This document shows, piece after piece, positions 1 through 64,000 of a stretch of DNA of 64,000 nucleotides (position 1 is the stretch's first letter; each line of letters starts with the position of its first letter). The translations under genes and the position numbers were made by a program. Under the pieces are notes generated by a model, which searched no databases, was not told the DNA's origin, and saw only the letters and a list, made by a program, of their open reading frames with translations. Origin of the DNA: Blautia parvula (GTDB taxonomy: Bacteria; Bacillota; Clostridia; Lachnospirales; Lachnospiraceae); assembly GCF_020215665.1 (NCBI RefSeq), contig NZ_CP084061.1:2636001-2700000 (forward strand). Reading direction: 5' to 3'.

Positions 1-1321
1 AGCTGACCTCGATCTCGACCTTGTGGAATTTCTGACGGATCAGCGGATAAATACATGCAACAGCCAGATAGACCAGAATTCCGATCACATAATTCATGTG
101 GATCTCCAGACACTCATAGTAAACAAATGCCGCGCTGACAATGGCACCCATGACACATAAAAATGTATATAATTTGTCATTGATATGGAACTGGGAGCGT
201 TTCCAGATCTCCGGTATTTTCTTAGGCATGGTGATGATCGCCAGACACAGAATGACCTGTACGCAGTTTGCCAGTGTATTTCCGATATTCGCAATATCTC
301 CTACGTTCATGCCGCTTAATATGATAACTGAGCAGAGCACATAGATGGTCAGGATAATATAATGAGGCGTACCAAACTTGTCATTACGTTTTGCAAAGAT
401 CTTCGGCCACCAGCCGTCCTCTGCTGCCTGGGCAATAGGAGCCTGCAGCCATCCCAGGTTGGCGTTCAGGGATGTGACCAGGGCCACCATAGCACCGCCC
501 ACGATGAAGAAAATGTACAGCGGAGCGGGAAGGATCTCCCTTGCCACCTTGGACAGGTTCTGGCCTGCCACGTGCTCTACCGGGAACACACCGGCTGCCA
601 CTACACCGACACCGATGTAAAGAATAGTAACAATCACGGTTCCCACAACGATACAGAACGGAATATCTTTTTTCGGATTCTTGGCTTCACGGCTCATATT
701 GATGATAAAGGTAGCGCCGCTTGTAGCCATGGACAGCAGTGCCGCCGCAGACATAACTCCTGTAAAACCGCTTGTGAAGAACTGGTTCTCATCAAAATAC
801 CCCGGTTCCAGATGGATAATTCCAAACCCGGTAAACAGAAGCAGCGCAATGACCAGAATAATAACCAGCGCATACTGTACTTTTGCTGCCACCTGGATTC
901 CGCAGAGATTTAAAACCACGAATACGGTCAGAATTCCGAAAGCCACCAGCTTGCCGTTGATCTCCGGAAATGCGGAGAGCACATAATCCGCAAAAGAAGC
1001 GGAATACATAGTTGCGCCAAAGAAATAACTGACGAACACAACAGAATACAGCCCAGCAAACCACTTGCCGCCGAACATGGCAGCCTGTGTATAGAAACCG
1101 CCGTTCATACGGATAGTCCCTGATAAAAAGAACTGCGGCAGCGCAACGATCGTAACCATGACCGCGCAGATAATATAGGACAGGACAATGGAGCGCCCTG
1201 TAATTCCAATGGCAAGACCGGTCATTGTCATAACACCGCCGCCAATCACGTTACCGATTGCGATCGCAAGCAGATCGCCGCGACCTAAACTTTTTGAACC
1301 ATCAGCATTTGTTTTTGCCAT
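1..1321 (-). CDS. APC-family amino acid permease (3' end outside window)
   Basis: Membrane permease of the amino acid/polyamine/organocation superfamily, expected to import an amino acid or amine by cation symport or exchange. The frame is open from an ATG at 1321, preceded by GAGGTG at 7 nt, to the window edge, so about 440 residues are visible and the C-terminus is missing. The first helix carries the glycine-rich IGNVIGGGV segment that binds the substrate backbone in this superfamily, and long hydrophobic stretches recur throughout. It is the last visible gene of an operon with the cupin and the flavin/ferredoxin protein just upstream (31 nt gap), so its substrate is probably processed by them. 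The exact substrate cannot be read from the sequence. Confidence 0.85.
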   Translation of the reverse strand, partial: MAKTNADGSKSLGRGDLLAIAIGNVIGGGVMTMTGLAIGITGRSIVLSYIICAVMVTIVALPQFFLSGTIRMNGGFYTQAAMFGGKWFAGLYSVVFVSYFFGATMYSASFADYVLSAFPEINGKLVAFGILTVFVVLNLCGIQVAAKVQYALVIILVIALLLFTGFGIIHLEPGYFDENQFFTSGFTGVMSAAALLSMATSGATFIINMSREAKNPKKDIPFCIVVGTVIVTILYIGVGVVAAGVFPVEHVAGQNLSKVAREILPAPLYIFFIVGGAMVALVTSLNANLGWLQAPIAQAAEDGWWPKIFAKRNDKFGTPHYIILTIYVLCSVIILSGMNVGDIANIGNTLANCVQVILCLAIITMPKKIPEIWKRSQFHINDKLYTFLCVMGAIVSAAFVYYECLEIHMNYVIGILVYLAVACIYPLIRQKFHKVEIEVS

Positions 1322-1352
1322 AAATTTTCACCTCTCACACTCAGCCCAAACC

Positions 1353-2036
1353 TCAAGTTTCCCCTTGTTCCTTCAAACGGCAGATCAGTGCCGTGTCTGC
1401 CTGCGGACATTTCGTATAGCAGATGCCGCAGTCATCACAATCCATCTCTTTTATGTAATATTTTCCGTCATCTTTCTGATGGATCGCTTTCTCCACACAG
1501 TTTTCCTGACAGATACCGCAGCCCACACATTCCTCTGTGATGCGGTAGGTCATTGGCCGTATCTCTTCCCCGCCGAAGGCAAAACGCAGCCTGCGTATCC
1601 TTTCATTGGCATACAGATGGAAGATTTCCCCTTCCCCTCTGTCAATCCGGTAAAGAGCTACTATGTCAAAATTTTTCCGGTACATCTCTTTTGTACCGGG
1701 ATTCAGTTTGAAAAATTCATCCCATACCGCCTGGTCTGTTGTCTCGCTGACCCATGCGCTCAGGCGCAGGGAATATCGCTCGTCAATCAGCGTATTCATC
1801 ACAAGCTGCGGGCGTTTGCAGAGCTGTTCATACGTGGGTTTACCCCTGGATGTCATGAAATACAGATTTCCGTTACTGAGCCGGTTAAAATCCAGAATCC
1901 TGTTCTCAGGCCGTCCCTCATTCACAGTGGCTGCCGGCATGAAGCGTATCTTTCCGATAAGAGCAAATGCCTTTTCCCGCACTTCTTCCATGGTATTGGA
2001 ATCCGTAAGGCCCCACAAAATGTCTTTCTCGTCCAT
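1353..2036 (-). CDS. Pyridoxamine 5'-phosphate oxidase-like flavoprotein with C-terminal 2x[4Fe-4S] ferredoxin domain
   Basis: Predicted 227-residue redox protein. The N-terminal ~150 residues resemble the FMN-binding split-barrel (PNPOx-like) fold, with the family-like stretch FMPAATVNEGRPENRIL. The C-terminal ~70 residues contain two ferredoxin clusters, CVGCGICQENC and CDDCGICYTKCP, for two [4Fe-4S] centres. The combination suggests electron transfer between a flavin and iron-sulfur clusters in the cytoplasm; the substrate is unknown. An upstream in-frame start exists at 2075, but the ATG at 2036 has a GGGGA ribosome site at 7 nt and is preferred. It follows the cupin gene by 16 nt and precedes the permease by 31 nt, forming a tight operon. 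Confidence 0.8.
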   Translation of the reverse strand: MDEKDILWGLTDSNTMEEVREKAFALIGKIRFMPAATVNEGRPENRILDFNRLSNGNLYFMTSRGKPTYEQLCKRPQLVMNTLIDERYSLRLSAWVSETTDQAVWDEFFKLNPGTKEMYRKNFDIVALYRIDRGEGEIFHLYANERIRRLRFAFGGEEIRPMTYRITEECVGCGICQENCVEKAIHQKDDGKYYIKEMDCDDCGICYTKCPQADTALICRLKEQGET

Positions 2037-2052
2037 ATGCTTTCCCCTTTGT

Positions 2053-2565
2053 CTACTTGCTTTCTCCAACCTCAATGAACTTTCCGCCTATATTCTTTAC
2101 AATCCTGCCGGCCTGCTCTCTCACATATTCACTGGTGAGCAGAATGGTCATGAAGCAGTGTGGGCGGATGATCTCCTTGTAAACGATGGGACAGTGCTTA
2201 ACCCCTGCCGGACAGTAGATGCATGTATTTTTCGTTATGGTATAAGGCTCTCCGTCAATATAAAAATCAGCCTCCCCCCACACGGCATTGATATCATCAC
2301 CCACACCGTTATAATTGGGCATGAAAAATACCAGCTCATCCACATCATGTACATGTTCATCCACATATGGATTCTTGTTTGGGATTTCATAGAACCAGGA
2401 CAGGCTCATATTCACCTTACAGTCCGGAAATAAATCGGAGGAGCTATAGGTCTGCCCCAGTGTTCTCCCTGTCTTGATATCTCCTTTGTCATCTCTTTCA
2501 TCATCCATCACCGGCGGTACATAATCCGGAGATATGATCAGATGTTCCCATTTTCTTTTATTCAT
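2053..2565 (-). CDS. Cupin-domain protein, first gene of a three-gene operon
   Basis: 170-residue protein with a cupin-like metal site: DEHVHDVDELVFF supplies the His-x-His plus Glu of cupin motif 1, and GVKHCPIVY could supply the distal histidine of motif 2. Two cysteines (CIYCPAGVKHC) near motif 2 are unusual and may add metal ligands. Cupins of this size are either small metalloenzymes (isomerases, dioxygenases) or ligand sensors; no precise function can be assigned. The start at 2565 is fixed by GGGAGGTA directly upstream; the longer reading frame to 2628 would run through that ribosome site. It is the promoter-proximal gene of the operon with the flavin/ferredoxin protein and permease. 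Confidence 0.75.
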   Translation of the reverse strand: MNKRKWEHLIISPDYVPPVMDDERDDKGDIKTGRTLGQTYSSSDLFPDCKVNMSLSWFYEIPNKNPYVDEHVHDVDELVFFMPNYNGVGDDINAVWGEADFYIDGEPYTITKNTCIYCPAGVKHCPIVYKEIIRPHCFMTILLTSEYVREQAGRIVKNIGGKFIEVGESK

Positions 2566-2640
2566 TTTCTTACCTCCCATATGCAGCGCTTCTTTGGTGT
2601 GCACTTCCAAAAAGCGCTGGAATCTCAATGCCTTCCCACT

Positions 2641-2692
2641 AACTGAACGCGTTCAGTTGAATCTTGTCTATATTATACTGAACATGTTCAGT
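2641..2692. promoter_or_regulatory. Two near-identical palindromic operators
   Basis: AACTGAACGCGTTCAGTT (2641-2658) is a perfect 18-bp palindrome and ACTGAACATGTTCAGT (2677-2692) a perfect 16-bp palindrome with the same half-site, ACTGAAC-NN-GTTCAGT. Their centres lie 35 bp apart. The second fills most of the -35/-10 spacer of the cupin operon promoter and the first covers roughly +7 to +24. The layout is that of a dimeric repressor, the half-site spacing being typical of the TetR family. No such regulator is encoded in this window. Confidence 0.85.
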
Positions 2693-2700
2693 GGTGTCAA
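2672..2700 (-). promoter_or_regulatory. Sigma-A promoter of the cupin/ferredoxin/permease operon
   Basis: Reading leftward, TTGACA (2695-2700), a 17-bp spacer and TATAAT (2672-2677) form a perfect consensus promoter about 100 nt upstream of the cupin start. Such a strong core with an operator inside the spacer implies control mainly by repression. Confidence 0.88.
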
Positions 2701-2763
2701 GTAAAACACTGCCTTTTTATTCTATTAAAGTGTATGTCCCCTGTCCCGGCAATATGATGGGCC

Positions 2764-2810
2764 AAAAAAAGAAAAGCCGGAACTTTTCCAAGTTCCGGCT
2801 TCGCTTTTTT
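2764..2810 (-). terminator. Intrinsic terminator after yerC
   Basis: An 11-bp stem (arms 2774-2784 and 2791-2801, core AAGCCGGAACT) with a 6-nt loop. The minus-strand transcript continues into a U-run (A-run 2764-2770 on the plus strand). T-rich sequence also follows on the plus side, so it could work both ways, but no plus-strand gene precedes it. Confidence 0.85.
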
Positions 2811-3123
2811 ATGCTTCTGTTTCTTCTTTTTTGTCTGCTAATCTCTCAAAGACCATCTCATATCCGTCATTGCCGTAATTCAGGCTTCTGTTGACGCGGC
2901 TGATCGTAGCAGTGGACGCCCCTGTCTTCTCAGAGATATCCAGATATGTTCTCTTATCCTTTAACATCTTGGCAACTTCAAAGCGCTGTGAAAGGGAAAG
3001 AATCTCATTTATTGTACACACATCCTCGAAAAAAAGATAACATTCTTCTCTGTTCTTTAAACTGAGGACAGCATCAAACAGGGAGTCTACTGCCTCCGTA
3101 TGAATTTTCTTGCTCATATACAT
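2809..3123 (-). CDS. yerC: YerC/YecD family TrpR-like transcriptional regulator
   Basis: 104-residue protein resembling the YerC/YecD family, which shares the helix-turn-helix core of the tryptophan repressor TrpR. The DNA-binding part spans roughly residues 35-85: the region LSLSQRFEVAKML leads into YLDISEKTGASTATISRVN, a clear helix-turn-helix. The length matches the family. Two in-frame ATGs (3123 and 3117) lie behind AGGAG; the first is 5 nt from it and the second 11 nt, so the exact start is open. It is monocistronic with its own terminator. In Firmicutes the target and effector of YerC are poorly defined. Confidence 0.88.
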   Translation of the reverse strand: MYMSKKIHTEAVDSLFDAVLSLKNREECYLFFEDVCTINEILSLSQRFEVAKMLKDKRTYLDISEKTGASTATISRVNRSLNYGNDGYEMVFERLADKKEETEA

Positions 3124-3252
3124 ACATTCTCCTTATTGTTTAGTTTTCACCCCAAGTGTAGTAACACATCACCCGTATATATAGTAGCACACTAAAATTT
3201 TAAAGTAAAGCAGTCTTGTGCGATTTTTTTGTACTAAAGTATTAAATTTTTA

Positions 3253-3972
3253 TTAATTTTTGTTTTTATGCACATATTTCTTCAATTCTTCCACAGAACG
3301 GTTGACAATCAGCTCCTCGGGAAACTGCATTGCCTCTATGATTTTTTCCGAATAGCAGCGGCAGCCGATCAGCTCGTCCACATGGGCGTCACTGTTCATG
3401 ACAATGGGAACCTGATATTCCATACAGTATTTGAGCATGGTCTTCACATTCTCCTCCCCGTTCTCCCTGCTGCAGCGGGGGTCCAGGGAATTGTTGTTCA
3501 GCTCTAACAGTACATGGTACTCCTTAGCGGCCTGCACAAGTGCCAGAAAATCCACGGGATAACGCCCGTCATCCGGATGCCCGATAATATCCACATAGGG
3601 GTTCTTCATGGCTCCCAGATAGGCATGGGTATTCTCTTCCCGGGTTCCGGGCCTGATGGTGGGGATATGCATGCTGGCGATCACCACGTCCATGCGCTTC
3701 ATAAGACGCTCCTCCATATCCAGGTTTCCGTTATAGTCCATAATATTGGCTTCCACGCCGAACAGCATTTCCACGCCGAACATGCGGCGGTTCAGCATTT
3801 TTGTATTGTCAAAGTAAAAGGCATTGCAGGTACCGGGCATGGCAACTCCATGCTCCGTGATGCCCAGCAGCTCCAGCCCTTTTTCAGATGCAGCCATGGC
3901 CATCTCACGGATTGTATTATAGGCATGCCCACTTGCAAGAGTATGGGTATGCACATCCAGAACGTATTTCAT
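3253..3972 (-). CDS. PHP-domain phosphatase of the YcdX type
   Basis: 239-residue PHP (polymerase and histidinol phosphatase) domain protein resembling E. coli YcdX. The N-terminal DVHTHTLASGHAY holds the first metal histidines. Further ligands are likely in GITEHG, VIASMHIP, GHPDD and MNSDAHV, consistent with a trinuclear metal centre and phosphoesterase activity in the cytoplasm. A GTG at 3981 is in frame, but it is part of the ribosome site; the ATG at 3972 follows GAGGTG by 6 nt and is the better start. The gene stands alone between yerC and the xylB terminator. The physiological substrate is unknown. Confidence 0.85.
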   Translation of the reverse strand: MKYVLDVHTHTLASGHAYNTIREMAMAASEKGLELLGITEHGVAMPGTCNAFYFDNTKMLNRRMFGVEMLFGVEANIMDYNGNLDMEERLMKRMDVVIASMHIPTIRPGTREENTHAYLGAMKNPYVDIIGHPDDGRYPVDFLALVQAAKEYHVLLELNNNSLDPRCSRENGEENVKTMLKYCMEYQVPIVMNSDAHVDELIGCRCYSEKIIEAMQFPEELIVNRSVEELKKYVHKNKN

Positions 3973-4061
3973 TATTTTCACCTCATATATCTCTCGATTA
4001 CACTGGGACAGTATAGCACACTTTGCCGCGGGAAAGCAACATTTACCGGATAAGGATACGG

Positions 4062-4106
4062 AAAAAAACTGCTGCCGCAGGCTTATTATAGGCCTGCAGC
4101 AGCAGT
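4062..4106 (-). terminator. Intrinsic terminator after xylB
   Basis: A stem of about 14 bp with one mismatch (arms 4068-4082 and 4092-4106) followed on the minus strand by a U-run (A-run 4062-4068). It begins just after the xylB stop codon and ends the sugar operon. Confidence 0.88.
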
Positions 4107-4120
4107 AATCTTAACATTTC

Positions 4121-5590
4121 TTAAATAATCTCACTGAAAAGGTCTTTCACTGTGGGATAAATCTTTGCAAACTTGCGGTATTTTTCCTCATATTTTGCAG
4201 CCAGTTCCGGTTCCGGCTTCACAGTGTCGATCACTTTCACGATTTTGGCAGCAGCATCTTCCACAGAAGCAAATTCACCGTTTGCCACAGCAGCCAGCAT
4301 AGCGCCGCCCAGGGCCGGGCCTTCCTCGGATTCGATGACATCCACCTTGATATTCAGGATATTGGCGATCATCTTCTTCCACAGCGGACTTTTTGCACCG
4401 CCGCCGCAGATTTTTGTGCGCTCGATCCGGATACCCAGGGATTTTGCCACCTCGAAGGAATCGCGGATGGCAAAGGCAACGCCTTCCAGTACGGCCTGTG
4501 TCATATCAGCTCTTGTGCTGTCCATGGTAAGACCAATGAAGGTTCCTCTGGCGTTAGGGTTGTTGTGGGGAGAACGCTCTCCCATCAGGTAAGGCAGAAA
4601 ATACACATTATTCTCGCCCAGCTTCTCAATTTTTTCCTGTTCTCCTGCATAGTCCTTTGTGCCGATGATCTCATCCATCCACCATTTGTTGCAGGAGGCA
4701 GCGCTTAACATGCAGCCCATCAGATGATAGCATCCGTCTGCATGGGCAAACGCGTGAAGGGCATTGTTGGGGTCCACACCGAAATCCTTGCTGGAAATAA
4801 AGATAGTTCCGCTGGTTCCGAGGGAGATATTACACATGCCGTCGCCCACGGTTCCCGTACCTACTGCTGCGGCTGCGTTGTCCCCTGCGCCTGCCACGAT
4901 TTTACAGGAGGCCGGAATGCCCAGCTCGGCGGCAAGCTCCGGTTTCAGAGTGCCCACCGTTTCATAGCTTTCAAAGAGTTTCGGCATCTGTTCCTCAGTG
5001 ATTCCGCAGATATCCAGCATCTCTTTTGACCAGCAGCGGTTCTTTACATCCAGAAGCAGCATGCCGGAGGCATCTGACATGTCACAGCAGTGTGTGCCGG
5101 ACAGTTTGTATGCCAGATAATCTTTGGGAAGCATGATCTTTTTGATCTTTTTAAAGTTTTCCGGTTCATTTTCTTTCACCCAAAGGATCTTGGGTGCGGT
5201 AAATCCCGCAAATGCGATGTTTGCTGTATACTGGGACAGCTTCTCTTTTCCGATCACCTGGTTCAGATAGTCTGTCTCCTTACCGGTTCTTCCGTCATTC
5301 CACAGAATAGCCGGACGGATCACATTGTCCTGCTCATCTAAGATAACCAGTCCGTGCATCTGTCCGCCGAAGCTGATGCCGGCCACCTGGCTTTTGTCGC
5401 AGTCTGCAGTCAGTTCCCAGATACCTTCCAAGCTCTCTTTCCACCAGTCTTCCGGCTTCTGCTCAGACCAGCCGGGATGAGGGAAGGAAAGCGGGTATTC
5501 CCTGGAAACGATCTTCTCTATTTTGCCTTCGCCGTTCATCAGAAGCAGCTTTACGGCAGAGGTTCCTAAATCCACGCCAATATATAACAT
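4121..5590 (-). CDS. xylB: Xylulokinase-type FGGY carbohydrate kinase
   Basis: 489-residue sugar kinase, the usual length for xylulokinase. The N-terminal DLGTSAVK is the first phosphate-binding loop of the FGGY family, GGQMHGLV is the MHG segment typical of xylulokinases, GAGDNAAAAVG contains the likely catalytic aspartate, and ICGGGAKSPLWKKM is the C-terminal ATP-binding motif. It phosphorylates a ketopentose, most likely D-xylulose, with ATP in the cytoplasm. No xylose isomerase is adjacent; upstream lie a COG2407 isomerase and a DUF4867 gene, so the in vivo substrate could be another ketose such as D-ribulose or L-xylulose. AGGAG precedes the ATG and a strong terminator follows. Confidence 0.88.
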   Translation of the reverse strand: MLYIGVDLGTSAVKLLLMNGEGKIEKIVSREYPLSFPHPGWSEQKPEDWWKESLEGIWELTADCDKSQVAGISFGGQMHGLVILDEQDNVIRPAILWNDGRTGKETDYLNQVIGKEKLSQYTANIAFAGFTAPKILWVKENEPENFKKIKKIMLPKDYLAYKLSGTHCCDMSDASGMLLLDVKNRCWSKEMLDICGITEEQMPKLFESYETVGTLKPELAAELGIPASCKIVAGAGDNAAAAVGTGTVGDGMCNISLGTSGTIFISSKDFGVDPNNALHAFAHADGCYHLMGCMLSAASCNKWWMDEIIGTKDYAGEQEKIEKLGENNVYFLPYLMGERSPHNNPNARGTFIGLTMDSTRADMTQAVLEGVAFAIRDSFEVAKSLGIRIERTKICGGGAKSPLWKKMIANILNIKVDVIESEEGPALGGAMLAAVANGEFASVEDAAAKIVKVIDTVKPEPELAAKYEEKYRKFAKIYPTVKDLFSEII

Positions 5591-5702
5591 GCTTGATTCT
5601 CCTTATTTCATATAAATACATGCTCCGCTTTGGCAGCATGTTCAGATAGAGGCTGCTCTTTCGGGCAGCCTCCTGGATTTTGTCAGCAGATCACTCTGCG
5701 GT

Positions 5703-7175
5703 TTATGCAAATGGATTTTCTGTGGGATACAGAACGCCCTTTGGCTGGTTGTAGTTGATCTCTTCCACTTCCACGCCTAAATATTTGAATACTTCATATA
5801 ATGCTTTTCCAAAGTGTCCGAAAGCAACAGCTCCGTGATGCGGATAGTTCTTCTCAACCAGAACGTGGCGATAGAAACGTCCCATCTCCGGAATCGCGAA
5901 CACACCGATTGCACCGAAGGAACGTGTTGCAACAGGCAGAACCTCGCCCTGTGCAATGTATGCGCGCAGCTTGCAGTCTGCTGTGCTCTGCAGGCGGTAG
6001 AATGTGATCTCACCCGGAGCGATATCTCCCTCCAGGGTTCCCTGTGTCACTTCTTCCGGAAGGGTTCTTGCCATGATCATCTGATATTTCATGGAGCAGA
6101 AGGACAGTTTTCCGGATGCGGTATTGCCGCAGTGGAAGCCCATGAAGGTATCCTTGTGTGTATAGTCGTATTTGCCTTTGATCTCACCTTCGTACATATC
6201 AGCCGGCACGGTATTGTTGATATCCAGAAGCGTAACGGCATCCTGGCTGATAACAGTTCCCAGGTATTCGCTCAGAGTTCCCCAGATATCCACTTCACAG
6301 GATACCGGAATACCGCGTCCTGTCAGACGGCTGTTCACATAGCAGGGAACGAATCCGAACTGGGTCTGGAATGCAGGCCAGCATTTTGTTGTGAGGGTCA
6401 CATATTTTCTGCATCCTCTGTGAGCCTCAACCCAGTCAAGCAGTGTGATCTCGTACTGTGCCAGTTTCGGCAGGATTTCCGGTTTCATGTTGCCTTCACC
6501 AAGCTCGCTCTCCATATCTTTTACAACATCCGGGATACGCGGGTCATCTGCATGGTTCTTGTAGCTCTCAAACAGGTCTAATTCAGAGTTTTCCTCGATC
6601 TCAACACCCAGGTCATAGAGACGTTTGATCGGTGCGTTGCAAGCCAGGAAGTTCTGCGGACGCGGTCCAAAGCTGATGATCTTCAGGTTCTTCACTGCTA
6701 CCAGCGCACGTGCAACCGGTGCAAAGTCTGCAATCATCTCTGCCACTTCTTCCGGTGTTCCTACCGGGTATTCCGGAATGTATGCTTTTAAGTTGCGCAG
6801 TTTCAGGTTGTAGCTTGCGTTCAGCATACCGCAGTATGCGTCGCCGCGGCCCTGAACCAGGTTGTCGCCTCTTTCCTCAGCGGCAGCCACTACCATGGAC
6901 GGTCCGTGGAAATATTTAACCAGAAGTGTTTCCTCTGTCTCAGGTCCGAAGTTGCCAAGGTAAACAACCAGGGCGTTGCAGCCTGCCTCACGCAGCTCTT
7001 TTAAAGCTTTCTGCATGTCAGTTTCGCTCTCCACAACAGTCGGACATTCGTAGATCTCTCCTTTGTAGGATGCAACGACTGCTTTTCTTCTGTTCTCTGA
7101 CAGAGACATTGGGAAACAGTCACGGCTTACAGCCACAATACCAAGTTTTAATTCCGGCATGTTTGTTAAATTCAT
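5703..7175 (-). CDS. L-fucose/L-arabinose isomerase-like protein (COG2407)
   Basis: 490-residue sugar isomerase-like protein of the COG2407 group, shorter than the classical ~590-residue FucI. The N-terminal ~180 residues form a Rossmann-like domain; the C-terminal half contains the probable metal-site region around FMGFHCGNTASGKL and VSCEVDIWGTLSEY. Members of this fold convert aldoses to ketoses using Mn2+. The gene lies in one operon with xylB downstream (112 nt) and DUF4867 upstream (46 nt), which fits aldose to ketose to ketose phosphate. Possible substrates are D-arabinose, L-fucose or a related sugar, which the sequence does not settle. AGGAGG lies 9 nt before the ATG. Confidence 0.78.
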   Translation of the reverse strand: MNLTNMPELKLGIVAVSRDCFPMSLSENRRKAVVASYKGEIYECPTVVESETDMQKALKELREAGCNALVVYLGNFGPETEETLLVKYFHGPSMVVAAAEERGDNLVQGRGDAYCGMLNASYNLKLRNLKAYIPEYPVGTPEEVAEMIADFAPVARALVAVKNLKIISFGPRPQNFLACNAPIKRLYDLGVEIEENSELDLFESYKNHADDPRIPDVVKDMESELGEGNMKPEILPKLAQYEITLLDWVEAHRGCRKYVTLTTKCWPAFQTQFGFVPCYVNSRLTGRGIPVSCEVDIWGTLSEYLGTVISQDAVTLLDINNTVPADMYEGEIKGKYDYTHKDTFMGFHCGNTASGKLSFCSMKYQMIMARTLPEEVTQGTLEGDIAPGEITFYRLQSTADCKLRAYIAQGEVLPVATRSFGAIGVFAIPEMGRFYRHVLVEKNYPHHGAVAFGHFGKALYEVFKYLGVEVEEINYNQPKGVLYPTENPFA

Positions 7176-7221
7176 AATTCTTATCCTCCTGAATTTTATC
7201 TTTATTTAAATTGCTTTCTGC

Positions 7222-7845
7222 TCAACAATCCTTTACGGACAGGTTTTCACCAATCAGTCCCTCAAATGCGCCTTCAATTTTGGCGTCCTTGTGGGCGATC
7301 AGCCATTTGTTTCTGGCAAAAAGGAGTTTGTCCTCACCGGTGTTATTCTGTGCAGCCGGCGCGTCTGTGTTGGTTCCTTTCGGAAGGATGACTGCCGTAC
7401 AGAATTTGTTTCCGTTTACATTGCATGGAGCATAGTGCAGTGTGGTAGCGTAAACCTCGATCACGGTTCCTGCCGGCACTAAAAACGCTTCCATCTTTGA
7501 TGTGTCATATGTACTGTCTGCTTCAATATCCTGCTCTTTTCCGAGAATCAGGATCAGATCGGTCAGCGCTACATTCACCTCGCTGTCCCTGTGGTATTCC
7601 ACCGCGTTCAGCAGATAGTTGCTTCCGTTGCAGTAGCCTATCTGGATTGGCATTCCGCCGAACAGGCTGTATGCAATTTTCTCAGCACAATCACAGGCTT
7701 CCAGCTTCTCATCCGATGCAACATAGATGACATCGTCGGGCTTTGGCGTTTCCTCCAGCGCTTTCAGAAGACTGCTCACATCAAGACCTTCCACGACCTT
7801 ACCATAGGCCTTGAATTCGGCATCCCTGACATTTAAAATTTTCAT
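7222..7845 (-). CDS. DUF4867 family protein, first gene of the sugar operon
   Basis: 207-residue protein recognised as DUF4867, a family often found beside COG2407 isomerases in Lachnospiraceae. The central region (AFLVPAGTVIEVYATTLHYAPC) reads like a cupin-type beta barrel with a possible metal or sugar-binding histidine. A role as a sugar epimerase, isomerase or accessory to the neighbouring isomerase is an inference only. AGGAGGT lies 8 nt before the ATG. It is the promoter-proximal gene of DUF4867 - isomerase - xylB. Confidence 0.7.
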   Translation of the reverse strand: MKILNVRDAEFKAYGKVVEGLDVSSLLKALEETPKPDDVIYVASDEKLEACDCAEKIAYSLFGGMPIQIGYCNGSNYLLNAVEYHRDSEVNVALTDLILILGKEQDIEADSTYDTSKMEAFLVPAGTVIEVYATTLHYAPCNVNGNKFCTAVILPKGTNTDAPAAQNNTGEDKLLFARNKWLIAHKDAKIEGAFEGLIGENLSVKDC

Positions 7846-7868
7846 GGGAATTGACCTCCTTATGAATT

Positions 7869-7885
7869 AGTTTATCCATTAAACT
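7869..7885. promoter_or_regulatory. Possible operator upstream of the DUF4867-isomerase-xylB operon
   Basis: AGTTTATCCATTAAACT is a 6-bp inverted repeat with a 5-bp spacer located 24 nt upstream of the DUF4867 start codon. It could bind a regulator, but the site is short and AT-rich, so chance is possible. Confidence 0.3.
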
Positions 7886-7990
7886 ATATACTCATGCTAC
7901 CATTGACGGAGGGAAAAATCAAGATGTTTTTTGAAAAAATAACAAGTTTTTTGAGGATGGTGTCCGTAAGGCGGCCGACCGGCCCGAAAT

Positions 7991-8043
7991 AATAAAAGAA
8001 CAAGGCAGAATCCAGACGTTTCCGCATTCTGCCTTGTTCTTTA
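7991..8043 (-). terminator. Intrinsic terminator after the short binding lipoprotein gene
   Basis: A perfect 16-bp stem (arms 7996-8011 and 8026-8041) with a 14-nt loop, followed on the minus strand by UUUUAUU. The stem begins inside the stop codon of the upstream gene. Confidence 0.88.
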
Positions 8044-8616
8044 CTTTTTTATTATGATATCTTTTTCCAGATACTTCTTGGAAATCTCACTCAGCGTTCC
8101 GTCCTTTATCAACGGACTCAAAGCCTGATTTTGTATGGCCGGGATAAGACAGCTTCCCTTTTTGCCAAATACGGCAAGTTTGGTATATTCCGCTTTTTCT
8201 CCCAGTTTATCCTGTACCGATGAAACATCTGCGTAGGCTTTTGTGGCGGAGTAGTGTTCTTTGTTCCACTCGGTTATGCCTACGGTAGAGATAACACAGT
8301 CATATAAGTCTGCATCCAGGGAATTCAGAAGATTTTCCTCTGTAGTGTCTATGATTTCCAGGGACAGTCCGAGTTTTTCTGCCACTTTGGCGGCTGTATC
8401 CGGGGCAAAGCCAGCCGGTTTTGCTGTGCTTTCATCCACATAACCCATGGAGCCGTCATTCAGATTGATGCCGACTTTCAGGACGCCTTTTTCAATCGTT
8501 GTGATCTTCCCCTCCCCTTCACAGTCCTTTGGGGCTCCGCATCCGGTCAGCACCGCCGCCGTCAGAACTGCTGCTGCCAGGGCACAGACCATACGGCGGA
8601 TTTTATTTTTCTTCAA
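8041..8616 (-). CDS. Short amino-acid-type solute-binding lipoprotein, apparently lacking much of one lobe
   Basis: 191-residue secreted lipoprotein: positively charged start, hydrophobic segment and lipobox LTGC with the cysteine near residue 26. The mature part begins like a family 3 (amino acid) ABC binding protein: GVLKVGINLNDG, PAGFAPDTAAKVAEKLGLSLEII, LYDCVISTVGITE. It ends like one too (LIKDGTLSEISKKYLEKD). Normal members have 240-260 mature residues; here the piece between about residues 130 and 150 is compressed, removing most of the second lobe. No permease or ATPase is adjacent. The start codon is TTG at 8616 behind GAGGTGG. It may be a decayed copy or a reduced sensor-like protein. 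Confidence 0.75.
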   Translation of the reverse strand: MKKNKIRRMVCALAAAVLTAAVLTGCGAPKDCEGEGKITTIEKGVLKVGINLNDGSMGYVDESTAKPAGFAPDTAAKVAEKLGLSLEIIDTTEENLLNSLDADLYDCVISTVGITEWNKEHYSATKAYADVSSVQDKLGEKAEYTKLAVFGKKGSCLIPAIQNQALSPLIKDGTLSEISKKYLEKDIIIKK

Positions 8617-8746
8617 TTATAACCACCTCATTCTTTGTTTTCCATTTTGCAAATACCTATGAAAAAACATAACATGCCCGGCTCTTTTTGTCAAATAACT
8701 GTGAAAATATTAAGGATACCCGCCGGCTAACCTTTCGTATTTTCAC

Positions 8747-8775
8747 TTGTAAAAGATTTTTCCTTTTGGTATGAT
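8747..8775 (+). promoter_or_regulatory. Probable promoter of the radical SAM/DUF4364 operon
   Basis: TTGTAA (8747-8752), a 17-bp spacer and TATGAT (8770-8775) about 70 nt before the radical SAM start. An inverted repeat GTGAAAATA/TATTTTCAC (8701-8709, 8738-8746) overlaps its upstream side and may be regulatory. Confidence 0.6.
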
Positions 8776-8843
8776 AATAGAAAGCAGACCGTAACTGTAC
8801 TTCAACGGAACAGCTGCGGCATACAACGGAAAGGTTTCTGGAT

Positions 8844-9791
8844 ATGAATGCATGGAATGGAAAACCCTATCACTCTTTTGATCATATGCTGAAGGAGCGG
8901 TTTTCAGAAAAAGTTTATAAGGTGGCTTTGAATGGCGGCATGACCTGTCCCAACCGGGACGGTACGCTGGGAAATAGAGGCTGTATCTTCTGCAGCGCAG
9001 GCGGTTCCGGTGATTTTGCGGGTGACAGGGATCTGTCTGTCACACAGCAGATTGATGAGCAGGCAGCTAAAATACGCAGCAAAAGAAATGCGGCCCATTT
9101 TATCGCCTACTTTCAGGCATACACCAACACCTACGCACCTGTGGAATATCTCCGGAAGATTTTTACGGAGGCTGTTTCACATCCCGATATTGTGGCATTG
9201 TCCATCGGTACCCGGCCTGACTGTCTGGGGGAGGATGTGCTGGAGCTTCTGGCTGAATTAAATGAACAGAAGCCGGTATGGGTGGAGCTTGGACTGCAGA
9301 CCATGCATGACAGCACTGCTGCATACATCCGAAGAGGGTATCCCCTCTCTGTTTTTGAGGATGCCGTGCGCAGACTGAGGGCACGGAATCTGGAGGTTAT
9401 CGTGCATACAATTCTGGGACTTCCCGGCGAAACAAAAGAAGATATTCTGGATACCATGTCCTATTTAAATACACAGGATATCCAGGGAATCAAGCTGCAG
9501 CTTCTCCATGTCCTGAAGGGCACAGACCTGGCTAAGGACTATGAGGACGGCAGATTCTCTGTCTATACAATGGAGGAATATATAGATCTTGTCATTGCCT
9601 GTCTGGAACACCTGTCCCCCCGCATCGTAGTGCACCGGCTTACCGGGGACGGGCCGAAAGAGCTTCTCTTAGCACCGCTCTGGAGCAGTGCCAAGAAGAC
9701 AGTCCTCAATACCCTGCACCATGAGTGCAAGGTCCGGGGCGCTTACCAGGGACGGCTCTGCACAGATTCCGATGTACCGCAGAGGGCATGA
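8844..9791 (+). CDS. TIGR01212 family radical SAM protein (YtqA/YhcC-like)
   Basis: 315-residue radical S-adenosylmethionine protein. The cluster motif occurs as CPNRDGTLGNRGCIFC near residues 32-47, a spacing typical of the YtqA/YhcC group rather than the plain CxxxCxxC; the three cysteines bind a [4Fe-4S] cluster that cleaves SAM. Further family segments are LSIGTRPDC, WVELGLQTMHD and HTILGLPGET. The length matches the family, whose substrate is not established. It is the first gene of a plus-strand pair, with the DUF4364 gene 16 nt downstream. The ATG follows GGAAAGG. Confidence 0.88.
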   Translation: MNAWNGKPYHSFDHMLKERFSEKVYKVALNGGMTCPNRDGTLGNRGCIFCSAGGSGDFAGDRDLSVTQQIDEQAAKIRSKRNAAHFIAYFQAYTNTYAPVEYLRKIFTEAVSHPDIVALSIGTRPDCLGEDVLELLAELNEQKPVWVELGLQTMHDSTAAYIRRGYPLSVFEDAVRRLRARNLEVIVHTILGLPGETKEDILDTMSYLNTQDIQGIKLQLLHVLKGTDLAKDYEDGRFSVYTMEEYIDLVIACLEHLSPRIVVHRLTGDGPKELLLAPLWSSAKKTVLNTLHHECKVRGAYQGRLCTDSDVPQRA

Positions 9792-9807
9792 AAAAGGAGG
9801 ATTCTTT

Positions 9808-10320
9808 ATGGCTGAACCACTCACTTTATACAAACTGATCATACTATACATGCTGCAGAAGGTGGATTTCCCACTGAGCAACGCACAGATATCAGGATTT
9901 ATACTGGACAAAGGATATACCAATTACTTTCATCTCCAGCAGGCAATCTCTGAGCTGATCGAGTCCGGCCTGGTGCGCTCCGAGACTGTGCGCAATGCTT
10001 CTTATCTGAAGATAACGGAATCGGGAAATCAGACATTGGAATACTTTGGAACGGAGGTATCCGAGGATATCAAAAAAGATATCGGGGAATTCTTCCGTGA
10101 GAACTCCATGGAACTGAAGGAAGAACGCTCCGCCATGGCTGACTACTACAAAAGTGATAAGGAAGGGTATCTCGTGCGCTGTCAGGCAAAAGAAAGAGAT
10201 ATCCCCCTCATAGATATGACATTGACCGTGCCCACAAAAGAAGCAGCAGAAGCGCTATGTGCGGCATGGAAGAACAAAAGCAAACAGGTATATGAAAGCC
10301 TGCTGGATATGCTTCTGTGA
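9808..10320 (+). CDS. DUF4364 family protein, predicted winged-helix
   Basis: 170-residue protein matching DUF4364, a family common in Lachnospiraceae and other Clostridia. The N-terminal ~80 residues (TLYKLIILYMLQKV, SNAQISGFIL, LQQAISELIESGLV) look like a winged helix-turn-helix resembling PadR-type folds. The C-terminal half is a mixed alpha/beta domain with no recognised motif. The start at 9808 is set by AAGGAGG 8 nt upstream; an in-frame start at 9688 would overlap the radical SAM gene. Whether it binds DNA is unknown. It is probably cotranscribed with the radical SAM gene. Confidence 0.8.
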   Translation: MAEPLTLYKLIILYMLQKVDFPLSNAQISGFILDKGYTNYFHLQQAISELIESGLVRSETVRNASYLKITESGNQTLEYFGTEVSEDIKKDIGEFFRENSMELKEERSAMADYYKSDKEGYLVRCQAKERDIPLIDMTLTVPTKEAAEALCAAWKNKSKQVYESLLDMLL

Positions 10321-10370
10321 GCATTGTGTGGCTTATGGCATATTAGCTGTGCCATAAGTTCCACAATGCC
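10321..10370. terminator. Hairpin between convergent genes
   Basis: An imperfect 20-bp inverted repeat (arms 10321-10340 and 10350-10369, outer GCATTGTG, inner CTTATGGCA) lies directly after the DUF4364 stop codon. No U-run follows on either strand, so it may be a factor-dependent or weak terminator. Confidence 0.45.
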
Positions 10371-10387
10371 CCCGGGCATACTAACCT

Positions 10388-11704
10388 CTATCCTCTGCGA
10401 ATCCGTTCCAGATAATCTCTGATATTCTTTTCATACCCATTCTCCGTAGGCTCATAAAAATGACTCCCCAATATCTCTGCAGGCAGATACTGCTGCTCCA
10501 CATAATGATTCGGATAATCGTGGGCATATTTATATCCCACACCATGTCCCAGCTTGGCTGCCCCTTTGTAATGGGAATCCTGGAGATGGGGCGGTACGGT
10601 TGTGCGGACAGACTTCACAGATTCGGATGCATGAAAAACTGCCATGCAGGCAGCATTGCTCTTGGGGGCGCTTGCTACATAGGTCACGGCCTGGGAAAGG
10701 GTGATCTGTGCTTCCGGCATGCCCAGGCGCTCCACTGCCTGCGCTGCTGCCACTGCCACCACCAGCGCCTGCGGGTCTGCATTTCCCACATCCTCTGAGG
10801 CGCAGATCATGATCCTTCTGGCAATGAACTTGATATCCTCACCTGCGTACAGCATCTTTGCCAGATAATAAACTGCCGCATCCGGGTCAGATCCACGCAT
10901 GCTCTTTATAAATGCGGACACAGTATCATAATGATTGTCACCGGTCTTATCATAGCGCACCACCCGCTTCTGGATACATTCAGAGGCCACGTCCAGGGTC
11001 ACATGTATCTTTCCGTCCGCCGCTTTTTCTGTGGTCAGCACAGCCAGTTCCAGGGCATTCAGCGCTGCCCTGGCATCCCCGCCTGCGATATCCGCCAGAA
11101 ATTCCCTGGCATCCTCCTCCAGATCCACGTCATAGCTTCCCATCCCTTTCTCCACGTCCGTGGCGGCCCGAATGAGAAGCCTGCTGATGTCCTCACGCTC
11201 CAGAGGCTTCAGCTCGAAGACAATGGAACGGGAGATCAGGGCGCTGTTTACCTCAAAGTAGGGGTTCTCTGTGGTGGCGCCTATGAGGATCAGGGTTCCG
11301 TCCTCCACAAACGGAAGAAGGTAGTCCTGCTGTCCCTTATTGAACCTGTGTATCTCATCAATAAAAAGGATCGTTTTCTTCCCGTACATGCCCAGATAGT
11401 CCTGCGCCTTTTTCACCACTTCCTCCATGTCCTTTTTTCCGGCAACCGTTGCATTCATCTGCTGGAATTGGGCGCTGGTGGTATTGGCAATGACTTTGGC
11501 CAGCGTGGTCTTTCCCGTGCCCGGAGGCCCGTAGAAAAGCACACTGCCCAGCTTGTCCGCTTTGATGGCACGGTAAAGCAGCTTTCCTTTACCGATGATA
11601 TGTTCCTGCCCCACCACCTCTTCCAGTGTCGTGGGGCGCATCCTGGAGGCCAGGGGCGATTCATTCTCCAGAGTCTGTTCTTTCATATAATCAAATAGAT
11701 CCAT
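10388..11704 (-). CDS. rarA: Replication-associated recombination protein A (RarA/MgsA AAA+ ATPase)
   Basis: 438-residue AAA+ ATPase that acts at stalled replication forks in the cytoplasm. The Walker A motif GPPGTGKT is at residues 59-66, Walker B with IDEIHRF near 114-120, sensor 1 IGATTENPYFEVN follows, and SRSIVFEL and the conserved C-terminal MgsA domain (GSDPDAAVYYLAKML, ICASEDVG, HYKGAAKLGHG, NHYVEQQYLP) complete the family pattern. The length is normal. AGGAG lies 6 nt before the ATG. It is 9 nt downstream of the polysaccharide deacetylase gene and likely cotranscribed with it. Confidence 0.95.
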   Translation of the reverse strand: MDLFDYMKEQTLENESPLASRMRPTTLEEVVGQEHIIGKGKLLYRAIKADKLGSVLFYGPPGTGKTTLAKVIANTTSAQFQQMNATVAGKKDMEEVVKKAQDYLGMYGKKTILFIDEIHRFNKGQQDYLLPFVEDGTLILIGATTENPYFEVNSALISRSIVFELKPLEREDISRLLIRAATDVEKGMGSYDVDLEEDAREFLADIAGGDARAALNALELAVLTTEKAADGKIHVTLDVASECIQKRVVRYDKTGDNHYDTVSAFIKSMRGSDPDAAVYYLAKMLYAGEDIKFIARRIMICASEDVGNADPQALVVAVAAAQAVERLGMPEAQITLSQAVTYVASAPKSNAACMAVFHASESVKSVRTTVPPHLQDSHYKGAAKLGHGVGYKYAHDYPNHYVEQQYLPAEILGSHFYEPTENGYEKNIRDYLERIRRG

Positions 11705-11713
11705 TATGTTCTC

Positions 11714-12400
11714 CTATTCCAGCAACAGTTCATCCACTGTCACAAATTGGTACCCTTCCTCCGTAAGCGCATCCGCGATCTGCAGGGCAGCTTCCACGGA
11801 GGTATCAAAAATATCGTGCATTAAAATAATATCACCTTCCTCCACATCTTTCACTACCCTTTTTACAATTTTTTCTGTATTCTGCGTTTTCCAGTCCAGT
11901 GAATCCACATTCCAGGACACAGGGATCATGGTAATGCAGAAATCCAGGTTCTTTTTCCAGGCGCCGTAAGGCGGGCGCACAAATGAAGAATAGGTTCCTG
12001 TGGTCTCATATATCTTGTTACATCCCTTTAACACTTCATCCCTGGCTTTTGACTCAGATAATTTATTGAGCTGCACATGATTGTAGGTATGGCTGCCGAT
12101 CAGGTGTCCTTCCTCCTGGATCCGTTTCACAAGCTCCTCATTTCCCTCAATATTCTTGCCGATCAGAAAAAAGGTGGCATGGATGCCGCGCTTTTTAAGA
12201 CCATCCAGAAGTTTAGGGGTATAGACCGCATGAGGACCGTCGTCAAAGGTCAGCGCGATCTTTGGGTGCTCCTCATCGGACAGTTCACCAGCTGTCTGTA
12301 TGTGCATCTGTCCGACAGACTCCGTACTGTATTTCAGTGCTGCCGCTGCTGTCAGAACCAGAAAGACTGCCAGACAGAGCCATATTTTATTTTTACTCAT
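11714..12400 (-). CDS. Polysaccharide deacetylase (NodB domain, CE4)
   Basis: 228-residue extracytoplasmic CE4 enzyme. An N-terminal uncleaved or cleavable hydrophobic segment (residues ~6-22) directs it to the membrane or outside. The NodB domain begins at PKIALTFDDGPH (motif 1, Asp-Asp for catalysis and metal), continues with GSHTYNH (metal His-x-x-x-His, motif 2) and RPPYGAWKKN (motif 3), and ends with DIILMHDIF (motif 5). It probably removes N- or O-acetyl groups from peptidoglycan or another surface polymer, like PdaA-type proteins. Located 9 nt upstream of rarA. GGAG lies 7 nt before the ATG. Confidence 0.88.
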   Translation of the reverse strand: MSKNKIWLCLAVFLVLTAAAALKYSTESVGQMHIQTAGELSDEEHPKIALTFDDGPHAVYTPKLLDGLKKRGIHATFFLIGKNIEGNEELVKRIQEEGHLIGSHTYNHVQLNKLSESKARDEVLKGCNKIYETTGTYSSFVRPPYGAWKKNLDFCITMIPVSWNVDSLDWKTQNTEKIVKRVVKDVEEGDIILMHDIFDTSVEAALQIADALTEEGYQFVTVDELLLE

Positions 12401-12572
12401 TTTGCAACTCCGGCCAAACTGTTCCTTCTATTTATATGTATTTATTTTTCTGAAAAGACTTTCTCTTCACACGTCAATATGATAAAATATCAAAATAATA
12501 ATTTCACAATGTCTGCAGCAACAGGCCGGAACAAAACCTATCGTGCTGCCGGCCGAGGGAGGGAGTTTTGAC

Positions 12573-13163
12573 ATGACATTCGATGTATTATCTTCACTGG
12601 CTGTATACGCCCTGGTGACAGGATGGTCGCCCGGGCCTAACAATGTACTGCTTCTGAGTACCACAGGACAGTTCGGATTGAAACGGAGCATGAAACTGAT
12701 CACCGGTATATGGACCGGATTTCTGATTATTATGCTTCTCTGTGCAGTCTTCAGTGTGGGGCTTGGAAAACTGCTGCCCGGAGTGGTACCCTATCTGAAA
12801 TACATAGGCGCGGCTTATATCCTGTATCTTGCCTTTACAGTGCTTAAGAGAAAGCCTGTGCAGGCAGATGACGGCACAGGAAAAGCGCCTTCTTTTGCCT
12901 CTGGTTTTCTGCTGCAGTTTATCAATGTAAAAGTTATCCTGTACGGCATCTCTGCTCTGAGCAGCTATGTCCTGCCCTATGAAAGCGGGGTTCCGGCGCT
13001 GATCTTCTTTGCCTTTTTCCTGACATTCTTCGGCGCCACAGGAAATCTTGTCTGGGCTTTGATCGGGAGTATCTTTCAGAAATGGTACAATAAGTATTAT
13101 ATCGCATTCAATATCATCATTGCACTGCTGCTTGTCCGCTGCTCTGTAAAACTGATCCTGTAG
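12573..13163 (+). CDS. LysE/RhtB family amino-acid exporter
   Basis: 196-residue membrane protein with about six hydrophobic segments, the usual size of the LysE/RhtB exporters. The signature GWSPGPNNVLLLS near residues 16-28 matches the conserved PGPN motif after helix 1. It is expected to export an amino acid or a derivative using the proton gradient. The ATG at 12573 follows GGGAG by 7 nt; the in-frame GTG at 12543 lies before that site and is not preferred. It is transcribed towards the TRAP operon and shares the bidirectional terminator with it. No regulatory gene is adjacent. Confidence 0.85.
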   Translation: MTFDVLSSLAVYALVTGWSPGPNNVLLLSTTGQFGLKRSMKLITGIWTGFLIIMLLCAVFSVGLGKLLPGVVPYLKYIGAAYILYLAFTVLKRKPVQADDGTGKAPSFASGFLLQFINVKVILYGISALSSYVLPYESGVPALIFFAFFLTFFGATGNLVWALIGSIFQKWYNKYYIAFNIIIALLLVRCSVKLIL

Positions 13164-13210
13164 GCTGTCAAACCTGAAATCCGTAAATCATACGGTCAGC
13201 TTACAGACAG

Positions 13211-13271
13211 ACAAAAACTGCCGCCGGTACGGCTTCCCTCTCGGAATGCAGTACCGGCGGCAGTTCTTATT
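13211..13271. terminator. Bidirectional intrinsic terminator between lysE-like and TRAP genes
   Basis: A perfect 14-bp GC-rich stem (arms 13217-13230 and 13251-13264) with a 20-nt loop. An A-run precedes it and TCTTATTTTA follows, so it can serve both the plus-strand exporter and the minus-strand TRAP operon. Confidence 0.85.
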
Positions 13272-13276
13272 TTATA

Positions 13277-16219
13277 CTATTTAAAAGCATTCACCAGATC
13301 CTGTCCGTCATCATATCCCTGTGATTTCAGTTCTTTGACAAACCAGTCATCAATCCCGTCAACTGCTTTTTTGAAGGAATCAATGTCCAGATCTTTATAT
13401 TCGGTGATCTTCACGCCGTTCTGATTCGCCCAGCGCGTCTTGATCTCATCATCTCCGGCGCGGTTGATCTCACGCTCGTATTTTACCGCTTTTGCGCCTG
13501 CTTCATCCACTACCTTCTGCTGTTCAGGTGTCAGGCTGTCATACAGCTCCTGGTTGATGCAGAAAAACAGGCAGTCATAGTTGGCATTCCACATGGAGCA
13601 GTATTTCTGTACTTCCTGGACACTGGCTGCGTCGATAGCGGGAAGGGGATTCTCCTGCCCCTCCACAGTGTTCTGCTGCAGAGCCGTGTAAGTCTCTGAC
13701 CAGTTCATATTCGTGGCATCAGCGCCCCATCTCTTGTAGCATTCCATCAGCAGATTAGAGCCTGCCACACGAATCTTCAGCCCTTTCATATCATCTGTAG
13801 ACTTGATCTCCCGTACGGAGTTGGTCAGTTCCCTGAATCCGTTCTCCGCCATGCCCATACAGTGCAGGCCGTATTCTCCCAGGATCTCTTTCATCTTCTC
13901 TCCGCCTTCCCCATCCAGTTTCTTATCCGCGTCCTCCACGGACTGGAATAAGTACGGTATGGAGACCACATTGAAACGCGGATCAAAGGCTGAGTAGATC
14001 AGGTTGGAGTGCATGGAGATCTGTACCGGATCACCGTCCATCAGGGCCTGGATGCCCTCGGACTGGTTTCCGTTTGTGAGCTGGTCGGCAGCATAGACAT
14101 TTACCTTTACTTTGCCCCCTGTGGCCTGCTCCATCAGCTCCCCGAATTTTTCACCGGCTTTTGCCCAGGTACTTGTCTCCGTGGTGGAGCAGGCAAAATT
14201 CCAGGTCTGTGCGTTCCAGTCAAGATCACTGGAATCCTCCATGGAATACTCTGCGGTGCTTCCCTCCGCAGAAGTAAACGCGCGGATCAGTTCCCTGACC
14301 TCTTCCTTGTCATACCCTTCTTTTACCAGTTCCTCCTCATACCACTGAGGAATATCCTCCACAGCCTTTTTGAAGGAATCAATATCCAGGTCTTCATACG
14401 CTGTCACATCCATGCCGTTTTCTGTCTGCCAGCGGTTCAGGATCTCATCATCACCGGCACGGTTGATCTCACGCTCATACTGCACGGCCTTCTGGCCGAT
14501 CTCGTCCACAACCTCCTGCTGCTCCGGTGTCAGTTTGTCATAGACTTCCTGGTTTATGCCGAAGAAGAGGCAGTCATAGTTGGCGTTCCACAGGGAACAA
14601 TACTTCTGTACCTCCTGGACACTGGCTGCGTCAATAGCCGGAAGGGGATTTTCCTGGCCCTCCACGGTGTTCTGCTGCAGAGCGGTATAAGTCTCTGACC
14701 AGTTCATATTGGTGGCATCAGCGCCCCATCTCTTGTAGCATTCCATCAGCAGATTGGAACCTGCCACACGAATCTTCAGGCTCTTCATGTCATCCACGGA
14801 TTTTACTTCCCTGACAGAGTTGGTGAGCTGGCGGAAACCGTTCTCAGCCATGCCCATGCAGTGCACGCCGTAGCTCTCCAGGATCTCTTTCATCTTCTCA
14901 CCGGCTGCCCCGTCCAGTTTTGCGTCCGCGTCCTTCACAGAATCGAACAGGAAGGGCAGGGATACCACATTGAAACGCGGGTCAAAGGCAGAATAGATCA
15001 GGTTGGAATGCATGGATATCTGCACCGGATCCCCGTTCATCAGGGCCTGGATGCCCTCGGACTGGTTTCCATTGGTAAGCTGGTCGGCAGCATAGACATT
15101 CACATGAATTTTGCCGCCTGTGGCCTTTTCCATCATTTCACCGAATTTACGCCCTGCCTCAGCCCAGGTGCTGGTCTCTGTGGTGGAGCAGGCAAAGTTC
15201 CAGGTCTGCTCCTCCCAGGCAAGGTCGCTTCTGTCTTCCACTTCATAATTACCTGATGTCCCGGAGGTAAAGGCTTCTATCAGTTCTTTTACCTCTGCTT
15301 CGTCATATCCCTCTTTTACCAGCTCCTCCTGATACCACTGCGGAATGTCTGCAACGGCATTCTTGAAGGAGTCAATATCAAGATTCTCATACGCTGTGAT
15401 CTTCACGCCGTTCTGTTTGGTCCAGCGCTCTTTGATCTCATCATCACCGGAGCGGTTGATATCGCGCTCATAGTCAACAGCCTTCTTTCCTGCCTCGTCC
15501 ACTACCTTCTGCTGTTCCGGTGTAAGGCTGCCGTACAGCTCCTCATTGATGCAGAAGAACAGACAGTCATAGTTGGCATTCCACATGGAACAGTATTTCT
15601 GCACTTCCTGCACACTGGCCGCATCGATGGCCGGAAGGGGATTCTCCTGCCCCTCCACCGTATTCTGCTGCAGGGCGGTATAGGTTTCAGACCAGTTCAT
15701 ATTGGTGGCATCAGCGCCCCATCTCTTGTAGCATTCCATCAGCAGATTGGAGCCTGCCACACGGATCTTCAGGTTTTTCATATCCTCCGCGGTCTTCACT
15801 TCTCTGACGGAGTTTGTGAGCTGGCGGAAGCCGTTCTCTGCCATACCCATACAGTGCAGTCCGTATTCCTCCAGAAGCGCATTCATCTTTTCCCCTGCCT
15901 CGCCGTCCAGTTTGGCATCTGCGTCCTCCACAGAGTTAAAGATAAACGGCAGGGATACCACGTTAAAGCGCGGATCGAAAGCAGAATAGATCAGATTGGA
16001 GTGCATGGAGATCTGTACCGGGTCTCCGTTCATCAGGGCCTGGATACCCTCGGACTGATTGCCGTTGGTAAGCTGGTCAGCCGCGTATACTTTTACGTGT
16101 ACTTTGCCGCCTGTGGCTTTCTCCATGAGCTTTCCGAACTGTTCCCCGGCCTTTGCCCAGGTACTGGTCTCCGTGGTGGAGCAGGCAAAATTCCAGGTCT
16201 GCTCTTCCCAGCCCAGATC
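13277..16219 (-). repeat. Three tandem ~1-kb direct repeats encoding DctP-like domains
   Basis: The 3' two-thirds of the TRAP fusion gene consists of three repeats of 331-333 codons, at about 15227-16219, 14228-15226 and 13277-14227. The motif TWNFACSTTETSTWA recurs at residues 472, 803 and 1136. At the DNA level long stretches differ by single bases, for example around 13699-13778, 14698-14778 and 15692-15772. The near identity points to recent amplification or ongoing gene conversion. Confidence 0.93.
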
Positions 16220-17611
16220 ACTGTAGTCACCAATCTCATTGTAATCCTCAGAACTGTTGTCCCCGGCTGTACTGTCTGCATGATCTGTCAGCTTGGAGGT
16301 TCCCGTATAGGAGCTTCCGGCAAAAACCTTGGGCAGGCACACAGATATCTGGGGGATATAGGTGACCATCAGCAGCACCACTACACACGCTGCGATCATG
16401 GGCACAACTGCCCTGGATATCTGCTGCAGGCTGACTTCCAGTCCCTTTTTGATCTTAATACTGATGGCGACAAACAGATTGACACCCACAGGAGGCGTTA
16501 CCTGCCCGATCGCCAGGTTGACGGTTGCCAGAATACCGAAGGCCACCAGGTCATATCCCAGCGCCTTGCAGACCGGCAGCATAATGGGAATAAATATGTA
16601 CATGGCGGAGTTGGCATCAATAAAGCATCCCGCGATCAGGAAGATCACATTCACGATCAGAAGGAAAATGAACTGATTGTGGGCAACACTTCCTAAAAGC
16701 TCCGAGGCTGCCTGGGAGATTCCGAACTTTGTGCAGACAAAGGAAAACAGGGACGCACATGCCACAATGAGCATGATACCGCCTGTGGTCTTGGCTGAAT
16801 CCACAAAGATATCGATCAAATCCCTGAACTTGACTTCCCTGTAGATGACCATACCCACAAAGAGTCCGTATACCACGGAAACGGCTGCTGCCTCTGTCGG
16901 TGTGAAAATACCGCCATAGATACCGCCCAGAATGATAACCGGCATCAGAAATCCCCAGAACGCGTCACCGAACGCGCGGAATCTCTCGCCCCAGGCGGCT
17001 TTCTTAGTTGTTGGCTGGATACCTTTTCTGCGGACTTCGATCATGATCACAAGGATCAGTGCAAGTCCCATAAGGATTCCGGGCAGGATACCGCCGGCAA
17101 ACATATCCGCAATCGATACACCTGTGATGGATGCATATACCACGAACGCAATACTGGGGGGTATGACAATGGCAATGGAACTTGACGTTGCCATCATTGC
17201 CGTGGAAAACGGTGCCGAGAAGCCTCCCTCCTCCACCATGGCCGGGATCAGAACCGCGCCGAGCGCCGCAACCGTAGCCGGACCGGAGCCGGAAATTGCT
17301 CCGAAGAAGCAGGCCACAATAACACACACAATGGCAATGCCGCCTCTTCTGTGTCCCACACAGGTATTTACAAACTTAATGAGACGTTTGGATATTCCCG
17401 CCTTTGCCATAATATTTCCGGACAACACGAAAAACGGAATCGCCAGCAGCAGAAACTTGCTGATGCCGGAATACATATTGGTAGCCACGATCGTCAGGGA
17501 TGTACCTGAGTACAGTATCGCGCACACGGAGGACAGGCCCAGACAGATGGCAATGGGAACATTCAGGATCAGAAAGATAAAAAAGGATAAAAACAATACC
17601 GCACTTACCAT
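13277..17611 (-). CDS. TRAP transporter large permease (DctM) fused to three tandem DctP-type solute-binding domains
   Basis: 1444-residue fusion. Residues 1-428 are a complete DctM permease: hydrophobic throughout, with PFFVLSGNIM, GAISGSGPATVAALG, SIAIVIPPSI, GGIYGGIFTPTEAAAV and NLAIGQVTPPVGVNLF. A Ser/Asp/Gly-rich linker (~430-464) leads to three DctP-like binding domains at about 465-795, 796-1128 and 1129-1444. Each has the conserved ligand arginine region LKIRVAGSNLLMEC and ALQQNTVEGQENPLPAI, joined by short acidic linkers with no internal signal peptide. A normal DctM is ~430 residues and DctP is a separate secreted protein. The ATG abuts the dctQ stop codon. No other dctP gene is nearby, so these domains should be the binding component. 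For function the C-terminus must lie outside the membrane; this cannot be confirmed here. Ligand unknown. Confidence 0.93.
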   Translation of the reverse strand: MVSAVLFLSFFIFLILNVPIAICLGLSSVCAILYSGTSLTIVATNMYSGISKFLLLAIPFFVLSGNIMAKAGISKRLIKFVNTCVGHRRGGIAIVCVIVACFFGAISGSGPATVAALGAVLIPAMVEEGGFSAPFSTAMMATSSSIAIVIPPSIAFVVYASITGVSIADMFAGGILPGILMGLALILVIMIEVRRKGIQPTTKKAAWGERFRAFGDAFWGFLMPVIILGGIYGGIFTPTEAAAVSVVYGLFVGMVIYREVKFRDLIDIFVDSAKTTGGIMLIVACASLFSFVCTKFGISQAASELLGSVAHNQFIFLLIVNVIFLIAGCFIDANSAMYIFIPIMLPVCKALGYDLVAFGILATVNLAIGQVTPPVGVNLFVAISIKIKKGLEVSLQQISRAVVPMIAACVVVLLMVTYIPQISVCLPKVFAGSSYTGTSKLTDHADSTAGDNSSEDYNEIGDYSDLGWEEQTWNFACSTTETSTWAKAGEQFGKLMEKATGGKVHVKVYAADQLTNGNQSEGIQALMNGDPVQISMHSNLIYSAFDPRFNVVSLPFIFNSVEDADAKLDGEAGEKMNALLEEYGLHCMGMAENGFRQLTNSVREVKTAEDMKNLKIRVAGSNLLMECYKRWGADATNMNWSETYTALQQNTVEGQENPLPAIDAASVQEVQKYCSMWNANYDCLFFCINEELYGSLTPEQQKVVDEAGKKAVDYERDINRSGDDEIKERWTKQNGVKITAYENLDIDSFKNAVADIPQWYQEELVKEGYDEAEVKELIEAFTSGTSGNYEVEDRSDLAWEEQTWNFACSTTETSTWAEAGRKFGEMMEKATGGKIHVNVYAADQLTNGNQSEGIQALMNGDPVQISMHSNLIYSAFDPRFNVVSLPFLFDSVKDADAKLDGAAGEKMKEILESYGVHCMGMAENGFRQLTNSVREVKSVDDMKSLKIRVAGSNLLMECYKRWGADATNMNWSETYTALQQNTVEGQENPLPAIDAASVQEVQKYCSLWNANYDCLFFGINQEVYDKLTPEQQEVVDEIGQKAVQYEREINRAGDDEILNRWQTENGMDVTAYEDLDIDSFKKAVEDIPQWYEEELVKEGYDKEEVRELIRAFTSAEGSTAEYSMEDSSDLDWNAQTWNFACSTTETSTWAKAGEKFGELMEQATGGKVKVNVYAADQLTNGNQSEGIQALMDGDPVQISMHSNLIYSAFDPRFNVVSIPYLFQSVEDADKKLDGEGGEKMKEILGEYGLHCMGMAENGFRELTNSVREIKSTDDMKGLKIRVAGSNLLMECYKRWGADATNMNWSETYTALQQNTVEGQENPLPAIDAASVQEVQKYCSMWNANYDCLFFCINQELYDSLTPEQQKVVDEAGAKAVKYEREINRAGDDEIKTRWANQNGVKITEYKDLDIDSFKKAVDGIDDWFVKELKSQGYDDGQDLVNAFK

Positions 17612-18118
17612 TTACGCCTCCTCCTTTCTCTTGACAAATTTAAAATCCGTACAGAAATCAATACAGTATTCCACAAAATGCAGGATCATGCAGACGGAGC
17701 CAATGGGCACAAAGGACCAGAAGATCCATTCCGGCCAGTTCAGCACAAAGGTCCTCTTTCCATTGGCAAGCTGGGTCAGCACCTTATCCATGCCGTATTT
17801 AAACAATATTACAGTAAATATCACTGAGAGCACAGTCACAAGAACGACAACGGGTTTCTTTGTCTTCCCGGGCAGCCTGTCCGTTACCAGCGTAAGGCTT
17901 ACCAGCTCTCCTTCCCGGCAGGCCAGAGCGGCTGCCATAAGTGTGATCAATACAAAAACTGCCACCACCAGCTCTTCCGTAAATGACCAGGAGCGGTGTA
18001 TTACTTTCCTGGAAAATACATTTCCCACGGTGAGAACCAGGATCAGCAGTGTGGATGCAGCCAGGATCAGCTTCTCAGCCGCTGCCAGCACATCCATGAT
18101 CTTCTTGTAGACTTTCAT
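17612..18118 (-). CDS. dctQ: TRAP transporter small permease subunit (DctQ)
   Basis: 168-residue membrane protein with four hydrophobic segments (about residues 17-37, 48-66, 87-105 and 128-148), the layout of DctQ. Family-like pieces are RSWSFTEELVV and NGKRTFVLNWPEWIFW. It pairs with DctM to form the membrane part of a TRAP importer that uses the sodium or proton gradient. The ATG at 18118 is chosen because GAGGAGG lies 7 nt upstream; a longer frame to 18211 would run into the leader RNA. Its stop codon directly abuts the DctM-fusion ATG, so the two are translationally coupled. The operon sits behind the T-box leader. Confidence 0.88.
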   Translation of the reverse strand: MKVYKKIMDVLAAAEKLILAASTLLILVLTVGNVFSRKVIHRSWSFTEELVVAVFVLITLMAAALACREGELVSLTLVTDRLPGKTKKPVVVLVTVLSVIFTVILFKYGMDKVLTQLANGKRTFVLNWPEWIFWSFVPIGSVCMILHFVEYCIDFCTDFKFVKRKEEA

Positions 18119-18195
18119 CACATTTCCTCCTCTTGTTATAGTAAGACATATAAAATCGCACACATATGCCCGTGCAGGGCGCACATTCAGAGCAT

Positions 18196-18502
18196 AAAAA
18201 AAGCCCCCCAATCATGAGGGACGAACTGAATCCGCGATACCACCCTTTTTCCGCGCAGGGTTGCCCCTGCCGGCACTTGCAACATACTGACATATGTGTT
18301 TCCTGTAACGTGGAACCTACGTCAGCGCCTAATCAAACATAACGGCCTTTCAGCGCTGCTTCTCCGGGATGATACATAAGCCTCCCGGACGCCTGCCTCA
18401 CACCTGCCGGCAGTTCTCTGAACATCCATCCTGAAACTTATGCTTCCCTTCATCGAATTTACAAATTCTGATTGTTCACATCTAATATTTTATAATATCT
18501 TA
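18196..18502 (-). promoter_or_regulatory. T-box leader of the TRAP operon, specifier AUC (isoleucine)
   Basis: The minus-strand RNA has the T-box sequence AGGGUGGUAUCGCGG (18232-18246). It is followed by a terminator stem GUCCCUC/GGGGGGC and a seven-U run (A-run 18196-18202), 78 nt before the dctQ start. Upstream, Stem I shows GAUGA, the AG bulge CAGAGA and the apical GGUGUGAGG segment. Aligned with the thrS leader in this window, the specifier position (three bases before A-YCYC-GAG) reads AUC at 18371-18373. The UGGU bulge would pair with ACCA, and tRNA-Ile has discriminator A. Uncharged tRNA should prevent termination and switch the transporter on. The S-turn reads AGCA instead of AGUA. 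Confidence 0.87.
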
Positions 18503-18508
18503 ATGGAT

Positions 18509-18537
18509 ATTTTACTTCTTTTTCAGAATTACGTCAA
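18509..18537 (-). promoter_or_regulatory. Promoter of the T-box/TRAP operon
   Basis: TTGACG (18532-18537), a 17-bp spacer and TAAAAT (18509-18514) read leftward, just upstream of the T-box leader. A second AT-rich -10-like element lies a few bases downstream. Confidence 0.65.
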
Positions 18538-18608
18538 TACTTTTTTACGGGGCCTTTGGCCTGAAAGCACCTGACGGGACAGCAGCGTGCGGTCCGTAAC
18601 GCGCATCA

Positions 18609-18653
18609 GAAAAAAAGCCGCTGCCCCGGGATTGCTCCTTGGGGCAGCGGCTG
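18609..18653 (-). terminator. Intrinsic terminator after rplT
   Basis: A perfect 12-bp stem AGCCGCTGCCCC/GGGGCAGCGGCT (18616-18627, 18641-18652) with a 13-nt loop and a minus-strand U-run (18610-18616). It ends the infC-rpmI-rplT operon. Confidence 0.9.
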
Positions 18654-18668
18654 TATGTTCCTTATGAA

Positions 18669-19025
18669 TTAAGCAATTTTGGATTTAGCCAGCTCTGCCA
18701 GTGTTGCAAAGCCTTCTGCATCGTTGATAGCCATATCAGCCAGAACTTTTCTGTTCAGGTCAATGTTAGCCAGCTTTAAGCCATACATGAATTTGCTGTA
18801 GGACAGACCATTCATTCTTGCTGCAGCGTTGATACGTGCGATCCATAACTGTCTGAACTGACGTTTTCTCTGCTTTCTTCCTGCATAGGAGCTTGTCAGA
18901 GCTCTCATAACAGACTGTTTTGCAACTCTGTACTGTTTGGAACGTGCTCCTCTGTAACCTTTCGCCAGTTTTAATACTCTATTGTGTTTTTTCTTAGCGT
19001 TTAATCCGCCTTTAATTCTTGCCAT
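18669..19025 (-). CDS. rplT: 50S ribosomal protein L20
   Basis: 118-residue basic protein with the standard L20 sequence: [19 protein letters not shown] at the start, [16 protein letters not shown], and [20 protein letters not shown] in the globular part. L20 binds 23S rRNA early in large-subunit assembly and in Firmicutes also represses its own operon by binding the infC leader. Last gene of infC-rpmI-rplT, followed by a strong terminator. AGGAGG lies before the ATG. Confidence 0.98.
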
Positions 19026-19061
19026 TCTTAATTTCCTCCTGTTCTAGAACCTATCCTGTAA

Positions 19062-19259
19062 TTAGATGTACGGTAAAATTTTCTTGATTGCTTTTACGTT
19101 ACTTGCATCTGTGATAGCTGCTTTTCTCAGGTTTCTCTTTCTCTTCTGAGATTTCTTTGTTAAGATATGGCTCTTGTAAGCTTTATTTCTCTTTAATAAT
19201 CCTGTACCTGTTTTTTTGAAGCGCTTAGCAGCAGCTTTCGTTGTTTTCATTTTTGGCAT
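19062..19259 (-). CDS. rpmI: 50S ribosomal protein L35
   Basis: 65-residue basic protein with the typical L35 sequence ([37 protein letters not shown]). It is a structural protein of the large ribosomal subunit, encoded between infC and rplT in the usual gene order. AGGAGG is present just upstream of the ATG. Confidence 0.98.
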
Positions 19260-19296
19260 GTTTGTATTCCTCCTTAGACTCTTTTAGTGAACGTGT

Positions 19297-19803
19297 TTAA
19301 CGTTTTTCTGTCAAATACATGGTCATAGTCCTGCCTTCTACCTTCGGTGCTTTTTCAATCACCGCGATATCAGCTACAGACTCTGCAAACTCATCAAGGA
19401 TGTGTTTACTCTTATACATATGTGCCATCTCTCTTCCGCGGAAACGTAAGGTCACTTTGACTTTATTTCCCTTGGTTAAGAATTTCCTGGCATTATTGAC
19501 CTTGGTGTTCAGGTCGTTTTCCTCAATATTAGGGGACAAACGCACTTCCTTAATCTCTATGGTTTTCTGTTTCCTCTTAGCTTCTTTTTCTTTCTGTGCT
19601 AATTCGTACCTGTACTTACCATAATCGATAATTTTGCATACGGGCGGTTTCGCAGTCGGGGCAATCTTTACAAGGTCAAGCCCTGCTTCCATTGCATGCT
19701 TCTGCGCATCTCTGGCAGACATGATTCCAAGCTGTTCTCCGTTCGCGCCGATCAGACGTACCTCTTTGTCTCTGATTTGTTCATTAATCATTAAATCGCT
19801 AAT
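19297..19803 (-). CDS. infC: Translation initiation factor IF-3, AUU start codon
   Basis: 168-residue IF-3 with the N-terminal domain (MINEQIRDKEVRLIGANGEQ, IMSARDAQKHAMEAGLDLV), the linker helix and the C-terminal domain (EIKEVRLSPNIEENDLNTK, KVTLRFRGREMAH). It binds the 30S subunit and enforces correct start codon choice. The start is taken as ATT at 19803 because the strong site GGAGGTG lies 7 nt upstream and the protein then begins ISDLMINEQ. The next ATG is 12 nt further on and too far from the ribosome site. An AUU start is the known basis of IF-3 autoregulation. First gene of the rpmI-rplT operon. Confidence 0.95.
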   Translation of the reverse strand: MSDLMINEQIRDKEVRLIGANGEQLGIMSARDAQKHAMEAGLDLVKIAPTAKPPVCKIIDYGKYRYELAQKEKEAKRKQKTIEIKEVRLSPNIEENDLNTKVNNARKFLTKGNKVKVTLRFRGREMAHMYKSKHILDEFAESVADIAVIEKAPKVEGRTMTMYLTEKR

Positions 19804-20040
19804 TGTAGTGCACCTCCATAATATTGATAAAACACTCTGTTCCTGGCCGGCCGTCCGGCCTTCCACCTCATAAAACATCCTGAAAGAAACAAGAAAAAAA
19901 TGGATAGACGACAATCGACTATCCACACATATCCGCATAAAGAAAACGCTGAAGGCGCTTCGTTTATTACCGTATTAACCATAGTCACGCGATTGTGCTA
20001 AGGTGAGAGTGGATACTCTGCTTTCTTTTTCTTCAGACTA
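19804..20040 (-). promoter_or_regulatory. infC leader with L20-type attenuator
   Basis: The ~235-nt untranslated leader contains CUCUCACCUUAGCAC, which I recall as typical of Firmicute L20 leaders. It also contains an intrinsic terminator (stem TGGATAG/CTATCCA at 19901-19907 and 19919-19925, minus-strand U-run 19894-19900) well before infC. This fits premature termination promoted by excess L20. Recognition is by eye, not by covariance search. Confidence 0.75.
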
Positions 20041-20044
20041 GGTA

Positions 20045-20073
20045 AGTTTATCACACCATTTTCGCCCCGTCAA
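20045..20073 (-). promoter_or_regulatory. Promoter of the infC operon
   Basis: TTGACG (20068-20073), a 17-bp spacer and TAAACT (20045-20050) read leftward, at the upstream end of the L20-type leader. Confidence 0.7.
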
Positions 20074-20115
20074 GTGTTAAATATAATTTTGTTTATTATT
20101 TTTATAAGAAAAATC

Positions 20116-20144
20116 TTGTCTTTTGTCTGAAAAAATGGCATAAT
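20116..20144 (+). promoter_or_regulatory. Promoter of the NSS symporter gene
   Basis: TTGTCT (20116-20121), a 17-bp spacer and CATAAT (20139-20144) lie about 50 nt before the ATG at 20196, divergent from the infC promoter. A small hairpin (GATGC/GCATC) sits in the short untranslated region. Confidence 0.6.
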
Positions 20145-20195
20145 GTTTCACATACAACAAAAGATGCGCAAAGCATCGAAAAAAGGGAGAGAATC

Positions 20196-21551
20196 ATGGA
20201 GAAAAAAAGAGGAGCATTTTCTAACAAGATGGGATTTGTCCTTGCCGCTGCGGGTTCCGCGGTCGGTCTTGGAAATCTCTGGCGCTTCCCGTACCTTGCA
20301 GCAAAATACGGAGGAGGCATTTTCTTACTCGTCTATCTTATTCTCGCCGTAACACTAGGGTTTACACTGATGGTTACAGAGATCGCCATTGGCCGGAAAA
20401 CCGGTCTGAGCGCAGTCGGAGCTTTCAGAAAGCTGGACAAACGATTTGGTTTCGTCGGATATCTGGCCTGTATCGTTCCGTTTATCATCACACCTTACTA
20501 CTGTGTTATCGGCGGATGGGTGATCAAATACCTGATCACTTTTGTCAGCGGCAATGTATCTGCTGCTGCCGGGGATGACTATTTTACCGGATTTATTACC
20601 CAGGCCGGTTCACCGGTGCTGTGGTTTGCAATTTTCGTTCTGCTGACTTCCATTGTCGTGATCGCCGGCGTGGAAAAAGGAATCGAAAAAGCCAGCAGGA
20701 TTCTGATGCCTGTGCTGATCATACTGACACTGGGCATTTCTGTCTTCTGTATCACAAGACCGGGTGCAGGTGCAGGTGTGAAATACTATCTGCTGCCTGA
20801 TTTCAGCCGTTTCTCAGCTACCACAGTGCTGGCTGCCATGGGACAGTTATTCTACTCCATGTCACTGGCTATGGGTATTATGATCACATACGGTTCCTAT
20901 ATGAAGAAGGACAACAGCCTGGAAAAATCTGTCCGCCAGATTGAAATATTCGATACCGGAATCGCCTTTTTGGCAGGTCTTATGATCATTCCGTCCGTAT
21001 TCGCATTCTCCGGCGGCAATGAAGAGGCGCTGAGCAAGGGGCCATCCCTGATGTTCATCACTCTGCCTAAGGTATTTGACAACATGACACTGGGCGGACT
21101 GATCGGTGCAGTCTTCTTCCTTCTGGTGCTGTTCGCGGCACTGACCTCCTCCATCTCACTGATGGAGACCAATGTGTCTATCATCCGCGACAAACTGGGC
21201 TGGAGCAGAAGGAAAACTACCATTGTGGTCACCATATATGTACTGCTTCTGGGCGCGCTGGTATCCCTCGGTTTCGGACCGCTGGATTTCGTCCAGATCA
21301 TCGGACTGGGACTTCTGGATTTCTTCGACTTCCTGAGCAACAGTGTGCTGATGCCGATCGTAGCCATTCTGACCTGTATCAGTATCGGTTTCTTCATCAA
21401 ACCAAAAGCTGTGTGTGATGAAGTGGAGCTGAACGGACCGTTCAAAATGAAAAAATTCTATACAATAATGCTGAAATGGATCGCACCTATCTGCCTGATC
21501 ATGATTCTGATCTTTGCAGTTTCTGAGGCAATGGGCTGGATCAAAGTCTGA
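20196..21551 (+). CDS. Neurotransmitter:sodium symporter (NSS) family transporter
   Basis: 451-residue membrane transporter of the LeuT-fold NSS family. The N-terminus has the signature FVLAAAGSAVGLGNLWRFPY of helix 1, which binds sodium and substrate, followed by KYGGGIFLLVYL; later YSMSLAMGIMITYGSY matches helix 6. About 11-12 hydrophobic helices are present, one fewer than eukaryotic members, as usual for bacterial MhsT/Tyt1-like proteins. It should import a hydrophobic or aromatic amino acid with sodium. AAGGGAGAG precedes the ATG. It is monocistronic with its own promoter and terminator, divergent from infC. Confidence 0.92.
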   Translation: MEKKRGAFSNKMGFVLAAAGSAVGLGNLWRFPYLAAKYGGGIFLLVYLILAVTLGFTLMVTEIAIGRKTGLSAVGAFRKLDKRFGFVGYLACIVPFIITPYYCVIGGWVIKYLITFVSGNVSAAAGDDYFTGFITQAGSPVLWFAIFVLLTSIVVIAGVEKGIEKASRILMPVLIILTLGISVFCITRPGAGAGVKYYLLPDFSRFSATTVLAAMGQLFYSMSLAMGIMITYGSYMKKDNSLEKSVRQIEIFDTGIAFLAGLMIIPSVFAFSGGNEEALSKGPSLMFITLPKVFDNMTLGGLIGAVFFLLVLFAALTSSISLMETNVSIIRDKLGWSRRKTTIVVTIYVLLLGALVSLGFGPLDFVQIIGLGLLDFFDFLSNSVLMPIVAILTCISIGFFIKPKAVCDEVELNGPFKMKKFYTIMLKWIAPICLIMILIFAVSEAMGWIKV

Positions 21552-21555
21552 GTAA

Positions 21556-21602
21556 AAGAGAGCCATACCTGTGAATTTCTCCACAGGTACGGCTCTTTTT
21601 CA
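21556..21602 (+). terminator. Intrinsic terminator after the NSS gene
   Basis: A ~16-bp stem with one mismatch (AGAGCC and TACCTGTG on the left arm, the complement on the right) followed by CUUUUU. It may also serve the convergent DUF1540 gene, since an A-run precedes it. Confidence 0.88.
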
Positions 21603-21606
21603 TATC

Positions 21607-21927
21607 TTATCGTTTTTCAAAGCTTCCGCATTTTGTCTCGTCACAGCGACAGGCACTTCCTCCTGTGATGGTGATTTTGTCTGCATGGCATTTCTCTTCT
21701 TTGTTGAAGGTACAGGTACATGCGCGGCAGTCCACATCAATGGTACGGCATCCGCAGCTTTCAGCAGCGGCTGAATTGGATGCAGATTCTCCTCTCTCCT
21801 CAAAGCTGCGGCAGCAGGTCTCGTCTGCAACCTTTGCATCGCTTCCGTCTACCAGAATGTCTCCCTTGGAACAGTATTCATCTTTGTTATAAATACAGGT
21901 TCTTGCAGTACAGCTTAATAATGGCAT
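21607..21927 (-). CDS. Cysteine-rich protein with two DUF1540 domains
   Basis: 106-residue small protein with two copies of a cysteine-rich unit of the DUF1540 type: CTARTCIYNKDEYCSKGDI...CCRSF and CRACTCTFNKEEKCHADKI...CGSF. About 14 cysteines suggest binding of zinc or other metal, or disulfide cross-linking. The linker between the units is Ser/Ala-rich with extra cysteines. The start is placed at 21927, 8 nt behind AGGAGG; the ATG at 21933 is too close to it. DUF1540 proteins are frequent in spore-forming Clostridia; the function is unknown. Confidence 0.82.
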   Translation of the reverse strand: MPLLSCTARTCIYNKDEYCSKGDILVDGSDAKVADETCCRSFEERGESASNSAAAESCGCRTIDVDCRACTCTFNKEEKCHADKITITGGSACRCDETKCGSFEKR

Positions 21928-22007
21928 AGTCATTTCCTCCTTTAAATTTCGTCGGAAATAGTATGCGTCCGGCTGTACTTTTTTATACCATTGATTTTTT
22001 TATAAAT

Positions 22008-23939
22008 TTATTTCTGCTCTTCTGCTTTCACTTCACGGATTTCCCTGCTTTTGATCTCTTCTTTGATGGCTGTGATAAATCCGCCCAGGTCTTTTTGACC
22101 CTCATCGCCCAGGAAACGGCTTCTCACGGACACAAGGCCCTCCTCCTCTTCTTTGGCGCCTACAACCAGCATGTACGGAATCTTTTCCAGTCTGGCCTCA
22201 CGGATCTTGTATCCGATCTTCTCAGCCCTTGTATCCATATCCGCACGGATTCCCGCCTCCTGAAGCTCTGCCAGGACTTTTTTGCCGTAATCCATATATT
22301 TGTCGGAGATTGCCAGAACACGCACCTGGATTGGTGATAACCAGGTCGGGAATGCACCTGCAAAGTGCTCGATCAAAATACCGATGAAACGCTCAATGGA
22401 GCCGAATGCTACCCTGTGGATCATGATCGGACGGTGCTTTTCCCCGTCAGCGCCGATGTATTCCAGCTCAAAACGAAGGGGCAGCTGGAAGTCAAGCTGA
22501 ATCGTTCCGCACTGCCAGGTTCTGCCGATAGAGTCCTCCAGATGGAAGTCGATCTTCGGTCCGTAGAAGGCACCATCCCCTTCATTTACCACATAGTCAA
22601 GTCCCAGGTCATCCAGAGCGCCCCGCAGAGCCTCTGTTGCCATCTCCCAGTCCTCATCGCTTCCCATGGAATCCTCAGGGCGTGTGGACAGCTCCACATG
22701 GTATTTGAATCCAAACAGGCTGTAAACCTGGTCAATGAGGCTGGCAACACCCTTGATCTCATCCCTGATCTGGTCCGGTGTCATGAAAATGTGGGCATCG
22801 TCCTGTGTAAAACAGCGCACACGCATGAGTCCGTGAAGCTGACCTGATTTTTCATGGCGGTGTACCAGTCCCAGTTCTCCCATGCGCAGGGGCAGGTCGC
22901 GGTAGGAACGCGGTTCAGACTGGTAAGCCAGAATGCCGCCCGGGCAGTTCATGGGCTTAATGGCAAAATCCTGTTCGTCAATGACGGTTGTGTACATATT
23001 CTCTTTATAGTGATCCCAGTGACCTGAGGTTTCCCACAGATGGCGGCTCAGCATGATCGGAGTGGAAATCTCCACATAGCCGGCTTTTGTGTGGATCTCT
23101 CTCCAATAATCCAGAAGGGTATTTTTCAGCACCATGCCTTTTGGCAGGAAGAAGGGGAATCCGGGTCCCTCATCCCGCATCATGAACAGGCCCAGCTCTT
23201 TTCCCAGCTTTCTGTGGTCACGCTTTTTGGCCTCCTCGATCCTTGCCAGATGTTCCTCCAAGTCTGCCTTCTTAGTAAATGCCGTGCCGTAGATCCTGGT
23301 GAGCATTTTATTTTTCTCGCTGCCTCTCCAGTAGGCACCTGCAAGGCTTGTGAGCTTGAATGCCTTCACCGGTTTTGTAGTCATGAGATGGGGGCCTGCG
23401 CACAGGTCTGTAAATTCTCCCTGTCTGTAGAAGCTGATCACAGCATCCTTTGGCAGGTCTTCGATCAGTTCTACTTTGTAAGGCTCCTCCTTTTCTTTCA
23501 TGAAAGCAATGGCTTCCTCTCTCGGAAGTTCAAAGCGTTCCAGGGGCAGGCCTTCCTTCACGATCTTCTTCATTTCCGCTTCAATCTTTTCCAAATCCTC
23601 CGCTGTCAGGGGGATTTCTCTGTCAATATCATAATAGAAGCCGTCGGAAACGGATGGTCCGATTGCCAGCTTGGCATCCGGATACAGGCGCTTGATCGCC
23701 TGGGCCATGATATGGGATGCAGTGTGGCGGAATGCTGCCTTGCCTCCCTCATCCTGAAAGGTCAGAATGCTCAGCTCACAGTCGCTGTCCACAACTGTTC
23801 TCAAATCCACTGCCTGTCCGTCCATTTCTCCGGCACAAGCCATTCTTGCCAGACCTTCGCTGATATCAGAAGCGATATCAATCACAGACATGGCATGATC
23901 ATATTCTTTCTTTGACCCGTCTTTTAATGTGATAATCAT
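22008..23939 (-). CDS. thrS: Threonyl-tRNA synthetase
   Basis: About 643 residues, the normal length. Domains in order: TGS (1-60), the editing domain with HTASHIMAQAIK and the second histidine region, the class II core with GPGFPFFLPKG, motif 2 around MRVRCFTQDDAHIF, and motif 3 AFGSIERFIGILIEHFAG. The C-terminal anticodon-binding domain includes YMLVVGAKEEEEG. It charges tRNA-Thr in the cytoplasm. The ATG at 23939 is used; a longer frame to 24077 would extend into the T-box leader. Transcription is controlled by that T-box, which carries a threonine specifier. Confidence 0.96.
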   Translation of the reverse strand: MIITLKDGSKKEYDHAMSVIDIASDISEGLARMACAGEMDGQAVDLRTVVDSDCELSILTFQDEGGKAAFRHTASHIMAQAIKRLYPDAKLAIGPSVSDGFYYDIDREIPLTAEDLEKIEAEMKKIVKEGLPLERFELPREEAIAFMKEKEEPYKVELIEDLPKDAVISFYRQGEFTDLCAGPHLMTTKPVKAFKLTSLAGAYWRGSEKNKMLTRIYGTAFTKKADLEEHLARIEEAKKRDHRKLGKELGLFMMRDEGPGFPFFLPKGMVLKNTLLDYWREIHTKAGYVEISTPIMLSRHLWETSGHWDHYKENMYTTVIDEQDFAIKPMNCPGGILAYQSEPRSYRDLPLRMGELGLVHRHEKSGQLHGLMRVRCFTQDDAHIFMTPDQIRDEIKGVASLIDQVYSLFGFKYHVELSTRPEDSMGSDEDWEMATEALRGALDDLGLDYVVNEGDGAFYGPKIDFHLEDSIGRTWQCGTIQLDFQLPLRFELEYIGADGEKHRPIMIHRVAFGSIERFIGILIEHFAGAFPTWLSPIQVRVLAISDKYMDYGKKVLAELQEAGIRADMDTRAEKIGYKIREARLEKIPYMLVVGAKEEEEGLVSVRSRFLGDEGQKDLGGFITAIKEEIKSREIREVKAEEQK

Positions 23940-24008
23940 AATTCCTCTGCTTCTCCTTTTCTCTCTGCATTTGCTGGTTCCTGCGATGACGGCGGACTCC
24001 TTGGCAGC

Positions 24009-24274
24009 AAAAAACCCGTCCCATGCAGCCATTTCTGACTGCAAGGGACGGGTAACTGTCATTACTCGCGGTTCCACCCTTGTTGTACACTGTCTTCTTC
24101 TCAGAAGACCGGTTCACCACTCATTTGATGATAACGGAATCACCGGGCCGGATCGGGGCCGCTCGGAGGTAGTTTTCAAATGCTTCCTGAACAGGCTGCT
24201 TCCAGCATATGCAGCCCTCTCTGGGAACTTCCGCATTTTACTCGTCTCGTCATCGCGTTTTCTGTATGAATCTA
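24009..24274 (-). promoter_or_regulatory. T-box leader of thrS, specifier ACU (threonine)
   Basis: The minus-strand RNA carries AGGGUGGAACCGCG (24067-24080). After it comes a strong terminator (arms around CCCGTCCC 24015-24022 and GGGACGGG 24045-24052, U-run 24009-24014). Stem I shows AGUA, the AG bulge CAGAGA and GAAAACUACC, with the specifier ACU at 24171-24173. This matches the thrS gene directly downstream. Confidence 0.95.
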
Positions 24275-24280
24275 CTTTTC

Positions 24281-24308
24281 ATTATAACGGCAGAAATATT
24301 TTTGTCAA
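24281..24308 (-). promoter_or_regulatory. Promoter of thrS
   Basis: TTGACA (24303-24308), a 16-bp spacer and a perfect TATAAT (24281-24286) read leftward, directly before the T-box leader. Confidence 0.85.
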
Positions 24309-24353
24309 CCATTTTTCTCTGAGAGAACACAGGGACTCTGCCCGCATCCGGCA

Positions 24354-27300
24354 CTATTTTAGCAGCTCCAGAAGATCCTCCCTGCTGATCCTGTGGTCTG
24401 CCACTGCCTGCCCTTCCATAACGTTTTCCGCAAGGCGGGCCTTCTTTTCCTGGAGAGACAGAATCTTCTCCTCTATGGTATTCTTCACCACTATTTTCAT
24501 GACTGTTACAATATTCTCCTGTCCGATGCGGTGGGTCCTGTCTGTAGCCTGGTTCTGGGCTGCCACGTTCCACCACGGGTCATAGTGGATGACAACGTCC
24601 GCCTTTGTGAGATTCAGCCCCGTTCCCCCTGCTTTCAGGGAAATAAGGAAGACCTGGGCATCCCCGTTCTGGAACTTTTTCACCATCTCCCGGCGCTGTT
24701 CTTTTGTATTCTTCCCTGAAAGATAGAGATAAGAAATTCCCGCCTTGTCAAATTCCGCTGCAAGCAGTTCCAGCATGGTGGTAAACTGGGAAAACAGCAG
24801 AATCTTGTGTTCCGCCTGTACTAAATCCTGTACCAGCTCCACACAGCTTTCCTGTTTTGCGGAGCCGCCTCTGTAATTCTCGTAGCAGAGCAGGGGGGAG
24901 CAGCAGATCTGCCGCAGCCCTGTCAGCTCTGCCAGATATTTCATGCGCTGGCTCTGGTAATCCTCCTCGCTCTGGCCTGACAGCTCCATCTGCACTCTGG
25001 CAACCCTGGCGTCGTAGAGCTTTCTCTGCTCCTCCTCCATCTTCACATAGATGGTCTTCTCCAGCTTGTCCGGCAGGTCTTTTAACACATCCTGTTTCTT
25101 TCTGCGCAGAATAAAGGGGTTCACCATCCGTTTCAGCCGCTCCATGGCGTTCCTGTCCTCATTCTGGACAATGGGCTGTTCCAGCTCTTCCCTGAATTTT
25201 TTGTAGCTGTACAGATACCCCGGCATAATGAAGTCAAAAATACTCCACAGATCGCTGAGCCGGTTCTCAATAGGGGTTCCCGTCAGTGCCAGACGGTGTA
25301 CCGCCGGTATCTCCTTCACAGCTTTTGCAGCCTGGGTGGCCGGATTTTTGATGTACTGTGCCTCATCTATGACCATATATGGAAAGGCCTTCTCTTTGTA
25401 CAGATCCAGATCACGTTTCAGAAGATCATAGGAGGTCACCAATATATCTTCTTTAGACGCATGTTCTATGATTTCTTCCCTCTGCCGACTGTTTCCAACC
25501 GCCACTTTTACTGTCAGGTCAGGCGCAAACCGGAGGATTTCGCTTTCCCAGTTATAGACCAGGGAGGCAGGACAGACGATCAGCGCGCCCTCCTTCTTCA
25601 TTTCCAGCAGTGTGATGACCTGCAGTGTCTTGCCAAGCCCCATATCATCCGCCAGAATGCCGCCGAAACCCCACTGGGACAGCATAGCCAGCCAGCGGAA
25701 TCCGTTCTTCTGATATTCTCTCAGTTCCGCGTTCAATTCTCCGGGGATTTCAAAATCACTGTCCTGATAGCTGTTCATATCGCGGATGAGCTGTTTGAAT
25801 TCCGTGCTTCGTCTGGCATCCACTTTGCCGGAATGTGTTTTCAGGGTTTCCGCTATATAGGAAGCCCGGTATTTTGGAGCCTGGAAACTGCCTTCCCCAA
25901 ACTCTTTCTCGTCAAAGGAAAGTCCCTGGGAGAGTTCGGATACCAGGGAAAGGCCATTGTCTACCAGGCTGATAAAATCACCGCTTTTCAGACGGTAATA
26001 CTTTTTCCGTCTGCGGTATCCCCGAAGGATATGTTCCATTTCTCCCGGATCCATGTCCTCCACCCGGATATCCAGATTCAGCAGATCTCCGGACAGACCA
26101 ATGCCCACATTGACCTTCGGAGAGGGGAGAATGCGCATTCCACGGATCTTATCATCTACAAAAAGCGCTGCCAGTTCACGGATTTCATGGAATCCCATGT
26201 CCAGAAGCTCATACATTTTCTCTTCTGAGGTACACAGGCCGCAGTGTTCCCCTGTACCTTTACAGATGTCAAAATACTTTTCCAGGCATCTTTTCAGGTC
26301 CCCCTCCCTCTGCATATCGCGGTACTGGCTGGAGGGGTCCACGTCGTCAAAAAGATCATAGACCGTGGTTCCGTAAGCGGCTTGTGCACGCATACAGATG
26401 GCGTCCCGGATCTTCTCATCCACACTGAGGTAGACGCTGCACTCTGCCTCCTGGGGCTGGTATTCGTCAAAATCAATGTCATTCATCTGGATATCCGCAT
26501 ACTGTTCCAATATAGGGAGCAGAGCTGCACAGAACGCGGTATAATCCTCCCGATTGAGAAAAATGGTGCGGTCCCTGTGCTGATATTGGTAATACTGTAT
26601 ACTGTCCGTATTCAGCGCTTTGATGATGGGCATCATATCCCTGGAAAACTCCGGCGTACACTGATAGATCGTATCCTCTGTCTGCAGATAGTCATGGACC
26701 GTACCCCTGATCCACTTTGGAGAATGCAGGTAAATACTGGCGCCCTCCTCCTCTGTCTTTACGATTTCCATTCTGATCACCGGATTGCCGCAGATGACCT
26801 GATAAGGCTTTCCGTCTATCTCTATGGTTCCGCCTGTATATTTCTGCAGGACCCTGTCCATGCCGTAATTGCTCAGACCGATTTTACGGAAATTGGAACT
26901 GTATACCTGGCTGCTGAACTCCATGTTGTGAAACTGCGTCTTCAGGCAGTCGGTCAGCAGGTCGATCCAGGAAAGAGCCTCCGGAGTAAAGGCAGAGCGG
27001 TCGTGGATAAAGCCCAGGTTCTTTCCATAGGAATCATATTTTCCCTTTTCCACGCAGTCCAGCATTTTACAGATATTTTTTAAGACATACAGCTTGCCGG
27101 CACCTATTTTAAATTCAATGTGAAACTGGTTATAAGAAGAGGTGATGATCGGTTCCAGGCGTACCTGTCCGTAATACTCCCCCAGCAGATACGCATTGTT
27201 CCTCACCGCGTATTTTGCAATGGTATCCTTCAGGGTATCAGATGTCCTGCGGTTTGCGGGGGTTTTTGAAGGAAAATCAACGGTACCAAGAGAATCTGCC

Positions 27301-27599
27301 GGCATCTGGGTCTCCCGGTAGGCAAGCGCCACTGCCACGCAGTGTTTGCACATACCCAAATACGCTCCGGCTGCCGGACAGCTGCAGATATAATCCGTGA
27401 TCTCATCCTCTGCATCAAAGACAACTGTTGTCTCATACCATTTGCCTTCGCTTCCCTTCACCTGGGCACTGACTTCTTTGTCGTCTTCCAGATAGTCCTC
27501 AACCAAAAAACTCTTATAGGCTTTTTTGTCAAAAAGTGCTTTCCCACGTTGATACATGGCAGGAAAACAATTATCTTTGATCGTACTGATTTTTAACAT
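24354..27599 (-). CDS. SWIM zinc-finger SNF2-family helicase-like ATPase
   Basis: 1081-residue protein. A SWIM zinc finger (CSCPAAGAYLGMCKHC, CxCx(n)CxH) lies at about residues 70-86. A long middle region (~100-620) has no recognised motif, like the SNF2-associated domains of bacterial homologues. The ATPase core begins near 625, with Walker A DDMGLGKT at ~650, the DEAQ box VIDEAQYIKNP at ~745 and LTGTPIENR (motif III). The helicase C-terminal part has LKAGGTGLNLTKAD and QATDRTHRIGQ (motif VI). It should translocate on double-stranded DNA and remodel DNA-protein complexes; the cellular role is not defined. GGAG lies 8 nt before the ATG. Stands alone between the thrS leader and the DUF218 gene. 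Confidence 0.92.
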   Translation of the reverse strand: MLKISTIKDNCFPAMYQRGKALFDKKAYKSFLVEDYLEDDKEVSAQVKGSEGKWYETTVVFDAEDEITDYICSCPAAGAYLGMCKHCVAVALAYRETQMPADSLGTVDFPSKTPANRRTSDTLKDTIAKYAVRNNAYLLGEYYGQVRLEPIITSSYNQFHIEFKIGAGKLYVLKNICKMLDCVEKGKYDSYGKNLGFIHDRSAFTPEALSWIDLLTDCLKTQFHNMEFSSQVYSSNFRKIGLSNYGMDRVLQKYTGGTIEIDGKPYQVICGNPVIRMEIVKTEEEGASIYLHSPKWIRGTVHDYLQTEDTIYQCTPEFSRDMMPIIKALNTDSIQYYQYQHRDRTIFLNREDYTAFCAALLPILEQYADIQMNDIDFDEYQPQEAECSVYLSVDEKIRDAICMRAQAAYGTTVYDLFDDVDPSSQYRDMQREGDLKRCLEKYFDICKGTGEHCGLCTSEEKMYELLDMGFHEIRELAALFVDDKIRGMRILPSPKVNVGIGLSGDLLNLDIRVEDMDPGEMEHILRGYRRRKKYYRLKSGDFISLVDNGLSLVSELSQGLSFDEKEFGEGSFQAPKYRASYIAETLKTHSGKVDARRSTEFKQLIRDMNSYQDSDFEIPGELNAELREYQKNGFRWLAMLSQWGFGGILADDMGLGKTLQVITLLEMKKEGALIVCPASLVYNWESEILRFAPDLTVKVAVGNSRQREEIIEHASKEDILVTSYDLLKRDLDLYKEKAFPYMVIDEAQYIKNPATQAAKAVKEIPAVHRLALTGTPIENRLSDLWSIFDFIMPGYLYSYKKFREELEQPIVQNEDRNAMERLKRMVNPFILRRKKQDVLKDLPDKLEKTIYVKMEEEQRKLYDARVARVQMELSGQSEEDYQSQRMKYLAELTGLRQICCSPLLCYENYRGGSAKQESCVELVQDLVQAEHKILLFSQFTTMLELLAAEFDKAGISYLYLSGKNTKEQRREMVKKFQNGDAQVFLISLKAGGTGLNLTKADVVIHYDPWWNVAAQNQATDRTHRIGQENIVTVMKIVVKNTIEEKILSLQEKKARLAENVMEGQAVADHRISREDLLELLK

Positions 27600-27642
27600 T
27601 TCTTCTTCTCCGATTGCTGAAAATTAACTTTTTTACTGCCTC

Positions 27643-28419
27643 TTACATATTTCCCACTGCTTTGTCCTTCAGGACCCCGAAAAATTCTCTCACAAGATAA
27701 TTCACCTGTAAAAACGCATTGCTTTTTGCCGGGATTCCTTCCACATGCCTGCATCCCAGCTTTTTCCCAAGGCTGACACCTCTGTACACATGAAAATTGT
27801 TGGTAACTACCCCGATGGATGCCTCTTTTCCTCTGTTGTCTTCCTTTTTATCAATGATCTCCAGAGAAAATTTCAGATTCTCGCTGGTGTTTGTAGAATG
27901 CTCCTCTTTCAGAAGGCGTTCCGGGGAGATGCCCTTTTTCTCCAGATAGCGGTACATGGCCTCAGCTTCTGTGATATCCTCCCCTGTTCCCTTTCCCCCG
28001 GAGAGGACTGCTTTTGTTTCAGGGTTTTCCTCCAGATACTCCCCGGCACGCTCCACCCGGAGTCTCAGGGAGTTGCTCAGCTTTGTACCGTTTACCTGGG
28101 CGCCCAGCACGACCAGGTAGTCCAGATTTTCCGAAGGATGATGGAACATCCCCGTAAATATCAGAGCCTCCACTGTCAAAAAGACAAGGATGCAGAGGGC
28201 TGCCAGAACAATCAGACTGTTTTTTATAACCGGCGGAAGTGAAAATCCGGCCAGCACGCCGTGTCTGCTGTTCAGATGGAGAAGTACGGCGATTCCATAG
28301 AAGAAAACACCGCCTGCTGCCCAGATACAGGGAAACAGGGAGGACAGGCCCGCATAGACTGTGATTCCTATAAAATAGAGGGAACAAAGGCTCCCCAGGA
28401 TCATGCATAAAGTCTTCAT
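27643..28419 (-). CDS. YdcF/SanA-like DUF218 membrane protein
   Basis: 258-residue protein with three hydrophobic segments in the first ~90 residues and a C-terminal DUF218 domain outside or at the membrane. Family motifs are VVLGAQVNGTKLSNSLRLRVERA, AVLSGGKGTGED, EAMYRYLEKKGI and EEHSTNTSENLKFS. DUF218 proteins such as SanA and ElyC affect the cell envelope, but the reaction is unknown. The ATG at 28419 follows AAAGGA by 5 nt and is preferred to the in-frame start at 28440. It lies downstream of the SEC-C gene, with a small hairpin between them. Confidence 0.86.
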   Translation of the reverse strand: MKTLCMILGSLCSLYFIGITVYAGLSSLFPCIWAAGGVFFYGIAVLLHLNSRHGVLAGFSLPPVIKNSLIVLAALCILVFLTVEALIFTGMFHHPSENLDYLVVLGAQVNGTKLSNSLRLRVERAGEYLEENPETKAVLSGGKGTGEDITEAEAMYRYLEKKGISPERLLKEEHSTNTSENLKFSLEIIDKKEDNRGKEASIGVVTNNFHVYRGVSLGKKLGCRHVEGIPAKSNAFLQVNYLVREFFGVLKDKAVGNM

Positions 28420-28435
28420 TCGTATCCTTTCTAAA

Positions 28436-28464
28436 CACAAAGGGGCGGTTCTCCACCGCCCCTC
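28436..28464 (-). terminator. Possible terminator between the SEC-C and DUF218 genes
   Basis: AGGGGCGGT and ACCGCCCCT form a 9-bp GC-rich stem with a 5-nt loop (28441-28463); the U-run on the minus side is short and broken. It overlaps the ribosome-site region of the next gene, so it may be an attenuator or weak terminator. Confidence 0.45.
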
Positions 28465-28487
28465 TGAAAATACTGCATCTTATTTGA

Positions 28488-28994
28488 TTATTTATTTCTG
28501 CCGCAGCAGTGTTTATATTTTTTACCGCTTCCGCATGGACATGGATCATTACGTCCGATTTTCGGTCCTTTTACGACGGTACCGGATTTCTTCTGCTCCT
28601 TGTACAGCTCTTTTTTCTGCTCCTCTGTGAAGATCTCGTCCCACTGGGGAAGCTCATACAGCCAGTCTGCTTTTGCGTCTACCATATTCTTGTAGAGCAT
28701 TTCCTTATCAAATCCCAGATTTACCTCGGTATTCTCGTCCATCTCCTCAATCGGGTTCTGTACTTTCAGACTGTCATTGATGCCGTCCAGGAATCCGACC
28801 ATGGTCATAACGTCAACTTCAAATTTATCAGCCAGGTCTTTCACTGTGCCGCGAACTACTTCGTCCGGATTGGTCAGAAGTTTCTCATAGATTCCTTTTT
28901 CGATCAGAAAATAGTTGGTCCAGAATTTCTGCAGCTGCGCTTTGTCTGCTTCCTGAGAATAAGCAACATCTCTCCATTCCTGTAATAATGCCAT
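28488..28994 (-). CDS. SEC-C motif protein
   Basis: 168-residue cytoplasmic protein ending in a SEC-C zinc motif, [18 protein letters not shown], identical in type to the SecA C-terminal zinc finger. The helical N-terminal ~140 residues ([20 protein letters not shown] and similar) resemble a family of Firmicute SEC-C proteins with no known role. The SEC-C motif usually contacts SecB, ribosomes or nucleic acid. AAGGTGG lies 9 nt before the ATG. Gene neighbours give no further clue. Confidence 0.85.
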
Positions 28995-29099
28995 GTATCT
29001 TTACCACCTTTTACTTATTATCGTATTTTTGAGGCGTCCCGAAACGCCTGACAGATATAGTATATACGATATGGCGGATTTTTTCAATCCTTACTTTTA

Positions 29100-30290
29100 T
29101 CAGGCGTATTCGCGGTTTTCCCCTGCCAGGATCCATTTTCCATTTGTAAAGTCAGGAATTGCCACGGGATGTCCGCCAAGGGCAATAGACTCTTCTGCAA
29201 GGGCAGTGACGGACATCCACGCCGCTGCATCGTACACATCAATGGGGCATGGTCTGTGATTTCTCACACTGTCAAAGAATGCTTCAAACTCCAGCCAGTC
29301 CATGCCGTCATGACTGCCCTTTATACCCTCTGCGAGAAATTTTTTCCATGTGGGATGCTCGTAATCCCTTTCATATTCAGCGGCATTACCCCATTTTTCT
29401 TTCCATTTAAAATCATACGCCGCGTCTATTTTATCCAGAAAAACGGAATCGGTCGCTTCCTCATACATGCCCTTTGTCCCCCAGACTGTGAAATCGCGGC
29501 TGTAGAATCTGGGCAGGGTGGTGTTGAGTGTGAGAAGAATGGTTTCGCCTCCGGCACATTTTATTATGGTGTTCACCACGTCTCCCTGAGCAAATGCGGA
29601 TGTGCTGTCTGATAAATATTCCCTAAGGCCTTCCGCTTTGGATACTGTTGAAGTGAGGGTAAGCATCCGATTGCCTCTGTTGATATTCAGGATCTGGGCA
29701 ATGGGACCTAATTCGTGGGTCGGATAGTTCTCCGCGTTTCTGTGTATGTAATTTCTCAGGCGGTAATGACGGTTTTCTTTTCCTCCGGCGATCTCTTCCC
29801 GCAGGTCGTGGAGATAGCCGCCTTTGCAGTGGATGATCTTCCCGAATATTCCTTTTTTTACCATGTTCATGACCATCATTTCTCTTCTGCCATAGCAGCA
29901 GTTTTCCAGAAGCATAAAGGGAACCTTTGTGGCTTCCCAGGCATCCACCAGATCCCAGCACTGTTTTACACTGTAGGCACCGCCTACCTCCATGCCCACT
30001 GCCTTCCCGGCATGCATGGCTCTCACCGCAATGGGAATGTGGCTTTCCCAGGCAGAAGCTATAACCACAGCGTCAACCAGGGGGCTGTCCAGTACCTCCT
30101 GCACATCAACTGCCGCCAGGGGCAGCTTACCGCCTGCTTCCTCTGCAAGTTTTGACGCTGCCTGTACTCTGTCCTTATATTCATCGCAGACTGCAGTCAC
30201 CTCCACATCCTGCATTCTGAGAATGACATCCCGCATAAGGCTGTATCCTCTGCATCCTAATCCTATGATTCCGACTCTCAGTTTCTCCAT
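29100..30290 (-). CDS. Gfo/Idh/MocA-family protein resembling GH109 NAD-dependent glycoside hydrolases
   Basis: 396-residue protein. The N-terminal Rossmann domain starts LRVGIIGLGCRGYSLM and should bind NAD(H). The usual dehydrogenase EKP motif is replaced by MEVGGAYS. The following segments MLLENCCYGRREMMVMNMV, IIHCKGGYLHDLRE, YIHRNAENYPTHELGP and ILNINRGNRMLTLTS strongly recall GH109 enzymes, which use tightly bound NAD+ to hydrolyse alpha-N-acetylgalactosaminides and related glycosides. GH109-like hydrolysis is therefore more likely than simple sugar oxidation. The substrate is open. AAGGAG lies before the ATG. The AraC gene is 175 nt upstream on the same strand. Confidence 0.75.
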   Translation of the reverse strand: MEKLRVGIIGLGCRGYSLMRDVILRMQDVEVTAVCDEYKDRVQAASKLAEEAGGKLPLAAVDVQEVLDSPLVDAVVIASAWESHIPIAVRAMHAGKAVGMEVGGAYSVKQCWDLVDAWEATKVPFMLLENCCYGRREMMVMNMVKKGIFGKIIHCKGGYLHDLREEIAGGKENRHYRLRNYIHRNAENYPTHELGPIAQILNINRGNRMLTLTSTVSKAEGLREYLSDSTSAFAQGDVVNTIIKCAGGETILLTLNTTLPRFYSRDFTVWGTKGMYEEATDSVFLDKIDAAYDFKWKEKWGNAAEYERDYEHPTWKKFLAEGIKGSHDGMDWLEFEAFFDSVRNHRPCPIDVYDAAAWMSVTALAEESIALGGHPVAIPDFTNGKWILAGENREYA

Positions 30291-30465
30291 TTGACCGGCT
30301 CCTTTTCTGTCTGTGTGATGTATTTTGCTATAGAGTGTTTTAAATTTTCAATATGTTTTAGTTGTAACATAGCCGAATACAAATTTCTATAGGTATTTGG
30401 GGATATTATATTTGATATCGGATAACATTTTGTGCAGATATATTCTGTTGAATTTTTCCGCAGCT

Positions 30466-31308
30466 TTATTGCTGCTGTTTTCTCAGATAGTTTGCGGGAG
30501 ATTCCCCGGTAGTGCGTTTGAAAACTGTGCTGAAATAGTTCCTGTCACAGAAGCCCAGAACTTCCGCGGTTTCATTGATGCCGCATCCTTCTTTCAGCAG
30601 CTCCATGGCACGGCGTATCTTCATCTGTGTAAAATATGTCATGATGCCGATCCCGGCGTATTTTGAAAATGTTTTTTTCAGAGATGCCGGGCTCATATTG
30701 CAGAGTCCTGCAATGTCTGCCTGGGTGAGATGCTCTGTAATATGTTTTTCCAAAGTACGGACAATGGATCGGTAATTGTCTGCACTGACGGAAACATAGG
30801 CATCCATCCCGGGAGTTTTTTCGGTGAGAACGGACAGAAGAAAACTCTCAAAGGTATTAAAAAAGATCTGGGACTCCGCCTCTTTTCCGGAATGGACCCC
30901 TTTTACAAGAATTTCCCGGTCTCTGTTAAAAATGCTGCCCGCTCTTTCCATAAGGCCGGATATGGTGTTGTATTCTTCTTCGGTCAACTGAAACTGCTTT
31001 TCTTTTATCTGAGGCATAACATCCGCGGCAAAAGAAATCACACAGATATGAGGCTCTGTCTTTTTTTCCGACCAGAGACGGTGGAATTCCATGGGACGGT
31101 GCAGAACGGACTGGCCTCTTTCCAGAATACATACATCTTCCCCGGCCGTCACGCCCAGTGAGCCGTCCAGTACACAGACAAATTCCCAGAAGTCGTGGGA
31201 TTCGCCGTCAAAATAATAGGTATCTTCAAAGATTTTTTCGTATATGGTGAATACGGATGTGATGTTGACATACTTGTTCACTGCACATCCCTGGAAGTAT
31301 TTTTTCAT
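30466..31308 (-). CDS. AraC-family regulator with cupin-like N-terminal domain
   Basis: 280-residue transcription factor. The N-terminal ~150 residues form an AraC-type sensor barrel (SHDFWEFVCVLDGSLGVTAGE, LHRPMEFHRLW). The C-terminal ~100 residues hold two helix-turn-helix motifs, LTQADIAGLCNMSPASLKKTF and INETAEVLGFCDRNYFSTVFK, then the ending ESPANYLRK. The ATG at 31308 with GGGAG 7 nt upstream is preferred to the in-frame start at 31347. It is placed just upstream of the GH109-like gene in the same direction and probably controls it in response to a sugar. Confidence 0.87.
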   Translation of the reverse strand: MKKYFQGCAVNKYVNITSVFTIYEKIFEDTYYFDGESHDFWEFVCVLDGSLGVTAGEDVCILERGQSVLHRPMEFHRLWSEKKTEPHICVISFAADVMPQIKEKQFQLTEEEYNTISGLMERAGSIFNRDREILVKGVHSGKEAESQIFFNTFESFLLSVLTEKTPGMDAYVSVSADNYRSIVRTLEKHITEHLTQADIAGLCNMSPASLKKTFSKYAGIGIMTYFTQMKIRRAMELLKEGCGINETAEVLGFCDRNYFSTVFKRTTGESPANYLRKQQQ

Positions 31309-31473
31309 GATTTTGCTCCCTGGATAAAAAAAAATAATTTTTTTCATTTCTTTTGTATAGCTTGTTTGATACCGGTCATACTATAAGTAGTCCACGGAGG
31401 GAAGGCACAAAGATGTGACGCTCTTCGAGGATTACAAAAGAAAAAGTAGAAATACTTATCCTCCCCTTTGAAG

Positions 31474-31513
31474 CCTCTGTAACCAGAAGAAGCCCACTGG
31501 TTACAGGGGTTTT
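31474..31513 (+). terminator. Orphan terminator-like hairpin
   Basis: Arms CCTCTGTAACCAG (31474-31486) and CTGGTTACAGGGG (31497-31509) pair with one mismatch and are followed by TTTT. No plus-strand gene remains upstream. Confidence 0.55.
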
Positions 31514-31761
31514 ACATAATGTGAAGTGGTAAAGTGGGCCTAAAAACTGTTGTCAAACTGTTGTCAAAGTGTTGTCAGAATTTCAGGAACCCTTATGTTT
31601 CCAGGAGTCTGGGGTTTGTCAGGAGATATGTCTGTTTTCGTGGAAAATCCCTGGATGCCAACACCATCCCAAGTTATAATGATTACAAGATTGATTTTAA
31701 AACGTACGAAAATGACATGGTAAAAGCATTTGGTCATAGACAAAAGGAAATCGCAGAGGAG

Positions 31762-31815
31762 AAAGAAGTATGCCAAGACGCCTGTAAATTCAGGTGGTTC
31801 CAGACATACTTCTTT
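31762..31815. repeat. Long imperfect hairpin downstream of the esterase gene
   Basis: Outer arms AAAGAAGTATG (31762-31772) and CATACTTCTTT (31805-31815) with inner arms CGCCTG (31779-31784) and CAGGTG (31791-31796). It lies 85 nt after the esterase stop codon and may end that operon, or be a small palindromic repeat element. Confidence 0.5.
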
Positions 31816-31900
31816 TAAAGCTAAAACATTTGATAACATAACAAAATGCAGCAGATTGTATCAATTCATTCGTAGTAATTTAACAGAGCACAGCCCTATT

Positions 31901-32734
31901 TTATATTCCCACATTTCCGCTGTTTCTTCCCAACCCTGTATTCTCTGTAGGAAGCCATTCCATGGCACGTTTGATATAGGTATCCCAGAAATCCCATTCA
32001 TGAGCCCCTGCTCCGCTTTCATATACTGCATTCACCCCGTTTTCTTTCAGAAAATGATACATATCCAGATTAACATCTCTCAGGCTGTCCTGCTCTCCGC
32101 ATGCTATGTACACTTCTGGAAACTCTGCATTCTCTTCTTTTATTCGCCTGACAAGATATTTGGGGTTATTCTCACTTTCAGCCACTTGATCAAGATTTCC
32201 CCAGATGCTCTCTGCGTAATCTCTTCTTTCAAGCACATTTACGGTATCGTTTGTCCTGTGGGGCAGCTCCTCTATCAGGAACGCTCCGGAAAGAGACACA
32301 ATATATCCGAATGTCTCATGATACTTCAGCCCGTTTAACAAAGCTCCGGCTCCGCCCATTGACAGGCCACCGATAAAGGTATCTTCCCTTTTTCGTGAAA
32401 GAGGAAACATTTTCCGGGTCATCTCCACTAACTCTTTTCCCACAAACTTCCCGTAATTGTTCATGGCTTCCGGGTGATCCACATAAAAAGAATTATCTCC
32501 TGAAGGCATGACAACCGCCAGATCGTGCTCTTCCGCATACCGCATAATCTTAGTCCCTGTCACCCAATCCATATAGTTTCCGAAGATTCCGTGGAGCAGG
32601 TAAAGCGTTTTGTATGGTTTCTCCTCCCTGGCCGGCATTCCCGGCATCTGCTGCTTGTCTACCGGCAGGATCACATTCACCGGAACTGTACGCATTAAAT
32701 TTTGTGATAATATATTCATTTGGATAAAGGCCAT
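31901..32734 (-). CDS. CE1-type esterase (alpha/beta hydrolase), paralogue 1 of 4
   Basis: 277-residue alpha/beta hydrolase of the putative esterase (CE1/esterase D) family, with no signal peptide. The oxyanion region is LLHGIFGNYMDW; the nucleophile is Ser125 in GGLSMGG, the acid is probably Asp216 in ACGEQDSL, and the base His245 in GAHEWDFW. FYVDHPEAMNNYGKFVGKEL is shared with the three other esterases in this window. It should deacylate an acetylated or feruloylated sugar in the cytoplasm. The ATG at 32734 has AGGAG 10 nt upstream. It is the last gene of the operon GH3 - DUF5605-like - esterase (19-nt gap). Confidence 0.87.
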   Translation of the reverse strand: MAFIQMNILSQNLMRTVPVNVILPVDKQQMPGMPAREEKPYKTLYLLHGIFGNYMDWVTGTKIMRYAEEHDLAVVMPSGDNSFYVDHPEAMNNYGKFVGKELVEMTRKMFPLSRKREDTFIGGLSMGGAGALLNGLKYHETFGYIVSLSGAFLIEELPHRTNDTVNVLERRDYAESIWGNLDQVAESENNPKYLVRRIKEENAEFPEVYIACGEQDSLRDVNLDMYHFLKENGVNAVYESGAGAHEWDFWDTYIKRAMEWLPTENTGLGRNSGNVGI

Positions 32735-32753
32735 AATCTGTTTTCTCCTTTTA

Positions 32754-34064
32754 TTAATTTTGACATGCGAGTACTGCAATCCCTTCTTTTGCCGGAAGAC
32801 GGACTTCAATCTCTCCCTCTGCTGCCGCATAAATCTGTGTCCGGGTCATTTCCCAGACATCCAATACCTCAACGCTGTAGCAGCCGGCTTTCGGAAGTTT
32901 CATAGAACAAATAGAAGGACAGCTACGGGCAAAATACCGCAGATATACTTTCTCTTTAAAATGTCCAAAATACTGAGGATCTGCAAGCAGCATTTTTTCT
33001 TTTTCTTTTTCCGTTAATTTTGTCATTGCAAAAGCAAAACCTCGAATGGACTCCGGAAGCTGCATCAGCTTCTGCAGCAATGCACTGTTATCTTCCTGTG
33101 TATCCACTGATCCCTGTTGTTCATATCCGGAAACTATCGGAGACAAGGCTCCCGGAAAACTTTCCAGAATTTCCTTCAGCCATTGAATGCGCCTTGGGCT
33201 CTCCCCCTTTAAGCGGCCGCCTTTTGCCCACCAGAGTACCTCATGTTCTGCATAATAAGTTTCCCCATGGGAGGCATAAGCTCCCTGTGTGTATACACAC
33301 CAGAACCGGTTCACTACTTCAAAAGCAGAAAGATTCCCCCAGTTTTGCTGCAGATTCCCTTCATATCCCATCTCGTCATAAATTACCGGTTTTCCATACC
33401 TTTTCATTAGAGTCCCTGCCTCCTGATACCAGCAGGATTGTATGGAAACATGACTTATGGTATCGTGAGAAGAATCATAAAATTTCTGCCAGTTATGACA
33501 GCTTATAAGATGTTTCTGAGTATCATTATCTGCAAGAAAACTTTCCAGTTCCCTCCAGTCCTCCTCCTTAAAATCATACATTACATCATATTCATTTGCA
33601 AGACTCCACCAGACATTCTTTCGAGCTGAGATTCGCTGAATAATATAGGATAGATATTTTTTTCGTTCACTCATGGTCAGATGCGCAAATCCCCATTTAT
33701 CATATGGATGGAATAAAATGAGGTCTGCCTGCACACCCATTTCCTCCAGTTCATCCAGAACTGTCTCTAGGCGCTTCCAATATATTTCCACCGGACGATC
33801 TACACATATCTTATTCCCTTCCATTTCAAACGGAAACACATCCGGTTCTTCACGTACATACTCATAATATTTTGGAAAAATACAAAACCTGATTTTGTTA
33901 AACGGTGAAATCCTGAGTGTCTCCAAAGTCTCCCTGATCCTGTATTCCGGCTGATATAACAATGCATACACCGTTGTGCCAAAAGGGATATACGGTGTAC
34001 CGTCCTCATACTCAAACCTGGATCCTTTTGTTAATACCTTTCCGCATTTCCTGTTCCCATTCAT
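32754..34064 (-). CDS. DUF5605/DUF4038-like glycosidase (TIM barrel)
   Basis: 436-residue cytoplasmic protein resembling the DUF5060/DUF4038/DUF5605 group of glycoside-hydrolase-like TIM barrels common in gut Firmicutes. Candidate catalytic residues are Glu158 in WWSLANEYD (acid/base, GH clan A style Asn-Glu) and Glu231 in VIYDEMGYEG (nucleophile). YIPFGTTVYALL and LILFHPYDKWGF are family-like segments. The C-terminal ~90 residues look like a beta-sandwich. It probably cleaves an oligosaccharide produced or imported together with the neighbouring GH3 enzyme and esterase. The linkage specificity is unknown. AAAGGTG lies 7 nt before the ATG. Confidence 0.75.
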   Translation of the reverse strand: MNGNRKCGKVLTKGSRFEYEDGTPYIPFGTTVYALLYQPEYRIRETLETLRISPFNKIRFCIFPKYYEYVREEPDVFPFEMEGNKICVDRPVEIYWKRLETVLDELEEMGVQADLILFHPYDKWGFAHLTMSERKKYLSYIIQRISARKNVWWSLANEYDVMYDFKEEDWRELESFLADNDTQKHLISCHNWQKFYDSSHDTISHVSIQSCWYQEAGTLMKRYGKPVIYDEMGYEGNLQQNWGNLSAFEVVNRFWCVYTQGAYASHGETYYAEHEVLWWAKGGRLKGESPRRIQWLKEILESFPGALSPIVSGYEQQGSVDTQEDNSALLQKLMQLPESIRGFAFAMTKLTEKEKEKMLLADPQYFGHFKEKVYLRYFARSCPSICSMKLPKAGCYSVEVLDVWEMTRTQIYAAAEGEIEVRLPAKEGIAVLACQN

Positions 34065-34120
34065 TTATCTGCACCTTTCTTTCTCCTGATTTTTATCTGC
34101 CGCAGCAAATTTATCTGTAT

Positions 34121-36505
34121 CTATAACGCTTCAAGTTCATCTGAAAGAGATGTCAGTATTTCATTCAGTTCTACTGCATCCGGTACCATGGATATCATCA
34201 CCATACCAAGAAAATCCGCAAGTTTGTCATTCAACATCATAGCCAGATCCCCTTCTTCCATCTTCTCCAGCAGTCCATCTGTATATTTATTTACGATTTG
34301 TACTGCGTCTTTATTCTTTATCACTTCAGAAACTCTGCTGTTTCCGTTTAGTTTGTATGCACTCTCCCCAATGATCCGCAGGGGAATTTCTGCAATGATA
34401 TCCTCCTTGGCTGAAGATGTAGCTACATAAAGTTTAAACTTTCCAACCGGCAGTATCCAGCTCTTTTTATCAGCATCAAAGTACCGGAATGCATCTTTTG
34501 TTATCTGCACAGATATTTCTTGTTCCTCCTGGGGCTCCAGCTCTGCTTTTGCAAATCCAACCAGTTCCTTAACCGGCCGAAGTACATGAGGATTTTCTTC
34601 TGACGCGTAAATCTGTACCACTTCACTTCCCTTGCAATGACCTGTATTTTTTACTATAACAGAAATATCAAGCGTGTCTTCCTCCAGAACGCGGAATATC
34701 CTTTCCTTTTCCCTGCAGCTTATTTCAAATTTTGTGTAGGATAAACCGTAACCAAAAGGATACTGTACCTCCACTTTACGTTTTTCATAACTGCGGTATC
34801 CCACAAAGATCCCTTCCCCATAGTACACATGGTTTCCTTCCCCTGGGAAATTCGGATAGCACGGTGTATCCTCAAGCCTTTTCGGAAATGTCACCGGCAG
34901 CTTTCCTCCCGGATATGCTTCGCCAAACAGCATATCTGCAGCTGCTACGCCGCCCATACATCCCGGTATAAAAATACACAATATACTGTCAGCATATTTC
35001 TCCCATGTTCTCATGTCCACCGGACCTGCCACGTTCAGAAGGACAACTGTCTTTAGCCCTTTTTCTTTTGCCAGCTTCAACACCCGGGGAAGCCTCTGCC
35101 TGTCTTCCTTTTCTATATCCATGTCTGCACGGTCCGCATTCTCCCCCGCCGGTGCCGTAACGGTATAGACCAGTACATCGGCATTATCCATATCCTCATA
35201 TGAAATCACAACATCCCTGTATTTTTCACATGCTTCAAATACATTACTATGTATACCTGTTATCACTGCAGTAGACCCGGTGCCGCATTCCATAAATTTC
35301 TTGCTGCGTTTTCCGTAAAATGTAACCCTACCGCTCTGCTTCAGTGGAAGCCCCCCTCCTTCATTCTTTAACAGAATACTGCCGGCAGCAATGCAGCGGC
35401 GCATTTTCTCACAAATTTCCTCCCGCTTATAAGTAAACTCTTTCCCAGCCCTGCTGTCTCGTATCCTAAGAATCAGATTCAGAATCCGCTCTACAGATCT
35501 GTCCAAGTCTTTTATAGAAAAAGTACCATTTTCCAGCTGCTTTTTTACCTCTGTCATATCCGTCGGACCACAGAGAATCATGTCCATACCCGCCATGATC
35601 GCCTCTGCTTTTCTCTCTTTTACCGCTCCCCAGTCACAGACAACTGTACCATCAAATCCCCACTCTTTTCTGAGCCAATCATTTAGAATTTCCCCGTTAT
35701 AAGATGAAAATTTTCCATTAATAGAATTGTACGCGCTCATGATAGTCAGAACGTTTGCCCTCTGAACCGAATCCTGAAATCCTCTGCCGTAAATTTCCCG
35801 CAGCGCACGTTCCGATACATGTGTATCTGCAGTATTGCGGTTTGTTTCCTGGTTATTAGCCAGAAAATGTTTTGCGCAGGCGGCTGTTCCGGCGGACTGT
35901 ATTCCTTTGATCACCTCGACTGCGGTATCTGCCACCAGTCTTGGGTCTTCGCCGTACATCTCATAACCACGTCCACCAAGGGGATCCCTGATAATATCCA
36001 CATTCGGCCCCATGCAGTTATCCACCCCTGATGCCCGCATTTCCTGTCCTATAGCCTCACCGATGTCTCTTGCTACAGTTTTATCGAAGGCAGCGCCTAT
36101 ATTAATCCCCGAGGGAAAGCACAGAAACTCTTTTCCCCGAGGACGAAAGTGTTTCATATGCTGAATCACATTTAGCATCATTGGTTCTTCTTTATACTGT
36201 TTTTCTGCCTCATCGAGGTCTATTTCATTCAATACCGCCAATTCTGTAAATCTGGTAAACAGTTTTTTTGTCTCCTCTACAGCATCTGCACGCTCCGGCG
36301 CACTTAAATAGTCGAGTAATATCTGATTTCCATTAACACCGGTTGCCCCATCCAGCAGATACAAAGAAGGAATGTCCATATCCGGAATCGCCAGCGTATG
36401 GCACGCAGAATATTCCCCCACAAGATTCAGCTTTTCATCAATGGTCAATTCTCCCATAACCTTCTTAACGGATGCTTTATCAATTAATTTTGTTCTTGTT
36501 TTCAT
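34121..36505 (-). CDS. Glycoside hydrolase family 3 (beta-glucosidase/xylosidase-like)
   Basis: 794-residue GH3 enzyme without a signal peptide, so intracellular. The N-terminal barrel has the nucleophile Asp291 in VVCDWGAV and the substrate-binding KHFLANNQE near 212-220. The alpha/beta sandwich follows (VLLNVAGPVDMRTW, FIPGCMGGVAAADMLFGEAYPGGKLPVTFP), then a fibronectin-III-like domain (VQIYASEENPHVLRPVKELVGF). It releases terminal sugars from beta-linked oligosaccharides; glucose, xylose and arabinose substrates are all possible. First gene of the operon with the DUF5605-like protein (56 nt) and the esterase. GGAG lies 7 nt before the ATG. A tail of ~90 residues beyond the usual fold has no recognised motif. 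Confidence 0.92.
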   Translation of the reverse strand: MKTRTKLIDKASVKKVMGELTIDEKLNLVGEYSACHTLAIPDMDIPSLYLLDGATGVNGNQILLDYLSAPERADAVEETKKLFTRFTELAVLNEIDLDEAEKQYKEEPMMLNVIQHMKHFRPRGKEFLCFPSGINIGAAFDKTVARDIGEAIGQEMRASGVDNCMGPNVDIIRDPLGGRGYEMYGEDPRLVADTAVEVIKGIQSAGTAACAKHFLANNQETNRNTADTHVSERALREIYGRGFQDSVQRANVLTIMSAYNSINGKFSSYNGEILNDWLRKEWGFDGTVVCDWGAVKERKAEAIMAGMDMILCGPTDMTEVKKQLENGTFSIKDLDRSVERILNLILRIRDSRAGKEFTYKREEICEKMRRCIAAGSILLKNEGGGLPLKQSGRVTFYGKRSKKFMECGTGSTAVITGIHSNVFEACEKYRDVVISYEDMDNADVLVYTVTAPAGENADRADMDIEKEDRQRLPRVLKLAKEKGLKTVVLLNVAGPVDMRTWEKYADSILCIFIPGCMGGVAAADMLFGEAYPGGKLPVTFPKRLEDTPCYPNFPGEGNHVYYGEGIFVGYRSYEKRKVEVQYPFGYGLSYTKFEISCREKERIFRVLEEDTLDISVIVKNTGHCKGSEVVQIYASEENPHVLRPVKELVGFAKAELEPQEEQEISVQITKDAFRYFDADKKSWILPVGKFKLYVATSSAKEDIIAEIPLRIIGESAYKLNGNSRVSEVIKNKDAVQIVNKYTDGLLEKMEEGDLAMMLNDKLADFLGMVMISMVPDAVELNEILTSLSDELEAL

Positions 36506-36540
36506 TCTTGTTCTCCTTAATCATTCTATCTTGTTCTAAA

Positions 36541-36582
36541 ATAAAACAACACCCGTATTTTTCATATCACGGATGTTGTTCT
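36541..36582 (-). terminator. Intrinsic terminator after the second AraC gene
   Basis: A 12-bp stem with one mismatch (arms 36545-36556 and 36569-36580, AACAACA/TGTTGTT) and a U-rich minus-strand tail. It separates the regulator from the GH3 operon. Confidence 0.75.
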
Positions 36583-36606
36583 TTTAATACGTATATTGTT
36601 TTTCTG

Positions 36607-37746
36607 TTACTGTCTCTGTCTTTGATAACTTTCTATATATTTATTCTGTTTGCGGTATTCTTTTGGTGTCACTCCATATACATCCTGAAACTTCTTTGTA
36701 AAATGGCTCTGGCTGGAAAAACAAAAATAATTCGCAATGATGGAAATCGGATAATTTGTATACCGCAGCATATTGGATGCGTGTTCGCAGCGTTCCCGCA
36801 AAATATACTGCTGTATTGTCATTCCTTCATTCTGTGAAAAGATTTTGGACAGATATGTCCGATTAATCGATAATTCATCCGCTATGTCATGTACTTTAAA
36901 GTTTGTCCGCAGATGATTGGCAATATAATCTTTACATCTTTCCACATGCAGGTTTTTTTTCTGTCGGCTCTTCTGTTTGCGTACTAATTTCGCATAGGTA
37001 AGCTCCATGTCAAAAGTTAATTTTTTCATATCTTTCATGTCCTTTGTCTGCTGCAGCTTCTGCAGGAAATAATCAGACAGATCATATGCCTCCTCCGGAT
37101 TTGCTCCGCCGCGTACCGCTGCACGGCAGCACAGCGTGACACTTGCCACACAAAGATATTCCATCCGTTTCTTTTCCTCCCAGGCAACCTGTCCGACACC
37201 TTCCGGCTCCGGCATTTTTGAAAGTTCAAATAACTTCTCCAAATCCCCTCGTTCGATTGCCTCTAAGAATACAGTCTCATATTCAATACTGTTATGGATT
37301 CTGTTCCATTCAGACTTATCGAGCAGATACATTTCATATCCTTTTGCATCCTGCAGTATATGATATTCTCCCACCCAATGGATCTCCACCTCCTCTTCTA
37401 TCATCTGTCTGCCAGTCAGAAAGAAATAAGAGGAAGCTGTCACATTGGCCAGACGCCGCAGGTCTTCCTGTACCGGTCCCCACACGACGGCTGTACCTGC
37501 ATCATCTGTGAACATTCCATAGAAATGTGTCTCTGTACTGCCGTAAATAAACGGTTTTCCAATTTCCTCAAGTTGTTTCATCCAACGGGCTATCGCCTCA
37601 TCATCTCTATTCCACTCCACCGCATCCGTATTTTCTTTTGGAATGCAGATATGTTTTACGGTTTCGTCTGACTGTCTTTTATATATACTTACAGGAACCC
37701 TGCTCCCAACATAAAGTCTGTTCAGAAAAAATTCTATTCTATCCAT
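36607..37746 (-). CDS. AraC-family regulator, large form
   Basis: 379-residue transcription factor. The first ~270 residues form an uncharacterised sensor region (EWNRDDEAIARWMKQLEEIG, FFLTGRQMIEEEV). The C-terminal ~100 residues are a typical double helix-turn-helix: VHDIADELSINRTYLSKIFSQN, then ISIIANYFCFSSQSHFTKKFQ and GVTPKEYRKQ. The ATG at 37746 follows GAGGTGA by 5 nt; the GTG at 37755 is part of that site. It lies between two glycosidase operons with terminators on both sides and probably activates one or both. It is not a response regulator, as no receiver domain is present. Confidence 0.88.
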   Translation of the reverse strand: MDRIEFFLNRLYVGSRVPVSIYKRQSDETVKHICIPKENTDAVEWNRDDEAIARWMKQLEEIGKPFIYGSTETHFYGMFTDDAGTAVVWGPVQEDLRRLANVTASSYFFLTGRQMIEEEVEIHWVGEYHILQDAKGYEMYLLDKSEWNRIHNSIEYETVFLEAIERGDLEKLFELSKMPEPEGVGQVAWEEKKRMEYLCVASVTLCCRAAVRGGANPEEAYDLSDYFLQKLQQTKDMKDMKKLTFDMELTYAKLVRKQKSRQKKNLHVERCKDYIANHLRTNFKVHDIADELSINRTYLSKIFSQNEGMTIQQYILRERCEHASNMLRYTNYPISIIANYFCFSSQSHFTKKFQDVYGVTPKEYRKQNKYIESYQRQRQ

Positions 37747-37793
37747 ACCAATCACCTCATTTCATTCTATCACATTTTGAGGCTTTATTCAGC

Positions 37794-37840
37794 ACAAAAA
37801 GCCCTGCCCAAAATTCTTCTGAACCGAGCAGAGCTTCTTT
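37794..37840 (-). terminator. Intrinsic terminator after the GPH symporter
   Basis: A 9-bp stem with one mismatch (AAGCCCTGC 37799-37807, GCAGAGCTT 37828-37836), a 20-nt loop and a minus-strand U-run. It ends the GH43-GH3-symporter operon. Confidence 0.65.
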
Positions 37841-37853
37841 GAATATGATTCTT

Positions 37854-39218
37854 TTATTGTACTGCAGCCTTTCGCCTTTCTTCCAGTTCTTCACGGATTT
37901 TCGGCATCTTCTTATCCAGATCAAACAGTCTGATAAAGAGAATCAGAAATGCATACAGTACTGCAGGTATCCAGCAGTACAGCGCCACAATAGATCCCAT
38001 TGCTGTTGAAGACTGGACAGCCAATGTCCCGTCGAATCCACAGATTCCCATCAGAAGTCCTACACCGCCGGCAGCAATCCCACCTGACAGTTTCCCGGCA
38101 AAGCTGTTGATCGCACTCAGTACACCCTCCACTCGTACACCCTTTTTCCATTCATGGTAATCCATAATATCAAGGAGCAGCAGAACTGTATAGTAAGAGG
38201 GCGCCATACTTGCAAGTGACTGGAATAAGCTGCCCAGAACCAGCAGTGGTATATTGGCCCCTGCAATACCTCTGATTACGCTTCCGATGATTCCAATAAA
38301 AAATGAATACAGAAACAACTGTTTCAGGGATATCTTACTCAGCAGTTTTGGCATCAGCAACAAAAGGAATGGTGTGATAAGTCCCAGCATATTCACAATA
38401 CTCAGAAGCTTGATATCACCTACCACATATGCGAAATAATAAGTTCCAACACTGGAAACGGAATTGCTAATCAAGTTTACAAATAAAGTGATTCCACAAA
38501 AAATCCATATGTATTTATTCTGCATTGCCGGAACAAAATCCTTAAATCCTATTTTTACTGCAGCACCTGCCGTTGTATCCACCTTTTCTTTTACAAGCAG
38601 GAACCGTCCCATACCAATCAGCATCATCGGGATTGCCATGATCAATGTCATTGTCGTCCATCCGCCTTTTGTCGTTCCAAGAGTTCCCATCAGGATTGGG
38701 AAAACCATACCAGCCGCCGTGCAGAAGAGCATGACAAGCAGACCGTTTACAGACAATAATTTTGTTCTGTCATCTTCATACTTAAAGGCACGGACAAGAT
38801 AAACCGCCTCAGAAGCATTGAGCAGTGTTACACAGATACAGTTGATGAACGAATAGATTGCAAAAACCCACACTGCCTTACCGAGATTTCCCAAATCCGG
38901 ACAGCTGAAAAGTAATACTGTTGCTGCCCATACAAACAATATACTGAATTCATACGGTCTTGCCTTTCCCCAGCGTGTCTTTGTTTTGTCAATCAGTACA
39001 CCTGCAAAGATATCTGTAACACCATCAAAAATCTTACTTGCCATTAACAGCGTACCTACAAGAACCGGTGACATAGCAAGGATATTCGTACAATAAAAGG
39101 TAATCTGCATAAGAACAATTACATTGACTGCTATGGAAATTGCTCTCCCGGACCATCCTGCCATCTGAATTGGACGCATTCTATATGGATCCTGTTGATA
39201 CTTTTTTTCTTTTTTCAT
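37854..39218 (-). CDS. GPH-family (MelB-type) sugar:cation symporter
   Basis: 454-residue membrane protein with about 12 hydrophobic helices, resembling the glycoside-pentoside-hexuronide symporters. Family features are the early motif GVTDIFAGVLIDKTKTRWGKARPYE in loop 2-3 and DIMDYHEWKKGVRVEGVLSAINSFAGKLSGG in the second half. It should import a glycoside or oligosaccharide with sodium or protons. It lies 3 nt downstream of a GH3 gene and in one operon with GH43, so its cargo is probably the substrate of these intracellular enzymes, for example a xylo- or arabino-oligosaccharide. GGAG precedes the ATG. Confidence 0.92.
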   Translation of the reverse strand: MKKEKKYQQDPYRMRPIQMAGWSGRAISIAVNVIVLMQITFYCTNILAMSPVLVGTLLMASKIFDGVTDIFAGVLIDKTKTRWGKARPYEFSILFVWAATVLLFSCPDLGNLGKAVWVFAIYSFINCICVTLLNASEAVYLVRAFKYEDDRTKLLSVNGLLVMLFCTAAGMVFPILMGTLGTTKGGWTTMTLIMAIPMMLIGMGRFLLVKEKVDTTAGAAVKIGFKDFVPAMQNKYIWIFCGITLFVNLISNSVSSVGTYYFAYVVGDIKLLSIVNMLGLITPFLLLLMPKLLSKISLKQLFLYSFFIGIIGSVIRGIAGANIPLLVLGSLFQSLASMAPSYYTVLLLLDIMDYHEWKKGVRVEGVLSAINSFAGKLSGGIAAGGVGLLMGICGFDGTLAVQSSTAMGSIVALYCWIPAVLYAFLILFIRLFDLDKKMPKIREELEERRKAAVQ

Positions 39219-39221
39219 TTT

Positions 39222-41483
39222 TTATTCTCCTTCTCTGTTGACTGCCTCAACCAACTGCTCCAGCATTTCATATGTAAGCCCCGGAGCAAAAGATAACATT
39301 GCCCGCAGAGGCATTGCGTTGGACGTGGCTTCCAGTGCCTTTTTATTCATAAATTCATCTTCTATATCTTCATCCTGCTGTTCCTGCATATGAGGAAAGA
39401 ACTGCCCCATAAGTTTCATGGCTTTTGGACTTTTTTTGAAATCACCCATGGGCGAATTGATGGTAAATCTTTCTTTTTTTAAATATTTAGGCTTTACTTT
39501 CACTTCCGCTGTGTGCAGAATCTGCTCTGCTGACGCCCCAATCTGTATCGCATAACTTCCCTCCGGTACATACCAGTCATGCAGTCCTTTATCCCACTGT
39601 GCAAATGCTCTCCTGTCAAGCCGGATATGTATCTTTTTCTTTTCCCCGGATTTCAACTCTGTTTTTTCAAATGCACGAAGCTCTCTGACTGGCCGGACTG
39701 ATACCCCATGTAAAGGTTCCACATATATCTGGACCAGTGCTTTTCCTGTTCTATCACTGATATTTTCTACATCGACAGATACATGCAGTGTTTCACAATC
39801 TGTCATTTCCCTGCGGTCAAGCTGCAGGTTAGAATATCGAAATTCAGAATAAGACAATCCATGGCCAAACGCAAACAAAGTCTCCTTTTTCACCGTCCCG
39901 TAATATCGGTATCCCACCAGCAGTCCTTCTCTGTAAATAATATCCTCTTTTTCTCTGCCATAATACGGATAGACAGGTGTATCCTCCACTCTCAGTGGAA
40001 ATGTCTCCGCAAGATGCCCGGAAGGATTGACATCACCAAATAAAAGCCGTACAGCCGCCTCACCGGCAGCTTCACCTGCAAGATAAAGTTCCAGGATTCC
40101 CTTTACCTGATTCACCCACGGCATAGTAACAGGCGCCCCGTTATGCAGCACCACAACCATATTAGGATTAACTTTTGCCACTTCACAAATCAGATGGTTC
40201 TGATATTCCGGCATATCCATTTTGTTTCTGTCCAGCCCTTCTGATTCGAAGTATTCCGGAAGTCCGGCAAAGATTACCACCTTGTCCGCATACTTTGCCA
40301 GCTCTGCCGCTTCTCTAAGCAACCTGTCATTATTTTTACCCTGATCACAGTATCCTTGAGCAAAAGTAATGTTTTCCATATCCGCCACTGCACTTTTTGC
40401 TGATGTAACTCTATATGGATGGATATGGGAGCTTCCTCCGCCTTGATATCGAGGTTTATCCGCATATTCCCCAATGAAAAGTATCTTGTCTTCTTTTTTC
40501 AAAGGAAGAATCTGCTCCTCATTTTTTAATAATACTGCACTTTCCTCTGCAGCTTTTTGTGCAGCTGCATGCCCCAGTTCAAAATCATATGCCGGCATAC
40601 ATTCCTGCTTTGCTGCCCGCTGCTGAATATCCAGAACTCTTCCAACTGCCCGGTCCAGAATCTCCATCTTTACCTTTCCGTCTTTCACTGCCTCTTCTAT
40701 GCGCCTCACATTATCCCTGGCTGGTCCCGGCATTTCAAGATCCAGCCCTGCCTGCAGACTTTCTACCGGATCATTACAGGCACCCCAATCGGTCACAACG
40801 ACTCCATCGAATCCCCATTCACTCCGTAAGATATCTGTCAGATATAAGCTATTTTCGCATGCATAAGTCCCATTTACCCTGTTATAAGAACACATCACTG
40901 TCCATGGTTTTCCATCTTTTACTGCCATCTCAAATGCAGGAAGATAGATTTCCCGCATTGTCACTTCATCCACCACAGAATTACTTGTCTGGCGGTAATA
41001 TTCCTGATTATTTGCCAGAAAATGTTTTGGACTTGCGCCCACTCCCTGGTTCTGTATACCTTTGATGAATCCAACTGCTATCTTTCCTGAAACATAGGGA
41101 TCCTCCGAATAATACTCAAAACTGCGTCCGCAAAGGGGAGACCGTTTTATATTAATGGACGGTCCTAATACCACACCAACGTTTTCCGCTCTGGCCAGTT
41201 TTCCAATCTCTGTACCTACCGCTTCCGCCAGATCCGGATCAAAGGAAGATGCAAGTGCACATCCTGCCGGAAAACAAACTGCGGTATTGCTCTCATTCAG
41301 TCCCAGATGGTCTGTAGCTTCAGTCTGCTTTCTCAGACCACTCGGCCCATCTGTCATCAGCATGGGCGGTATACCGGATTCTTCATCTCCCCATGTCTGC
41401 CAAAAATCTTTGCCCGCACACAATCTGGCCTTTTCTTCTATAGTCATAGACTGTAATCTCTCTTTTATCTCTCTACTGTACAT
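39222..41483 (-). CDS. Glycoside hydrolase family 3 (beta-glycosidase)
   Basis: 753-residue intracellular GH3 enzyme. Nucleophile Asp232 is in VVVTDWGAC; KHFLANNQEYYRQ (153-165) and GPSINIKRSPLCGRSFEYYSEDP are typical of the barrel. The second domain has NGAPVTMPWVNQ and LLFGDVNPSGHLAETFP. A fibronectin-III-like domain (VQIYVEPLHGVSVRPVREL) is followed by a C-terminal extension. It is distinct from the other GH3 at 34121-36505 (different length and motif wording). It sits between GH43 (15 nt) and the GPH symporter (3 nt) in one operon. Likely activity: beta-xylosidase or beta-glucosidase. AGAGGCGG precedes the ATG. Confidence 0.93.
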   Translation of the reverse strand: MYSREIKERLQSMTIEEKARLCAGKDFWQTWGDEESGIPPMLMTDGPSGLRKQTEATDHLGLNESNTAVCFPAGCALASSFDPDLAEAVGTEIGKLARAENVGVVLGPSINIKRSPLCGRSFEYYSEDPYVSGKIAVGFIKGIQNQGVGASPKHFLANNQEYYRQTSNSVVDEVTMREIYLPAFEMAVKDGKPWTVMCSYNRVNGTYACENSLYLTDILRSEWGFDGVVVTDWGACNDPVESLQAGLDLEMPGPARDNVRRIEEAVKDGKVKMEILDRAVGRVLDIQQRAAKQECMPAYDFELGHAAAQKAAEESAVLLKNEEQILPLKKEDKILFIGEYADKPRYQGGGSSHIHPYRVTSAKSAVADMENITFAQGYCDQGKNNDRLLREAAELAKYADKVVIFAGLPEYFESEGLDRNKMDMPEYQNHLICEVAKVNPNMVVVLHNGAPVTMPWVNQVKGILELYLAGEAAGEAAVRLLFGDVNPSGHLAETFPLRVEDTPVYPYYGREKEDIIYREGLLVGYRYYGTVKKETLFAFGHGLSYSEFRYSNLQLDRREMTDCETLHVSVDVENISDRTGKALVQIYVEPLHGVSVRPVRELRAFEKTELKSGEKKKIHIRLDRRAFAQWDKGLHDWYVPEGSYAIQIGASAEQILHTAEVKVKPKYLKKERFTINSPMGDFKKSPKAMKLMGQFFPHMQEQQDEDIEDEFMNKKALEATSNAMPLRAMLSFAPGLTYEMLEQLVEAVNREGE

Positions 41484-41498
41484 GATCCGCCTCTTTTC

Positions 41499-43322
41499 TC
41501 ATCCCCTCACCTTTATGATTTTACCTTCTGTTATACCATTTTCGTTAAAGGTATCTACGCGGATGTAAACCGGCTGACCGGCTACCAGAGCTCCTATTCG
41601 GCCTTCCGTGGCACCCATGATTGTTCGGCTGTGATACATTTTATCCGGTGCATATCCCCACAAAAGATTGGCATGTACACCTTCTTCTGCCTCCCAGGTC
41701 ACCTTTAAATCCATCTCACTCTCCGGTACAAAGCTGACTTCCCGGGCCATTGCAGGCATTGTTCCATTTCCCTTTCCGAATATACGGATTCCTGAAATGC
41801 ATGGATTGGCACCATATGGAACCTTCATAACCGTCACTTTTATAAAACGGACTCTCTTCGGGATTTCCCACTCCAGGAAATCATGGGGCAGATCAGACCT
41901 TGCCTGTGATTTATCTTCAAGCACCTCATAGTCTGACCCGTTTGTTGATCCTTCCATAACCCAACAAGTAACCTGTTTTTCTAAATCCAGCCATCGTTCT
42001 TCGTATGGAAGCACCTTTGGCTCTTGTCCTTTTGGAAGTTCACGCAAAATTCCGTCATCTGCAAAATTAATCTGCACGGCTGACACATCATATACTTCTC
42101 CCAGATCGATCTCTGCCCATTCTCCCGGAGCAGCCGCTGCTGCCTTCCAAATCGTCTGGATATTTTCATCTGTAACGTTCTGAGCACCGTCACCGGACGA
42201 TACCCTCACTTTTTTTCCGTAGGAAAGCAACATCCAGTCTGGTTTTGCAAAGGCAGGAGCATCCATGGCAATTGGCCAGTCTCCAAACCGCTGGTCACAA
42301 AAAAGTTCACCATCTTCATCAAATCCGGCCTTCCACAATCCAAGTCTTCTCTCAAAATTCTCATTATGGCTGATACGCATGGATGATATATGCCAATACT
42401 TTCCTTTTCTGTCCTCTAAGGTTGAGCCATGGCCTGCACCTGTAATAAACCCTCCGGGCTTATAGGAATAAGGATTGTTATTTGCCGGTTTAAATGGACC
42501 AAGCGGTGAATCTCCTATATAAGTTCCATCTCCATAAACATTATACTCCGTTCCTGGTATTGCATACTGGAGGTAATATCTTCCTTCATGTTTTGTCATC
42601 CAGGCTCCCTCGATATACGGCCGGTTGCTGAAATATCCACGAAGCTGCGCCTTTACTTGTTCCTCCGGAAGCGGCAGTTCTGCCCCCTCTTCTTTTGCCT
42701 GATCCTTCATCATGGAAATCATGTTTTCCACCTGTTCCTCGATATCCGCATCTGTATGGGGAGCCACATGTTCTTCCCCAAATCTCTCATACCCGCGCAC
42801 ATCCTCATGACTGCGAATCATTACCTGCTTTTCCGTGACCGGCTGCATGGTTTTGGAATCAAGTTCGACTCCATAGATTGGCTCCATATTGGAACATCCC
42901 CAGTAAAAATACACACGCCCATCATCATCAATGAACAGATTTGGATCCCAGAACGGGAATGTGGCCGGAATTCTCTCAAAGGCCTCTGTCCGTGGATCTT
43001 TTGTCCGATAGAACGAACCATTCTCCCCATTTCTGGACGCGGAAAAATACATATAATCTCCCATAACACGAACATCAGGTGCATAATCATAAACGGGGAT
43101 CTCATTTCCTAATCTGTAATAGTTCCAGTCATGCAGATCTTCACTTGTAAAAAATCCAGCTGTCATGGATGGAAACAGATAGTACAATCCCTTAAACGCA
43201 ATCAGTGTCGGATCTGCTGCCTCACGGTATACTTTATACAGATCATTCTTCCCCGATTGATTCGGACGTCGAAAGAATTGATAGCGATATTCCAGATTCA
43301 TAGGATTACAATAATGTTTCAT
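41499..43322 (-). CDS. Glycoside hydrolase family 43 with C-terminal F5/8-like and FN3-like domains
   Basis: 607-residue intracellular enzyme. The N-terminal ~340 residues are a five-bladed GH43 propeller: the base Asp37 in EAADPTLI, the pKa-modulating Asp126 in FWDPNLF, and the acid Glu238 in RPYIEGAWM, with GAGHGSTL later. Residues ~380-520 look like a discoidin (F5/8 type C) carbohydrate-binding domain (EWAEIDLGEVYDVSAVQINF, RFIKVTVMKVPYG), and ~525-607 like fibronectin III. GH43 enzymes are mostly beta-xylosidases and arabinofuranosidases. First gene of the operon with GH3 and the symporter. AAGGAGG lies 7 nt before the ATG. A TATAAT at 43371-43376 without a good -35 suggests an activated promoter. 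Confidence 0.9.
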   Translation of the reverse strand: MKHYCNPMNLEYRYQFFRRPNQSGKNDLYKVYREAADPTLIAFKGLYYLFPSMTAGFFTSEDLHDWNYYRLGNEIPVYDYAPDVRVMGDYMYFSASRNGENGSFYRTKDPRTEAFERIPATFPFWDPNLFIDDDGRVYFYWGCSNMEPIYGVELDSKTMQPVTEKQVMIRSHEDVRGYERFGEEHVAPHTDADIEEQVENMISMMKDQAKEEGAELPLPEEQVKAQLRGYFSNRPYIEGAWMTKHEGRYYLQYAIPGTEYNVYGDGTYIGDSPLGPFKPANNNPYSYKPGGFITGAGHGSTLEDRKGKYWHISSMRISHNENFERRLGLWKAGFDEDGELFCDQRFGDWPIAMDAPAFAKPDWMLLSYGKKVRVSSGDGAQNVTDENIQTIWKAAAAAPGEWAEIDLGEVYDVSAVQINFADDGILRELPKGQEPKVLPYEERWLDLEKQVTCWVMEGSTNGSDYEVLEDKSQARSDLPHDFLEWEIPKRVRFIKVTVMKVPYGANPCISGIRIFGKGNGTMPAMAREVSFVPESEMDLKVTWEAEEGVHANLLWGYAPDKMYHSRTIMGATEGRIGALVAGQPVYIRVDTFNENGITEGKIIKVRG

Positions 43323-43565
43323 TAAATTTCCTCCTTATACTTTCACGTCTTATAACGATTCAATATCTATATTATAATCATCCAGGGAATTCTTTTTTAC
43401 TATATTTGTTGTTATTTTTTCATGTATATTGTTTTATTGAAACATTTCAAAGTTCCCCTGTCTCTCCTAATATCTCATTAGTCTCAGCCCGCTGACAAAT
43501 CGTTTTTGTGGCATTAATTTTTATTTACACGGGAGTTTGACAGTCGAACATTAGAAAAGATACTC

Positions 43566-43591
43566 GCAGGTCGCAAAAAACCTGCTTTTTT
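43566..43591 (+). terminator. Orphan intrinsic terminator
   Basis: GCAGGT (43566-43571) and ACCTGC (43580-43585) form a stem followed by TTTTTT. TTGACA with a weak -10 (GATACT) lies only ~30 nt upstream, so any transcript would be tiny. No gene is attached. Confidence 0.55.
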
Positions 43592-43667
43592 ATGTCAAAT
43601 CTTTTGTCAGAATAGATTAGCAAAGCTCTAAGTCAGGGATTCAAAATCAGAAGCCTGATAAGAAGAC

Positions 43668-43879
43668 CTATGGCCTCCTTGGATAGCGGTCCCAGTCACG
43701 ATGCAGAACATACTGATAGAAATCCCTGAGTTTTGCAATATAAACATTGACTGTACGGGGATTAAGATGTCAGCTATCCTTCAGAAATAAGAGTAAGTCA
43801 CAACAGTACCGGGGACAAGATTACGAAAAGAAAGGATGTCGATTTGCTGTTTCAGATAGTTTGTATTTTGTTCATTCAT
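43668..43879 (-). pseudogene. Tyrosine recombinase/integrase remnant
   Basis: A good ribosome site (AGGAGG, 9 nt spacing) precedes an ATG at 43879 that opens a 32-residue frame, MNEQNTNYLKQQ...FRNLVPGTVVTYSYF, ended by TGA at 43781. A second piece, in another frame from 43763, reads NPRTVNVYIAKLRDFYQYVL and HRDWDRY before a stop at 43668. These resemble the N-terminal SAM-like core-binding domain of tyrosine recombinases of IS-associated type, with the middle deleted and the whole catalytic domain missing. It cannot be functional. It marks past mobile-element activity at this border of the glycan island. Confidence 0.65.
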
Positions 43880-44589
43880 GGAATGAGTCCTCCTGTAAAA
43901 TATGTTAATTTGTAAGGTCACAAAAAAACTTTACAGGCGGAACAGAAATGGACTTGTAAAAAAGCGAAAAAGTCGATATACTCATACACGTGGAAGCCCT
44001 ACGGAATGGGAAACTGCGTCGTCAAACAAAGACCTCATCTGTGGGGCTATTCCTTTATTTAAGATGCGCCAATTATAAAATAAAAAATCTGCCAGTACAA
44101 TACCGGCAGAGAAAAATAAGAAAGGGCTCTTCGTGGAGAACTGTGGGGTAAAACATCTCACAGCCCCACTGGTTATGCGGATTGCTCCCTATTTGATTTT
44201 CGATTTGGAAGTGGAATCACCAAATTTTACCGCAGTGAGGGCATCAGTTTTGCACTCTTGACATTGCATAAAGAATTAGCTGAAGCCATCTGTGGATATT
44301 TCCTTTCGGTAAGAGTTTGGATGCTAATACCATAAGGAACCACAGATGGTTTTCAATATTTATTTTCTAATATCTAAAAATAGGGCATCAAAAACATTTT
44401 CTGCGTTTAGCTAATCTTTCATATAACACTTCTGCATGGAAACTTAAAGGATACTACATCCGCCTGGGATAACAATATATCCATATCGCTCCAGTCCGCG
44501 ACTACAAATCCATACCCCGCTGCATCCTCTAACCGCCACATTGAGCAGTATTCAGGACAACATTCTGTTTCCCGATTATCTGCAAATTT

Positions 44590-45396
44590 TTACGGAAGCA
44601 CGATCTTATTACGTGAGCCTTCCGGAATACCTGTCAAAAAGGAAAATACTGCATCCATTTTTCCTTCCCAAAAGTCTGTTTCATGGTCTCCGTCGCTTTC
44701 CTGGTAAACGATGGGCACACCTGCCTTCTGCAGTTCCTCTGCAAATCTCTTATCTTGCTCATATACAAGCCTGTCCTGTCTGCCGCAGGTCACATACACT
44801 TCCGGCATCAACTCTTTTTTCTCAAAGGCATCCAGATATGTCTTGGTAAGATTGGTATCGCCAGCCAGAAACTCTTCCCGGCTGCCAAATATATTATCCA
44901 ACAACTCGATGGAGAATCCGGCATCCGGTTGGTTTTCGTGTACCTCATAAGTATCAATTGCCGGAGACATCGCCGCAATCCTGCCGAAGGTATCTGCATA
45001 ACGCATTCCATTCAGAAGTGTTCCATATCCTCCCATAGACACTCCTGCAAGATAAGTATCCTCCCTCTTATGGGACAGCGGGAGCAGCTTCCTTGTCATT
45101 TCCACCACTTCCTTGCCTACAAAAGTAGAATAATTCATATTTCTCCGGGGATGATCCACATAAAAGGAATTATCTCCGTTTACAATCACTACTGCCACAC
45201 CTTTTAAATCAGACTGTCTCCGCATACTCAGATATGTGTAGATTTCATCACTGTCTCCGCTGTAACCAGGAAGGAAATACAGGGTTCTGTACGGAAACGG
45301 TACTTCTGCGCCCCATCCGTCAGTGGGCAGAAATATCTCCAGGGACACGCCCCGTGTTAATGCTGCTGATTTGTACTCCAATTTCATGTGTGCCAT
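44590..45396 (-). CDS. CE1-type esterase, paralogue 2 of 4
   Basis: 268-residue cytoplasmic alpha/beta hydrolase of the same family as the three other esterases here. The triad is Ser120 in AGVSMGG, Asp208 in TCGRQDRLVYE and His238 in SDGDHETDFW; the shared block NGDNSFYVDHPRRNMNYSTFVG is present. It follows the ChbG-like deacetylase gene by 15 nt and is the last gene of a run that begins with an ABC importer, so it probably removes acyl groups from the imported glycan. AGGAG lies 9 nt before the ATG. Confidence 0.88.
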   Translation of the reverse strand: MAHMKLEYKSAALTRGVSLEIFLPTDGWGAEVPFPYRTLYFLPGYSGDSDEIYTYLSMRRQSDLKGVAVVIVNGDNSFYVDHPRRNMNYSTFVGKEVVEMTRKLLPLSHKREDTYLAGVSMGGYGTLLNGMRYADTFGRIAAMSPAIDTYEVHENQPDAGFSIELLDNIFGSREEFLAGDTNLTKTYLDAFEKKELMPEVYVTCGRQDRLVYEQDKRFAEELQKAGVPIVYQESDGDHETDFWEGKMDAVFSFLTGIPEGSRNKIVLP

Positions 45397-45411
45397 AATT
45401 TATCTCTCCTT

Positions 45412-46233
45412 TTATTTTTTCCCAAAATTCAACATAGACTTCAGTATCGGCAGTCCATCTCCCTGCTCCTTTGCCTCAGTATAACATACAGGCCGAATAT
45501 CCAGTTCTTCCCGCCATTTTGTCCACGCATGTGCCGTCACTGCCATGTACTCCTGGTTTCTCTGTTTCTCTATCACACGTGCCGGTATTTCCTCATTGTA
45601 GAATAACCGCATTTCTTCACACCCCACCGCGGGGTGTGTCACATAACTGTACTGCCTTCCCTGCTGCAGACCTTCCAGCCACAGCCTTACCCCTTTCAGA
45701 TAAACTTCATCCTTATCCGTAAAAGGGGGCTGTCCCTGTTTCGCAACAGAATAATAATTTCTCGCACTGATCAGACCTTTTTTCAATGTCCAGTCCTCTA
45801 TAGCCTCAGCCAGCCCGGGTACCCACAGTTCAGGTCCCATATGGCTGTCCGCATAGGCAGCGGAAAGTCCCAGTTTTGTCAGTCTGTCAAGCTGAGCGTC
45901 ATACTCCTTTATAATCCCGTCCACATCCGGTTTTCTCCCGGCCAGCTCCCACTGTGTCTGAAAGAAATACCCTCTGTCATCCGTTATCTGTCTATTGTCT
46001 GTAAGCGCGCCCCAGCGCACTCCATTCCACTCAGAGTTCAGGGTCAGATGCAGCCCGATATCAATGTGGATATACTTCTTTAGCAGCTCTGCCCCCTCTT
46101 CTATATAAGGGGCACAGGCTATACAGGACACATTCCGCACTACATATCCCGTGTCTGCGGCCTCCAGGATTGCCCTGTTGGCCGCCCGGGCGGAGCCGAA
46201 ATCATCCGTCCTGCTCAAAAGCTGAATACTCAA
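45412..46233 (-). CDS. ChbG/YdjC-family carbohydrate deacetylase
   Basis: 273-residue protein of the YdjC/ChbG/HpnK family. SRTDDFGSARAANRAI carries the metal-binding Asp pair, GLHLTLNSEW the histidine, and YADSHMGPELWVPGL further active-site residues. E. coli ChbG removes one acetyl group from chitin disaccharide; relatives act on other N-acetylated sugars. The start is a TTG at 46233 behind AAGGAGG (7 nt). It sits between a Nif3-like gene (12 nt) and the esterase (15 nt), suggesting that the imported substrate carries acetyl groups. Confidence 0.85.
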   Translation of the reverse strand: MSIQLLSRTDDFGSARAANRAILEAADTGYVVRNVSCIACAPYIEEGAELLKKYIHIDIGLHLTLNSEWNGVRWGALTDNRQITDDRGYFFQTQWELAGRKPDVDGIIKEYDAQLDRLTKLGLSAAYADSHMGPELWVPGLAEAIEDWTLKKGLISARNYYSVAKQGQPPFTDKDEVYLKGVRLWLEGLQQGRQYSYVTHPAVGCEEMRLFYNEEIPARVIEKQRNQEYMAVTAHAWTKWREELDIRPVCYTEAKEQGDGLPILKSMLNFGKK

Positions 46234-46245
46234 GTTATCTCCTCC

Positions 46246-47127
46246 TTATATTTTGTCCATTTCCCGCCGCTGCATATATGTAAAATACTGTTCCGTCTGT
46301 ACATAATGTACAGGTACCTCTTCGCAGAGCAGTTCTTTTATCCAGTCCGCCGCGTAGCGCATTCCCAGCTCTTCCATATTGTAATGGCCGATATTAAAAC
46401 ATGCTTTCGCCTTACCCAGGGACACTGCATCGTGGATATAAGACAACAATGTCCATTCTATGATCTCTCCGGGAATCACCGCGTCAATACAGTCCTCTTC
46501 CTCCATCTGGCGCATGATCTGTGACGAGTAGTCCCGGTAATATCCATCCTCCCGGATCTCATCACCCGGCTGCGGATACAGATGAGCCACAATGGCAATG
46601 CGGCGGATCACATCCCCGGGTCTTCCCACAAACCGGATTCCGTTCATTCCCAGCCTGTCCATCAATAATTCTGCCAGTTCCTGCACCGTAACAGGCGGTA
46701 TCTCGAAGGCGTAATATAGAGGGATCTCTCTCCGGGCTTTCAGCTCATATGCTTCCCAGCCCAGATATTTCACAACTCCTTTGAAAATCAGATCCGGCTG
46801 GTGGGCATGGATATGGTCGTGATTCCTCCACACGGTGATCCCATAACGCTCCAGCAAAGCTTTTTTCTCATCATAAACCCGATTTTCAAATTCTCCCTTC
46901 CATTCAGGGTAATCCGGGGTCTGATAATAGATCGGCTCATGGGTCACCAGCAGGTTACAGCCAAGCTCCGCCGTCTTCCTGATCACATCCACTGTGGGCA
47001 CCAGAGCGCTGACCACCCCTGTACACTCATCCGACGGATTTCCCGATTTATACCCGTCACATCCGTCATAATCCGGAATATCAGGGTGGAACTGCAAGAT
47101 ACGGTCAATAACTTCTTCATTTTTCAT
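46246..47127 (-). CDS. Nif3-like dinuclear metal centre protein
   Basis: 293-residue protein resembling the Nif3/YqfO family. Metal-ligand motifs are LLVTHEPIYY and RNHDHIHAHQPD in the N-terminal half and the C-terminal PGEIIEWTLLSYIHDAVSLGKA and NIGHYNMEELGM. Family members form hexamers with a two-metal site, and some act as GTP cyclohydrolase-like enzymes, but the function of most is open. Here it is the gene after two ABC permeases (7 nt), unusual company for a Nif3 protein, and may be a hydrolase of the imported compound. The ribosome site AAAGGA is weak and distant. Confidence 0.78.
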   Translation of the reverse strand: MKNEEVIDRILQFHPDIPDYDGCDGYKSGNPSDECTGVVSALVPTVDVIRKTAELGCNLLVTHEPIYYQTPDYPEWKGEFENRVYDEKKALLERYGITVWRNHDHIHAHQPDLIFKGVVKYLGWEAYELKARREIPLYYAFEIPPVTVQELAELLMDRLGMNGIRFVGRPGDVIRRIAIVAHLYPQPGDEIREDGYYRDYSSQIMRQMEEEDCIDAVIPGEIIEWTLLSYIHDAVSLGKAKACFNIGHYNMEELGMRYAADWIKELLCEEVPVHYVQTEQYFTYMQRREMDKI

Positions 47128-47134
47128 TTTATAT

Positions 47135-48016
47135 TTATCCTTTCACTGCCCCCACTACTACACCCTTGATGAAATATTTCTGCACAAAGGGATAGATGAG
47201 CAAAATGGGCAAAATTCCGATCACCGCCATTGCCATACGGATAGATGTTCCCGGAAGGCTGACAGCGCCGGTCCCCATCAGGCTTCCCGTATTCTGCTTC
47301 AAGGCGTTGATATTGTTCATGATCTTCAGCAGCAGAATCTGGATGCTGTACAGCTTGGCGTCATTGATATAATACAGACCGTTGATCCAGTCATTCCAGT
47401 AGGCCAGACCTGAAAAGAGGCTGACTGTGGCGATCGTAGGCACGGACAGCGGAAGCATGACCTTCCAGAATATCTTCATCTCCCCTGCCCCGTCAATCTG
47501 TGCCGCTTCGATCAGAGAGTCGGGAATGCTGTTGGTGTAATAATTCTTCACAAGAAAGACATTAAACGCTGTCACCAGGTAATTCGGCAGGATCAACGCC
47601 CATATGGTATCCTTGATCTGAAATACCCTTGTCCACATAATATAGGAAGGTACAATACCTCCGCTGAACAGCATAGTGAAAAATACGAAAAAGGTTAATA
47701 TTCCTCTGTACTTAAAAGCCTTTCTCGACATGGGATATGCCAGCATGGCTGTGATCAGGACACTGCCAAGGGTGCCCACAAACGTCACCAGTATGGATAC
47801 ACCGTAGGCCCGTACAATAATCGCCCCCTGCTTTACCATGTAAATGTAAGCGTCAACGCTCAATGCCCCAGGCAAAAGAGAATATCCGTCGCGCAGTAAG
47901 GTTTTCTCCTCTGTAAAGGATGCGATCACGATCATCAGGATAGGTACCATAGTGACCACCACCAGAATCCCCAGGATCACAGTGGCTATGACATTAAATT
48001 TTTTGGAATCAGACAT
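47135..48016 (-). CDS. Carbohydrate ABC importer permease, LplC/YtcP type
   Basis: 293-residue membrane protein with six hydrophobic segments. The EAA loop is seen in IPDSLIEAAQIDGAGEMKIFWKVMLPLSVP, the contact site for the ATPase. The protein ends with the usual YPFVQKYFIKGVVVGAVKG. Together with the LplB-type permease and the lipoprotein it forms an oligosaccharide importer of the CUT1 class. No ATPase gene is present; such systems in Firmicutes share a genomic MsmK-type ATPase. GGGAGGTG precedes the ATG; 15 nt after the upstream permease. Confidence 0.92.
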   Translation of the reverse strand: MSDSKKFNVIATVILGILVVVTMVPILMIVIASFTEEKTLLRDGYSLLPGALSVDAYIYMVKQGAIIVRAYGVSILVTFVGTLGSVLITAMLAYPMSRKAFKYRGILTFFVFFTMLFSGGIVPSYIMWTRVFQIKDTIWALILPNYLVTAFNVFLVKNYYTNSIPDSLIEAAQIDGAGEMKIFWKVMLPLSVPTIATVSLFSGLAYWNDWINGLYYINDAKLYSIQILLLKIMNNINALKQNTGSLMGTGAVSLPGTSIRMAMAVIGILPILLIYPFVQKYFIKGVVVGAVKG

Positions 48017-48031
48017 CTTCTTTCACCTCCC

Positions 48032-48940
48032 TTAGAACAGTGCATTTTCCGGGTTTATTTTTTTCACAACCGCATTGGCTGCCACCACCAGTACAAATCC
48101 AATAACAGACTGGTAGAATCCCGCCGCTGCCGCCATACCTACATTGTTGGACTGCATCAGTCCCCTGTATACATAAGTGTCAATGGTCTGGGTAACTGCA
48201 TACAGCGCTCCGGAATCCTGCGGCACCTGATAAAACAGACCGAAATCAGAGAAGAATATCCTTCCCACCGCCATCAGGGTCAGAATCGTGATGGTCGGGA
48301 CCAGCATGGGCAGTGTGATGGAAAATATCTGTTTCAGCTTGGAAGCACCGTCGATAGATGCCGCCTCGTAGATAGATTTGTCAAAGCCTGAGATACTTGC
48401 CATGTAAATAATGGACTGATAACCTGCATTTTTCCATAGAAAGACCAGCACCAGTATCAAGGGCCATACATTTGGCTGCATGTACCAGGAAACACTCTCC
48501 TTCCCCATGGTGCGCAGAATCGTGTTGTTGATAAAACCTGTATCTGCACTTAAGAAAGCAAATCCGATGATACCTATCACAACCCAGGACAGCAGGTTCG
48601 GCAGAAGCAGGCAGGACTGAAATATCTTCACCCGCATCCGCTCACCCAGCTCGCACATCAGTATTGCAATAAAGATAGCTGCCACAGTTCCCAGGACGAT
48701 AAACACCAGATTATATAAGATTGTGTTCCTAGTCATGATCAGGGCATCGTCTGTTGCAAACAAAAACTTAAAATTCTTCAGGCCACACCAGTCACTGCCA
48801 AAGATTCCCTTGGAATACTTGTAGTCCTTGAATGCCAGGAAGATCCCGAACATGGGTATGTAATTGTTGATGATCAGGTATACAACACCCGGCAGAGCGA
48901 TCAGCATAAAGGGAAGCGTGGTTTTAGAACTTTTTCTCAT
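48032..48940 (-). CDS. Carbohydrate ABC importer permease, LplB type
   Basis: 302-residue membrane protein with six hydrophobic segments and the EAA loop SIYEAASIDGASKLKQIFSITLPMLVP. It begins with the LplB-like LPFMLIALPGVVYLIINNYIPMFGIFLAFKDYK. It is the partner of the LplC-type permease in a CUT1 importer. GGGGAGGG lies just before the ATG. It is 22 nt downstream of the lipoprotein gene. Confidence 0.92.
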   Translation of the reverse strand: MRKSSKTTLPFMLIALPGVVYLIINNYIPMFGIFLAFKDYKYSKGIFGSDWCGLKNFKFLFATDDALIMTRNTILYNLVFIVLGTVAAIFIAILMCELGERMRVKIFQSCLLLPNLLSWVVIGIIGFAFLSADTGFINNTILRTMGKESVSWYMQPNVWPLILVLVFLWKNAGYQSIIYMASISGFDKSIYEAASIDGASKLKQIFSITLPMLVPTITILTLMAVGRIFFSDFGLFYQVPQDSGALYAVTQTIDTYVYRGLMQSNNVGMAAAAGFYQSVIGFVLVVAANAVVKKINPENALF

Positions 48941-48962
48941 ATTCTTTCCCTCCCCTTAAGCG

Positions 48963-50495
48963 TCACTGAGCTGCCAGCCATGCATCCAACTGTTTCTGTT
49001 TTTCAGCTATGACATTTCCAAGTCCGGCGCTCTCCAGCGCTTTGTTCAGCTTCGGAATCTCTGTTTCCGGTTCCACGTTGCCACAGAACAGTCCAGGCAG
49101 ATACTGACTCAGAACATTTGCGATTGCCGTATACTCCGTGCTAACAGGTGCTGTGTCAAACACAAATCCCATAACTGGTGAGGAAGCAGCCTCTTTGTTC
49201 TGTTCTTCTTCCCATTTCAGGGAATCCAGATTATTGCCTTCCATCTGATACTGAATAAAATAATTTCCCAGTGTACCGCAGCTAAGCTGTGCTGTGTAAG
49301 GAACTGTAGAGGCATCCTCCCCCTCCGGATAATTAACAATGTCTTCTTCCTTTACCACATAATCTCTGCCCTCGATTCCAAAAATCAAAAGATTCACAAT
49401 CTCCTTATCTGAATAAGTCAGATTCAGGAATTTGAGAGCCGCCTCCGGCACTTCACAGTTAGTAGAAACCATGAAGGTCACTCCATTAACTGTTGACGTA
49501 TCAATATAAGCCTCTTTCAGAATCCTGGCTCCTGTCGGATAACCCCATTGAGTCTGTAAGCTGGCTGCTGTATCTTCTTCCGGATAACTGTAGGAAGCAA
49601 TAGCACAGAAATAATTTCCTGAGGACAGCAGTTCCAGAGACATACTCGTGGTCGTAGCCGCATCTTTCATGATATAGCCCTTGTTATACCAATCCCTTGC
49701 CATCTTGCAGACATCCATGAACTCCTGGCTTTCAAAGAGATTCACAACCTTGGTGTCATCACCCAATAAAACACCCTTTGGTGCGGTATAATCATCGCCA
49801 AGGTAATCCACATTTGTACTGTAGAGCCTGTTCAGTCCTGTATCTCCCGGTGCAATTGGGGCCAGCGGTGTGATATCCGGACGGCCTTCCTGGACCTTTT
49901 TAAAAACTGCGTCTAAATCCTGCACACTGTTTACCTGGCTCATGTCAATCCCCAGTTCTTCGGCAATATCTTTGCGGTAAGTGATCATAGGCGTGAGTGC
50001 CAGCGGTTTATATACAGGTATTCCATAAATCTTACCGTCTGCAGTACATGCATTCATCCACTCTTCACCCACCAGCTCTAGTGCCTCGGGTGCAAATTCC
50101 GGCGCCAGCTCTGTGATATCCATAGCCATATCCGCGGCAACACAGTCCGGGAAATTAAACAGACTCTCAAAGAGATCGATCTGCTCGCCCGCCTGCAGGG
50201 ACAGACTGATCTGATTGTTGTAATCCGCGTAGGCGATAGGCTTTAACTCCACCTCCACGCCAATCTTTTCCCTTGTGATCTTGTTCACAGCTTCCTGTAC
50301 CTCAGCAAGTCCTTCTTCTGAGGGAACATTGTTAAAGGTCTGGTAGGCAAAAACTACCTTTTCATACTTGTCAGAGTCTGCCTTGGCGCCTTCTTCCTTC
50401 TTGCCGGAACCCCCGGAGCCGCCGCAGGCACAAAGACCGGCTGCCATGCTCATGCCCAGAACCACTGCCATGATTTGTTTCATTCTTTTTTTCAT
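48963..50495 (-). CDS. Extracellular solute-binding lipoprotein of the LplA/YtcQ type
   Basis: 510-residue secreted lipoprotein: Lys/Arg-rich start, hydrophobic core and a lipobox ending in LCAC (Cys24), then a Gly/Ser/Lys-rich tether. The mature part is a large family 1 binding protein of the LplA type (KIYGIPVYKPLALTPMITYRKDIAEELG, YPTGARILKEAYIDTSTVNGVTFMVSTN). It captures the oligosaccharide for the two permeases downstream. AAGGAGGT precedes the ATG. It is the first gene of the importer operon; the upstream gap of 90 nt carries a promoter with direct repeats suited to the YesN-type regulator encoded next door. Confidence 0.92.
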   Translation of the reverse strand: MKKRMKQIMAVVLGMSMAAGLCACGGSGGSGKKEEGAKADSDKYEKVVFAYQTFNNVPSEEGLAEVQEAVNKITREKIGVEVELKPIAYADYNNQISLSLQAGEQIDLFESLFNFPDCVAADMAMDITELAPEFAPEALELVGEEWMNACTADGKIYGIPVYKPLALTPMITYRKDIAEELGIDMSQVNSVQDLDAVFKKVQEGRPDITPLAPIAPGDTGLNRLYSTNVDYLGDDYTAPKGVLLGDDTKVVNLFESQEFMDVCKMARDWYNKGYIMKDAATTTSMSLELLSSGNYFCAIASYSYPEEDTAASLQTQWGYPTGARILKEAYIDTSTVNGVTFMVSTNCEVPEAALKFLNLTYSDKEIVNLLIFGIEGRDYVVKEEDIVNYPEGEDASTVPYTAQLSCGTLGNYFIQYQMEGNNLDSLKWEEEQNKEAASSPVMGFVFDTAPVSTEYTAIANVLSQYLPGLFCGNVEPETEIPKLNKALESAGLGNVIAEKQKQLDAWLAAQ

Positions 50496-50521
50496 TTTCC
50501 TTACCTCCTTTTGATACTCCC

Positions 50522-50583
50522 ATTATAGGTGATATCCATGGCCTGATTCTTGCAAAAACAAGTCTTCCTTTTTCAAAAACAAG
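50522..50583 (-). promoter_or_regulatory. Activated promoter with two direct repeats for the YesN-type regulator
   Basis: Read leftward, two identical 10-bp repeats CTTGTTTTTG (50574-50583 and 50553-50562) are spaced exactly 21 bp, two helical turns. A perfect TATAAT (50522-50527) follows. The expected -35 position (50545-50550) reads AGAATC, a poor match. This is the layout of an AraC-type activator site next to a weak -35. Confidence 0.7.
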
Positions 50584-50585
50584 CC

Positions 50586-52178
50586 TCATACGCCTGATTC
50601 ACGCTTCCTGTATTCATTCGGGGTAAGACCCGTATACTTTCTGAAAAGGGTAGAGAAATAAGAAAAGTTATCCATCCCCACCTCTATAGCCACATCGCTC
50701 ACCAGCTTATCTGTCTGCGCGAGAAGCCTTTTCGCCTGTCCGATCCGGTATTCGTTCAGATAATCCTTCAGGCTTGTGCCTGTTTTCCTCTTATACATCT
50801 TCGCCAGATATTCCGGGGTCAGAAAGAAATGCTCCGCTATCTCATTTCTGCCGATTTCCTCCCCGTAATGCTTATGGATATAATCATTGATCTGCCCGAT
50901 CATGGTATTGGATTTCCGGATCTCCTCCTCATAGGCAAAGGTACGTTCCAGCAGATATGCCGCCCAGCGCATCAGATCTAGGACAGAGCGCACCGCCTTC
51001 TTCTCCATATCCACAGACAACTGGTCCCCCAGAAGCCTGGATGCCTGGATTCCCCTCTCCGTGAGGTAGAAATAATCGGCCTGCAATAGCTCCTGTTTCA
51101 CCTTGATCAGCATTTCCCGGTCCAGATTACCTGGTTCATGCATCAGCGCCGTACATCTTTTCAGATAATTTAATAGTCCGCTTTTGTCCTTTTTGTCCAG
51201 GTATTCCTTCAGCTTACCGCCATCCAGTAAAGCATCTCCGGTCCTTTGCTTCTCTGAAATCTGGCTTTCCAGCACCACTTTGCCGTAAATTCCCACATTC
51301 CAGGACATTTTCTTCAGGATTCTGTGATATGTCTCAAAGAGCTGGCTGACATCACAGACCCGGCTTACGCAAACCGTCATCACACAATCTATATACTGCC
51401 TGACGGAATCCACCAATATCCTGGCACGGTCAAGCATAGTCTCATCCGAATCCACATCGCAGACTGCTGCCAGTAGCAGCTCGTCGTCTTTCTCCTGACA
51501 GATGACCCGCTCATTTTCCGGTGTACTGCACAGGATCTCTGAAAACAGATTGTTCAGGACAAATTTCAGAAGCTCTCTGCCGTATTTGGCAGTATCCTTC
51601 TCCACATCTGTAAATTTCGCTGCCAGTATCCTGTACTCTGTTCCCAATTCCAGTTTCTGGCCGCCGGATATCAGTTTGCTGTTGTCCCCATACATTTTTA
51701 GAGTGAACGGTTCCTTCAGCAGGCGTTCCACAAAGGACAGCTTGATATTCTTATAGTTGTGCTGGAACCAGGCTTCATACTCCCGGGATTTTCTGTTTGC
51801 CTCCTTCTTCCTGATGTTCTGAATGCATTTCTGAAGGGCCATCTCCAGCACTTCTGCATCAAAAGGCTTCAGGATATACTCAGCCGCCTGCATTTTCAGT
51901 GCATTGGCAGCGTATTCAAAATTCTCATGGCAGGTCAGAAGCAGAAATTCCCCGTCCAGTTCCTGTTCCCTGTACCACTTAAGGAGTTCCAGGCCGCTTC
52001 CCTGGGGCATCTCAATGTCACTGATGATAAGTTCTATTTCCTGCCTGTCCAAAATCTGCTTTGCATCCTCTATGTTGTATGCCTTGCAAACCTGCTCCAC
52101 CATAAGCCTGTCCCAGTCCACTGAACTTTCAATGGCATCCACGATCGTGATATCATCATCAATAATCAACACATTCAT
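50586..52178 (-). CDS. YesN-type response regulator with AraC output domain
   Basis: About 530 residues. The receiver domain (1-120) has the acidic pocket IIDDD and the phosphoacceptor Asp in LIISDIEMPQGSG (Asp57 counted from the upstream in-frame GTG at 52187), with LLTCHENFEYA and YILKPFD. A ~270-residue middle region is typical of YesN proteins. The C-terminal AraC domain has GRNEIAEHFFLTPEYLAKMYKRK and VSDVAIEVGMDNFSYFSTLFRKYTG, ending TPNEYRKR. It is phosphorylated by the histidine kinase encoded just upstream. The ATG at 52178 is preferred to the GTG at 52187; GGGTGA overlaps the kinase stop codon. It likely activates the importer operon downstream. Confidence 0.9.
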   Translation of the reverse strand: MNVLIIDDDITIVDAIESSVDWDRLMVEQVCKAYNIEDAKQILDRQEIELIISDIEMPQGSGLELLKWYREQELDGEFLLLTCHENFEYAANALKMQAAEYILKPFDAEVLEMALQKCIQNIRKKEANRKSREYEAWFQHNYKNIKLSFVERLLKEPFTLKMYGDNSKLISGGQKLELGTEYRILAAKFTDVEKDTAKYGRELLKFVLNNLFSEILCSTPENERVICQEKDDELLLAAVCDVDSDETMLDRARILVDSVRQYIDCVMTVCVSRVCDVSQLFETYHRILKKMSWNVGIYGKVVLESQISEKQRTGDALLDGGKLKEYLDKKDKSGLLNYLKRCTALMHEPGNLDREMLIKVKQELLQADYFYLTERGIQASRLLGDQLSVDMEKKAVRSVLDLMRWAAYLLERTFAYEEEIRKSNTMIGQINDYIHKHYGEEIGRNEIAEHFFLTPEYLAKMYKRKTGTSLKDYLNEYRIGQAKRLLAQTDKLVSDVAIEVGMDNFSYFSTLFRKYTGLTPNEYRKRESGV

Positions 52179-52183
52179 TTTCT

Positions 52184-53899
52184 TCACCCAATTTTGTTCT
52201 GTACGGTTTCTTCCTTCATCTCATGCTTCGCTTTTTCCGGAATGAGCAGGAGATTCCGGCATCCGTGAGGCTCCACATTTGACATCTGGAACAGATCCGT
52301 CCTCTCATACATCAGATACAATATCTTTCGTATGCTCCACAGACCGATCCTCGTCCCCTCCTCCGGATACTTGTCGTGATATTCCCCCATCTCCTTCAGA
52401 ACATTTTCCGGATAGCCCTGTCCGTCATCCTCTATCTCCACAGACAGCATGGTTTCATTTTGGAAATGAGCCAGGGACACCCGGATCAGAATGCTCAGTG
52501 TTTTTCCCGGAGAGACTGCGTATTTGTACTCATTTTCGATCAGGGTGTGGATCAGAAGCTGGGGAATCCTCCACTCCTCACACTCCTTTGCCATCTCCAC
52601 GAAATAAAATACACTTCCCGGATACTTCAGCTCCTGCATCTCAAAATAATTTTCCACGTGGCTGATCTCTTCCCGGACAGGAACTGTATGCAGCCCGGAG
52701 CGGAACATATACCGGATATTTTTCGACAGAGATTTCACATAGGCATCAATCTCAACATTTTTATTCTGCATACTCAGACTGGAAATCGTAGTCATGGCAT
52801 TCAGGAAAAAGTGGGGACGCAGGGTCAGCCTGACACATTTTAACTCTGTGTCTTTTAATTCTAACTGTTTCTCGTAGCTCTGGATGCGCAGCCCCACGAT
52901 CTCATCCATCAGCCGGTTAAATGTCTCTGCCAGACGGATAAACTCCCGGCTCTCATATCCGCCCTGAAACCGCAGCTCGTAACTGCCGTCAGAAATCTCG
53001 TCCATCACGCTGGTCAGGTGCTGCATGGGATGCAAAAGCTCTCTCCTGATATAGCGTATGACCAGAAGCGCAAACACGATGCTTCCCAGGATCAGCAAGA
53101 TAATAATGACCGCACTGTAGCGGATACTGCCCAGCACATCATAGGCCTTCACAAAGGATTCCAGGCACACCTGCCCCTCCACGATCTCCATCTGCCTTTT
53201 CACAAACTGCGGCTCCTCCAAATTCTTCCCTTCCTGCGAAAGCAGCTTCGGATCATTTAAGAATCCAACCGATGTCCAGACTGTGCCATCTCCGTCAGTT
53301 ATGGTAAACGCCTGGTTTCCAAAATCCGTATTGTCCCAGAAATGCGTCAGTCTCTCCATAGACAGAAAGGCTGCCTCAGCCCTGGTTCCGCGCATATAAA
53401 TCCTGTAGATATAATGCTTCCCTTCGATAGAAGTAAAGTACCACCTGGCCTTTTTACTGCCCTTTCTGGACATTTCCAGCACAAATTCCCGGATAGCCTC
53501 CCCTTCCTGAAAGCTCACCCCATCTTCCTCGGCACTGAGACAGATATCGTACTCCCCTTCTGCAATCACCAGCATCTGAGCGCTGTCATCCCATGCCGTC
53601 AGATCTTTGATCTGATTACTGAGAGCCAATGAAGCGTAAAATCTCTCGCTCTCGTCTTTGCTCTCCAGTTTTGCGAGGTTAATATTCTGATATACAATAC
53701 TGTTGAGCATCTTTTCCATCTTATCCAGCCGGTCTTTGATCTCTTTGCCGTAAACCTGCAGGAAGTTATCAGAGGACTGTATGATTTCCTCTCTGGTCTC
53801 GGCATAGGAGAAATAGACAAATACACAAAAAATGAATATCAAAAACAATAACTGGGCCGTGACCAGCGCTATGATTCTGCGGACAATTGATTTTTTCAT
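52184..53899 (-). CDS. YesM-type sensor histidine kinase
   Basis: 571-residue membrane kinase. TM1 is at ~11-31, an extracellular sensor domain at ~32-258, and TM2 at ~262-281; HAMP follows (~285-337). The His_kinase domain has LRPHFFLNAMTTISSLSMQN with phosphoacceptor His363. The ATPase part has LIENEYKYA (N box) and DDGQGYPENV (G1 box). The asparagine-box region lacks the second asparagine usual in ENAIKHG, but the rest looks intact. It senses an extracellular sugar or the loaded binding protein and phosphorylates the YesN regulator. Its end lies 5 nt from the regulator's ATG. Upstream lies the sucrose-phosphorylase-like gene. Confidence 0.92.
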   Translation of the reverse strand: MKKSIVRRIIALVTAQLLFLIFIFCVFVYFSYAETREEIIQSSDNFLQVYGKEIKDRLDKMEKMLNSIVYQNINLAKLESKDESERFYASLALSNQIKDLTAWDDSAQMLVIAEGEYDICLSAEEDGVSFQEGEAIREFVLEMSRKGSKKARWYFTSIEGKHYIYRIYMRGTRAEAAFLSMERLTHFWDNTDFGNQAFTITDGDGTVWTSVGFLNDPKLLSQEGKNLEEPQFVKRQMEIVEGQVCLESFVKAYDVLGSIRYSAVIIILLILGSIVFALLVIRYIRRELLHPMQHLTSVMDEISDGSYELRFQGGYESREFIRLAETFNRLMDEIVGLRIQSYEKQLELKDTELKCVRLTLRPHFFLNAMTTISSLSMQNKNVEIDAYVKSLSKNIRYMFRSGLHTVPVREEISHVENYFEMQELKYPGSVFYFVEMAKECEEWRIPQLLIHTLIENEYKYAVSPGKTLSILIRVSLAHFQNETMLSVEIEDDGQGYPENVLKEMGEYHDKYPEEGTRIGLWSIRKILYLMYERTDLFQMSNVEPHGCRNLLLIPEKAKHEMKEETVQNKIG

Positions 53900-53920
53900 A
53901 GATAACCCTCTCTGCTGTGA

Positions 53921-53947
53921 AAACAGCCCCCTGTCCGTAAGACAGGG
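53921..53947 (-). terminator. Hairpins between the GH13 and kinase genes
   Basis: CCCTGTC (53929-53935) and GACAGGG (53941-53947) form a 7-bp stem with a 5-nt loop, next to a second small hairpin (CTGT/ACAG). U-tracts are weak, so partial termination is the most that can be said. Confidence 0.4.
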
Positions 53948-53960
53948 AGCAGTATTTACG

Positions 53961-55379
53961 TCAGGAACACCTGATCTCGAACGTATGTCTCTTTAAATCT
54001 GCATCCAGTACAGCAAAATGTTCCCCCTGTTTTCTGGTAATGCGCAGACCGTGTTCCCCTGTCAGCGCCACCTCTATCTGCCCTTCCAGGGAAAACGCCG
54101 GGTGTTGATTGCGAAACCGCATGAGTGCCAGCAGATCCTTTATCACAGGACGCTTTAATTCCTCTTTTACCTCCTCCGCCGAATAGCAGTGCCTGTTGAT
54201 ATCTCTTCCGTTCTTCGTTGATTCCATGAGTGCAATATCATTTGCGCCTGCCAGCATTCCCACATAATACACCTGAGGGATGCCGGGAGCAAAGAACTGG
54301 ATGGCCCTTGCCAAAAGATAAGCGTTGTCATTTTCTCCCAGGGCTGCATAATAGGTGGTGTTGACCTGATAAATATCCAGATTGTTATAGGCCTCTGTGT
54401 TGTATATCTTCTTGACATTTGCCCCCTCGGCAAACATCTTATCCTTGGTAAATTCTATCTCCTCATCCGGCAGCAGATCCTTAACATCCACGATTCCGAT
54501 ACCATCATGAGTATCCAGTGTGGTGAACTGCTTCATGGGTGACATGAGCAGCCATTCCCTCAGATATTTTCCCTTCCCGCTGTACAGGGCATGAAGCGTC
54601 AGGACCGGAAGGGCGAAGTCATATATCCAGAATTTCTCTCCGGCAATCTCCATCTGGATCGAGTAATGTTCATGTATCTCCGGCAGGATCTCCACCCCGT
54701 AAGGTTTCACCAGGGCTTCTGTCTCACGCAGCAGATTCCAGATATCCGGCTTCACGAAGAAACAGCTGGTGTCCGGCTTCTTCACCGCATAGGCAAAGGC
54801 ATCCAGCCGGATAATGGACGCACCGTGGCTGCACATGGAAACCAGATTCTCCCGGATAAATTTCTTCGTTGCAGCGCTTTCCACATTTAAGTCAATCTGT
54901 TCTTCACAGAACGTACACCACACCTTCTCCCGGCTGCCATCTCCGAATTCCACGTCCGTGTACGGCGCACGGGGCTTTCTCTTATAGATTTTGTCCACCT
55001 GTTCCGCAGTCGGCTCCCCGTTCTCCCAGAAATCCTTATACCGGATAAACAGATCCCGGTATTCAGACTGGTCTTTCTTCTTCTCAAAATCCCTGAAGAA
55101 TTCCGAGCTTCTGGAAATGTGGTTGATCATAAAATCAAACATCAGGTAATAACTCTTCCCAATCCTCTCCACATCTGCAAAGGTTCCGAACTCAGGTGAA
55201 ACCCTATCATACCTCATAGGTGCAAAGCCCCTGTCCGCGGAGGACGGGAAAAAGGGAAGGATATGTACTCCACCCACTGCGTCCTTGATGTCATTTTCCA
55301 GGATATCCCCCAGTTCCTTCAGATTACTGCCCAGGCTGTCCGCGTAGGTGATCAGCATGATCTCGTTTTTTAACTGCAT
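53961..55379 (-). CDS. Sucrose phosphorylase-like GH13 enzyme (GH13_18)
   Basis: 472-residue enzyme with the pattern of GH13 subfamily 18. The nucleophile is Asp193 in IIRLDAFAYAVKKPDTSCFF, the acid/base Glu234 in LPEIHEHYS and the third carboxylate Asp292 in TLDTHDGIGIVDVKDLL. The positions match those of characterised sucrose phosphorylases (D192, E232, D290 in the Bifidobacterium enzyme, from memory). It reversibly phosphorolyses sucrose or a related alpha-glucoside to alpha-glucose 1-phosphate. Subfamily members also act on sucrose 6'-phosphate or glucosylglycerate, and these cannot be told apart here. It is cytoplasmic. GAAAGGAG precedes the ATG. Confidence 0.88.
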   Translation of the reverse strand: MQLKNEIMLITYADSLGSNLKELGDILENDIKDAVGGVHILPFFPSSADRGFAPMRYDRVSPEFGTFADVERIGKSYYLMFDFMINHISRSSEFFRDFEKKKDQSEYRDLFIRYKDFWENGEPTAEQVDKIYKRKPRAPYTDVEFGDGSREKVWCTFCEEQIDLNVESAATKKFIRENLVSMCSHGASIIRLDAFAYAVKKPDTSCFFVKPDIWNLLRETEALVKPYGVEILPEIHEHYSIQMEIAGEKFWIYDFALPVLTLHALYSGKGKYLREWLLMSPMKQFTTLDTHDGIGIVDVKDLLPDEEIEFTKDKMFAEGANVKKIYNTEAYNNLDIYQVNTTYYAALGENDNAYLLARAIQFFAPGIPQVYYVGMLAGANDIALMESTKNGRDINRHCYSAEEVKEELKRPVIKDLLALMRFRNQHPAFSLEGQIEVALTGEHGLRITRKQGEHFAVLDADLKRHTFEIRCS

Positions 55380-55482
55380 TGTATATCTCCTTTCACTACT
55401 CTGTATCCTGTCCTCATTATACCACTGTCCGGCATCGAAAATCTTTTGTAAAAGGGGTTGTCTCTTTCAATTTCAAGATATT

Positions 55483-56256
55483 TCAAGCATCGTTTCTGTC
55501 AAATACGCGGTCCGGCGTATAGGTAATGGAGATATCCTTATAATAGAAGCATTTCGCCGGACCGAAGGGCATCTCTATATCTTCTCCCTCCGCCTTTTTA
55601 TCCAGCAAAAGGTCAGCGGCTTCACGGAACTGTTCCAGTATCTCAGGAGAAACAGGAATTTTGTGATGCGCCGGCCAGGTCAGATCATACTGCTCTCTTA
55701 TGGACAGCAATTCCTCTATAGTCCTTTTATAAGTCTCCACTGTAGTGGTATATTCCAGGTTCAGCAACACAGAAGCCCGGCAGCAGGTATCCCCTGTAAA
55801 CAGCCATTTTCTCTCCACATCCAGAATGCTCACAGCTCCTAAGGTATGGCCCGGTGAAGAAACCAGGCGGAGTGTCCGCCCGCCGAGCTGAAATTCTTTC
55901 TCCCCTGTGTACCAGATAATATTATCCCTCTGTCCGCGAAATTGATAATCGGGATAATAACTTCTGAACTTATCGCAGTGCAGACTAAATACCTCTCTGT
56001 CCAGCTCATTGATATAAACCTTCTCAAAGAAGCTGTTCCCGCCGATATGATCCAGATGTGCGTGTGTTGCCAGTACATCCACAGGCAGTGATGTCAGTTC
56101 AGCCGTTATCTCATCCAGCGGAATCATACCCAGGCCTGAATCCAGCAGCATGGCCCTCTCGCTCCCCTCCAGGAGATACATATATACACTGGATGTGTCA
56201 TCAAATTCCTCAATTCTCCAGGTGTGTTCATCCATTTGTACAACTTTGTAGTCCAT
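55483..56256 (-). CDS. Metallo-beta-lactamase-fold hydrolase
   Basis: 257-residue protein of the metallo-beta-lactamase superfamily. The zinc motif THAHLDHIGG (HxHxDH), SSPGHTLGAVSILD (third His), FTGDTC (bridging Asp) and LTWPAHHKIP (last His) are all present, so two metals should be bound. Relatives hydrolyse thioesters, lactones or phosphodiesters. Within this sugar cluster it could act as a lactonase or esterase on a sugar derivative, which is inference. The ATG at 56256 has AGGAG 8 nt upstream; an in-frame start at 56277 overlaps the stop codon of the preceding gene. It follows an esterase gene directly. Confidence 0.85.
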   Translation of the reverse strand: MDYKVVQMDEHTWRIEEFDDTSSVYMYLLEGSERAMLLDSGLGMIPLDEITAELTSLPVDVLATHAHLDHIGGNSFFEKVYINELDREVFSLHCDKFRSYYPDYQFRGQRDNIIWYTGEKEFQLGGRTLRLVSSPGHTLGAVSILDVERKWLFTGDTCCRASVLLNLEYTTTVETYKRTIEELLSIREQYDLTWPAHHKIPVSPEILEQFREAADLLLDKKAEGEDIEMPFGPAKCFYYKDISITYTPDRVFDRNDA

Positions 56257-56276
56257 ATTTTTTTCTCCTAAATTCA

Positions 56277-57047
56277 TTATTTTTGTGCCAGAAATGCAAA
56301 TACAGGATCCATAAATTTCTCCCAGAACATTACATCATGGCCGCCGTCATCTTCCCGATAATCAACCGGAATCTGATTTTCCTGCAGAAATTTTACAAAG
56401 CGGACATTATTCTCATACACCAGCTCATCCTGACGTCCGCAGCACATAAATAGTTCCGGGATCTCTTCTCCTGCCTTCTTCGCTTCCAGATAAGCCGGGT
56501 CCAGACCCAGGTCTGTGCGCTCAAACTCCTCCCTGCTTCCAAAAAGCCCGTCCAGGTATTCCCGGGTAAAACCGTTCACACCCCGCTCCATAAGATCATA
56601 GAAATCAAGTCCCGGAGACATAGCCGCAATCTTCCCAAAGGTCTCTCTGTAACGCAGGCCGTTCAACAGCGCCCCATATCCGCCCATGGAGATTCCGCCG
56701 ATGAAGGTGTCTTCCCGCTTAACAGAGAGAGGGAAAATACTCCTGGTCACCTCCACGATCTCGCTGCCGACAAACTTACTGTACCAGGCAAACCGGTCCG
56801 GTCTGTCCACATAAAAAGAATTGTCCCCGTCCGGTATCACCACTGCAATCCCCTTCATCATGGACTGCAGGCGAAAACTCAAGCTAGTGCTCAGCTCTTT
56901 TCCGCTGGCACTGAAGCCCGGAAGAAAATACAGGGTTTTGAAGGGTTTCTCCGCATTTTCCCAGCCGTCACAGCAGGGCAGAAACACATTCAGGGATACA
57001 CTCCTCATAAGACTTTCTGATTTGTAATTCATTTCAATATACGCCAT
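56277..57047 (-). CDS. CE1-type esterase, paralogue 3 of 4
   Basis: 256-residue cytoplasmic alpha/beta hydrolase. The triad is Ser120 in GGISMGG, Asp207 in CCGRQDELVYE and His237 in DDGGHDVMFW. It is closest in wording to the esterase at 44590-45396 (for example REDTF, GLDFY, GSREEF) and adjacent to the fourth paralogue, 3 nt upstream. Probable role: removal of acyl groups from glycans taken up by the second ABC importer. In one run with the importer genes. Confidence 0.88.
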   Translation of the reverse strand: MAYIEMNYKSESLMRSVSLNVFLPCCDGWENAEKPFKTLYFLPGFSASGKELSTSLSFRLQSMMKGIAVVIPDGDNSFYVDRPDRFAWYSKFVGSEIVEVTRSIFPLSVKREDTFIGGISMGGYGALLNGLRYRETFGKIAAMSPGLDFYDLMERGVNGFTREYLDGLFGSREEFERTDLGLDPAYLEAKKAGEEIPELFMCCGRQDELVYENNVRFVKFLQENQIPVDYREDDGGHDVMFWEKFMDPVFAFLAQK

Positions 57048-57050
57048 CTT

Positions 57051-57839
57051 CTATTCCTCCATAAACGATTTCGCCGGGGACAGGAACGCAAAACAGGGTT
57101 CCAACATTTTGCTCCAATATACAAGGTCATGAACTCCCTCTGTCTCCTCAAAATCCACCGGGATATTCTGTTCTTCCAAAAACCGCAGAAATTCTTTGTT
57201 TACATCATACACCAGCTCATCCTGGCAGCCGCACCGAAGGAACAATTCCGGAATTGCCTTCCCGCTTTTCTTCCTGTCAAGCAGCACTTTTTCCGGATTT
57301 TTATCGGAATGGAGATACTCATCCTCTGTCCCGAAAATAGCCTCCATCCTGTCCGGTTTAAGGGGTGATATTTCCTTTTTCAGAATCTTGTTGACTCTGA
57401 GGGCCGGCGACAGCATGGCAATTTTACTGAAAGTATCGCTGTAATGAAGCCCATTTATAAGGGCGCCAAATCCGCCCATAGAGATTCCGCCGATAAAGGT
57501 GTCCTCTTTCTTACGGGAGAGAGGCAGCAGAGATCTGGTGATCTCCACAAGCTCTTCACCGATAAATTTCCCGTAATTATCACCCCACTCCGGCTTGTCC
57601 ACATAGAAGGAACGGTCCCCGGTCACAACCACCAGCGCCAGGCCATGCAGCATTGCATGAAACTTCATATTCAGAAATGTCAAAGTCTCTCTCGCTCCCC
57701 CGCTGTACCCTGTGAGAAAATACAGGGTCTTAAAGGGAGGATTACAGTCCATACCTCCTGTCAGAGTTGGAAGTATCACATCCAGTTCAATACTTTGATC
57801 AATCGCATCTGATTTGAAATTAAAATGTAAATATGCCAT
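57051..57839 (-). CDS. CE1-type esterase, paralogue 4 of 4
   Basis: 262-residue cytoplasmic alpha/beta hydrolase, with Ser120 in GGISMGG, Asp207 in RCGCQDELVYD and His237 in TEGVHDLVYW. It lies 6 nt after the MalG-type permease gene and 3 nt before paralogue 3, so both are almost certainly cotranscribed with the importer. It differs from paralogue 3 over most positions outside the active site, suggesting an old duplication and possibly different acyl or sugar preference rather than redundancy. Confidence 0.88.
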   Translation of the reverse strand: MAYLHFNFKSDAIDQSIELDVILPTLTGGMDCNPPFKTLYFLTGYSGGARETLTFLNMKFHAMLHGLALVVVTGDRSFYVDKPEWGDNYGKFIGEELVEITRSLLPLSRKKEDTFIGGISMGGFGALINGLHYSDTFSKIAMLSPALRVNKILKKEISPLKPDRMEAIFGTEDEYLHSDKNPEKVLLDRKKSGKAIPELFLRCGCQDELVYDVNKEFLRFLEEQNIPVDFEETEGVHDLVYWSKMLEPCFAFLSPAKSFMEE

Positions 57840-57845
57840 ATATTA

Positions 57846-58679
57846 TCATCCTTTCACACTGCCCTGCACAACACCTTCCAGAATGTGTTTCTGACACAGC
57901 ACATAGAAGATGAGCATGGGAATCATTGACAAGAAGAGTCCTGCAAGCATAGGCGCGTAGTCCACAGAATACTCATTTACAAATACACGGATCGTCAGCG
58001 CCAGAGTCCGCTTCACCTCGTCTGTGAGGAAAAGGCTGGACATCAGATAATCATTCCAGATTCCCATGGATACGAATACCAGAAGAGTGATCACGATGGG
58101 TTTCAGCATAGGAAGTACGATCCGGAAGAATACCTGTATGTAAGAACATCCGTCTATCATGGCAGCCTGTTCTATCTCAATGGGAATACCGTTCAGAAAT
58201 CCTCTTATCAAAAATATGGAGAACGGCAGATTCAGCCCCAAGGCCACAACGGACAGAAACAAAAGGCTGTTATTCAGTCCAAAGGTACCCCCATATATCT
58301 TCACGATCGGTATCATGTATACCTGGAAAGGAGCCACCATGGATGCCACCATCATCAGGAACAACGCGCTCACCCATTTCTTATGGGAAAATCTGCTGAC
58401 CACATAGGCTGCCGTAGCTCCGAACAAAGTGATCAGAAGAGAGGACACGATCGTCAGGATAAATGTATTTTTCAGGGCTGAGAAAAACTTCATCTCCTGC
58501 AGGGCCTGGGTAAAATTCTCCACATGAAATGCAGATGGCAGGGAAAAAGGGTTCATGATAAATTCCTGCGATGTTTTCATGGAGTTGAAGATAGTCAGCA
58601 CAAACGGAAATATATAGATCACTGTCAGTATACAGGCTGCCGCGAACAGCAAAACACGGCTTGCTTTCATTTTTCTCAT
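57846..58679 (-). CDS. Carbohydrate ABC importer permease, MalG type
   Basis: 277-residue membrane protein with six hydrophobic segments and the EAA loop EIEQAAMIDGCSYIQVFFRIVLPMLKP. It ends CQKHILEGVVQGSVKG, typical of CUT1 permeases. It pairs with the MalF-type permease whose stop overlaps its start by 4 nt. An ATPase gene is absent, as in the first importer. Confidence 0.92.
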   Translation of the reverse strand: MRKMKASRVLLFAAACILTVIYIFPFVLTIFNSMKTSQEFIMNPFSLPSAFHVENFTQALQEMKFFSALKNTFILTIVSSLLITLFGATAAYVVSRFSHKKWVSALFLMMVASMVAPFQVYMIPIVKIYGGTFGLNNSLLFLSVVALGLNLPFSIFLIRGFLNGIPIEIEQAAMIDGCSYIQVFFRIVLPMLKPIVITLLVFVSMGIWNDYLMSSLFLTDEVKRTLALTIRVFVNEYSVDYAPMLAGLFLSMIPMLIFYVLCQKHILEGVVQGSVKG

Positions 58680-59554
58680 GCCTTTACCTCCTTCTTCATT
58701 GAAAAATATGTCTGCAGCACAGAGATCACCGTTACGATCAGAAACAATACCACAGCCTCTGCCTGTGCAACTCCGAATTTCATACTTGTAAATGCTGTAT
58801 TGTACACCTTAAGGGCAATCAACTCTGTGGAATTGAATGGTCCGCCTCCTGTAAGCGCCAGGTTCACATCGAATACCATGAAACAACGGACAATAGACAG
58901 GAAAACACATACCGTAAAGGATGACCTGATCATGGGAAGTGTCACATGCTTGAATGCCGACCATTTTCCGGCCCCATCAATATAGGCGGCCTCCAACAGT
59001 TCTTTCGGCACATTGGCAAGTCCCGCCACATAGATGATCATCAGATAACTGCTCAGCTGCCAGGAAGCCACAATGATCATAGCGACCATGGCGTAAGCCG
59101 AGCTGGTAAGCCAGGACTTCTCAAGCCACGCAATCCCACCGCTTTTTCCAAATGCCGTAAGACCAAAGTTAAAGATAAACTTCCACAGATATCCCAGGAT
59201 CAGCCCTCCGATAATATTCGGAGTAAACATGGCTGTCCTGAAAAAAGTTTTACCTTTCAGAGCGCTTGTGAGAAGCAGCCCCAGGCCTATAGCAATCACA
59301 TTGCTGACGATCACAACGGCCACCGCATAGATAGATGTCTTCAGCAGGGAATCCAAAAATTTGGAATCCCCGAATATTGTGAGATAATTTCTCAGCCCTA
59401 CAAATGTAAAATCATTTCCCAGACCATCCCACTGTGTAAAAGAAATGAAAATCCCGTAAAAAAACGGCACGATCAGGATTCCCAGCCAGACCAGTATTGC
59501 CGGCACAAAGAAAAGCAGTATCAATCTTCGTTCTCCGTGTTTATTTCCTACCAT
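58676..59554 (-). CDS. Carbohydrate ABC importer permease, MalF type
   Basis: 292-residue membrane protein with six hydrophobic segments. It begins GERRLILLFFVPAILVWLGILIVPFFYGIFISFTQW, and the EAA loop is PKELLEAAYIDGAGKWSAFKHVTLPMI. The ATG at 59554 is chosen because GGAGAGG lies 6 nt upstream; an in-frame start at 59713 would run through the end of the binding-protein gene. It overlaps the MalG-type gene by 4 nt, showing translational coupling. Confidence 0.92.
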   Translation of the reverse strand: MVGNKHGERRLILLFFVPAILVWLGILIVPFFYGIFISFTQWDGLGNDFTFVGLRNYLTIFGDSKFLDSLLKTSIYAVAVVIVSNVIAIGLGLLLTSALKGKTFFRTAMFTPNIIGGLILGYLWKFIFNFGLTAFGKSGGIAWLEKSWLTSSAYAMVAMIIVASWQLSSYLMIIYVAGLANVPKELLEAAYIDGAGKWSAFKHVTLPMIRSSFTVCVFLSIVRCFMVFDVNLALTGGGPFNSTELIALKVYNTAFTSMKFGVAQAEAVVLFLIVTVISVLQTYFSMKKEVKA

Positions 59555-59594
59555 ACCCAACCTCTCCTTTCCTCTCCCTCTATCCGGATGATCG

Positions 59595-60926
59595 TTACTC
59601 CAAACTCGTCCAGTAGCTCTCGATTTCTTTGGCAAGTCCTTGTCTGTCAAGCTCACCTGCCACATACTGCTGGAAATAGGGGCCAACAACATACCAGTAA
59701 TCGCTTGGAACATTTACAGTAAAGGTTCGGATATCTTTGATCTCACCTTTTTCCATATATTCCTGTGTGGACTTTGCCAGGGCATTGGGATTTTCTACCT
59801 TCACATCTTTGAATGGAAGAGTGGAACCAATAGTCACTCCCATGAAATCCTGTCCTTTTTCACTGTTGCACAGCCATTCCACCAGTTTGAGCCCGGCTGC
59901 CTGCTGTTCCTCGGTATTCTGGGAAGCGTCTATACAGTAACCTTTCGGAGAAGACATAGGAAGTCCCACATTTTGTTCAGAATCGTTGCTGATAGGCAAA
60001 GGAATCATTCCCAGCTCTTCATCTCTTCCCTCCACACCGCTCATCATCATCCAGTTCCAGTCTCCCTGGAAGTAGGTAGCAACTTTTCCAGTGGCAAAAG
60101 CTTCGCAGTTCATTTCCTGATTGATCTGAAGCGGGTCTGCTTTGTTCATATTGTGCTCTGACAAAATATCCAGAGTGTCCATCAAATCATTGTAGACCTG
60201 ATCATCTGCAAGAGAGGCTTCCCCTTTCTTAAGCCTGTCAATAAATGCCATCTGGGCTGTTTCATCTCCCTGATATCCTGAATAGAGGAGCGCACCTAGA
60301 TGAGCTGCCAGCGCCCAGTCTGCATTCAGCGTGATCGTAGAGGCCGCCTTACCTGACGCATCGATATCGTCAAGCATCTTCTCCAGTTCATCCCTTGTAT
60401 CAACAGAATGGATATCAAAATCTTCCCCGAAGACCTCCTTCAGCACACGGTTGTTATACATCAGGCCAAATCCCTGAACACTGGCCGGTATGGCATAAAG
60501 AGAACCATCCACAGTGTAATACTCTTTGCCTGTGACAATATCATCCACCCACGGTACCTCATTTTCACTGAAATTATAGAAATAAGAATGGTACTGGGTC
60601 ACCACAGATACATCCATAAGAGCCACTGTCGGCGCCTTCTTCGCTGCATATAATCCCAGCCATGCCTGAAGCTGGTCATCACCGCAGGGCAGGAACTCCA
60701 CCTTAATGTCCGGGTTCTCTTTCGTAAATTCATCCAGGAGCGCCACCGTCTCATTGTCCACACCCGCCTGAGTGGAATAAAATGTAATCTCTACCTGTTC
60801 CCCTGATGCCTCTGACTGTTTGGCTGACTTCTCCTGGGATTTATCATTTCCTGCATCTCCGCAGCCTCCCAGTGCAGTTGTTCCCAGCATCATAGCCATA
60901 AATAACGCAATACTTCTTTTTTTCAT
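59595..60926 (-). CDS. Sugar ABC importer solute-binding lipoprotein
   Basis: 443-residue secreted lipoprotein: signal peptide with lipobox LGGC (Cys21), Lys/Ser-rich tether and a family 1 binding-protein body (VEITFYSTQAGVDNETVALLDEFTKENPDIKVEFLP, GLMYNNRVLKEVFGED, TYFQGDWNWMMMSG, MSSPKGYCIDAS). It delivers an oligosaccharide to the MalF/MalG-type permeases downstream. AAGGAG precedes the ATG. It is the first gene of the operon importer - two esterases - MBL hydrolase - GH13 enzyme, driven by a consensus promoter with an inverted repeat just behind it. Confidence 0.92.
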   Translation of the reverse strand: MKKRSIALFMAMMLGTTALGGCGDAGNDKSQEKSAKQSEASGEQVEITFYSTQAGVDNETVALLDEFTKENPDIKVEFLPCGDDQLQAWLGLYAAKKAPTVALMDVSVVTQYHSYFYNFSENEVPWVDDIVTGKEYYTVDGSLYAIPASVQGFGLMYNNRVLKEVFGEDFDIHSVDTRDELEKMLDDIDASGKAASTITLNADWALAAHLGALLYSGYQGDETAQMAFIDRLKKGEASLADDQVYNDLMDTLDILSEHNMNKADPLQINQEMNCEAFATGKVATYFQGDWNWMMMSGVEGRDEELGMIPLPISNDSEQNVGLPMSSPKGYCIDASQNTEEQQAAGLKLVEWLCNSEKGQDFMGVTIGSTLPFKDVKVENPNALAKSTQEYMEKGEIKDIRTFTVNVPSDYWYVVGPYFQQYVAGELDRQGLAKEIESYWTSLE

Positions 60927-60998
60927 ACTGATTTTCTCCTTTTTGATTTGTATGGGCGATACTCTGAATCCGGATTTTTCAAAGGCCTTCGTTCCATC

Positions 60999-61064
60999 AG
61001 TTCCATATTTTATGTGGAACTGTTTTCATACTCTTTTTATACACTATACAGGAAAAAATGTCAA
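60999..61064 (-). promoter_or_regulatory. Consensus promoter with downstream operator for the second ABC importer operon
   Basis: TTGACA (61059-61064), a 17-bp spacer and TATAAA (61036-61041) read leftward. From about +8 to +30 lies a 23-bp inverted repeat (60999-61021) with half-sites AGTTCC and GGAACT. The layout fits repression by one of the LacI-type regulators encoded upstream. Confidence 0.75.
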
Positions 61065-61083
61065 TTGATTTGAAATAAAGCGC

Positions 61084-61126
61084 AAAAAAACAGGCAGTTT
61101 GCATAAATCCATGCACATCTGCCTGT
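61084..61126 (-). terminator. Intrinsic terminator after the first LacI gene
   Basis: ACAGGCAG (61090-61097) pairs with CTGCCTGT (61119-61126), with an inner TGCAT/ATGCA stem and a minus-strand U-run (A-run 61084-61090). It insulates the importer promoter from regulator transcription. Confidence 0.82.
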
Positions 61127-61155
61127 CTAAAACTTCTATATGTTTATGGAACACC

Positions 61156-62157
61156 TTATGTTGTTCCACCTTTCTGAAAATAAACCGGAATGACATAATT
61201 CTGTTCAACAAATTCTCCGTTTATTTTTTTAACCAGAACCCCTGCTGCTATTTTGGCGATTGCCGGAATATCCTGAACGATCGTAGTTATAACAGGCTGG
61301 CAGATCCTGGTCAGATCCAGTCCGTCGTAGCCGACTATTTTCCGTTTTTCGGGAACGGATATCCCGGATTCCTCTGCATGTTTCAGTGCAAAATATGCAG
61401 AAATATCCTCCACAAACACGCCGTCTGCATCCGGATACAGACGAAGATATTCCTCTATACTGCGACGGTAATAATCATAGGACAGGATGTTTGTCCATGC
61501 AAGCCGCACAGTGATCACCTCTGTTCCTTCCGCACTCAGGATTTCCTCCAATATCCTGTGCCTCTCGCTGGAGGGCGTATAAAATGTGCTGTCAGAAGAT
61601 ATCTGCAGAACTTTTTTGCATCCGCACCTTAAAAACTCTTCCGCGGCCATCCGTCCCCCCTGCCTGTGGTCTGAATATACCTGGGTCATCCCCTCTGCCG
61701 GCCTGCATTCATATGCCACAATTCTGCTGCCCACACGCCCGATCCCCGGAATATCGGATTCCGTAGTATTGAGTATGGCACCGTCTATGATATGCTGTTC
61801 CAGCATTTCTACAATTTCTTCCACACGATTGGATACCCCCAGGGAATTAAACATCATCACATGGTATCCCAATTTATGCAGTTCTATCTCCAAATATTTT
61901 AAAAGACCTGCAAAAAACGGCTGTTCCATATCCGGTACAGAAAGACCAACGATACCTGTTTTTCCTTTGGCTGCAAGTCCTGCATGATGCTCTGCCGGCT
62001 CCGGTACTGACATATTCTGCCTGTAATGCAGTTCTTCAGCCGCTTTCAGTATCATTTTCTTTTTTTCTTCAGACACATAACCTGTCCCGTTCAATGCTCT
62101 CGAAGCAGTACCCAGTCCTACTCCGGCAGCATCCGCTACTTCTCTCAGGCTTGCCAT
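61156..62157 (-). CDS. LacI-family transcriptional regulator A
   Basis: 333-residue LacI/GalR-type regulator. The N-terminal helix-turn-helix MASLREVADAAGVGLGTASRALNGTGYV is complete, followed by the sugar-binding domain of periplasmic-binding-protein type (GIVGLSVPDMEQPFFAGLLKYLE, RIVAYECRPAEGM, KIVGYDGLDLTRI). The ATG at 62157 follows GGTGGG by 5 nt; the longer frame to 62208 would run through its promoter. It probably represses the downstream importer operon until a sugar ligand binds. Regulator B is encoded 78 nt upstream in the same direction; the two are clear paralogues. Confidence 0.92.
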   Translation of the reverse strand: MASLREVADAAGVGLGTASRALNGTGYVSEEKKKMILKAAEELHYRQNMSVPEPAEHHAGLAAKGKTGIVGLSVPDMEQPFFAGLLKYLEIELHKLGYHVMMFNSLGVSNRVEEIVEMLEQHIIDGAILNTTESDIPGIGRVGSRIVAYECRPAEGMTQVYSDHRQGGRMAAEEFLRCGCKKVLQISSDSTFYTPSSERHRILEEILSAEGTEVITVRLAWTNILSYDYYRRSIEEYLRLYPDADGVFVEDISAYFALKHAEESGISVPEKRKIVGYDGLDLTRICQPVITTIVQDIPAIAKIAAGVLVKKINGEFVEQNYVIPVYFQKGGTT

Positions 62158-62179
62158 ATATTCCCACCCTTTTATTTTT

Positions 62180-62251
62180 AGCGTACCACATTTTGTTCCA
62201 CAGTGCAAGACAAAGCAAACATTTTTTATGGAACATCACACAGTAGTTCCA
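62180..62251 (-). promoter_or_regulatory. Promoter and GTTCCA/TGGAAC sites between the two LacI genes
   Basis: TTGCAC (62203-62208), a 17-bp spacer and TACGCT (62180-62185) read leftward. TGTTCCA (62194-62200) lies in the spacer, and TGGAAC (62229-62234) and GTTCCA (62246-62251) lie upstream, the last inside the end of regulator B. The same hexamers form the inverted repeat at the importer promoter, so autoregulation is plausible. Confidence 0.5.
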
Positions 62252-63213
62252 CCCTGCAATAATTTCACCGGAATATAATAGTGGGCATCTACTTTTTCTT
62301 TTGCGATCTTCTTCGCAAGAACCTCCACACAGGTGCGTGCCAGAAGAGGTACATCCTGGGCTATGGTAGTTACCTGCGGATCGATCATCCGCGTCATTTC
62401 ATTGCCGTCATACCCCACAATCTTCAAATCCCTTGGCACATAGATTCCTCTTTTTTTTGCCTGCATCAGACAGCAGTATGCTTCCACATCCTCTGTAAAA
62501 ATACCGTCAATCCGGCTGTACATATCCAGATACTGGCTTATCATCTCTTCAATAAACGGATAGGACAAAAATGCCCCGTTGATCTCCACAGCTGTAACCT
62601 GTATTCCCGATTGTTCCAGTATCCGTCTGCACTCCTTAATCCTGTTCTCCGCATGTACTTTTGTGGCAAACCTGGCCCCCAGGATCATAACATTTTTGCA
62701 CCCGTTTTCTTTCAGCAGCTTTGCCGCAATCTGACCACCCTTTATATGATCAGAGGCAACCATGGGTATTTCTTTTGCCAGCACCCGCTCAAAACTGACT
62801 ACCGGCATGCCCTTCATTCTCTCGATTTCCTCTCGCGTTACATCTGTATTGATGATCATGCCGTCAAGACTGCCCGCCTCAATCAAATCCAGCGTATCCG
62901 AAACTCTCTTCTGAACTCCCAGCGTATTGCACACTAAAGTTTTATAACCAATATGATTCAATTCCAGTTCTGCATACTTTAAAAAGGCCCCATAGAACGG
63001 AAAGGACACATCCGGCAGTACAATCCCAACCAGTCCGCTCTTTTTCTGAACAAAACTACGTGACAGCTCACTGGGTCTATAATTTAACTCTTTTGCGATT
63101 CTCCTGATTTTCTCTTTTTTACCGGCTTCCACATAACCGCTGTCATTCAGCGCCCTGGATACCGTTCCGATCCCCACGCCTGCAGCTCTCGCCACATCTC
63201 TTATATTTGCCAT
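62236..63213 (-). CDS. LacI-family transcriptional regulator B
   Basis: 325-residue LacI/GalR-type regulator with helix-turn-helix MANIRDVARAAGVGIGTVSRALNDSGYVE and a sugar-binding domain (GLVGIVLPDVSFPFYGAFLKYAE, MPVVSFERVLAKEIPMV, KIVGYDGNEMTRMIDPQVTT). Both regulators end in GGTT-like C-termini. AGAGGT lies 4-5 nt before the ATG. It has its own promoter. It may control the GPH symporter gene upstream or the importer downstream; which regulator controls which gene cannot be decided from sequence. Confidence 0.92.
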   Translation of the reverse strand: MANIRDVARAAGVGIGTVSRALNDSGYVEAGKKEKIRRIAKELNYRPSELSRSFVQKKSGLVGIVLPDVSFPFYGAFLKYAELELNHIGYKTLVCNTLGVQKRVSDTLDLIEAGSLDGMIINTDVTREEIERMKGMPVVSFERVLAKEIPMVASDHIKGGQIAAKLLKENGCKNVMILGARFATKVHAENRIKECRRILEQSGIQVTAVEINGAFLSYPFIEEMISQYLDMYSRIDGIFTEDVEAYCCLMQAKKRGIYVPRDLKIVGYDGNEMTRMIDPQVTTIAQDVPLLARTCVEVLAKKIAKEKVDAHYYIPVKLLQGGTTV

Positions 63214-63521
63214 GCTGACCTCTTATTTGACTTTTTTAATACCCATTCCATCTATTTAACAACACGGGCTATGTTTACAATATCATACATTTTTTAGTAA
63301 TGTCAAACTATTATAAGTTCTTCCAGAACCAGCTGAATCCCAATAGGCTGTTTGAATTTTCTTGCTCATTCAATTAAGCATAAAAATTATTTATTAAATA
63401 ACTTGGCTGTCTGGGCAACTGCCGCGAGTATTTAGTGATAATTACCTTATAACATGTAACGGAGAGAAGACGCGTGGAAACCACAACCTATTATGTAACT
63501 ATATACCATTACGAGACAAGT
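63214..63521. other. Intergenic stretch between the GPH symporter and LacI regulator B
   Basis: About 308 nt with the promoter of regulator B at its left end and otherwise AT-rich sequence. No clear terminator for the GPH gene, no repeat and no small gene is seen. Confidence 0.6.
63277..63306 (-). promoter_or_regulatory. Promoter of LacI regulator B
   Basis: TTGACA (63301-63306), an 18-bp spacer and TATTGT (63277-63282) read leftward, about 65 nt before the start codon. Confidence 0.6.
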
Positions 63522-64000
63522 TTAGGCGTTTTTACCTGCTTTACGTTCTGTAATTTCCCTGATAAACTGCGGATTCTTCTTTTCAACATCCAGCATAAGA
63601 ATATCAATCAAAAGGATAATGGCAACAACCAGCGGACCGTATTTAAAGAATGCATCTATACCGGAAATGGTGCCTGCAGTCTGAACTGCCAGGGAACCGT
63701 CATAAGCGATAGCTGAGAGGACGAAACCGAATGCCGCGGTCAGCGCACCCTGGCCGACTTTCGCCCCAACTGAAGCTGCGGAGAAGAGAACGGACTGAAC
63801 GCGCACTCCTGTTTTCCATTCACCGTAATCGATGGTATCACCAATCAAAGCACCTGCCATTCCCATCGCAAAGCCCATACCGATACCGCGAAGCAATGCG
63901 GTGATGAAAAGCATGGTCGTCGTAAACGGCATGAAGATAAATGCAATTTGTGCAGCAAGCATACATCCTGCGCCAAAAATGACCATCTGCTGTTTCGTAA
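63522..64000 (-). CDS. GPH-family sugar:cation symporter (5' end outside window)
   Basis: The C-terminal ~159 residues of a second MelB-type symporter. The frame is open to the window edge (residues TKQQ precede the first visible Met). GDTIDYGEWKTGVRVQSVLFSAASVGAKVGQG is the conserved loop region, closely parallel to GEWKKGVRVEG in the GPH protein at 37854-39218. The C-terminal tail is short and basic. It lies upstream of LacI regulator B on the same strand and may belong to the same sugar-use cluster; the rest of the operon is outside the window. Confidence 0.88.
   Translation of the reverse strand, partial: TKQQMVIFGAGCMLAAQIAFIFMPFTTTMLFITALLRGIGMGFAMGMAGALIGDTIDYGEWKTGVRVQSVLFSAASVGAKVGQGALTAAFGFVLSAIAYDGSLAVQTAGTISGIDAFFKYGPLVVAIILLIDILMLDVEKKNPQFIREITERKAGKNA

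Follow-up and report, generated by a model that had tools for sequence, protein, structure and literature searches.

In a 64,000-nucleotide stretch of the Blautia parvula genome (the window), we identified a gene encoding a complete DctM permease followed by three complete DctP receptor domains on one chain. We read the locus, with a probability of roughly 70%, as a tethered multi-receptor importer of the TRAP (tripartite ATP-independent) type. DctQ and DctM would form the membrane transporter of this secondary importer, and DctP would have become a C-terminal extension of DctM that was then duplicated in tandem to three copies; transport, ligand and localisation are predicted from sequence. 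The channel is of an ordinary, known type, and how many receptors it carries varies over evolution, from one to four among relatives.

Architecture of the fusion gene and its surroundings

The fusion is a single frame of 1444 codons (13277-17611, minus strand) with an ATG start and no internal stops in the ORF list of the window, and Pfam recovers the full DctM and three DctP domains in series that the earlier note had described. We estimate the intact chain at roughly 155-160 kDa. The permease domain (16346..17593, minus strand; residues 7-422) scores 362 bits against a Pfam cut-off of 23.8 and 414 bits against a cut-off of 268 with the NCBIfam model TIGR00786 (dctM), and its top Foldseek matches are TRAP QM structures. 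Past the last membrane helix lies an acidic, polar linker (16235..16345, minus strand; residues 423-459), recognised by sequence, pLDDT and charge count. The receptor domains follow on the same strand: domain 1 (15242..16234; residues 460-790), whose closest solved structures are DctP proteins, domain 2 (14243..15241; residues 791-1123), placed by Pfam and the domain alignment, and domain 3 (13280..14242; residues 1124-1444), which runs to the stop codon at 13277-13279. The three DctP stretches sum to 703.7 bits in Pfam. Inter-domain stretches are short, polar and rich in Ser, Gly and Asp, and inspection by eye, with no predictor used, revealed no signal-peptide-like segment between domains, as the note had observed.

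The gene for DctQ, the small TRAP membrane subunit (17612..18211, minus strand; Pfam DctQ 2.2e-31, 109 bits against a cut-off of 28.3), lies upstream, its stop codon abutting the DctM start codon. The listed ORF begins with TTG at 18211; our guess is that the true start is probably an ATG near 18118. The fusion gene has as its tail-to-tail neighbour a gene for a LysE-type exporter (12543..13163, plus strand; Pfam LysE 7.1e-11), whose best NCBIfam model, a cysteine/O-acetylserine transporter, falls below its cut-off. A homologue of the window DctQ adjoins DctM in 40 of 40 neighbourhoods (the window and L041-L079). The LysE-type family occurs near the transporter in 21 of the 40, and the next family, apart from DctQ, in 6. 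The LysE-type exporter is thus the only widely recurrent neighbour besides DctQ in these 40 neighbourhoods, from which no substrate could be read, and it is a possible functional partner of the transporter.

The genome, a single 6.25-Mb contig, contains eight DctM genes over the cut-off in a profile search, against seven separate DctP genes, and we therefore take the fused domains to be the fusion permease's own receptors. None of the ten DctP matches in the genome (seven separate and three fused) is an unpaired separate receptor, and the separate exported receptor usual for TRAP systems is absent for the fusion permease. The fusion system is ordered Q-M-P; the other seven systems are ordered P-Q-M, with Q unrecognised in one of the seven.

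Distribution and receptor number among relatives

The earlier note had proposed a search for DctM joined to multiple DctP domains across Clostridia. Forty loci were taken from public genomes, all of them kept for the domain counts, and 35 carry an intact fusion, with one DctP domain in 10, two in 20, three in 4 and four in 1. The five relatives with three or four copies are all metagenome-assembled; judged by record titles, the other records fetched have one or two. At least 16 of 397 genomes of the family, the window's own included, carry a fused frame with a DctM 65-100% identical, among the matches listed, whose frames were checked. In samples of the order, class and phylum (392, 391 and 398 genomes), the only fused frame outside the family, at the thresholds used, was in G425, from the same order. 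Long matches in G748, G932 and G536 were rejected as adjacent separate genes, and a long open frame in G1252 as an ordinary DctM. A match in G1374 covers both parts and has an internal stop, and several frames of 603-656 amino acids in the phylum-level search fall below the length needed for both DctM and DctP. These wider searches favour relatives of the window protein and would miss unrelated fusions such as G4Q5D7 of Acidaminococcus intestini, which belongs to another lineage.

Because one receptor suffices in 10 of the 35 intact fusions, the extra copies are not essential. They could be neutral by-products of recombination between repeats, with one receptor doing the work. This would fit the lability of copy number, from one to four, as seen in the near relatives L043 (three copies) and L065 (one copy), which share 94% DNA identity across their DctM parts. 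However, dN between the window's domains is 0.10-0.13 and dS 0.96-1.28 (near saturation), a dN/dS of about 0.1, and the domains are under purifying selection. Multi-domain forms also make up 25 of the 35 intact fusions, a share possibly biased by search patterns derived from the window protein. We consider neutral copies unlikely.

Origin of the fusion and exchange between repeats

A quick DctM tree, which left out L029, L077, L079, L080 and most of L002-L017, had long outgroup branches, so a smaller, more careful tree was made. In the DctM tree of 40 hand-picked loci and the window, the fused proteins are not one clade, which suggests that the fusion probably arose more than once. Free receptors with lipoprotein-like or secretory N-termini directly follow DctM at L072/L020, L022 and L029, and at L117, too, DctM is followed by a free receptor.

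Domains 1 and 2 of L057 share an identical run of 626 nt. The single domain of L063, an Oliverpabstia protein, is an apparent mosaic of both L128 domains: a single breakpoint accounts for 85 of 120 informative sites, and 0 of 5000 shuffles fit as well. Derivation of L065 from the three domains of L043 by a single breakpoint was not supported in the mosaic tests. No remnants of lost domains were found within up to 2.5 kb behind the ten single-receptor genes. As a tentative proposal, held at somewhat below even odds, we suggest that the receptors never leave the permease and that their number, from one to four, acts as an evolvable dial for capacity, which in-frame recombination of repeats resets and gene conversion keeps uniform, the fusion having arisen at least twice in one group of Clostridia.

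Receptor domains and predicted ligand

The three DctP domains of the window share 81-83% amino acid identity. Across 79 domain rows from 46 loci (an alignment without L059, L077, L079 and L080 in which only nine of the loci below L041 were kept), 84 positions are invariant, including R596, R617 and N657. In SiaP and its equivalents, the carboxylate is bound by Arg-147 (PMC4646407). Judged from the conserved KIRV motif in alignments, not from a structure, R617 would be the counterpart of this residue; a DctP family 7 receptor with a putative carboxylate-binding arginine is present. Given their identity, their low dN/dS and a nearly invariant core, the three domains most likely share one organic acid as their ligand; the solved receptors nearest to them, 4p8b, 4p47 and 7bbr, are too distant for it to be named. 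In the receptor tree, the window's domains form no supported group of their own (L059, L077, L079 and L080 were left out, as were L019, L021, L052, L073 and L018, which are repeats or cut).

Alternatively, the domains may be specialised for different ligands, so that a tandem array gives one permease a broader choice of substrates, as in GlnPQ, whose two fused receptors differ in specificity (PMC8025302). The window's domains do vary at some positions; the residue following LFF, for example, is C, G and C in domains 1-3. However, the core with the conserved Arg and Asn is nearly identical in sequence in all three, and the differences lie mostly in C-terminal helices and linkers, as they mainly do within 26 multi-domain proteins. 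We regard such specialisation as less likely still than neutral copies.

Topology and linker

The earlier note had supposed that an altered DctM topology might be needed to place the receptors outside. We reject this, as a solved DctM, SiaM, is already N-out/C-out (PMC9971032), and the charges agree: more Lys and Arg precede the last membrane helix than follow it in 53 of 54 fused-protein rows, and the numbers are equal in one. About 45-61 flexible-looking residues separate this helix from the first receptor in the fused proteins, and AlphaFold gives a pLDDT below 50 at residues 440-455. The model of the permease with one receptor (M-P1) is mediocre (pLDDT 74, pTM 0.53) and that with two (M-P1-P2) too poor for use (pLDDT 62, pTM 0.42); these models gave no evidence for docking of a receptor on the permease.

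The flexible-looking stretch might also allow the receptors to be cleaved from the permease after export and to act free, the fusion then being a device for co-expression and export only. No conserved cleavage motif was apparent in the linkers inspected by eye, and a cell lacking an outer membrane would lose freed receptors, making this quite improbable. That separate genes were joined by an error of sequencing or assembly is refuted as far as the fusion itself is concerned: repeats are generally assembly-prone and L059 has a frame break inside its second domain, but 35 of the 40 loci carry an uninterrupted fusion, and several of these do not come from metagenome assemblies. The window's repeats share only 79-80% DNA identity, so that collapse or invention of a repeat is unlikely.

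Proposed mode of action

In the tethered importer that we favour, the last DctM helix would bring the C-terminus outside, as in a solved DctM, and for that reason the receptors would need no signal peptide. Each receptor may bind the same organic acid through a conserved arginine (R617, R948 and R1281). Loaded receptors would dock singly on the external side of QM, passing their substrate to the ion-driven elevator, while the remaining receptors wait, loaded, close by. The tether would take over from the lipid anchor that ordinary Gram-positive receptors have, and would fix the receptor:permease ratio at 3:1, and copy number would shift through recombination and gene conversion between repeats. 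A raised receptor:permease ratio is the most likely consequence, and the capture capacity of the tethered receptors may rise as well. The earlier idea of tethering is upheld. As HiSiaP and HiSiaQM bind only in the micromolar range (PMC10942642), a tether plausibly helps.

How receptors couple to the ion-driven elevator is an open question for TRAP systems, hampered by the weak P-QM complex. Natural covalent P-QM proteins with one, two, three or four receptors, together with sister systems with free receptors, provide a ready series for structural work and for the effects of receptor:permease ratio on flux and affinity. The fusion may also reveal a means by which TRAP receptors are retained in bacteria that lack an outer membrane.

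Comparison with known systems

As in DctPQM/SiaPQM TRAP transporters (DctP type), DctQ, DctM and DctP are all recognised by curated models, and they match SiaQM/IseQM and SiaP in both sequence and fold. Unlike in DctPQM/SiaPQM, the receptor is fused rather than separately exported, and there are three per permease. Because M-P fusions are treated as TRAP systems (PMC9352664), a separate receptor is a usual rather than a defining trait. G4Q5D7 of A. intestini, a natural single M-P fusion called rare, likewise has DctP and DctM on one chain; compared by description, the window protein differs in its several receptors, which go unmentioned for G4Q5D7 in the part of the source consulted (PMC9352664). 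The earlier note knew of no described triple DctP-DctM fusion: a single M-P fusion is in print (PMC9352664), whereas TRAP fusions with two to four receptors were not found in the literature searched.

The TAXI-GltS fusions of Lachnospiraceae, the same bacterial family, also join a receptor to an elevator-type secondary transporter, an arrangement explained as tethering without a periplasm; there, the receptor is N-terminal and single, and both receptor and transporter belong to other families (PMC12344293). GlnPQ similarly has several serial receptor domains fused to a membrane part, but it is an ATP-driven ABC importer with an unrelated permease and receptors differing in specificity (PMC8025302). 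An ABC-type permease is absent from the fusion, whose permease is DctM, and the likeness to GlnPQ lies in the mode of working only.

The fusion gene and its genome

The fusion gene (window 13277-17611, minus strand) begins with ATG and forms an open frame of 1444 codons, in which Pfam places DctM at residues 7-422, followed by three DctP stretches; the single frame with DctM and three DctP domains proposed in the earlier note is thus borne out. A DctQ gene, also recognised by Pfam, lies directly upstream. The genome, a single 6.25 Mb contig, holds eight DctM genes above the cut-off (a ninth, weak match falls under it), and its DctP complement comprises the three fused domains and seven separate places. 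Each of the remaining seven DctM genes has a DctP upstream, and the six of these systems with a recognised Q have the order P-Q-M. Because every other DctM has its own DctP, the simplest reading is that the fused domains serve as receptors for the permease that carries them. Another DctP place (L009, G000:C1:2183922-2184752) contains an in-frame TAG within the match, indicative of a broken gene or a sequencing error.

Distribution and genomic neighbourhood

A single scan of genome contigs yielded 40 loci, in each of which P domains were counted. One locus has four (L041), four have three (L042, L043, L044 and L057), 20 have two, intact, and ten have one; one more has two with a broken frame (L059), one has a free P (L072), and three are cut by contig ends (L077, L079 and L080). 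Genera that appear in the record titles include Blautia, Hespellia, Roseburia, Fusicatenibacter, Oliverpabstia, Robinsoniella and Brotaphodocola. In a partly overlapping sample of the window's family, the fused frame, verified by a check of the frames, occurs in at least 16 of 397 genomes (own genome included), with DctM identities of 65-100%. Four further genomes of the window's genus, listed in the order-level sample, all fell short of the search threshold. The five relatives that carry three or four copies all come from metagenome assemblies, and the fetched non-MAG records carry one or two. We conclude that the fusion is real, neither chance nor artefact, and that it is distributed across one group of Clostridia. 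In L059 (8001-11332, a Blautia massiliensis GD8 record), the second DctP domain is frame-broken, and there are relatives in which it is intact; this could be a sequencing error.

A LysE-type exporter gene (window 12543-13163, plus strand) converges on the fusion gene, the two lying tail to tail. Among 40 neighbourhoods (the window and L041-L079), with genes taken as crude longest-ORF picks and some flanks cut, a LysE-family exporter is near the transporter in 21 and adjoining in 13. These relatives are 41-75% identical to the window's exporter, and their surroundings mostly differ; one also adjoins the free-receptor form L072. The pairing suggests that acid import may be linked to export of an amino-acid-like product, and the exporter is a possible clue to the transporter substrate. 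The locus closest to the window, L062 (a Blautia sp. MAG), is flanked by the same gene families in an unchanged order, yet has one receptor. A short family-3 solute-binding protein (window 8041-8616, minus strand, 191 aa) has a 189-aa homologue in the syntenic L062, so this short form is common to both.

Topology

The earlier note feared a cytoplasmic C-terminus, a worry that the solved M subunit and the charge pattern argue against. Residues 14-428 of the fusion protein align to Photobacterium profundum SiaM (chain 7qha_B), the M subunit that the cryo-EM study of SiaQM describes as N-out and C-out (PMC9971032). Across 54 fused rows, some species being entered twice, Lys/Arg averages 4.3 in the loop before the last DctM helix versus 2.0 after it (higher before in 53, equal in one), and the stretch after this helix has a mean of 8.9 acidic residues. 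At L072/L020, L022 and L029, a separate receptor gene with a lipoprotein-like or secretory N-terminus directly follows DctM; the order at L117 is likewise Q-M-free P. By eye, the L023-L028 fusions have a linker that resembles the N-terminus of the mature free receptors at L022 and L029. Exported receptors after DctM, together with this likeness, provide a further, evolutionary argument for C-out.

The receptor domains

The three window domains share 81-83% amino acid, 79-80% DNA and 56-62% third-position identity pairwise (NG86 dN 0.10-0.13; dS 0.96-1.28, near saturation). Low dN against near-saturated dS indicates that all three are old and that purifying selection acts on each of them. An alignment of 79 domain rows, drawn from 46 loci, has 84 invariant positions, including R596, R617 and N657; domains on the same chain vary mainly in the last helices and linkers (26 multi-domain proteins). 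The arginine equivalent to SiaP Arg-147, which binds the acid group, is reported in 96.8% of DctP receptors analysed (PMC4646407), and in our reading of the KIRV motif in alignments to solved receptors R617 would be its counterpart. We infer that the three domains probably share one ligand, a carboxylate. The cysteines C477 and C683 are also invariant over the 79 rows, in a domain inferred to be extracellular; a disulfide or redox role is possible for such cysteines.

Origin and repeat evolution

In the DctM tree (41 rows, careful run), the free-receptor loci L022 and L117 branch stepwise, on starred branches, below the fused L023-L028 group, and L072 is placed elsewhere. A single clade of all fused rows was rejected (p-AU 2e-50). 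The free or fused state requires a minimum of four changes on this tree, for which we prefer repeated fusion over repeated loss of fusion with signal peptides regained.

The receptor tree, a quick run with many weak forks, mostly clusters domains by organism or clade, with no supported group of the window's three; exceptions are close pairs that cluster by position, such as L055/L056 and the second domains of L047/L053 and L049/L076. These groupings point to recurring duplication and/or gene conversion. Domains 1 and 2 of L057 (8001-12431), a metagenome assembly, share an identical run of 626 nt, indicating recent gene conversion or duplication. The single domain of L063 (Oliverpabstia) looks like a mosaic of both L128 domains: a single breakpoint is consistent with 85 of the 120 informative sites, a fit equalled in 0 of 5000 shuffles. 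L128 (genome G102) has the genus code of G394, whose DctM is identical to that of L063. Three comparisons of L065 with L043 domains gave no such break.

Mechanism and comparison with known systems

An AlphaFold model of DctM with the first DctP (pLDDT 74, pTM 0.53) matched TRAP QM structures (IseQM, SiaQM) and DctP receptors in Foldseek; the two-receptor model was poor. Modelled TRAP complexes are described with the receptor on the periplasmic side of QM, itself an elevator (PMC9352664, PMC9971032), and P-QM affinity is reported as only micromolar (PMC10942642). The components, their fusion, the receptor copies and the selection on them are the documented part of the mechanism. The tether would turn docking on QM intramolecular, and extra receptors could hold loaded binding sites beside the permease. 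In GlnPQ, tandem receptors are reported to bind independently, and the transport rate falls with longer linkers (PMC8025302).

Q-M fusions are mentioned in a 2018 TRAP review (PMC5812351), and a TAXI-GltS fusion is reported from Lachnospiraceae (PMC12344293). The earlier note knew of no described triple fusion. This stands in that, among the open-licence papers listed, judged by title and abstract start, none presented at least two DctP fused to DctM; a single M-P fusion is already in print (PMC9352664). The multi-receptor architecture may be listed in domain databases such as InterPro. TRAP transporters and the M-P fusion are already known, and what is new here is several receptors per permease.
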